This document shows positions 1 to 64,000 of a stretch of 64,000 nt of DNA, in pieces. Numbering within the stretch: the first letter of the stretch is position 1; every line of letters begins with the position of its first letter. Source of the stretch: Phorcus lineatus (lineage: Eukaryota > Mollusca > Gastropoda > Trochida > Trochidae); the NCBI GenBank assembly GCA_921293015.1, contig OV121089.1, forward strand, positions 42,394,520 through 42,458,519, in the 5' to 3' direction. Made by a program: the position numbers and the translations under genes. The notes below the pieces were generated by a model that saw only the letters and a list, made by a program, of their open reading frames with translations, had not been told where the DNA came from and ran no database searches.

Positions 1-824
1 AATTCCAATAGCAGAAATAAATGACATGGGGGGCCTGGACAAAGTTATCACAGCTCTTGATAAACTTGCAATACAGTCTTCTTAAAATATCGAATATATC
101 GGAGGGTTTAGAATAAACAATTTACTTGTAAAATTGCAGAAAAACGTAACAAAAACACCCTAATATTTTACTGAAAGTTGTAAACAAAGTGTGAACTTGC
201 AAAATGAAAATAGCACAGACATGTTAAGAGTACAAAATAAGTCACTTAATTATCTCTCTTTACAATACTTCGTCAAGTTCATCATTGATTACTGTTCTAA
301 TTGCTGTTATTTTTTCAAGATAACATGGAAAAACTAAAATATGAAAGGTACAATATATGTATTGCAATACACTTTTCTGTATCACAAAAAATTGCGATAT
401 GGAAATGAGAACCGATACCCATCCTTAGTTTACAGTGAGTAATATGTATCTGTGGATTAACACCCTTTGTCGTGCAAGCAATTTATGAGGACTTTCACTT
501 GATTTGAGACAGACCTTGTCAAACTGGAAGGCATGTTAATGGACATGAGGACTTCTACTCTTTCTCTTCAAAAATCATTTTCTCCTATACACTCAAATTT
601 TAAAACATTTCTTGCCTGTAAGTAATTCTTGTCTTTTTGCCATTCAATACTAGGCCAATATTTCACTACCAGATTCTTTGGCTTTACTCTAGTCCAGAGA
701 GATCTCGTACATTTTCAGTGCATCTTTAAATCTTTCATGATTCAAGTAATATGGCAACTTTCTTAGCAAGTACTGTTAGCAACATTCACATTCTACATTG
801 ACCTGTGTTGACTTATCCCAACAG
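1..824 (+). other. Intron of the ABCC gene (no exon seen)
   Basis: AT-rich sequence with no convincing coding segment. It ends in a good 3' splice site (ACTTATCCCAACAG) directly before the first recognisable ABCC exon at 825. I read it as the 3' part of an intron; the exons for the N-terminal ~300 residues must lie upstream of the window. Confidence 0.75.
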
Positions 825-18259
<17,435 letters not shown>

Positions 18260-21200
18260 ATTATCAACGATTCTTCTGGCGTACAAATCACAGCAAATTA
18301 TCAACATGTTTTTTACCAACGTGATAACAGAAACCGAAGATCTCTTTGCTTCTTGTTGATAAATCCATGGCTCAACTTAATTACAACAAACTACTTAGAT
18401 GAATTGTAGGAATAAATTTGTTATCAAACACTGTAACGTGATGAGTTAGGTTGATACAAGGAACTTTGTCACCAATTATCTTTCGTTATTTGATTATTTT
18501 TATTTAGTAATCAGAAACTAAGAGAATTGCTAAAGATGTGTATTCTTTTGAATAAGAAAACTGTCAATATTATTTGTTTTGTAACGTTGATAAGGAGTGG
18601 AAATCCACTGACAAGTAAATGAAGCAACTTGGAGAATTGTATATAGAATATACATTTTAACTTTCACAACTGTTCATTAATATAGAAGATATTATTTAAA
18701 ATCACTAAAAACATCTAAAACATCTACTTAAAACAATCTGAAGCAAATTTATGAATGATTTGCCAAAACATTGTTTCATGCAAATCACAATTTGTATGTT
18801 TGTATGTTTGTAAGAATTTCACCTGAGACACAACAATAGAGATGGTATCAACCTGAGAGTCAAACAAAAGCACTCAAGACTTGTCATTCTACAAATTTAT
18901 CTGTGCTTTTATTTAATTGTGCCAAATTCTCATGATCCACTTGGTGCTTACCACCTTTTTTTCCAAAACTGCATCACATATAACCCTGTGGTTATACAGG
19001 TATTAGAACCAATCTTGATATTCAAATTAATGAAGAGTGTTACATTAATTTGATAATATGTAACAAACAGTCATAATTTGAAATATTCGTCAGCCAGTTG
19101 TGAAGAAATATATTATATATTTCTTTAGAAGCAGTTTGTTATGTTTTCGTCTAAAAGATATGTCACTGGTCATAATATATTTTGTCAATGTTTAACATAG
19201 AAATTTTATTTGTTCGATTTTTTATGTAATACAAGGACTATAAAGCTAGCCAAGTCGGATTTATGAAAGCTGTTTTTAAGATTGCTATGGTGGTGTAGTT
19301 ATTTGTTTTATAACAGTAACAGTATTTGAAAATTTACTAGTTCATGGCCAAACCTAGTCAATTTAGTGATGATTTTCTCGAAAGCTTTACAATGAATTCC
19401 AGAATAGATTTTACAAATTATTTTTCAAATAGTGTCATTGACAATATAGCTGAATTTATGAAGGCTGATTATATTCGATGTTCTGTATCTCATGCTTGGT
19501 AGCTAAAGAGGTGGGATATCAAACAGTGAAAGATCCATATTTCTGTAAACCCAGAGTGAAACTGCTGAATGAATTATCTACTTGCCAAGGTGACCAAACC
19601 CTTTCATAATGATGGTCAAGCATTCCCGTTTCAAAGAAAAAACACCCACAAGGGATGAAGTAGATCGTCATCTATTGGTGACTTAATTGTTTTATCCTCT
19701 TGATCAAACAAGGTAAGCGTGTTCGGCTTCGGATCAAAAGGTTCGAATCCTGCCAGGGGCTCGGCAACTTTGTCTGCTGTAGAGAACTGTTCTACACGCA
19801 GTCAGGTTTGGGTGCAATGCTACACTGAATTTCAGCGCAGTACCACCCATGGTTCGTTAATTCCAGCCGACGCTCACATGTTTCACTGCAATACATAGCC
19901 ACAATGATGTTGCAGGCTTTCTCCCTGCAGTAATACTAGCGGCCACGATATAAGTGAAATACTCTTGAAAGCGGCTTTAAGCCCCAAATCACCTCACCTT
20001 ACCTTGATCAAACAACATCGCAAAATATCCACTTGATACGAAACTGAGACAAAGTCACTGAAGTGGTGGTTTTAGGGCTTTGTTTCACCAGAAACATTAA
20101 ACCATTATGACTAACCATGGAAAGGGGAAATTTATAATGGGGGTGCTTATTAGATATGAAGTGCTGATTATTTTTTATAAGGGATTTTGATACACTAGCA
20201 CTGCTAGATGCTGCAACATTGCTCAAACACAGTGCTAAACAATAATCCTCTTGATACATTAGTAATGTAAACTGTAGTGTAATAACACAGAAGTGTTTCT
20301 TTAGCTCCATCTTTTTTGTGTGATATTGAATCTTGTTATGTTGACTTTTGTAGCAATGATTTAGTCTTTTATTTTTGTTATATTTTGTTGTTTAACTCTT
20401 GTTATTTGTATGTTTAATATTTATTTGTATTTTGTTACCTGAAAGGAAATAATGTTCAGTATTTTGAGAAATCAATTTCATTATAGGCTTCTTCACTGGC
20501 CTATGAAAGTTCCAACTAAAACTGGTAGAAATACAAGAGCTTCTTTTACATCATTTGTAAACATCAATTTTACCTGAACTTCCAAACAATTTCATTTTCG
20601 AGATAAATGTGTTTTTAGGTTAATGAAGTTTATTTTCAATGCTTTTATTCTCTTAGTTCATAAGGAGTGTCAAGTATTTTATTGGTATTAGTATGGCATT
20701 ATCTATATATATATTTGTGAATTTTGTTTTTGTTGTTTATTTATTTACTTGAATTATTAGTGATTGACAAAATAAGGTTGAAAGAGATGTATACAGATAT
20801 AAACAGAATGAACAACTGAAATAGCCCATGTGTTCACAGCTGATGTTCGGTATTACAAAAGTTTTATCAATGTGTGCAATTACGTCCAAGTGGCGATCAC
20901 AGTCAAAACATGGATGATTTACTAGAATTTGGGAAAAGTTGAAAACCGTTATTTTATAGATTGCCCATGCGTACGTGAATGAAATTCAACTTAACCCGAT
21001 TTATTTGTCTTTATTTGAAGAGCAGGATCCTGTGATGTTGCTGCTAGAACATCATGTTTAGTTGATGTATGTTTGATGAGTCAAGCATTGATGAACAAGT
21101 ACAAGTAGAAATTTTCTAGATACGTTCTAGAAATTTCTAGAAAGGGGGTACTTTGTTTCTGGGTGTAGTGTAGCTTAGAGCTTGCTAGACAAATGTGATT

Positions 21201-22067
21201 GTAATTAAATGTAATGATTATCAGCTAAGAGGGGCAGTAGCATGTTATATTTTGCTAATAAAATTCTCTCATGAAAATAAATGTTTCCAGCTGCAAGACA
21301 ATGTCTTTTAATCTAAAGTGGCAATTTTAATAGGAACATGATTGGTTAGGCTATATGAATCCATTTCCCTATCTCAAATAATATATATGATAAATAATAT
21401 CTTATATAATTATTAAAGATGTTTACACAAAAATGGCTTCCAGTGGCAGCTTAATGCTTGGTACTTGATTTTTTTCCTATTTGGCTACAGATGATCAGGT
21501 TGAGTAATGAGATGTTTAACCCTCTGAAGAGAATGTTTTTGGCATAAACTAATTTTTTTTGAGGAATAGAAAAAGCATGCTACTGCTTCTCTGAGACTCC
21601 TTTGAACATTGAGACTTGCAGATTGGCCCTGTAGTGTTGAAGTGTTCATTTCCATAGTAGATTATTGTAAAAATCTCAAGTTAGAATGCAGATCATAGTA
21701 TGTTTGGTTAGTATCTCAAGCTAGATTCTTGTAGGAAGTATCAATGTTTTCAGTCGTGTCTTGTCTCTGGTTATGTCTGAAGCGATACGCACAATCAACT
21801 TTGTATCTTGCTTGTACTCAAGTTATTATTAATCCATTAGTAGACTGATTGAATTTTGATTGAATGCTTGTTTTTGCGATTCTATAAATGAAAGAAAAAG
21901 AAACAAGTGTTTTGACAGTGTAAACAAAATTGAAGTAGAATGGGTATTTTTAGGAAGTATGACCTAGTGGCATCATGGCCTAAGAAATTTGTAAGGAGGT
22001 CTTCGTCATTAGTTGCTATCTAACTTTGACTGCATTTACCGTAGTTTGAATAAGTTCAGTTATATTG
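18260..22067 (+). other. ABCC 3' UTR and intergenic DNA
   Basis: No coding exon recognised. A possible poly(A) signal AATAAA lies at 18411-18416, about 150 nt after the stop; other AATAAA hexamers follow in this AT-rich stretch, so the UTR may be longer. Contains the SINE at 19712-20002. Confidence 0.5.
19712..20002 (+). mobile_element. tRNA-derived SINE, near full length, with target-site duplication
   Basis: Has a tRNA-like B box (GGTTCGAATCC at about 19740) but a shortened A-box region, then the family body (CAGTCAGGTTTGGGTGCAAT, TTCCAGCCGACGCTCACATG, TCTCCCTGCAGTAATACTAG) and tail. It is flanked by an exact 13-bp repeat CTTGATCAAACAA at 19699-19711 and 20003-20015. Confidence 0.88.
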
Positions 22068-22475
22068 CATTCTCTCCCCACAAAGGTATTTCTGTCATTA
22101 ATTCCGAAACAACTTCAGTCTAAATACAAATTTTTCTTGGGCTTCTGGCAGTTTCCCCTAACGGCAAAATATTGGAACTTAAATTACCTTAATTGATGAA
22201 AACACTGAATGCATGAATAACATATTTGTTGTCACACAGGTCAATGCAATGATGCAGTCGCAAAATGAGGCGTACATATGTGTTCTGTAAAGACGACTCA
22301 AAATGCAAGGTGCATATTCGAATAAAGTTTAGTTTTTTGAATGATAACTTTTGAAACAGATCTCTGATTGCGCAACTAACTTTGATTGCATCCAATCAGC
22401 GTTCTATATTTCTTGATCAAGAAACGTTCGTATTAAAACAGAGGTCGTATAGGAATTCATGTTTGGAAAGAATGG
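22068..22475. mobile_element. hAT-type MITE, copy 1
   Basis: Begins CATTCTCTCCCC and is flanked by the direct 8-bp repeat TTATATTG (22060-22067 and 22476-22483). The right terminal repeat is partly deleted (ends GGAAAGAATG). The interior matches 41941-42382 in reverse complement. An 8-bp duplication and CA-start termini fit the hAT superfamily. No coding capacity. Confidence 0.8.
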
Positions 22476-22885
22476 TTATATTGATGCTGTTGTTAGAATC
22501 GTGGTTGTTATTGTTTGTGATCATGTTTATATGTTGTTGATATCTGCAAGCTCACAAACTGTGTATAAGTGTCGTGAGACGTCAATGTGAAAGTGTAACT
22601 ATGTGCCTTATGTAACAATTGTCAAAGCAGCTAGCTCCTCCAACAGATCACACACGACTCCCTTGGTTTCTTCTGGTGACTTATCAGCGGTTCCTTGTAG
22701 CCCGACTTCAATCTAGTTCAAACTTATCTGACCCGTCAAGTCGAACATGTACAATTTTAAATTCATCAAAATGCCCATATCATCCTTGCCAACCAATGAA
22801 AACATTGCTGGCTTCGCCTTGGTCCGTGAGTTGTAACATCAATCAGATTATGCCGTCGGGTCAAAGGTCACAAGAGGTAAGTTGT

Positions 22886-22963
22886 TAACCTTCTCACTCT
22901 TCAGAAATCAGTACCAAATAAGCTAGTGAGTCTGATTTCTGGCTTTAAGTGGTGAAAGGGTTA
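22886..22963. repeat. Short inverted-repeat (foldback) element
   Basis: Left arm TTAACCTTCTCACTCTTCAG then AAATCAG; right arm CTGATTTCTGGCTTTAAGTG then GTGAAAGGGTTA. The arms are imperfect inverse copies around a short loop. Related to 13171-13242. Confidence 0.45.
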
Positions 22964-23824
22964 TTTAGTGAGTCAAGGTAAGTTCATTAAGGCAAGTTTT
23001 TGTATTTTCTCTACACCTACCAACACAGTTAAAAAGGGGGAAATTGCTGATGATGTGATGAGGTTTAGATTATTGCGAGTCACAAGATGGTGCTAGTAAC
23101 AATGGTACTTCAATACTGGTTATCGTAATGACAACACACACAGCAGTCTTATACTGGGTGTCATATCATGAGAATATAGTTCGGAAGTATCTTCAAATGG
23201 ATGAGTGTTACGGCAATTATAACACATACCGATCCCTGTCCAACTCCACACAAATGAACCCTCTATTCTCTCTTACTTGTTTGTAATATATTCATGTTCA
23301 TGATATATTCTTGATATTGTTTGTCATTATGTGGACATTGTGTTACACTGTGTCTTAAGGTTATTAGATTGTATCTGTTACATGTCCATATTCAACTGTT
23401 AGTACCTCATAACGTCTGTTAGTTCAATGTTAGACATCCCTGTTCAAATGTATTGTTCTATGTTTTATGTAAAGTAAGAATATAAAGTTGCATATTAACT
23501 TGACACTGTGCTAGTAAGATTGACACCTAATAGATGCTTCATTATTAATCACAATCTTCCAATATTTCCGTGTTGACAGTCTTAAAGATTATCATTCTTA
23601 GGGATTCTGATATGTCATGTGTTATCATCTTGTACTAGATTAGAATAAACTAATATAGAAAGTAAAGAAGAAGCCCAGTTAAATCAATATTTATGTATTA
23701 TATGGTTTATCATACCAAACAAAGAATAACTTAGAGACACATGCCATTTAGATAGTGAACAAATGTAAGACTGTTTTATTTGGGCTTACACTGTCTGCAT
23801 AAATACAAATTCTTGTACTTATTT

Positions 23825-23915
23825 GGGTGGAGTCCGTTGTTGGATTCAAACCCACACCCTCATTGTCCGGCAACACCGCCAGCATTGACCGTGCCAGCAC
23901 CTAACCATCTCATCT
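23825..23915 (-). repeat. tRNA-like SINE head of a second family (fragment)
   Basis: On the minus strand GATGGTTAGGTGCTGG resembles a pol III A box and GGGTTTGAATCC resembles a B box, separated by a longer spacer than in a real tRNA. No acceptor-stem pairing is evident. Probably a SINE head or tRNA pseudogene. Confidence 0.4.
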
Positions 23916-26900
23916 GTTCAAAAATTAAATCGACTTTATGATTTTTCCATAGAAATGTAATTCTCGAGTTAATTTTCAAAGATACTTATCATGTTTTATT
24001 GTGTTTGTTATGTTATTGATAGTAATTGTTTCGTTTTTATGACAAATAGTCACGTTATTAAATACTTTTACTGCGGTAATAGTCACAGCCAAAATATTAT
24101 GCTGTTCAGTCATAATGCCAAAAGTGTCTGTGCAATATTTATTATATCTTCACCACAATATTAGATCTTATTCTTCTCAATGAATGATGTAATTTTGGTT
24201 TTTAGAAATGTCTTTTTGAAGGACACGGCTATTTACAATGTGCAATCCTATATTCGTATTCTTTCTATTACCTCAGCACCTTTCTTATACTAAATTCAAT
24301 ATTTTCATAAATAATATTTTAATTTTGTTTTTATATTATACTTATCACTACTCTTCCTTACTTCCTTATGAAATATCTGAAGATATATTAATGTATCCTT
24401 TACACTCACTTCTTTTATACTTGACAGTGTTTATTTTTATTTTCCATTGAATATCATTTAGCTAGAGGAAATAGCTTCTTAAAGTTATATCATGATATGT
24501 GCTATATTGTTTTCTCTTCATTGTCAACTAATGTTGCTTGTTGCTACCTTATAAAATATGTTGATTATAAATAGTTGTAAGGTTGACCATATTACTTACA
24601 GTGAGAAGAATGTACTGTATATAGTTTCATAGTTTGGCTTCGTAGAAATTCCAAATCATTGTCAAAATCATATTTACTATTTCTCCACTTAGTTTTGATA
24701 TAAATGAGTCATTTTTTATATTCTACTCGCTTGAAGCATATATTTAGTTGTCTGTTTATTTTACTTTTATTTACATACGAAGCAAGTAATGCCGAACAAT
24801 TGACAACCTCAGGAATATTTGCAAACACAACTTGTTTATTTCAGTATTGTAAACTCAAATTATTTACGTCTGTTTTCTGCATGTGACGAGTCTTAAGTCT
24901 TACATATTTGACTCATCAGGCCTACAAGGTTAGATGGGGATATGGCTTACTATGTTGTCCGGCATTCGTCAGTAAATATGGTTCCTCTACAGAAGTGCTT
25001 ACTCCCCAATCTCAAATTTTTATATAAAAATGATCCTAACCTCTTCAAATATACAATTTGATGAAATATTGATGTAGACATAAATTACTTGCAGATTATC
25101 ATTGTATTTTGGGTGAAGATTCGTTGCATTTTGTTAAACTTTTAATTCTTATTTTAGTCTAGCACATCAGATGATTAATTGTGCAAAAAACTGATGAGCT
25201 ACAGAGCTTATGGCTCTATTCTAGTTTATCCCTATAGTTTAATTTCTTTTGTTTATTCAAAGTAGTTTGACTTCAAATATCTAGAGCCTATGATACTATA
25301 CTTATAGTACCTAGTTTTATAAGCAGAAGTCCACAGTGCTGATTTCCATTTCCATCACTTGTTTATATGTTTGATTTCAACTTAGTTAGTATGTTAATAG
25401 TAATGATAATATATTTATTTATGATTGTTTGTCAAACTGACCAGGTAAACACACCAGCAAATAGTTTAGTCTAGATAAGGTTAACAGCTGTTTAAGAGAA
25501 TTGAAATAACCTCAATTTATATCTGTGAATTTGTATGTGAATTCTTTTCTATTTTAGATATTTGTTCCAAGTTGAATCTGTTCACTCTTCTTTTTTAACA
25601 TTGCATCATTCGTCTAGTGGAATGTTTGATGGCCATGTTTAATTAAAATGTTGACATTAAACTTATGGGCGTTGTTTTATTTTATCACCAGGACCATGCA
25701 GAAGAAGATGGCGACAGAGCCTACATAGGAAGAGCCTCCAACTCTCTTTCAGTCTGATTAAATTCAACTGTGTTACGAGGAATAACAGTTTCAAAATATT
25801 GATTTTATCGAGATCCAAACTCGTTCTAGCCAGAGCTTTCCTAGTGCACTTTCAGACACACATTAAGTGCAGACAAAACCTAGTCATTAGCAGAGCAATC
25901 ACATTATCGCAATCAAGTGAACAAATGATTAACTGGAGTTACCTGCCCCTAGCTACTGATACTTTTGCCAGAGGCACTGGATTAGTAAGCTTACTTTATG
26001 TCCAAACATGCGCTATGTGTGGCTGCAGTCAGACCATGTAAAGAGGAAAGTCTTAGACAGAACGAGTTAGAATCTTAAAAAAGTAAATATTTTTAAACTT
26101 ATTATTCCTCGGAACAGGGTCGATTTTAATCAGATTGATCATTCATTCAAAATGCAAAACACTATATATGAGCGATGAAGACATTCAATAGTTAAACTTG
26201 TGTGAAAGATGAAGCCATTGGCTCTGTAGCTTGTCAAGTATTCCATATCTATTATCTTTAATAATATCTATAATTAATATATTCAAGGTGACGCTCCCTG
26301 CTAACTCAAGGACTTAATCATGATGTACAGTCTGCGAAGGCTCTTAGATTAAGATCAACTTTGGTGTCCCACTATGGTGATCTGAACATCTTTTGCTGAT
26401 AAATCATTCCAGTGGAACACAGCTGCCCAATGAAGACCTCTCCCACTCAGCCTGAAAACAAGATTAAAAACACAACTCAGAGACCCTAAATAAACAGTCT
26501 GGTTTCTGATATATCTCAAATAGTGTAACTATTTTGAGCATGCTTTAAGAAGCATATCTATTGGCTACGGTCCACCATGTTGCTTTAGGGGAAATGACAT
26601 GAAAAAAGGCGCTGTACTTTTACTTATTTTACAACATTACAAAAATAAACTATATGTATAGATATAACATCTACAAATTAACAAATGAGTTATAATAAGA
26701 CTAATGAATAATGCCCTGTAATGCTGAAGCAAGGCTTTTCACGCTCGTAGTGCAGATGAATGGTTTCTCTTCTTATTTTTTGTTTTATTTTACCGAGTGT
26801 GCATTCTCATTTATCCAGTTCTAAAAAGTCTAAATCAACCAAAATGTTATCCTCAGTACCATTTTAAACTGGATTAGTTTACAATTATGTACTCATATAA

Positions 26901-27738
26901 TACTTGTATGTTCAGGAATGTCCCCTTTAATTTAGTTTCCACGAAAATACCCTGATAGAACTGTCCTTTTAAAGTATGTTTTGTATGTGACTTGGACATG
27001 TCCTGAGTTGAGTTCAAATGGCATCTCTAAAGTTATATTTATCTCCAAAATGACAAATTTTGATATTTTCTTGTTTTCAATTGTTATCTAAAAATGTCCA
27101 TTTAATTGTTAAAAAGTCGAAATTCGGAATCTCATAAAAAAATGGGTTATGTTTAGGCCAATCTTGAATATTTTACGAGTGCTTCAATAGAAAATATAAA
27201 ATTAATAAAAATTGGCATCTGTTTTTAAAATATGAACAAGCTAGATTTATCAAAAGAGTAAAACAACTGTTTTTTAACATTATAAAAACTTCATAGGTCG
27301 GTGGAATTATAATCAAACTTCACCTTACAGGTAAGTTTCGTTTAATTTTTCAAATAGTGGGAAATATGTACTCTATCACTTTAAAATATGATGTTCAGGA
27401 TATGTTTGTCAGTATCGGCAGTAAACACTATGTTTATTTCGTAAACCTATTGACACCTGTGGCACGTATCAAAACGAAATAAAAACTCATGAAAAAATGT
27501 CGTTTAGAACTTCATCTAAGCCATGACCACAGGTTTTATGAGGTATGTTTTCTGCGAGCAACTGGAGTTAACAATCAGGTACAGTTGCAGGTAGACCTAA
27601 CTGCACACGTGCGTCACCAGAAATGTAAACATAACGATTTTCATCCAATAGGATTGAAGCAGACATTCCCTCCCTCCAGCTACGTCTGCGACTTCCGGTA
27701 GTGATATCATTTGACAGAGTCGATAAAAACGTAAGACA

Positions 27739-30237
27739 ATGGGAAAGAAACAACATCAAAAGGATAAACTGTAAGTTAATTTTAATGGCACAATCATTTT
27801 GGGTGCTAAACGACGATATATGTCCAATTTGGTTTTGACTATATTGGAATATTGATGATCAATTAGACACTTTGTCGGTCTGTTCGGTTTTCGATCAGTG
27901 ATTATTACTGTTCACTTCATTTAATCTAGACTAGTGATTACGTTTGAATATTGATAAGAGATACAAAGAAGTTATATGAATTTTAAGATTAGTGTCAATC
28001 TGACAGTGTATTGTTAACCACTACTCAAACAAATGTAATTCATTTATTTATCTAATTTTAATAAAACAATGCAATATTGTTGGCAAATTTTACTGTGAGT
28101 GAGTTTGATTTGTTGGTACCATTTCTCTGTGATTTATCTTGCTGACCATTTATCATGGTATTCAATCTAAGTTTGAAACGGGGTTAAATATAACTTATGA
28201 AAATGTTGTTTCTGACAGGTACCTGACAACAACCGAGTGGAAGAATGAGTGGGGAGGATACAAAGGTACCCAGAATACTGGACAAAATGCCAGGTTTAGA
28301 AGACTGCCCTTCCATTCTTGCAGGTTTGTGTATTTTAGATAATCAAACACTGAAAGCAGACCCACAGCTTTATGTTTACCATGTTTACTGTTCAAACAGG
28401 ACAGTATGATGCCTACTCTAAGTTTATGCGCCATAATGGTTAGAAAAGGATGAATACATTGAATAATAATGATATAAAATGTCCATTTATATGATCAATC
28501 AACTCAGTGGTTACTCAAGGCGCTATAGGGATATTACTACCCTGGTCTTATTCAAGTTGACATATTCATCTTTAGAAGGTCAAACCTCTTCACCAGTTAC
28601 ACATTTCCTGCTAGGTGAACAGAGGCACATTTTGAGTAGTTTCTTGCCCATGTTGACACAACAAGTGTCTCAACTTGTGTCTCAGTCATCGCTAGGACAG
28701 GATGTTTCGTATTTTGTTTGTCCTTGACCTTATCATCTACATGCCAATTTCATCTGCCCTGGTATCTTTTAATCTGCCAATTCTAGCTCATATGTGGTAA
28801 ACCTGTAACATTATCATTCTTACCATCACAAACAACAACAACAACATCATTTAAACAAAAACAAAAACTCGCAAAAGTGAACATTTAAATTGGTTTGGAC
28901 AATTTTGAATAAGCTTATATCAGGAGAAACATTTTACTGTTTCTTTATATTGATGTCATTCCCTATGTTATGAATGTTTTTATCTACTGTTCTGGTTTTT
29001 TTTTAGTTTATCACTGCAGCCATTTGAACATCCCCTCTGTACGAAAGAAGGCATTATCTTCGACTTGATGTAAGTGGCAACTTAACTTGTTGATGAATAA
29101 ACCAGGAAACGTGTGTATCAGTGCTATATTATTTATTAGTAATAGATGTTTTTAAGATTAAACGAGAAAATTACTTTCATTCCGAATCAAAGTGATAAAA
29201 ATTCAGTTGATTTTTAATTCTTCAGAAATTAATGTCATATAAAGCTTCAAATTATTTTAGGTCATACTCTGCTCTACACTTGTGAAATCCATAGTTGTTC
29301 TCTGCAACAGTTTATGTCTCTGATTTGCCATACCTTAATGAATTTTAGTTATGTTTTTCATTAAAAAAAGACATGTTTTTAATCAGAAAATTGACTTAAT
29401 GATTTCGTTCCTGTGAACTTTAGTTATGTAGATTCACCTGTAAGATATTTCAAACCATAACTGAAATATACATATATATATAACTAAAAAAGTCCATCTA
29501 TCTGTTGTTTTCAGGAACATCTATCCCTTCTTGAAAAAGTATGGTGTTAGCCCAGTCACAGGGGAGGTAACCCTTTGTTTTTAATGCTTATTGAAAATTT
29601 GCTTGACATCAGTGTTGAAAATCCATTTTGTAATTTTTTCTTATCAATTAAATTGTAATTGTAACTATTGAAATAAAAATCTAAATGATAACTGTATATT
29701 TATTGACATGTAATAATTGATATTATTTATGGTGCTTATTTTGATTTTTGGTTCAAGAAAATGACGGCAAAGGATCTGATAAAATTACATTTCCATAAAA
29801 ATTCAAAAGGTAAGTCTGTGATCACAATTTGTGATTTGTGTTTAATTTTGTTCAATAATTGATTTGGAATTGGATCAAACATAAAAATTGATGCATATAC
29901 TTTGAAAGAAACACTTCTAACCATTATGCGGATTCAAATGAAGATTTGAGTATTTTAGGAATTAGGTTGAAAAAACATGATTAATCGCCATGTCAAAAAA
30001 GGCAACCAATAGAAAATTTAATCATTCTCCATACACCAGCATGTCAAACAAGAGTTTGTTTTCTTTGACGTTTGGCAGTACTTTACTTTCATGACAAGAC
30101 AGTGTTGAACCATTTTAAACAATAATTTTCTCTCCTGTGCTTCAGGTCACTACCACTGCCCCGTCACATACAAGGTGTTCAATGCCAACACACACATCGT
30201 GGCCATCAAAACAACAGGCAATGTCTTTGCTTATGAG
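27739..30237 (+). other. PPIL2: PPIL2 exons 1-6: N-terminus and U-box
   Basis: Encodes [56 protein letters not shown] and [15 protein letters not shown]. This is the PPIL2 U-box variant in which salt-bridge and hydrophobic contacts replace zinc ligands. Conserved Cys residues flank it (HSC, PLC, HCP). Confidence 0.92.
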
Positions 30238-33200
30238 GTAGGTAAACGCATGTTAGAAAATTTAGCACCCTGAGTCAGATACTCAACCCTTGCTACAGAT
30301 GAAACATAAACAGGGTCTATACCCCCTTCTTGATTTAGCGACACCTCGTAGCCATCAAGACAACAGGCAATATTTTTTCTTTTGAGGTTCATGCCTATTG
30401 TGTTTTGAACAACTGTAAGCATCCTCACCCTATTAAGCACATGTTGCTACAGATGTAAAGATAAAGAGCACAATTGCGTAGATAGCAGTAAATAATAGAT
30501 AATGATTGCTTATGTGCTATCTTATCCTGGACTCAGAGGCTAGTAATATGTCAATGTTCATCAAATCAAACTTAACATCCTCATCCTCTAACTTAATATA
30601 AGATTATTACTAATCAAAGAGAACAATAAAGAATATTTTTGAATCAATGCCTCAATTGAACTTTACTAATTAACTCCCAAACCTAAAGAGGGCTTTTCTG
30701 TTGGATAACTTGTTCCCAATCCATTTCTTGAATGAGTAAAATATGTTTCAATCAAAATCCCAAACCAGTGACCCTTTTTAATACCGTTTATCTTGGCACT
30801 TATTTCGTTAGTAATGGTAAGGTAAGAAAAAGATATTTGTTGAATCTAGTTAAAATCTGCAACGTCACTATTTGCCATCCAATTTAAATGATCATTGAAT
30901 ATTAGTTATATAACCTATCCAACACTATCCTACTCCTACTTTCTGTCTGATTAGGGAGAAGTTTTGATAAAAAATCTGACTAATTAAGGTATACCATCAG
31001 CCTTTTTTTTTATATCAAAATTGTCACTTTATACCTACATATGGTAACTTTACAAAAAAACTCTTAACATTACGATGATAATTTTTCAGCAATAGTCAGT
31101 ACTCATCTATAAAATTGCATCATTGTTAAACTGTAATAAGCTCCGACTCAAGGAGTGTCTCTTTAATAGCAATTCCAGTTGTATGGTAATTCCTTATTGT
31201 CATTCTAAAAGTCCATTTGGACTGGCTTAGGTTTTTTAAGGTCATCAGATTTTGCATCCAATTTTCCTTACAGGCGGTTGAGAGACTGAACCTAAAGACA
31301 AGCAACCTTCGTGATCTCCTGACAGACGAACCGTTCACTCGTAAAGACATCATCACCATCCAGGTCAGTCACAATCTTTTACTTATAGTTCATTGTCCCA
31401 GCTGGTAACTTGTCATAGAGTGATTTCATCTTGGTCTAGTTAAAGGGTTATTGTCTTCAAGATAGAGGTTAAGTTCAACATGAATATTTCAATATTATGT
31501 TACTACTGAAGTATTGCTATTTAACCCCACGATTGATTTTTCCGTTATAAGTATGAGACTGTTAGAACAGGTTAGATAACGTTATATCAACTAGCAGCAG
31601 TTCCAAGCTCTTCAAATGATGAAAAACAGAGTTTGTTCTCACTTGTCTAACTAATCCAACAAAAATAAATTCAAAATCTTACTGCTCTTGTCAATTTTGC
31701 ACAAAAAAAACAATGCTAGAGAAACGTCTAATTTGTTTATGTAGTCTGATAAGATGTGATCTAGTGTTTCTTGTTCACTTACAGGACCCTACCAACTTGG
31801 ACAAGTTCAACCTTGCAGATTTCTACCATATAAAGAACAACTTGAAGATGCCTGACGAAGGTGGGAACTTTATCATTATCATTATCATCTTTAATCAACA
31901 TAAGTATTCAATAGTTATCTACACTTATCCACCATTGTCATATTTCAAATCACTATTTGCAAAGTCAGAATCTTTGTTTTCAACAAAGACTTGATGTTGT
32001 GTTGTTCATTATCTGGGTATTTTTTTCTTGACTAAGAAAGTGATGGTTTTGAATCATGCAATGGATATGTTCTGAAAAAAATTATGAAGATAGATTCAAG
32101 TCTAGCAATACGCCCAGTTGAGCTCCGCTCAAATACATACTTTTATATTTTTTTTATTAAAGTTATTCATACACCTCCATTATCTTTAGGATTTAGTTTT
32201 TAGGCCTAAAGTTTTTTCGTATCCATTCAGGTTTAGTTTTGGTCCATTTCAGTGAATATATATTTCTTTTTACACTTGCAAATATCTCTTTGATGGGAGT
32301 TGATATGCACAAATTTCATCATCATTTTCTGATCTTGCTAGATGGAGAAGTGGCAAAGTCTGACCCCAAGTACCGACTGAAGACGCTCAACTCTGAGGCA
32401 CGAGACACTCTGGAGGAACTGGACCGTGACTACAAGCCTAAAGATCTGCATCTTCTGGTATGTTATCAACCTCCCTTGTAAGGCATAAATCCCAATCACT
32501 GGCTAATCTAAGCCTTGGAGCATTTCCCTAAAATTTTCTGTGGAACTTACTGCCAATGACGGTGCTGCACTCATACATCCGACTTTGGGGCTCAGCAGTA
32601 GGACATAAACTAGCCAGTGATTGGAACTGTGGCGAGTATTGCCTTTTAAGGGAAGTTGGTTGTATATTTACCTTTTGTTGTTTCTCCATTTCATCTTTTC
32701 CTCTAAAATATCTTTGTGGTGAATTAACTCTCTGGAAAAAATACAACTTAAATACAACATCTCTGGTTTTAAGACTACTTTCAAACTGAGTAAGTACACA
32801 ATATGAAAGGAAGTTTGTCAAGTACTCAAATGATTATGCTGTAGTCTCAACAGGGTCATTCACTGACAGTTATTGTATTTATTTTCTATTTCAGGGAATC
32901 ACAAATGAGCAGAGAACCAAAGCTGATAAGTTCAATGCAGTAAGTAGGTCATACAGACTGGTGCTAAAAGTTCAAATTATTCAGTCATAAAATCTTAGAT
33001 TTGTAAGTTTTCAATTCAAATTCAAATTTTCAAATTCAAGATAAGTGTAGAAAAAAGTAATCAAGAAGAGTGAATAGAATAAAAAAAAATCCAACTAATG
33101 GAAAAATATGGGAGTCCTTACTGCCATAGTGAGCATGCTCTAACTGTACCACGTGATCTGTCTACAGGCTGGGTACTCGACGGGTGCAGTGTCGGCTTCC

Positions 33201-36200
33201 TTCACCTCCACCGCGGTCAGTGTTCAAACCCAGCAGGAGTCAGGTACCTGATCTTCTCTCACCTCTCCAAGCAGTGAGATGTTATCAGAATATTCACAGT
33301 AGCTATAAATATGAATGTTCCAAAAGGATTGCGGTATGTCTTCCTTGACCACTCAACAGAAGTCACAGAGGGGTTTCTGTGATACTCAATCAGATAGATT
33401 AGATATAAATTTTGAAACTGTAAATAATTATCTTCTTTTCACTGTCAGACTGATAAAATATCAATGTAAATATTCCAATTAATTAATTAAATAAAATTCA
33501 TTTCCAAATATCATTTCAAATCATATTTCCATGGACTTGAAATTTGAATAATTATTTCATCACGTATAAAATTACCCGTAGCGCTGATTGACGAGGACGT
33601 GTTGAGGTACGAGAGGGTGAAGAAGAAGGGTTACGTGCGGATGGTCACCAACATGGGCACTCTCAACCTCGAGATCTTCTGTGACATGGTAGGTTAAAGA
33701 TCAAATGGTCCTTGTTTCCACATGTGGACTCATCCATTTTAGGATAAAATCAAAACATCAATTAAACTATATGAAATGTTAACAAAATAACTTTTGTGAA
33801 ATGAAGTGTTGAAAATCTACTTTTTCTTGATCATTTTATTTATGTTTTGAATGAGCTTCAAATTCTGTTTACACAAGTGATATTATTAATTTTCTATTTG
33901 ACTAGTGAGATATTGATCATAAGAATTGATGATGTCTTGCATGTTACGATATCAATATGTCAATAGACTTGCTTAAGCCTCACTCGTCAGACCAGTCCAT
34001 CCAGTGCATTTGTGTTAAGGGACTTGAGATCTGGCATGTAGTGGTTTTGTAGGACAGAGTGAGGGTATATAGGTGAATGTGAAGGTCTATAATTTCTGAG
34101 AAGATAAAGACATTATATTATCTTTATGTTGCTAGGTGCCAAGGACGTGTGAGAACTTCATGAAGCTGTGTGGGCGTGGCTACTATAAGGACACAATCTT
34201 CCATCGGTCCATCAGGAACTTCATTGTGAGTACATCTTAAAGCTTTACCTGATTGAAATCTTTGTGTGTGGATAGGAGTGGGTAGTGGTTAGTTCTTTTC
34301 ACTGCTCAATGTGGAATTTAACAAGTAGTACATATAACATTTGTATGAAAAAAAAAGGATAGCATGTAGGTTACCTCACTGAGTTCTGGTGAAGAGTTAC
34401 CTTTTTGGATCCAACCAAGAACTTGCAAATTTGTCTAAACTGAAGACTGTTCTCTATGTGGTAAGGTTTAGATACCAAACTTCTCTTGCTTTCTGTATTT
34501 AATTACAGGAGAAGCTTTAAACATTTAATCACTTTTGCTATAATTTTAATAGTAAGTCATGATTTGATGTTTTTTATCTGTAAAACTTAATCCCTTAATA
34601 ACTTTAACTAATAACTTAATTCATAAACATAAATGTAAATGTCGATCCTTCATACCACCTCATTCATTTTACATGTCTGGCTGCTGATTTGTGTGGATTA
34701 AACCATACATCTAACCAATCAAAATGTTTTAAAGAAAATAAGTTAATTTTGCAATCTCATATTTATCAATAAATATGCCTAAGTATGAAACATTCAATGT
34801 ACATGTTTGACATTTTTCACAAGATTTTGTATTTATATACATCTTATTATTTTGAATTTGATGCTCAGTTTTAACTGAATTATCTTTAATTCACAGATTC
34901 AAGGTGGAGACCCAACTGGTACAGGTAAAGGTAAGTGATTGAATGTGTGTGTCACTGGGGTCATTGTGGCAGCGAGACTTGAGCTACTGTTTTGATATAG
35001 TTGTTTGTCTCCTCTGATTACATCACTTGCGTGGAATTATGAACTCACCAGGACCCCGTTTCACAAAAAATCGTAACTTAGTTTACGAGTGATTTTCACA
35101 CGTAAACGTAGATCTACGTTTTGGATGCGTTTCACAAAAAAGTGCAGGTGTAAACTAGTAGTGATATCAGTCGTAAATCTAGGAGTGTCCTTACGTGTGA
35201 AATTTAATGCTAATATAAGAGATTTTCACGCACCTGCAAACAGGAGGATTTTGTTTTGTTTGGGAGAAAAACTTTCGTCCGATTAACCGGTGAGATGTCA
35301 GTTTGTTGCCAGTGATTTTTAAAGGAATTTTGCACATAATTCACATTTTATGTTGTCTAAAATCATATTTGAGGTAAAAGATAGACACAACAAACCAGTA
35401 AATAAAACTTATGTTTTCCTATCCACACTTAAATTGTCCTTGAATTCCTAGTTTGTAATGAAAAAATAGAGTTGCGTCCCTTGAATTTTAGTGCATTGCG
35501 AAATTGAGCCCTGTGAAAATTCTTACCAAACGCAGACTAGAGCGAATCGATCTTCTTTTTTCAACTAGACCTATACGACAGCACACAATAGTTGTTATCA
35601 AAAATCACATAAAATGTTAATGTTAAGTAATACCGACAAATTACTGTTCTAAAATAAAAAATCAAATATGTGATTATAATCATGATAGTGTGCAATAAAC
35701 AAAATAACAAAAGGTGTGGCTATTCATTCAAGTGCATCTAACTTATGTCAATGGAAGTTATATATTTATTTATTCATTTTATGTTTATGTTATTTCTATC
35801 TCTACTTGTTCACATTCAGTCCCTTTGATTTGTAAAAATATTTAAATAAATTTATTAAGTTTGGCTTAGTTTGCACATTATTGAAGAGAGTTATTTTAGT
35901 TACTACACATGTAACCTGTTCTTTTCCAAGTAAATAAAATATGATGAACCTATTCAAATTAATTGTAAATAAAATTCAAAATTTCATCTACAAAAAACCA
36001 AACTAAATAATCACAGGGAGAAAGACTATGACATCATTGTTGCATTGAATTGAAAACATCTGCAACAAAAAAATTACCAGTGCTTATTACAGTGACTGAA
36101 GCAGCGAAGTCTTTTTTCAGGTTGAAAATTCTTTACAACATTGTTTTCATGTTTCTCTTGATCCAAAAATGCTCTATTGTTCTAGGAATTGTTTATGACT

Positions 36201-39200
36201 TAACAGATTTCTGCCTACATAGCATAAAAAATAGAGCCATGGGCTCTGTAGCTCATCAGACTTTTGATAGAAATAGGTGTTGTGGTTTAGACCATGGGGT
36301 CATGGGCAGTGTAGGAAAGATAGCCTGTCCCAACGTCCGAGTTATTCACAATCAAATAAAAAGGCCCATTGCCCATTTGGGGTCAAGGGGTCACTGAACT
36401 TACAATTCAGAATCCCCATTGTCCAAGGAGTCTACACACAACTATTAAGCTATCAAGACCTTTTGGAACTGGAGAAGAAGATGAAAGTAGGATTTTAAGG
36501 TTTTGACCCCTGTGACCCCATTTGGGGTCAAGTGGTCACCAAACCTACAATTTAGAATCCCCAGTGTTCAAGGAGTCTTCACACAATTTTTCAGCTCTCT
36601 AGACCTTTTGGAACTAGGGAAAAAGATTAAATTAGGTTTTTTAGGTTTTGACCCCTGTGACCCCATTTGGCGTCATGGGGTCACCAAACCTACAATTTAG
36701 AATCCCCGTTGGCCAAGGAGTCTACACACACCTTTTCAGCTCGCTAGACCTTTTGGAACTAGGGAAAAAGATGAAATTAGGTTTTTTAGGTTTTGACCCC
36801 TGTGACCCCATGTGGGGTCATGGGGTCACCAAACCTACAATTTAGAATCTCCAGTGCCCAAGGAGTCTACACACAACTATTCAGCTCTCTGGACCTTTTG
36901 GAACTGGAGAAGAAGATGAAAATAGGTTTTTCATGTTTTGACCCCTGTGACCTCATTTGGGGTCATGGGGTCACAAAATCGACAATTTAGAATCTCCAGT
37001 GCCCAAGGAGTCTACACACAACTTTTCAGCTCTCTGGACCTTTTGGAACTGGAGAAGATTAAAATAGATTTTTAAGGTTTTGACCCTTGTGACCCCATTT
37101 GGGGTCATGGGGTCACGAAATCTACAATTTAGAATCCCCATTTGCCAAGGAGTATGCACATAAAATTTCAGCTCTCTAGAGTCATTGGTTCTGGAGAAGA
37201 AGTCGAAAAAGTGAAAAGTTTACGGATGGACGGACGGATGGACGGACGCCGGACGCCTTGCCATGCCATAAGCCCATCGGGTCTTTCAGACCTGATGAGC
37301 TAAAAAAGGGTTAAGAATAAACATATACATATGTAATCACATAAAAATAATTAGGATGGTTAATTGATTAAATGTATTTTATTTCAAATTCGAATGTATA
37401 CAATCCAGTCATTTCCCCACTTCATCGATAAATATATTCAGCTTTGAAAATATTGTCAATTGACATTAAACTTATTCACCAAAACTGTCACATCTCTAGC
37501 TTTGGGTGTGCAGTACTAGGAGAGGTGAGGTGATAAGGGTTTTTTTGAAGCCGGTTGCAAGAGTATATAACTAATATTTATAACGACTTCTAGTCTCATT
37601 GCAGCGAGAAAGCCTGCAACACCAGTGTGGCCATGCATTGTAGGGTAACTTGCGAGCAACCGCTGGAACAAGCATTCCATGAGTGAAACTGCGCTGAAAT
37701 CCAGTGTAGCATTGCACCCAAACCAGTACTTCAGACACAGTTACATAGTCAGTGGCGGTATTCAAACCACGGACCTCTTGATCTGAAGCCGAACACAATA
37801 ACTGCTGCGCTATCCAGCCCCCCAGTTCAGGAGAAGTAAAAAATAAGTTCAGTGATAATGAATAATGGGCTATACCATAAACCCATCTGGCTTTATAGGC
37901 CTGACAGTGAATATGCTTTATTTACTGCTGAAAACATAACTTAACTGATTTAAAAAATGATATATTTATTGACATAAGCAGGTTTAGATGACAATGACAT
38001 GACCATAACAGAGTTAATAGGCTTCGAACCTTGATCTCCCTTAGATTTTCAAATAAACTCTAGGTAAAGTTACTCATCACATTACTATGTCAATGTCAAT
38101 TGATTAAATGACACATAGAGTAGTTCATTTTGGTCTCCATGATAGTCCCAAAAGCACATGATTGGTCTGTCATAGGATGAAAGAAAATAACAATCCATCT
38201 CCTTCTTCAATACATTTCTTGATGAAAACTTGTTACAGAACAGTGGTGATCTGCTACAAACAGCTTTCTTCAAACTTTCTGAAACAAAAACAAGAAAGGT
38301 TAGACAATTACTACCATAAGTATGCTGATTTCAGAATCAGGGCAGCACATGAACAAACTCAAAGTAATTTTAATATAAAATCTACCTATAGTCTCAACTT
38401 ACAAATTGTAGTTAATGCCTCATCTTATACTATTGAAAAGCAAGTCTTGGTATAAATTCAACACTGCAAAAAAACATTTTTTCCAAAGACTGACTGAGTA
38501 TTTATCTAACCCTACCTATTTAAAAAAAAACTGGCATCCTTGATTTGTATCTTTGATAACAAGCCTCTAAATATTCAATATATTCAGAATAGAGTCTTGA
38601 GATTTCATTTGACTTGATAGTATTAAAAGGTGACTTTGTCAAAGGTCAATGTCCAAATATATATAGTCAGTATCAATCATTCCATTTTTGTGGAGAAATA
38701 CAGAACTGTCATGGGGTGATATGGTACACAAACAAGAAATTATAAGAAATCACAATATTGCTAAAAAGAATTATTTTTACCTTTTGAAGGCCTAGTTGTG
38801 AAAAACATTTGAACATCAGTTTTAAATATATATAAAAATGATAAATAAAAAACACCCGCTAAATTCAATTTTATTTCTATTTTCATGAGTTTTATAGTCT
38901 TGAGCCTTCACAAGAGTCTTGTTGATAAAAAAAAAAAAGATAAAAAGAAACATGCAATGAATAGCCAATGATATTTGTCAAGAATATATATGTAACTTAT
39001 ATGTTAAATTACCAAAATCACCTTCAATTTCAGTTTAAAATAATACAAATATAAACCACGCAAGAGAATGTAGGTTATTAATAATTTACCTTGATGAAAC
39101 TATGACTGCCACTTTTCAGCAGGGAAAGATGGGAATTAAAACTGCTACACATGATGAACATCTGGAAAATAAATTTAAAATATTTTAAATGATCAAAACA

Positions 39201-42200
39201 AAATATCTTTGCTTGACAAATGATTAGAAAAGAGTTATAAATATGACAGAAAACACTTCAATTCTTACTTCCAAAACTACAACAATTATTTTTGGACTGT
39301 TTAATTGGGGGTAAAATTCCCTCGAGACTGTCAATAATGTGATTGTTTAAAAATAACAAGAATGTCAAAACATGATTGAATGCAGTATCAACTTTGTAAA
39401 TTTTCAAATGCCATTATAAAGTCATGATCCTAGTGTAAATGAGATGTCATCTCAAAAGTAAGTATGGCTGAAAGTACAGTAATTTTTTGGCAATTTGATT
39501 AAATTATCTACTACAGAGTTAAATTCCAGACAGAGGTATAGCTCAGAATGTTATTGACAATATGATAGCAATATCTTTATTTGTTAATGATCCATTTGTT
39601 TGGTTGGCTAAATAAAGAGAGGATAATATTTATAATGTTTTACAGACTTAAATTTTAACTGATGCCTTTCGAACATTTAGCCTAATTTAAACTAAGGCTG
39701 AAATGTCATAATAAAAAGCTGTTATCACGATGAAATTTCCACTTTTGTTACCTTTTCAATTTGCTACATTGTAAAATCTTGCGCTTGCCGAGATAATAAT
39801 TAGGCCAAAAGCACGCACCTGTGATATGATGAGGGTCTGTGAATGTCAGCCAACGGTACAGACGGGTTCCATTATATTCGTTACTGACTGTTGTCGGGTC
39901 AGCTTGGGACAAATATATGTGTCTGTTGGATATTTGTGATGATCTTGCACAGCTTTCCTCCTCGTTTTGAATATCATATTGCTTACGTGACCGAAATGTG
40001 CGGAAGTTACTTGAGACATGTTTGTTGTGAAGCGGAGGACCGATTAGATAGACTTACTCGACTTTTTGAACAGGAGAGTTCCACATGTAAACTACGTTCA
40101 CGTAGTTTAGTATCAAATCTACGTGTGGTTTTGTGAAACGCAAGTTCGCTTCTCGTAAACGTAAATTTTAGTTGCACGTATCTTTTGGACGTACACGTAG
40201 ATTTACGATTTTTTGTGAAACGGGGTCCAGGGATTTAAGATTGTCAGAATGAAGGAAATGTTTGATACCAAATGAATTAAACTTAAGATATTAGTGTATC
40301 TCTTGCTTTCACTTGATTGATAGTTAGTTTTCAACTCTGACATATAATCAATGTATAATTTCTTATATGCCACAACATATGTTATACCTAATTCATTTAT
40401 TGTCGTGTCATTTATTGTTTGATATGTCTTCATTTAATCATTTATATAAATTACCGATGTATATAAAGACACATTCTCACTTTATAAATTAATAATATAA
40501 ACTGCCTCCCTCAGGGGGCGAGTCTGCATGGGGCGAGGCTTTCAAGGATGAGTTCAAGCCCAACCTGACTCACCAGGGCCGGGGTGTGCTCAGTATGGCC
40601 AATAGTGGACAAAACACCAACAAGTCACAGTTGTAAGTTAAATACAGCAAAAATTTGTTACAACATTATGTTTATGGGTATACCAGATTTCAAGTCTTTA
40701 GCGTTTGAGTTTATATTTGTTGTAGTTGTTTTGTATGATTTATGTCAGTCTTTCAAATTGATATATTTCAAGTCTCTACATACAAGATTTTTCTTTTATA
40801 ATGGATATAGATGTTTGAATAATCAACTTTTCTTGCTGAGATTAAAATTTTTTCTGCCTGTTTTTCTGAACCACAACTCTAAAACAACTAAATTAATTAA
40901 GTAATTTTCATGACAATCTCTTTAATAAAACAATATTTTTGGTAAGACCATACATAGTAATTTGGGGAATATCCAATCCAACAAGTGTATAATTTCTTGT
41001 AATTCAGTTTTTAATCAGATCTACACTCTCATAATGAAGCCACTTCTTGCAGATCCATATCAAATGTGTATCTCTTCTTTTTAGTTTCTTCACATTCCGT
41101 TCAGCAAGACATCTGGATGGAAAACATGCTGTGTTTGGAAAGTAAGTCTACAAAATTTCCATTTCTTATCATTAACACTTATTTCTTTTCTTGCTGGGCT
41201 CAGAGCATTCTGGTTAATTCTAGTCCAGTGTCCAATCTAATCTATTTGAAATCACATCAAAGCTGCATATTTTACCTCGCTCTCTTATCTGATAAATAAA
41301 ATTGTTTATATGAAACTCCGTATCTACTCAACAACAAAAGTTATGGACCATCCATATGTTCAATATATAAGCATCATATGGAGCATTGTATATATTATGA
41401 ACTGTGGATATTTCACTATTGAAAATCAATGATATAAAGATGATATGAAATTATTGTCAACTTCACATGCATTTCTATTCATAGAAATAGTGATGCATCA
41501 TCACGTATCTAAAAAAAAGTGTCCAGTCACAGTGAGCTTGTTATCTTGATCAATGTTATCTTGATCAATGTTATCCTACCTGTAGGCAGATTATGATAAT
41601 GTTTTACTTGTAAATTACACGTTTTTATTTAAATCTGTGTCAAGATTTGTCAAAAGCAACTGAATATGATATTGCCTTATACCAGTGACACCTTGTTACA
41701 AGTTTGATCAAGCCTTATGTTAGTAAACACATATCAAGTCAATAACATCAAGGAGGTAAACTTACAAGTGACTCTTCCCATGTTCAGAGTAGTTGGAGGT
41801 CTGGAGACGCTGGACAAGATGGAGGCTATCCCAGTCGACAAGAACGATAAACCAAAAGTTAGTTCACTTTGACTGATCTCTCCACCATTTTAGCATTTTC
41901 ATTTCATTTATTATCATAATGGCTATCTGCATACAAACCTCATTCTCTCCCCATAGAGGTAGCTCTGTCATAAATTCCTACACAACCTCTGTCATAAAAC
42001 AAATGTTTCTCGGTCGGAAATGTAGAGACCTAATTGGATGCAGTCAAAGTTAGTTGTGCAATTAGCGACACCGTTTCAAAAGTTATCATTCGAATTGCCT
42101 AAGGTATTTCCGTAAGCTTTCGAAAAGCTTAACTTTATTTGAATATGCTCACTTGAGTAGTCTTTACAGAGCACAAACACCTCATTTAGTGACTGCATCA

Positions 42201-43643
42201 TTGCAGAGGCCTGTGTGACAACTAATATGTTTTTCATGCATTCAATGTTTTTATTGGCTTAAGTATTGCCAGGTAGTTTAAGTTGCAATATTTTGCCACT
42301 GGTGGAAACTGCCGGAAGCTCGAGAGGAGCTCTTATTATAACAGGTTGTACAGGACGGAGGTACCTTTGTTGGGAGAGAATGACAAACCATGGTTTGTTT
42401 GAAAATTAATGATTTGTCATTTTGATTCACATTCTGTTAAAACATTGAATATGAGCAATTCATTAAGTAAATACAAAGTGTTTCTCTGATGTTAATTAGT
42501 GAATGCAGCTTGATATGAAACCTTTCAGACAATAACGACTTATTTCAGGAGGAGATTAAGATTGAGGATGTTGTCATCTTCGTCAACCCTTTTGATGAAG
42601 CAGACGAGATGGTAAGTTATTTTTGTGTTTTGAGTTCTATGTAGTGTGATATCTCTTTGCTTAAGATCATTAGCTTGAATGTTTTAAACCTATGAAGGGG
42701 TTAAAACAACTTCATGAATTCTAAATCTCATTGAAATCAGGTCACACTAACATTGGTACCATGATAAGTTTCCCCTCTAAATACTGCTCCATTGGGATCA
42801 TGTCATATGATATTGATATCAAATGATTTCCTACCATCATTCTAGAGTGAAAGATTGATCTGATTATAATGAGGATTCACATGTTGTGCAAGTTGCAGTT
42901 CAAATAAACTTTATGCCACTATGGTGTTGTAGGGTTACTCCCTGCAATAATACTACCCCATGTTGACTGTAACGAGTTGTGTTTTGGCCCACCTCACCCA
43001 TGTGTATTGTTGTGGTTACCAGCTGAAGCGAGAGAGGGAAGAAGAGCTGGAGAGAGTGAAGGCAGTGGAGGAGGCAGAGAGACGGAAGAAGGAACGACAC
43101 AAGCAGGAGAAGGAAGGACCGAAAATATTCAAACAGGGTGTAGGAAAATACATCAACACCTCAGTCCTGTGAGTAGAGCATTTCATCAAGTGTTGTATTG
43201 CGGTTCTTGAGGTATATGTAGAAGTTGATGGTCAAAGGTCAAACTGAAATAGAATGTCAAAACTGTCATCTAACCTGAAGTTTTAGTCATCAATAATATC
43301 AGTTGCTAATCCACTCACAAATTTCTTGGCACTTATCAAATCAGTTGATATTGATGAGATATTGAGTCAAAGAAGTTTTTAAGACCTAAAGTACTGTGGC
43401 AGCTGTGCTACTTCGCTCTGCCGTCACTGTCATCAAAACATCTGGTACTTTGGGGAAAGGAAGTCAGGAAAGATTGGGGAGGTAAATGGTAAATTGTGTT
43501 TAACAAGTTAACAAGTGTTTCTTACAATAGTCTCCTTTTATTCCAGGAAGCGAACAAACGAGGATACAGAGACCTCCGCAGAGAGTGTGAAGCCCAAGAA
43601 GACAAAAGGAAGCTATTCCTTTGGGAACTTCAGTGCATGGTGA
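27739..43643 (+). CDS. PPIL2: PPIL2: U-box and cyclophilin-type E3 ubiquitin ligase, complete, 20 exons
   Basis: Nuclear, spliceosome-associated cyclophilin-like protein with a U-box (Cyp60/RING-type E3 PPIL2). The 20 exons sum to 1581 nt, 526 aa plus stop; human PPIL2 is ~520 aa and is alignable throughout. Order: [15 protein letters not shown] start, U-box from about residue 45, linker with DPTNLDKFN and [14 protein letters not shown], cyclophilin domain about 285-440, basic coiled tail, and C-terminus [10 protein letters not shown]. Start ATG at 27739 matches the conserved MGKxQHQKDK N-terminus. Exons: 27739-27770, 28219-28323, 29007-29069, 29515-29566, 29758-29809, 30146-30237, 31274-31363, 31785-31860, 32342-32457, 32895-32939, 33168-33243, 33582-33688, 34136-34225, 34897-34930, 40515-40632, 41085-41141, 41788-41857, 42549-42611, 43023-43168, 43547-43643. 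All phases agree. Confidence 0.97.
36228..37306 (+). repeat. Composite repeat containing ~5.7 copies of a 145-bp satellite
   Basis: The core from about 36370 to 37200 repeats a 145-bp unit (GACCCCATTTGGGGTCATGG, AATTTAGAATCCCCAGTG, CAAGGAGTCTACACACAACT, GACCTTTTGGAACT). The edges are AGCTCATCAG (about 36253) and its inverse CTGATGAGCT (about 37291), preceded at the right by a GGACGGAC-rich run at 37226-37256. One frame stays open across each unit only because of the repeat; it has no coding support. Similar edge sequences recur at 17.1 kb and 25.2 kb. Confidence 0.88.
37525..37822 (-). mobile_element. tRNA-derived SINE, full length, minus strand
   Basis: On the minus strand the A box (GGATAGCGCAGCAG) is followed by GTTCGGCTTCAGATCAAGAG, B box (GGTTTGAATACC) and the family body and tail. 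It is flanked by an imperfect duplication (CAGTACTAGGAGA at 37511-37523, CAGTTCAGGAGA at 37823-37834). It is nested in the 5.2 kb element of PPIL2 intron 14. Confidence 0.85.
41941..42382. mobile_element. hAT-type MITE, copy 2 (PPIL2 intron 17)
   Basis: 442 bp with inverted ends CATTCTCTCCCCATAGAGGT and ACCTTTGTTGGGAGAGAATG. It is flanked by ACAAACCT (41933-41940) and ACAAACCA (42383-42390), an 8-bp duplication with one mismatch. The interior is the reverse complement of copy 1 at 22068-22475. No ORF. Confidence 0.85.
42908..42957 (+). repeat. SINE fragment in PPIL2 intron 18
   Basis: CACTATGGTGTTGTAGGGTT and TCCCTGCAATAATACTACC match the late body of the tRNA-derived SINE family. Both ends are missing. 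It lies just upstream of the exon-19 acceptor. Confidence 0.7.
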
Positions 43644-43689
43644 TGGCATTATTTGAGGACCAACTTCAGTTCATTTACCATTTGTACAT

Positions 43690-43960
43690 GCAACATTCTC
43701 AGGAAGAACTCTTTCTACTTCTTGAGTAATCATCTATAGAGAGTTCAGCTTGTTGAAAATGGGATTGAAAATTAAGGTTTCAGGAGTCTCTGTGACCTGA
43801 TTAGTGTCAGTAAGACTGGCACTTTATATACATACACACCACCTATCTCAAGAAGAACTCATTCAACTCCTGGAGTGATCATCTTCAGAAAGCTGCAACT
43901 TCACATCCACAATGAGGTTTTAGGAGAATCTGTGACTTATGTAGCCTCTGTGTAAGACAT
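43690..43960 (+). repeat. Two-copy tandem repeat overlapping the PPIL2 3' UTR
   Basis: CATTCTCAGGAAGAACTC, then GAGTAATCATCTATAGA and GGAGTCTCTGTGACCTGATT are repeated about 165 bp later as CTATCTCAAGAAGAACTC, GAGTGATCATCTTCAGA and GGAGAATCTGTGACTTATG. The pattern resembles a diverged form of the 145-bp satellite. Confidence 0.45.
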
Positions 43961-44910
43961 GATTATTCTTTTATTTCTTACATGACAGAACAAACTCTGT
44001 GATTTATTGCTGGCCGTTGAAGACATAGATCAGCAAAAACATTACACATTGTGTAAAAACACAGTGGACTTCTCATTGTTAATGCCGGAGCAAAATTATT
44101 TGTCCTCCTCAGAAATTAGTGTCTGGAAGGCAATGTTAAGCTAAACTTAATCAATATTAGCAGATAATAAATAGGTTTGTCCAATTTAATGCAATTTTAT
44201 TGAACTTCTGCTTAACTTGTAATTGTAATAGCAGGTTGTGAGTTAGTATTCTTTTATTGTTCATTGATAATGAGAATTATTTTATGATTGTCGTTGAAAT
44301 ATCTGAATCTTTCAGTAAAAATAAACCGTATTATCAGTCACTAGTACAAAATAACAATGGAATTTGATATGAGTCACAAGTGAGTGATAACAGCAAAAAT
44401 TTAACTTGGTCAAACGAGGTAATGAACCAGTGTTTTTGCTTAAAGGACAGGCTCTTTCTGGACCCACTCGACTATAAATCGCCTAGATTTCAGTAAAAAG
44501 CAGTGATTAGATCATAAAATAAAAAGAAAATTTGTCTTTCCTTGACAAATATCATGCAGAAAAATTATATATATTCACTCATGGCTGGTTCACTTGTGAT
44601 GATATAAATTTTCTACCTCAATGAGATATACATGGCATTTGACAAGAAAAGACGAATATCCTCTGTATACACGTCAGAATTTGTTTGGTTGACTTAAAGT
44701 GAATCAGAACCTCATGATTTGGACATATTAAAAAAAAACTTCATAACTGTTATGTGGTGATAAAATATTAATTGATTTGATAAATATCAGAAAAGTAGAA
44801 TACATGCGCATATATATAAACTTTATTCATTTTATAAATTCTGGTTAAGACAGAATGCCTTGTGATCTGACACAGTCGATATGTAGACATGTAAATATTC
44901 ATCCAATGTG

Positions 44911-44916
44911 AATAAA
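44911..44916 (+). terminator. Candidate poly(A) signal for PPIL2 (AATAAA)
   Basis: AATAAA followed after about 15-25 nt by GT/T-rich sequence (TTTTGGTTCTCTTATTTTCT). An alternative AATAAA is at 44320-44325. Choice needs cDNA. Confidence 0.3.
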
Positions 44917-45511
44917 CCTGTACATATTCAATGTTTTGGTTCTCTTATTTTCTGTTGAGACAGTTGGGCAAGAATTTGCAACCCAGCAGTGAGATCACCT
45001 GTGTTGGGATATTATTGAATGGTGCATTTGCCTTAGTTTGCCAAACAAAATACATATTTTACTCTTCAAAATTATTATACACATCACCTTAAATCATTCT
45101 TCTTGTCCCTGCAGGTGATTATTAGGGCAGTAACTGAGAGACTAGATGTAAACCATTGTGATAAAAACATGGTTTTTGATGCGAATGAATTATTTGGTAT
45201 GAGATGTACCAACATTTACCAGGTGCGTTGGTCAATATTCCTCTTTTCGTCAATAATATTGCAACTTCTGAGGCACCAAACAACAAGACTTACGGTTCTT
45301 GACAACATGAAGAATATGATCGAAACAGTAAGGAATTTAAGAAATCTCACTTTGACCAAGCTCTGGTCAAGTATACATGTCCTTTGAAAAGAAAGCTTAT
45401 AAAAATGTTTATCATTTTTATCTCATTGGGGTAGAAAATTTTACATGAAAAAATGATATCGATAATTTCCTTGTTATGAACTTTCATTTTTTTCTTGCTC
45501 CCAGTGGTTAA

Positions 45512-45576
45512 GTACGGTGGCATATTAGGGCCAGATAAAATTAAAAAAACCAGATGGCCCTAAAATGCCACAGTAC
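45512..45576. repeat. 65-bp foldback (hairpin MITE-like)
   Basis: GTACGGTGGCATATTAGGGC then CA is matched in inverse by TGGCCCTAAAATGCCACAGT then AC. About 22-nt arms with two mismatches and a 21-nt A-rich loop. Too short to carry a gene. Confidence 0.6.
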
Positions 45577-45969
45577 AGATGTTAGTCAAACCGTGAAACA
45601 TAAACAAAATGGAATTTGCCAATAATGGCAAATAATTATTCATTTGGACACAACGCATGACAATCTGCCAACATGTTATTCTGTCTTTTTATTTATTCAT
45701 TCATCCATATATATTCATGATTAACTTCACTGTGTATGAACATAAAACATGTGTCCAAGTGATAAATTGGAAAAAATTCTAATTTAGACTAATTTGAAAA
45801 GCAGATGTTAGTGTTGAAAACTGTTTAAACAAAATAACATCCGATTACCAAAGGTAGGTGTGTTACAGTTTCGCCTGCTTCAGGATTAAAATAATGCAAA
45901 AGGGGGTTTGCACCCATCAAAACACAAAGATCACAAGAGGCTGACTGCATCCAAGAAGTTTTATGTTAC

Positions 45970-46000
45970 GTTTCGGGGAGCGGTTGCTCCCCTTCATCAG
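45970..46000 (-). ncRNA. Hammerhead-ribozyme-like core
   Basis: Read on the minus strand: CTGATGA (46000-45994), then a perfect 7-bp stem II (GGGGAGC with GCTCCCC, loop AACC), then GAAAC. These are the invariant parts of a hammerhead ribozyme, known to occur in the terminal repeats of Penelope-like elements. I cannot see a convincing stem III with a cleavage triplet or the second strand of stem I, so it may be degenerate or need a second unit. Confidence 0.55.
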
Positions 46001-46011
46001 ACAATGATACA

Positions 46012-47819
46012 GAGAAAATACAGGGCTAATGTACAAAAATGCGGTTGGATATGATAAATAATAAAATTGTGATATTAGCAGGTAAGTATGATTTTATCAT
46101 AATATACGTCTTTGTGTTTTGATGGGCGCAATCCCCCTTTTGCATTTGCCTAACTAATATTTATATTAGCGGCACCCGTTAGTATCCTTTAGTGGATCCG
46201 CATCGACATGAGTAATTATTGACTTCCATAACCAATCTCCGTGGACAAGCGCCTCCCCATTACATCTTTCTAACCCTATAGCGCAGACCTGATACTTACT
46301 ACCGCAAATAACTACCTTAGCTACCCACCCCGGCAGCACCCTATAAAACCGCTAATATGTCTTCTGAACCAACCCCCAAACGCCCCCGCTCCGCAGATAG
46401 TCCAGACCAAAAAAATCAAAAAGATACACCCTGCATTAAAGATACTAATGTGGCCAATTATCGTATCCAAAGAAAATTAACAATTCTCAGCACTAGAGCC
46501 ACACACCATGTAGCTTTCCTTGAAGACGCGCTTAGCCGCGATTTCATACCGAAGGAACTCCACCCCCGTGTCAAAGCCCAAATTCCTACTTTAGACACTA
46601 ATTTTCACCATGAGTGGGAAGCCGCACATTTGCACTTTAGTAGAACTTTAATGAAACTGTTATTAAGCTTTTGGGAAAACCACAATACCAAATTTTAGAA
46701 AATATCCAATCTCTAAATTCCAAATTAAATAAGTCTGACCCGCAAGAAATAGATCACATTACTACCCTTTTGAAACGCATAGAAACACAAACTGAAGACT
46801 CTCTAGAAGAACGTAGGGAAAGAAAATCTCAGGATGCCCCGCAGGTTCCGCAAGGACAAACGGGAAAACAGTAATTATGAAGACCACCTAATTGTCAACC
46901 TATCTGATATTGACTTGGAACCGCCCATCAAGAAGATTTTGATCAAAGGACTGAACTTCGTACCGACCCCACGGCCGCCACAACCGCTACAATTAATCAA
47001 CGAATTCATACAATTCGAGAGAAACATCCGTCTGAGACACCACTTCAGAGACGATGATACCGCACCCGCCGGTTACAGAATACAGAATACCATCAGCCAC
47101 CCAAGACCAACAGCACCGCCCTTGTAACCTTCTTATCCATAAACTACAATGACATCACCACTACCAAACCCAATCAACCCCGCTATCGAAACACCACCAG
47201 AGAGGAACACCAAGCATCAAGTGACTTTAAGAAGTCAAACCGCGGAGAGTTACCCCCAGAATCAAGAAAACGAAGGTACCTACTGAAGAATACCACCCGC
47301 TATATAACTGGGCTCTGAAACGCCCGAACTACAAAACTACTACCAGAAAACATCAACCGCCGACCATCGAACCTGTTAAGCCTTACATCCCGCCGTTCGA
47401 GGCTAGCCCCCGAAAGAAGAAACCTAAAGCCGCCACACCCGCAGCCGCGAAGCCCACCGAGACATTTGCCAAATTTGCTATATCTGCCTTATATGCAATA
47501 ACCTCCTATTAACATTTTTTCGTTTTTCATGTATGTATATATATATATGTGTTTTCATATTTAACAATTTTTGCTTTATTGTGTAATTTACTACCATTCC
47601 TATATATGTACCGCATTTTGTCCACATCCACATCCCGCAATTTCATTTGTAATTCATTTCAAATACTGATAATAATTTTTACCCATATCAATGTAACTTC
47701 TCCAATACTTAATCTTTTAACTCCCATATAATGATAAAATCATACTTACCTGCTAATATCACAATTTTATTATTTATCATATACATCCGCATTTTTGTAC
47801 ATTAGCCCTGTATTTTCTC
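46012..47819. repeat. 89-bp inverted terminal segments of the Penelope-like element
   Basis: 46012-46100 and 47731-47819 are near-identical reverse complements (AATACAGGGCTAATGTACAA against TTGTACATTAGCCCTGTATT). The right copy stops just before the hammerhead-like core present next to the left copy, so the right end is shorter. Confidence 0.9.
46357..47127 (+). pseudogene. N-terminal ORF of a Penelope-like element, broken into three frames
   Basis: Open segments 46357-46698, 46671-46874 and 46834-47127 overlap in different frames. The first encodes a basic, Pro-rich start and HHVAFLEDALSRDFIPKEL; the last encodes IVNLSDIDL, LIKGLNFVPTP and FIQFERNIRLRHHF. The series NLS..L, KGLNFVPTP and F.R..RL.HHF is the conserved pre-RT segment of Penelope-like polyproteins. 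At least two frameshifts and loss of everything downstream suggest it is not functional, unless frameshifting is programmed. The residue up to 47450 is Lys/Pro-rich and unassigned. Confidence 0.65.
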
Positions 47820-47821
47820 AA

Positions 47822-48530
47822 TACGTAAGTCTTCAACCTAGTTATAGTTTATTACGTAATTTGAACGTGACCTGCGTAAAACGGCATATGTAAACAGTAC
47901 AAGCTAGATTACGAAAGATCAGACGTCAGTTGTCAAATCGCCACGATTCGGGGTAGTCGTGTCAGAGATCTAGATCAGTGGGATGTAACTAGCAGCAAAC
48001 GTTCTACTACGCTGTAGGCTTTACAAAACGATGTGTGCTTATCTCCACACTCCTTTATGTAGTACTGCGTTCTCAAGCATTGTACCATAGAATTAGGCAA
48101 AACTTGTATATATATATATATATATATTAATATCGATGTGTACTGTAAATATGGCATGAGAAGTTGCCACATCTTAATTTGGTTTATCGACCCATCTTTT
48201 GTTCGGTACTCACACAATGTTTAGGAACAAATAAACATACGTAAACACTTATATTCGAGACGTATCAATCGGTGAGCTGTCCTTGACCTACCCAACTGCA
48301 TACCTAGATAGAGAAGAGCAAAACGTCCACAAGTCAACATGATTGGCTCGTCTTTCATACAGTCTCCTTTTGTAGTCGAATCGTCACGGTCGTCATTCTT
48401 CAATGCATTCCTGAAAAACGTTTTAACAGTCGGTTGAAATTTTTGGAATAATTGACCTTCCATCACATAAGTCCCTCATTTTGATGATATAAGACCAGCC
48501 AAAACACTTCTTGTTTGTCAATGAATCAGC
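47822..48530. other. Intergenic DNA with a short (TA)n run
   Basis: No gene recognised. A TA microsatellite of about 11 units spans 48107-48128. Confidence 0.5.
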
Positions 48531-49790
48531 TTTTCACGATCATTGAATCAATGTTAGTTGAACTTAGTAATTTAATGCGCTTTACGAATCATTAAATCAT
48601 GCGAGTTCCTTTGATCATTTTAAAATTCATTGATTTATAGTTATTTCCTTGAAGCATTTTAACGACCATTGTATTTACGTTAGTTCCTTGAAGCATTTTA
48701 ACAATCATTGAATCAATACTATGTGTTTAAAATTTAAAAAGCATTAAATCACTCTATGTTCCTTAAAGAATTTCAACAAATATTGCATCTTTGTTAGTTT
48801 CGTGACGCATTTCAACAATCATTGTAAGTTCCCACAAGCAAAGAATCATTATTAGAAGTCTAAAGCATTTTAAGATTCATTGAATCATTGTAAGTTCCCA
48901 CAAGCAAAGATTCATTATAAGAAGTCTTAAGCATTTTAAGATTCATTGAATCATTGTAAGTTCCCACAAGCAAAGATTCATTATTAGAAGTCTAAAGCAT
49001 TTTAAGATTCATTTAATCATTGTAAGTTCCCACAAGCAAAGATTCATTATTAGAAGTCTAAAGCATTTTGAGATTCATTTAATCAGTGTAAGCTCCTTCT
49101 AGCATTTTAACAATCACTGAATCGTCATTAGAGCTCCTTGTGGCATTTTAAAAATAATTGAATTACTTGAAGCATTTTGAGAATCATTTAATCATCAGTA
49201 GGTCCTTAAGGTATCCTAACAATCATTGAATCAATGTTAGTTCCTTGAAGCATTTAACAATGACTGAATTATGGGTTGTTCTTTGAAGCATTTCAACAAT
49301 TATTGAATCAACGCTAGTTCCTTGAAGCTTTATAGCAATCATTAAATCATCATTAGTTCCTTGAAGAAATTTAACGATCATTAAGTTTCAGTAATTGAAG
49401 TATTTTATTGACGTTGGTTCCTTGAGGGATTTTGATAATAATTGCATCATCAGTAGTTCCTAAAGTACCCTAACAACCATTGATTCAATCTTAGTTCCTT
49501 ACAGCATTTAAAAATCACTGAATCATCGTTAGTTCCTGGAAGCATTATAACAATCATTGAATCATCATTAGTTCCTTGAAGCATTATAACAATCATTGAA
49601 CCATCATTAGTTCCTGGAAGCATTATAACAATCATTGAATCATCATTAGTTCCTTGAAGAAATTTAACAATCATTAAATTGGCAGTTCATTGAAGCATTT
49701 TATTGACGTTAGTTTCCTTGAAGCATTTTAACAACCATTGAAGTATCGTTAGTTCCTTGACTCATTTTAACATCCAATGAATCAGTGTAA
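48531..49790. repeat. Degenerate 39-bp minisatellite with a nested 66-bp higher-order unit
   Basis: The basic unit is about 39 bp, for example TTCCTTGAAGCATTATAACA then ATCATTGAATCATCATTAG, repeated roughly 30 times with much drift. From 48821 to about 49085 a 66-bp unit (TTGTAAGTTCCCACAAGCAA, TTATTAGAAGTCTAAAGC) is present four times and is nearly identical between copies, so it is younger. One minus-strand frame stays open for 75 codons because 39 is divisible by three; I do not think it is a gene. Confidence 0.85.
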
Positions 49791-50683
49791 CTGTTTCTTC
49801 ACGACACTTATTTAGTCATTGTTATGGTTTTGTTAAACCATTCTGACCTTAATCAGAGCTATGTAACGTTATCATGTTATATTTCCTTTCAGCATTATGA
49901 CAATGATTCGATACTAGTAATTGTTACATCTTGAATCCCTCAGTGGAGGTGACATGAGAGCAAACGTAGACTAAGGATGGCAGTTTCATTTGTAGTCCAA
50001 AGGTAAGAGATGGAAATGAGAATGAAAAGGAATGACATTGTCCGTGCATCGGGCTATACTTGTCGTAGCGCCTTGGGACCGTGTAAGGTGATCGCTATGA
50101 ATAGGTAACCTCAATGTATACCGTCCTAACGCCTATTTACTTGCATTCGCAATAGCTGCAAAATGTTTAGTTTGAGGTCCAATTGAAAGAGAGTCTTTAT
50201 TTCGATAGACCATGGAGGTAACCATGATAAAGATATCGTGTTTAACAAAGCTGACTTCAACATGATGCTTTATTGCAAGAAAGGGGCTTGACGCCAGTCT
50301 AGCTCTATTTTGCTTATCGGGGAATACCTTCACAAGACAACAACAGACTCCTACGAGCTTGTACTGGTTGTGAGTGGATTTTAACCTATGTTCATCTCTT
50401 TCATCTGTCTAGTTCCCATCTGGACAGCGCTAGCACAGCACAGATAACAGCGTGCACGGGAATATTCGACACTCGGTCTGCAGCTCACTGCACAGCGCGG
50501 TTTTTGACTTGGTCATCACGGGTAGGTACATCAGGGCTTTCTGTTTCCTCAATAAACGCTATTGACGGATAGTCACTTCCATGTTTTGGCTGTCTTCGTG
50601 TATAGCGGTATACGATTTATTTCTAGGTCATGAGGCTCGGTGTTCATTTCGTGACTATTGTGGACAGTCAAGATGTCCTTATT
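49791..50683. other. Intergenic DNA, nothing recognised
   Basis: Mixed composition and no ORF of interest. A short ATG frame at about 49977 runs into a GTAAGA donor-like site but has no recognisable continuation. Confidence 0.4.
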
Positions 50684-50999
50684 AAAGGGGCGGAATAGCG
50701 CAATGGTTAGCGCTTTCGGCTTCGGATCAAGAGGTCCGTGGTTCGAACCTCGCCAGAGGCTCGGCAACTTTTTCTGCAGCAGTAAACACTTCTACATGCA
50801 GTTAGGTTTGGGTGCAAAGCTGCACTGGATTTCAGAGAGGTACCACCTGTGGCTCGCTAGTTCCAGCCGATGCTCGCAGGTTTCATCGCAACGCCATAGC
50901 CACAATGGTGTTGCGGGCTTTCTCCCTGCTATATTACTAGCAAGTATAAGTGAAATACTCTTGAAAGCGGCGTTAAAACCCAACTTACCTCACCTCTTC
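50684..50999 (+). mobile_element. tRNA-derived SINE, most complete copy
   Basis: A box (AATAGCGCAATGGTTAGCGC) and B box (GTGGTTCGAACCTCG) are intact and correctly spaced with TTCGGCTTCGGATCAAGAGG between. Body: GTTAGGTTTGGGTGCAAAGC, TTCCAGCCGATGCTCGCAGG, GTTGCGGGCTTTCTCCCTGC. Tail: GAAAGCGGCGTTAAAACCCA then ACTTACCTCACCTC. No clear target duplication. The GCGGCGTTAAA tail is like repeats I remember from gastropods, which is weak support for a mollusc source. Confidence 0.9.
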
Positions 51000-51142
51000 T
51001 ACTTAAGATATGCGGTTTCAATATGCCCAAGTTCGGCCCTGTCAACGCTAAGTTTCCCCCACTGACATCCCACTCACTCTGAGAAAACCTTAGCGCTGAT
51101 CCCATGTTCAGTTTATAAACAAAACGTCAGGGGCAATATGGG
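51000..51142. other. Spacer between SINE and two-gene transposon
   Basis: Unremarkable; ends at the proposed left terminal inverted repeat. Confidence 0.4.
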
Positions 51143-51842
51143 CAGTGCTTTCATTGAGGAACTAGGGAGGAATTTATTTAATTTATGTTACTTAATTATT
51201 TATTCACATTGATTACTATTTCAAACAAACACACAAACTTAATATTTGGATTACTTTGGAATTAGAAATAGACATTGACACTGAAATATGGTTTATTACT
51301 ACAAACATGTATAATCATTAATATCAAATAACGATGCATGAGCAACCATCAAAGGTGCATTAATATATTATATATAATAAATAACTCAAACAAGAACTCA
51401 TCCACTATTCACAGATTGTTTTACATTTTTGTGTGTCTATCCATGTATAACAACTTGACAAATGTTTAGAATAATATAGCGTAGGGTAGCGAATATATAC
51501 ATTGTACAAAAAATTTAGCTGTTATATATTGATACAATAAATATAATTAAGGACAACTTTGTCTTATCAGTTAAAAAATTGGCACAGGAACATTGATCAT
51601 AAATTAAATATGAAATATTTACAGGCAAAGTATAACTATTTACATTGTTTCAGTCGAATTGTATACTACAGCATGAATAATACACATTTTTGCTTAGGGT
51701 ACCAGTGTTTAACAATTTTTTTAGACATGAAAAGAGTGATTTGTTATCATAAAGTGAAACTTAAGTTACCATGTGTGAAGTTAGGATCCCGTGTTCAACT
51801 ACACTACATATATCACGCACACACAGGAAGATAATCAGTCTA

Positions 51843-53702
51843 TTAATCCAAGTCAGATTCTACTTCGCTTTCTGCTTCAATGTCTCCAGGGTCAATGTCT
51901 GCTTCAACTTCTCCTTGGTTTCTTAAAAGTTCAAAACAAAATGTATCCCAGACGTCGTCTACAAACTTGTAGGTTTTGGTTTGCAAAACTCTGTGTCCCG
52001 ATCTCCTTCGATTGTTCTGAACACGAACATACTCTCTCACAGATGTAGCTTGTCGGTCCACATGCTCCTGCCAGTCGAGGATAGCCAGCCCTATCTTGAT
52101 TTGGTACATGAGAGAATGGCAGTGAACTCTTTTACAAACATACATCACAATTGTGTTGTGGAATGATTCAATATAATGCGTATCACGACAGTTGACATAC
52201 TGATCTGGAAACTTGTACATGCAGAGGTTTTTGATGGCTCCTGTCAATAAATCTTCTGCTTTCCGCTCAGTGATTTTCACTCTAGAAAGGACATAGTTTG
52301 GTTGCTTGCATCGGGATGTTTCATGACAGTTGACATGATTGTCTTTGTAGTGTTCCACAATATTTTCCAGGGACTGTCTGAGGGCATGTGCATTACCATT
52401 ACAATTCTTCATGGCAAAGAATGTGTGGGTTTTTACAGGTCCAGCCTTGTCCTTCAGCTGTACATGCCAGTTTGTTCCGAGTGTTTTTTTAGGACCACTA
52501 CAAACCTTTGAAATTTCTTTTCGAACAGACTTTGCTGCATGCCAGGTATCAAATGAGTCGATCACTTCCTGATGGTTCTGTCTAAGGAAGGCACTCACTG
52601 ACGCATTCCGATCATGAGAGTGTATGTCGATCTTTATACTTTTCCTATCAAAATCCTGATACATTCTCTTTATCCCACCAATTTCATGGGTTTGTGATGA
52701 TCTCATCATTAGATCAGTCTTTGTCACATGCTGATAGTTGATAATTTTGTGGGTTTCCTGTCCAATAGCTGTGACATCTGAATGGAAGCTGTTTTTCCTG
52801 CATGCGTGACGTGCATCTGTCATCAAGTCCAACTTATCTCCTTCTGGGTATGCATTAACTGCTATCTCTTCTTCAACTGCTGTCTTCATACTAGCATCAC
52901 GTAGTTTTGTCACAGCCCTATGAAATGCTGGAAATAATTTGGTCCTGGAACGTTTGCCAGTTGTTCCAATTCCAGAGAATTTGCAGAATTTCTCATAGTG
53001 AATAGGGTTGATGCCACAGCATAAGTAAGCATGAACAAGCCTGTAGTTAATGTTGAAATCATTTGCCAAAGGTAGAGATGAAGACCAGAACACAGGGAAG
53101 GAATTCAACTTCAGTGACACCGGCTTGAGTACTATCTGTGCGACGTGTCCATTTTTGATATATTCGCTGACTTTTAGTGGACCATGAATTTGTGAAAGGC
53201 TACAGAGTTCAAAAAGCTTTGCTTTGGTGCAGACGAAGAGATCATCATCTAAATCCTCAAACTTGGTATCTGGTATGGCTTCATCTTCACCGTAATTTCC
53301 CTGATTTTTGCAATAACGATCAGTGATGTTCTGCGATGAGGAGTCCAGCGATTTCTTCAAGTCATTATATGATGAATTGATGAGTCTTAGAATCAGATCT
53401 GAAGATGATTTAAGGCAAAAAGAAGGTAACAAAGTTTTCAGCTTCTCCTCAAATTCCAGTTTGTCCTTTTCAGCAGAGAACTGAATTTCAAAGTTTTTCC
53501 TGTATCGCCTTCCGTATTCATAATCTTTGACGGTCCCGTCAGAAAGTCTCTTTCTGCATTTATGCCTATTTGTGATGTCACCCAGAGGTTTGTTCTCCAT
53601 GATAACGTTTTCAAGAGCTAGTTTCACAATACTCTGATGATGCTCCCAAGGCAATCTAAATTTCGACCAATCAGAAAAAAGTATCAAGAACTTGTGGACC
53701 AA
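51843..53702 (-). CDS. Transposon-encoded DDE-type transposase, 619 aa
   Basis: Single uninterrupted frame, unlike the multi-exon host genes. Candidate catalytic triad: D297 in MTDARHACRK, D364 in HSHDRNAS and E512 in HYIESFHN. Other conserved-looking blocks are SSQTHEIGGIKRMY (335-348), DSFDTWHAAKSVRKEI (382-397) and NWHVQLKDKA (411-420). Residues 451-465 (HYKDNHVNCHETSRC) form a Cys/His cluster that may bind zinc within the RNase-H-like fold. The C-terminus is acidic (ESEVESDLD). I recall this general D..H/DRN/DxWH..K pattern from unnamed transposase-like proteins of marine animals, but I cannot name the superfamily; a relation to Kolobok-type transposases is only a guess. ATG 53702 is the first in frame; an upstream coding exon is not excluded. 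Confidence 0.8.
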   Translation of the reverse strand: MVHKFLILFSDWSKFRLPWEHHQSIVKLALENVIMENKPLGDITNRHKCRKRLSDGTVKDYEYGRRYRKNFEIQFSAEKDKLEFEEKLKTLLPSFCLKSSSDLILRLINSSYNDLKKSLDSSSQNITDRYCKNQGNYGEDEAIPDTKFEDLDDDLFVCTKAKLFELCSLSQIHGPLKVSEYIKNGHVAQIVLKPVSLKLNSFPVFWSSSLPLANDFNINYRLVHAYLCCGINPIHYEKFCKFSGIGTTGKRSRTKLFPAFHRAVTKLRDASMKTAVEEEIAVNAYPEGDKLDLMTDARHACRKNSFHSDVTAIGQETHKIINYQHVTKTDLMMRSSQTHEIGGIKRMYQDFDRKSIKIDIHSHDRNASVSAFLRQNHQEVIDSFDTWHAAKSVRKEISKVCSGPKKTLGTNWHVQLKDKAGPVKTHTFFAMKNCNGNAHALRQSLENIVEHYKDNHVNCHETSRCKQPNYVLSRVKITERKAEDLLTGAIKNLCMYKFPDQYVNCRDTHYIESFHNTIVMYVCKRVHCHSLMYQIKIGLAILDWQEHVDRQATSVREYVRVQNNRRRSGHRVLQTKTYKFVDDVWDTFCFELLRNQGEVEADIDPGDIEAESEVESDLD

Positions 53703-53805
53703 TTAAAACACACCAATGATAGTGACTCATCATAATGTTTAGGTCAGATTTTGAAAAAGATTTTGGCGCTTTCAGTTCAAATATATTTGGCGGACTAATT
53801 CGAAT
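53703..53805. promoter_or_regulatory. Divergent promoter of the two-gene transposon
   Basis: 103 bp separates the two start codons. The stretch is rich in TTTTGGCGC and TTTGGCGG motifs (about 53760 and 53789), which look like E2F-type sites. A shared bidirectional promoter is inferred from geometry only. Confidence 0.45.
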
Positions 53806-54548
53806 ATGGCGGCCAAACAATATACATGCAAACTGGTTCTTTCCAGTGAAGATCTGGCTCAAGTACAGGAAATTCTCAAAAGAAATGGATTATCACATTG
53901 CATAACAGGTAAGTGAAATTTTTAAGTTTAATTTAATAGTTATTTGATGTCTAAAGAATTTTTGTTTAATAAGTCACTATTTAATCTTTTTCAAAAATGT
54001 TAGTCTCAGGTAAACCCTTACCTTATTTATGTTTAATATCTTATTATAATCAATATTCCATATTTGAGATCTTTAATTCTTTCATTTCAGAGATCGTGTG
54101 TAATACAGCACAGAAAGAACCTTGCAGAAAAAGCCAAAAGTTAAAATCAAAAAGGGTTGGTGAGGACCTCAGCAAATCAGGGCCCAAATTTCCAAAACCA
54201 GATGACAGCAAAACAACCACTGATGGTGAAAGATGTCCTCATTGTTTCATGAAGCCATGTGTTGCACATGTTAACCAAAATGCGACATTTGTTGGACCTG
54301 GTAATTTTGTGCCATCTAATAACAATCCGCCAATTAGACACCAACTTTACAAACGTTTTTGGAATGTTATTAATAATATGGGAGGCTGGCATATACCGGA
54401 CTACATTGAAAAGAAAGCTCAAATTGGTGGCGGGGATGATGTTATCAATCACCCACGAGAAGTAATGCCAGAATGTGTCTTGACTTTAGTGAGGACAAAG
54501 TATCCTAACCCAAAAGAAGTGCCCTACATGGAACACAAATGGGACTAA
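53806..54548 (+). CDS. Transposon companion protein, two exons, 186 aa
   Basis: Exons 53806-53908 and 54091-54548, joined in phase (GTAAGT donor, TTTCATTTCAG acceptor). The protein begins MAAKQYTCKL, has a basic Lys-rich segment around residues 40-75, a Cys/His cluster RCPHCFMKPCVAH (CxxCxxxxCxxH, possibly zinc-binding) and a conserved-looking C-terminal block with RHQLYKRFWNVINNMGGW, PECVLTLVRTKYPNP and ending MEHKWD. No catalytic motif is visible. Its head-to-head pairing with the transposase inside one set of terminal repeats suggests a DNA-binding or accessory role, as with the Myb-like second protein of Harbinger elements; that is inference. Poly(A) signal at 54628-54633. Confidence 0.72.
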
Positions 54549-54627
54549 ATCAAAATATTATTTGTACAGATTAAGTATTTTTAAATTTTTTTATGTGAAT
54601 GCATTTCTAATATTTCATACAAAAGAG

Positions 54628-54633
54628 AATAAA
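54628..54633 (+). terminator. Poly(A) signal of the companion gene (AATAAA)
   Basis: AATAAA 80 nt after the TAA stop of the companion gene, followed by TG/T-rich DNA (GTGCTTTTGTTTTCTG) about 20 nt later, and still inside the proposed transposon end. Confidence 0.55.
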
Positions 54634-54728
54634 ATGTATCTTTAAGACTAAATGATGTGCTTTTGTTTTCTGTAGTGAAATCTCTGCTTCATACTGTACT
54701 CCCTAACTCTCTATTAGAGGCAACACTG

Positions 54729-56610
54729 GCCATCGTTTGTCAGCACAAGCTGATAAGCTCTGTCCCAACATAAACAATTAGGTCTTCAGGAGTGGAGCCT
54801 TGACATTCTCCCTGGTAGAAGAACTTGGGCGATCATAAATGTCTCATACGATGAAGCATTTCGAAGTCGCGTTCATACAAATTCATATGAAGGAACCAAT
54901 AAGGATGCAGGCATTCAGGAAAATGTCTTATTATGTTTGAATAACACGTTTTGAAATATAATGACAACTAAACATTGTAAGACGTGTTGAAAAGTTTTCT
55001 TGGTGAGTCAATACAATAGATCGGCAAAGGTCAAGCCCTGCAAAATTGACTAGATCTTGAAAAAAAAGCAAAATAAAAATTGGCGTTCAAAGATCTCGAA
55101 AATTCTGTTGAAAGCAAGAGGTCACCGGACGAAACACATGATAAAGAGCTCTACCGTGTATGGTAGTTTTCCTTCTTAGGTCTAATCTAACTTACATAAT
55201 GATAAGGTCATGAACCCTCAAACATAATCTCTACTCATTAATCTACGGAAAAGCGACCTCGTCAAATGAAGGAACAAGCGTGGTTCATTCCTGAAGAAAC
55301 CTGTGATGACGATGGGCATAAACCTTGGTTTCTGAACATTTGAAGGTGAAGGTTAAATTAGGACGTTTATTTAAAACTGCTGTATTCCTTGTCTCATAAA
55401 CTTAATTCTGTTAGTCATATGACTGTGCTTTTAATTTTTTTTATAGAAAAACAAGATAACAAATTGACGTCCTTAATGAGTCTATTTGTTGAAATAAATG
55501 TTATTGAATATCATCCTTGAAAGATATGGTCTTGCTTCCTTTATTGCAAGCATACTTTTCGTATTTCATTGAATATGTATTCCGTTGTAGTATTTAACAC
55601 GTTTTGATATCGCAGGTGTTAAGCTATAGCACAGCAGATTACCGTATTTCCTCAAATACAACCCAGGTATCAAATATAACTCAGGACTCTAATACGATGG
55701 TATATACAAACCGGGTATATCACTCGTATACCAGTTGAACACAATCTGGGTCTCGAACAGGACCCCGGGGGTAAGGATATGTTGAACGTAACCCCGTTTG
55801 TTGTTTTCGAGGAAATATGGTAGATCAAATCGATCTATTACTCTGTGTAAATAGTAAGAACAACTTGAATGAGAACATCGATGATAAAGTTGGAATAAGA
55901 GTATTTATCATTTCTGAAACGAAAAGATGAGGAACAAAGTATTACTTCAAATGGCCTAACCTTGCGATATACTGTCCCAGGAGTTGACACTGCAAACGGT
56001 TGTGTCAACACCACGTGTGACCTTGCTTGCGGTCTGTCCACATAAAAATTTAGACAATATTATATATACGCCTTGACACAGGATTGTATTTGCACAACAA
56101 GAGTAAAGGTTTTCATAATCGAGTCCCAGATTTAATTTCATAGAAATATACCTCAATAATCACAATACCTTGAACAATGGATAAAATAGGGTTATGCGAT
56201 CATGTCAAACTACTACGAGTAATTGTTAAGGCATGAGAAACCTCGAGAGCTGGTATCTACAGTTATGCAGAAGGCGTAGTGAGATGTCAGTGTGTAGTCT
56301 AATCCGTTTTCATTGTGTTATTTTGTACGTGTTGATAGTGTATTGTGGTCTCTTTGTTCGTTTAGGTGTCTGCTTTGTGTAGTGTGATCTTCAATGTAGA
56401 GAATTATGAGTTGAGCTTCTCTCATTCAAGCAAAGTTGTCAAATTGAGATTTAACATCAAGTTTTTAGATATCCTTATTTTTCAGTTGAGAAAATAGTTC
56501 ACATCTGAACTCCGTGTTGGAGAGGACGTCGGACGGAATCAACTTGCAAACTCTGAAGATAAAGAATCCCCTCGTTAAGCTCCCAAGTTAGATCCTATAT
56601 CAGCGTCACG
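54729..56610. other. Intergenic DNA and 5' flank of the PIPOX-like gene
   Basis: No gene recognised. Contains a small MITE at 55640-55822. The last ~100 bp before ATG 56611 is probably 5' UTR. No TATA box or initiator I would defend. Confidence 0.5.
55640..55822. mobile_element. Small TA-flanked MITE
   Basis: Inverted ends CCGTATTTCCTC and GAGGAAATATGG (11 of 12) immediately bordered by TA on both sides, the signature of Tc1/mariner-type insertion. About 180 bp, no ORF. Confidence 0.7.
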
Positions 56611-59600
56611 ATGTCCGACGTTTACGACGTGGTGGTGGTTGGAGCAGGTGTAGAGGGATCGGCGGCAGCGTACAACCTCGCCAAGAGGGGCAAGAAAACG
56701 CTTCTGTTAGAACAGGTAACGTGTATATCATCACAATATCCATATTTTACAATGTTATATTTACACACAAAAAATGGTTTACAGACAATCTGTCCACCCC
56801 TGTCTCGGGCATGTTTTTCATATTTTGTCACCGACATACTATTTCTAAGTAGTATGGACAGTGCATAATGAACTCTAAAGTGAGGTAAAACAGAAAATTT
56901 GCATTCATCAACTCGACATTTGAAGCATGCATAGTTCAATAATCCACTTTTTTACCTTCTGCGCTCTAGTTGGGCTCATGTATAAGCCCACCCCCTGAGT
57001 TAGTTTAGGTTACAAACGCGAGCAAACTGGCCCTGCCAACTCGTCCATCGGGTCTTCACGTCCGTTTTGTCGAGTTGGTAAGCTATTAGACCAGTCAGTG
57101 CTGGCGCTGGTTACCTAACGATGTGGGTAGAATCACATTCAAATTAAATTTGACTATTTTTGACAGGGTGGTTCTTGACAGACAGACAGACAGACTTATT
57201 TGTATATAAGTTGCCATGTGGCTAATAGTGCATGTTTAAAATAAGTACAACCGATATGCACTATCTGTGATGTATTGTCAACTGCAGACCAATAAACATC
57301 CATTAACAGTTATCATTTTAAATGTTTGGTACAACAAAGTAGCTAAATTGAATAACAAAGAACCGTAAAAAGGGCTGTATTTCCAAATTGCTTGAGGTGT
57401 ATATTATTATCAGGGATATGAGTGTATTATTACATGGACGATAACTTACTCGAAGGAGTATACAGACATTCTTGGTCAACTTTGACGTTATTATTAGAAT
57501 ATGGTTTAATAATGCTATCCGGTATATCCCTTTCCCCTCTGTTTCAGTTCCCCCTCCCCCACAGTAGAGGCAGCTCCCACGGTCAGTCCCGCATCACGAG
57601 AAAGGCGTACCCCCAGGACTTCTACACAGAGATGATGCACGAAGCCACAGAGGTCTGGAGACAACTGGAGAGGGACGCGGGATGGGAGATTTTCAAGTGA
57701 GACCTCAATATGTGATATCATAAAATGTATCATTTAACTGATTAATGCAAGAGGGTTGTTGAGTTGCTTCCCCTGCAAGTCACAACTCCCGCCACTCTCA
57801 ATCACTTTCTAGTTTAGGTCTTGCTACAATGCGCAAACATTTGTTTTTCGAGTGCAGCGCCCTCATCGGCGATAAAGAGCTAGTTAGCAACTTCCAGGAG
57901 ATTTCAAGTCCAGATACAGTAGCTTGAAGAGCCGGCACACCAAAGTTGAATAAACGCAGCAGGGCTTCAATTAGCCAGTGAGGCAGGCGCGAGTTACAGC
58001 TTGCGTGGGAAGTTGGTTGATCAGGTGGGGGAAACATTGTGGAGTGGGCAGGACGAAATGAATGCAATTAGTTTACCAATCTTTACTTAATCAATCACCT
58101 CTGTTCTTATTTTGACATTCCCACATAACCAACAGACAGACAGGGTACCTTGCCATTGGACCGTATAAGGGCACATTCCTTGAAGAGAATGCGACGTCTT
58201 TGAAACGGAATAACGCCCAGTTCGACTATCTGGCCCCTCCCGAGTTCAGGAGACGCTTCCCAATGCTCGCCTACCCAGAAAACTTCGGGGGGATCGTTGA
58301 CCCAGACGGGGGGATCCTAAGAGCGGATAAAGCGCTGAGAGCATATCATGTAAGTGGTAAATAAGAAAATGTCCGAGAGATTTAAGTAGATGAAAATAAG
58401 TTGATTATAACACAAAGGGTGTAACCTTTTGACCAAGGCTAAAAATGGATATAGTAAATAGTGTTGATAAATTGATATCGACGTTGATTTTATATAGTGG
58501 TGTAACAATTTATCGATAGTATCGATGTTTGCATCGTCTACTACGCGATACGAGTGCATCGATACAAAACATGTTTAGACAATATATCAGGATATTTATA
58601 TCGTGAGGGTCCACGATACATCGATGTATCGCCATAAGAGACAATTTATCCCGATACTGTTAACATAATTTGTTTCAAACAACTAATTATAAAAGCTAAA
58701 AAGGTTTTTCTTCTATTTCAGAGATAACAGTGATTAGAACAGAAAGAGAAATTTTATGACATTTTTGATATGTTATATGTTATTTCACAGTGTCTCTAAT
58801 TTTGTGATTCCCTTCATGTGATATATTTGACAATTTGGTATCTAAGGATTAACGTTACTGTTCTATGTCCTATCCATAGTTCTTTCATAAGCTATAGAGA
58901 ATCCGGGCAGGATACGTATTGTATCGCAACCACTGTAGCGTGATGATAATCGTCTCGCAGGTTCCTTGGCAATAATTCCATGATATATCGGCTCGCCTAA
59001 TGAAACTAGAATCGGGATATATTGTCTCGCAACTAAGGCCAGGATACACAGGTCTAATTTTATACATCATTCAAAGAGAGTGAGTCATTGATTGACTGTA
59101 TTTTGACAGTTAGACTCAAAGGTTTTGCATTATATTGAGGTCATGCATTTTTTTAATTATTGCATTGTGATAACATCAGAAATTAGCATGTTGATTATTG
59201 TGAATTGTTATTTCAGAGACATTATAGATTTAGATAGAAAATGTATGCTTAAAACTTGTAAATAAAAAATTGCTAGCAAACAAGTACTCAAAAAAATATT
59301 AGGTAGGTAAAGGAAAAGTCTCACTATTATCGTTTGCAGCAAGTCTTAATCACCAAATTGATGACAATAAAAACATACGTGTTGTAAAAAAATATCTATA
59401 TATTTCATTTTATTAGATATGTTCTATATGTATTTTTATCCTATAATTATTCTTACAATTTCACCTTGAAATAACACTGACAATAGGGCATCTCTACATT
59501 ATGCAGCTTTAACCCTGTCCTATTTTCGCTAGCGAAGCATAGGGCTACCTGTCAATGAATATAGGTCGTTTTAAATAGTACGTGACCTGGACAATTATGT

Positions 59601-62600
59601 GACACTTAAAATGCTGAGGTCAGCATATTGTTAGGGTCATGTCAGCAACAATGTTTTACCCTTGTTTCTGAGGGGAAAAATCCATTGAAGTCAAAGTTTA
59701 GAAATGCAATCTAATGAAAATTACTGTTTTTGAAAGTGACATATCGTCATTTAAAGAGCCACTCCGTGAGTTGTTGGAGCCATATATGCCAAACTTAATC
59801 AATGGTGTCATTTGATCGAGAAGTATCAACTGTTACGAAAGAGACACATTTTAAAGCTTATTGGTTTTTTTACATTGACAATGTGAAGGTAGAAAGTCGC
59901 AATTATGATCGAAAACCGGACAGTAGTGCGCGTCAAATAGTCAAACGTAATTTTTGAGACTTATCTAACACAGCCAGGGGGACAGTTAGGAGTTGATAGC
60001 GTTTGTTAGGTTGTATAACTAGGATCCATGTATATTGGGCGTGATATCTACACCTCTGTGCATTTATAAGGCTGTTTTTAGATTTTAATGGAAAACAGGT
60101 ATTTGTCATATATAAGTCTTTTGGACATGAAAAGTAAAGATGTTCTGATTTCATATCAACACATATGACATTTAGGTTCGTATCAAAGGTAAATGATATG
60201 TTATGAAAATCACGGGGTGGCTCTTTAAGAAAAAACGTGAAGTTTGTGAACAACCAAAGCAGCGCCTATGTTTAGTCATGGGGACTAAATTTAATGTTCC
60301 GGTTTGCGAAAACTTTGAAAATTATAAGAACAAAACTATGTTGAGAGTTCTTTATCAATATCGTAAACTTATCGTATACTAACGTCAGTAACGCCAACGT
60401 CTATATTTTCACTCGAAAAGTAAAAAAAAATAGCCTAAGGAATTTTTTAGGAAACTTAAAACAACGTCATGCTTTACACTTTTCTTATGTTGATGTCGAT
60501 AGACAAGTATAGCTGCACGTGTTGCTCTTAACCTAGTTGACGAATTTTTTTCCACAGACAATGTTTTTGAAATATGGCGGGAAATTAGTTGACGGAGCTC
60601 GGGTAACCAAGATATCACGTGGTCCCATAGTAAACTTGGAAACGCCTAGCGCCACCTACCGAGGGGAAAGTGTAATAATCTGCCCAGGACCTTGGGCCAA
60701 CCACATATTGAAACCACTAGGCGTTCGTCTTCCGGTTGAGGTAAGTCTCGACCTTTATACAATATTCTGGTGATCCTTTTGAACTCTTTCCTATTAACAG
60801 TTATAATTTCAAGTTGCTCGTAACCCTTCATTTAATTTTGATAAACTGACTTATCGCCTAGATTATATCAAGTATAAAGCGATCTTAACACGGCAAAATA
60901 CGGCTTATTTTTTATTTGGTTAAATATTTCAACAATGGAAATTTAAATTTTAACGTTCATGACAGAGTCCTTTTGCCGAGAACTATTTTACAGCTTGCAA
61001 CGTATGAAATATTTCCTTTTGGTTAAAACGTTTAAGTTGCAGAAATTTCAATCTCGAATATAGTTTTGATGGCCGATCATGAACTGCTGGGTTCACCCCA
61101 TATGGCAGATGTGGGCCTACTATATATGCCAAAGTCTTTTTTAGGGTGTCTATTTATTAAATATTACATTAATCGTCCCAACGAATTTTCGTTTTAATGT
61201 GTGACATATGACACTATGCAGGGTTTTACCTAGATATACATTACTAATTATCTATGTGCGTTTCGTTATAATAATGTTGGTGTGAAATGGCGCCATGTAT
61301 ACCTTAAAACACTAACAAAAAATGTTCTTTTCTACATTGCTTACAGTTATATGCGTCCTAGATATAAACAGAACTAACCAACATTCATTTCGCTTTGTAA
61401 CATCTGAAACAGTGCATAGCGTATTCACCATATAAAGTAGCGTGTCACGAATAAGCATTTATGTTACAAAACCCCCCAGACCATATATCATCAAAATCAC
61501 GATTCCTAACACACTGAAACATGCAGATTTTCAATACGAATATCACATTCAAGAATCACACGTTTTTCTTACCTCATGCAGGCCTTTCAATTCAGAAACT
61601 CATTTTCAACAGATGACAAATGCATGCTCTTGAATTGAGTAAAACAACAAAACAAACAAACGATGTATTTAATAAGCATAATTGTATTTTCAAAGATATT
61701 ATATAATAGACAGTTATTATAGGATTATCTGTTTTAATAGATATTGTATAATTATGTCGTTAAGGGCGAAAACAAGGAACTAAGCAAACGGAGGCTGACT
61801 ATCTTAACAAAACGGAGGGTCGGGTATTAATCTCACTTATAAACCGAGCGAGGATACCAATTTGTAGAAATTTATTATTTTGGTATTTACACGGTTTCGA
61901 ACTTGAATTGTAATCCATTGTGAAATAGCAAAATGATCCTTATACATTTGTAGGGAAGTTCCTGACAATCTTGAGCATTTCGGATTCTGTAAATCTTTAA
62001 TCGAGCAATTCCATAACAGCTAGTGTTAATGATACAACAAACTTAAAGGGCCACTGAGTATGTTAGTGTTTATAATACACAAATTTTTCAAAAACGCCTG
62101 AAAATTAATCAATTAGTAGTTAATTGTTTCAGCTGCAACATGATATGTGAGAAATAGTTTACATACCACGACAAGTCGGTGTAATTATATTTCACCCGTA
62201 AGAGTAGCGCGCGCTACTGATTTATGGTGTCATTACGCGGATTTTCCTTTCCCGTGTACTACGTAAGCTCGGGTTTTAGTGATAACGAATAAACAAATAC
62301 AATTTATTTTTTAAAATTTCATAAGCACTTGAAATTCGTGAAAAGATATAACCATAACCTTTTTTATACTAAAAGGTGACCAAAACTTGCAAAACAAAAT
62401 GGGAAGTTGTTGTTAACTTAATATAAAACATATTAACAGTACATATGCGAATTCAAAAGATTCTTGTTCCGTCGAAGACTGAGAAACTATAATAGATTCA
62501 GTTGTCACAAAATGGGGATATGCTAATTATCTCGCCTTGCTCTATGGAAATCAAAAAAGTTTATAAGAGTTACTTCACCATCATCTTGATCATGATGCAT

Positions 62601-63703
62601 TTAATTGAAAACAACGTACAATGGGCGCGCTCAATATAAATAGTCAAGTTACCTGCCCATATTAAAACAAATCAAACTCAAAGTAAAGCGAGTTCGACTT
62701 TCAAATAAATCATGTATGTGTTTCGCCGTTTTGACTTTCCTTTGGTCAACCAACTTGTCTCCCTTCTGGTCTATCGTCGTTTTTACTGTATCCTGCTTCT
62801 CTTTTCCGTCCGCACGTGGTTATCATTGTTTAAAGGATGGGAGCCAACTACGACCACAATGCTTTGCGCAATAAAATAATAAAGTCGATCTATTTATAGA
62901 CACGGGAACCACCATTACTAATAAGTTAGATTTCTCGGCTTATTTTGGGTCGAAACAAATGGCGAAAAATTATGTAAAGATCTTTCAACGAGATGATTTT
63001 TGGCACTATTTTCTAATTTGTATCAACATACTTTGTGGCCCTTTAAAAGTTTTGGACATCGCTCAAATGTCGGTAGACGTATAACCCATCTTTATCAACC
63101 AATCCTCTTACCAGCCATTCATATGTATCAACTCTGCGTTCAGTCTGTCATCCTTCTGTAATCATGGTAACCGTTCTGCTGCATTTGGTTCAGTGAAAAG
63201 AAAAATATATCAGTGACCGATTTACTCAACCATAGCGTCAAATACCTTGCGTAACGATACCGTAACCACCTTCTAGTACCAAGGACAACCGATCTTCCTG
63301 TCTCTATCGAATTATTGTAACTTGAATGGTTTTTCCTGTGCCCAGATATAGAAACTGGATTCCGTCTTCGGACTTTCCAAACTTATTTGAGCCAATACAC
63401 CAAGGGAACTGTCGTATCTAGTTTTACATTTTCTGTAGTGTGTATACTAACATGTATATTTAGAGTCTTGCCCCTTTAGACACAGAGAAGAAAAATAGTC
63501 GTGTAGGGAAAGGGTTAATGGATACATTGAGTATAATGAGCAAAGCCATGTTGCAGGCAGTTCGTATCAGTGCTTGTTATTGGAGAGAATTGCGACCTGA
63601 CAGCCACACGTCCAGTAAACTACCAACCTTTGTAGATGTCAAATGTTGCGATGGAATCGATATTTATGGACTCCCTAGTGAAGAATACCCTGGCCATGTG
63701 AAG
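56611..63703 (+). CDS. PIPOX: Peroxisomal sarcosine / L-pipecolate oxidase-like, first five coding exons (3' part outside window)
   Basis: FAD-dependent amine oxidase of the monomeric sarcosine oxidase family; animal PIPOX oxidises sarcosine and L-pipecolate in peroxisomes. Exons: 56611-56715, 57548-57696, 58136-58349, 60558-60740, 63557-63703; 266 residues, in phase throughout. Exon 1 gives the Rossmann dinucleotide site [21 protein letters not shown] (GxGxxG). Exon 2 gives [20 protein letters not shown], diagnostic of the family, exon 3 QTGYLAIGP, exon 4 [13 protein letters not shown] and exon 5 CYWREL and [14 protein letters not shown]. Human PIPOX is 390 aa, so about 125 residues, including the Cys for covalent FAD and a C-terminal peroxisomal signal, lie beyond the window. 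Confidence 0.93.
57177..57197. repeat. GACA microsatellite
   Basis: Five GACA units in PIPOX intron 1. Confidence 0.8.
58496..59060. repeat. ATCGATA-rich repeat, possible hAT remnant
   Basis: Starts TAGTGGTGTAACAATTTATC and has an inverse-like end GTATCGCAACCACTGTA near 58938. The interior and following sequence are full of TATCGAT and GATACATCGATG words. No clean target duplication. Lies in PIPOX intron 3. Confidence 0.4.
59751..60228. mobile_element. TTAA-flanked non-autonomous DNA transposon, copy 2
   Basis: 478 bp in PIPOX intron 3; begins TTAAAGAGCCACTCCGTGAG and ends CACGGGGTGGCTCTTTAA. Collinear with copy 1 (15862-16338), with many substitutions but almost equal length. Confidence 0.82.
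60741..63556 (+). other. PIPOX intron 4
   Basis: 2.8 kb with a GTAAGT donor and an acceptor ending ATGTTGCAG. Contains the 1-kb TTAA element at 62043-63046. No other coding segment seen. Confidence 0.7.
62043..63046. mobile_element. 1.0 kb TTAA-flanked element with 22-bp inverted repeats
   Basis: Left TTAAAGGGCCACTGAGTATG then TT; right end (inverted) TTAAAGGGCCACAAAGTATG then TT. Both edges are TTAA. No ORF of transposase size. The TTAAAG(A/G)GCCAC terminus is shared with the 477-bp family, so they may use the same transposase. Confidence 0.8.
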
Positions 63704-64000
63704 GTATACTTTATAAGATATAAAAAACCCACAATCATGGAGTCAGACTTTAACAAACCAAAGGAACCTTTACTCAAAGGCTTTTGTGGTTAAGTAATCT
63801 TTTCCGCTGAACGTAATAGTCAGTATTTGTTTTGCGACCTCTGGAGATTGAATGACCTTGAGATGCACCTACTTTCTGACAAAGATCGATGGTAAATTTT
63901 TGTCTTAGTCCTCAATAAGCGGGTAAGTGTTTCTGATTCTTTGGTGGGTATATACATGATAAACGCTGAAATTTCTCTCATAATAACTTTAGCTAATCAT
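63704..64000 (+). other. Start of PIPOX intron 5
   Basis: Begins with donor GTATAC after VK of the fifth exon. Nothing else seen up to the window end. Confidence 0.6.

Follow-up and report, generated by a model that had tools for sequence, protein, structure and literature searches.

The window analysed here, a 64,000-nucleotide stretch of the genome of the gastropod Phorcus lineatus, contains a divergent pair of genes, one for a DDE transposase and one for a cysteine-containing companion protein, enclosed in a mobile element. The features of this locus, in positions of the window, are as follows.

51025..54830, no strand: whole element, very probably of Kolobok type, 3806 bp, delimited by the end points of homology with loci L009, L012 and L018
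51025..51048, plus strand: left terminal region, GCCCAAGTTC..., with subterminal TGTCAACGC
51843..53600, minus strand: coding sequence of the DDE transposase, 585 aa from the ATG at 53600 to the stop (Pfam PF20700, E 3.8e-10)
53601..53805, no strand: region between the two start codons, 205 bp, presumably a bidirectional promoter
53806..53908, plus strand: exon 1 of the KolX-like companion, also found as a separate match in copies on contigs C25 (two), C32, C2 and C11
54091..54548, plus strand: exon 2 of the companion, with C83-x2-C86-x4-C91 ... R117, Y121 ... P161-x-C163 ... R169, Y172-P173
54797..54830, minus strand: right terminal region, inverted GCCCAAGTTC..., with subterminal TGTCAAGGC

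The gene pair and its copies

A first-pass annotation of this DNA had reported a minus-strand frame of 619 codons without a stop, and this frame is indeed present at 51843–53702. The first in-frame ATG occurs at position 53600. Loci L009, L010, L011 and L013 share the N-terminus MENKPLGDIT and differ in the residues that precede it, and position 53600 is therefore taken as the start; the start codons of the two genes consequently lie 205 bp apart, and not 103 bp as previously given. Counted from this ATG, the protein contains D262, D330, D351xxH354, H417/H422/C425/C431 and E478. In the numbering of the 619-residue frame the acidic residues and the DxxH motif are D296, D364, D385xxH388 and E512, so that the second and third members of the proposed D297/D364/E512 triad are correct and the first is off by one. 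The D-D-E triad, the DxxH that follows the second aspartate, and the H-x4-H-x2-C-x5-C arrangement between DxxH and the glutamate are invariant in an alignment of six transposase sequences from this genome, the other five of which are 33–79% identical to the window protein. The H-H-C-C residues are candidate zinc ligands.

The diverging two-exon gene of 186 aa also stands as described, with a GT-AG intron between its exons. C83, C86, C91 and C163 are the four cysteines invariant across eight aligned companions. No Pfam family spanning the whole companion was found, and searches of the PDB returned nothing credible by sequence for the transposase and, for the companion, no credible match by sequence and none by profile. 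Searches of viral contigs with both proteins, and of prokaryote genome contigs with the transposase, found no relatives. Single-sequence AlphaFold models were unusable for both the transposase (pLDDT 34) and companion exon 2 (pLDDT 36).

A search of the snail's own genome (957.8 Mb in 74 contigs; E ≤ 0.001) recovered at least 72 stretches matching the transposase and at least 43 matching the companion, these counts being lower bounds because only the best candidates were scored. When merged by strand and distance, the matches form at least 44 transposase loci and at least 36 companion loci, in which fragments of one copy may count separately. Of the 36 companion loci, among which that of the window is counted, 28 have a transposase match within 4 kb and 8 do not. 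At 26 the two are no more than 1 kb apart, which bears out the original description of a head-to-head two-gene DNA transposon in which a DDE transposase is accompanied by a conserved partner. As to whether the genes are always adjacent and divergent, a check proposed with that description, 18 of these 26 pairs are divergent and in the other 8 the companion lies downstream on the same strand. The two companion loci with a transposase at 2.7 and 4.0 kb are doubtful, as many fragments crowd the region around them. No companion match was seen near 18 of the merged transposase loci, most of which are fragments.

Two observations on the distribution of these copies may be recorded here. At L040 (C15:42074800-42077600), a single open frame of 546 codons runs through the beginning of a transposase and the companion downstream of it, apparently through deletion of the last part of the transposase. 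Contig C25 carries 11 of the 44 transposase loci and 6 of the 36 companion loci within about 0.36 Mb (approximately 3.36–3.71 Mb), many of them short fragments; we speculate that this cluster is a transposon graveyard, and maybe a piRNA cluster.

Ends of the element and target site

Alignment of genomic copies, which the first-pass annotation had proposed as a way of fixing the ends and the target duplication, succeeded for the ends and for TTAA by way of the relatives, but the window copy itself has no TTAA. Homology with the relatives continues to 51025 and 54830, where they show AGCCCAAG...CTTGGGCT flanked by TTAA; in the window copy, TTAA and the terminal A are missing from either end. The earlier bounds of 51143 and 54728 thus fall 118 and 102 bp inside the true ends. 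TTAA|AGCCCAAG is present at both ends of L010, L011, L012 and the broken relative L018, and the right end of L013, the nearest relative of the window copy, is without TTAA. Within the element, the subterminal TGTCAAGGC of the right end sits 10 bp deeper inward than its left-end counterpart TGTCAACGC.

At four further loci (L041, L014, L015 and L016), TTAA|RR ends were sought by comparing all pairs and keeping the best one. L041 has a perfect 15-bp inverted repeat with AG and TTAA, L014 has a weaker inverted repeat of 8 bp with AG and TTAA at its candidate ends, and this search gave nothing convincing for L015 or L016. Termini of the form AG...CT are found in L010, L011, L012, L018, L041 and L014, the last two under a search that demanded RR.

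The imperfect inverted repeats of about 30 bp that had been read as the ends do not bracket other genomic copies, in which homology extends past both. Their alignment score is 27, a value reached by all 300 dinucleotide-shuffled versions of the flanks in a test that took the best local alignment at any position between flanks of 842 and 352 bp; the best score anywhere in the real flanks is 69, which 37 of the 300 shuffles reached. Since shuffled flanks match a score of 27, these repeats are no evidence of ends. Candidate ends AACT|AGGGAG at 51164/54704 (one observed, 1.13 expected) were disproved by the genome copies, as were TTAA pairs chosen from the window alone.

We also note an irregular unit at L009 (element 2723-6372). 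Its left end reads CTGTTT|GCCC, TTAA is kept on the right only, and the right end reads CTTGGGCTTTAA|TGTTT. The unit is thus bordered by a 5-bp direct repeat and has a one-sided TTAA, as if part of its former target had travelled with it.

Superfamily placement and age

The first-pass annotation could not assign the element to a family. The combination of TTAA, 5′-AG, a D-D-E triad with DxxH, a zinc-finger-like motif and a KolX-like companion allows it to be placed in Kolobok, and we conclude with high confidence that an autonomous DNA transposon of this superfamily, with a KolX-like companion, is present here as an ageing copy. Kojima and Bao (PMC9587614) characterize Kolobok by TTAA, 5′-RR, a C/DxxH signature and a zinc finger with an extremely conserved cysteine as third ligand, and the C/DxxH signature is confirmed as a shared one in a second source (PMC3706591). 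The window copy is without TTAA, as is the right end of L013, and the placement therefore rests on the other relatives.

Other transposons, such as Harbinger and ISL2EU, likewise carry an additional protein, but the TTAA duplication and the motif set point to Kolobok instead. A more pointed alternative is that the element belongs to a new superfamily, or to Mutator/MULE with an unrelated companion. For the window transposase Pfam gives a single family above cut-off, PF20700, which is named ‘Mutator-like transposase’ and which also appears in four of the five other transposase-bearing frames scanned (L014 gave no match); our literature search found nothing that joins Kolobok with PF20700 or a ‘Mutator-like transposase domain’. 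MULE target duplications are longer than TTAA, however, and the relatives (the L009-type copies, L018 and L041) have TTAA and 5′-AG and not such a longer duplication. The H-H-C-C residues between DxxH and the glutamate, moreover, match the Kolobok zinc finger, which PMC9587614 gives as absent from MuDR, P and hAT. We consider this alternative very unlikely, and Kolobok remains the preferred placement.

Within Kolobok, one of the closest described counterparts is the Kol0 lineage with KolX (Kolobok-1_XT), for which PMC9587614 gives the same DDE triad and DxxH, a zinc-finger-like motif before the glutamate, TTAA and 5′-RR, as well as a second gene encoding a ballast-like protein, which the companion resembles in its landmark residues. 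The KolX of that lineage has seven conserved zinc-ligand cysteines, whereas four are invariant in the eight companions aligned here. The XKol or T2 Kolobok elements of Xenopus, described in PMC6004289, share the TTAA duplication, AG termini, DDE triad and zinc-finger motif but usually have a THAP domain, and their motif is H2CH; in the window family the last putative ligand is a cysteine and no THAP domain was found. Pfam detected none in the six transposase-bearing frames scanned (a set from which L039 was left out), although in the longer families a THAP domain may be encoded by an upstream exon that escaped recognition. THAP is in any case not a universal feature of Kolobok. KolobokP is marked by long terminal direct repeats and a His-Me finger nuclease. 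Here, L009 gave one aligned stretch with each of L010, L011 and L012 and no repeat reaching 450 bp, and Pfam identified no nuclease in the two window proteins.

L010, L011 and L012 each match L009 over about 3650 bp, with sharp ends and 99.45–99.73% identity (in comparisons of L009 against the other three, not of all pairs), and this subfamily is about 76% identical to the window copy in DNA. L013 is 96.0–97.7% identical to the window copy and the broken L018 about 91% over its two longest pieces. The transposase frame is open from the ATG in L009, L010 and L011, the open stretch of L012 starts past the N-terminus, and companion exon 2 is open in all four. With 99.5–99.7% identity to L009 and three of four transposase frames open, the L009–L012 subfamily looks recently active. 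The recent activity that had been suggested for the window copy itself is unsupported: TTAA and the terminal A are gone, and the copy may not be mobile with such incomplete termini.

When the window copy is compared with L009, the transposase has a dN/dS of 0.11 (dS 1.04) and companion exon 2 one of 0.18 (dS 0.65). Both genes have therefore been under purifying selection between subfamilies, and both proteins were kept during the history of the element. Since its insertion, the window copy shows no sign of constraint, the numbers being small: dN/dS is 1.4 against L013 and 0.73 against L018, and codon changes found only in the window copy number 1 synonymous and 6 non-synonymous where L013 and L018 agree, and 0 and 4 where L013 and L009 agree. 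These counts bear on a second alternative, in which the host recruited this copy as a domesticated gene pair. In favour of domestication, the two frames have stayed open despite the loss of TTAA and the terminal A at both ends. Set against this are the apparently unconstrained changes specific to the window copy, few as they are, and the 96.0–97.7% identity to L013, which leaves little time for decay; we regard recruitment by the host as extremely improbable, and the intact frames of the window copy are best read as a mark of youth rather than of host use.

The companion protein and its possible role

The companion resembles KolX, the known second protein of Kolobok, which according to PMC9587614 has a ballast fold and seven cysteines in the Kol0 lineage and occurs in a few piggyBac families in a version without most of the cysteines. 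This was the only paper on the KolX protein recognised among the matches listed. Comparison with the cytoplasmic ballast of P2X7, for which Rump et al. (PMC7016195) list positions conserved across animals, places R546, Y550, Y/F553, I/V568 and P570 in register with window residues R117, Y121, F124, V159 and P161, and C572, R578, F/Y581 and P582 in register with C163, R169, Y172 and P173. H547 is kept in the window copy too. W559 can be matched to W134 only with a shift of four residues, and A549 is lost. The same paper assigns a GDP-binding region to the ballast; R574 and K583, which contact GDP in P2X7, are absent from the window companion.

A paired pattern, R-x3-Y-x2-[YF] followed by P-x-C-x5-R-x2-[YF]-P, is found in P2X7 and in all eight of the companions aligned. 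When the window protein was shuffled 200,000 times, the paired pattern arose 0 times and its second half alone 23 times, the pattern having been written after the likeness to P2X7 had been noticed. L039, a downstream-type companion outside the set of eight, departs from it at a single position. Formal comparisons gave weak results. PF20478 (P2RX7_C) matched one of the eight companions, with an E of only 0.22, at the corresponding end of the model, and profile–profile alignment to P2X7 with hhalign gave a probability of 2% and a P of 0.024; 2 of 100 column shuffles outscored it. We therefore call the protein KolX-like rather than KolX. Relative to the P2X7 ballast, the ZCD proteins and Nanor (PMC7016195), the companion has the landmark residues in register but lacks the first cysteine cluster and the channel, and the similarity is below significance.

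These features suggest the following mechanism. The transposase, a DDE enzyme that is RNase H-like to judge by its family, would bind the AGCCCAAG termini and pair the AG...CT ends, and the element would have inserted at TTAA sites with duplication of TTAA, probably through the cut-and-paste chemistry of its superfamily. The divergent companion would be a KolX-type accessory protein with a C-terminal domain related to the P2X7 ballast and probably of the same fold; its single four-cysteine site would probably hold one zinc. It most likely joins the transposase in the transposition complex, and it would probably do so via the C-terminal domain.

A more specific role may be imagined by analogy, because the P2X7 ballast has a GDP-binding region and the P-element transposase needs GTP to bring the end of the transposon into its active site (PMC7776569). 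The P-element enzyme also shares the C/DxxH signature with Kolobok (PMC3706591). The four-cysteine KolX could on these grounds be a detachable transposase subunit of a THAP-less Kolobok branch, sensing guanine nucleotides or positioning the ends; we rate this as highly speculative and very improbable. If it were true, KolX could provide in trans a function that is integral to the P-element enzyme, and the companion would represent a one-zinc version of the fold that has been proposed as the source of the P2X7 tail.

What is reported here is mostly a correction, since the superfamily and the type of partner protein have both been described already. What is added is a genome whose several Kolobok families keep a KolX-like gene beside the transposase in two arrangements, together with a companion that has only four invariant cysteines; both provide test material for the function of KolX and for the published proposal of a KolX origin of the P2X7 tail.

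The remainder of the window contains three tandem arrays.

17151-17495: tandem array with a period of 41 bp
36372-37180: tandem array with a period of 145 bp
48604-49679: tandem array with a period of about 27–117 bp

Close to the element, positions 50689-50755 hold a tRNA-like sequence of 27.6 bits, under the Rfam gathering score of 29, which may form the head of a SINE; its surroundings are found again in L012 and, in part, in L018. Two frames resemble exons of host genes, one at 3568-4221 with an ABC transporter nucleotide-binding domain and one at 56611-56868 with the N-terminus of an FAD-dependent oxidoreductase.
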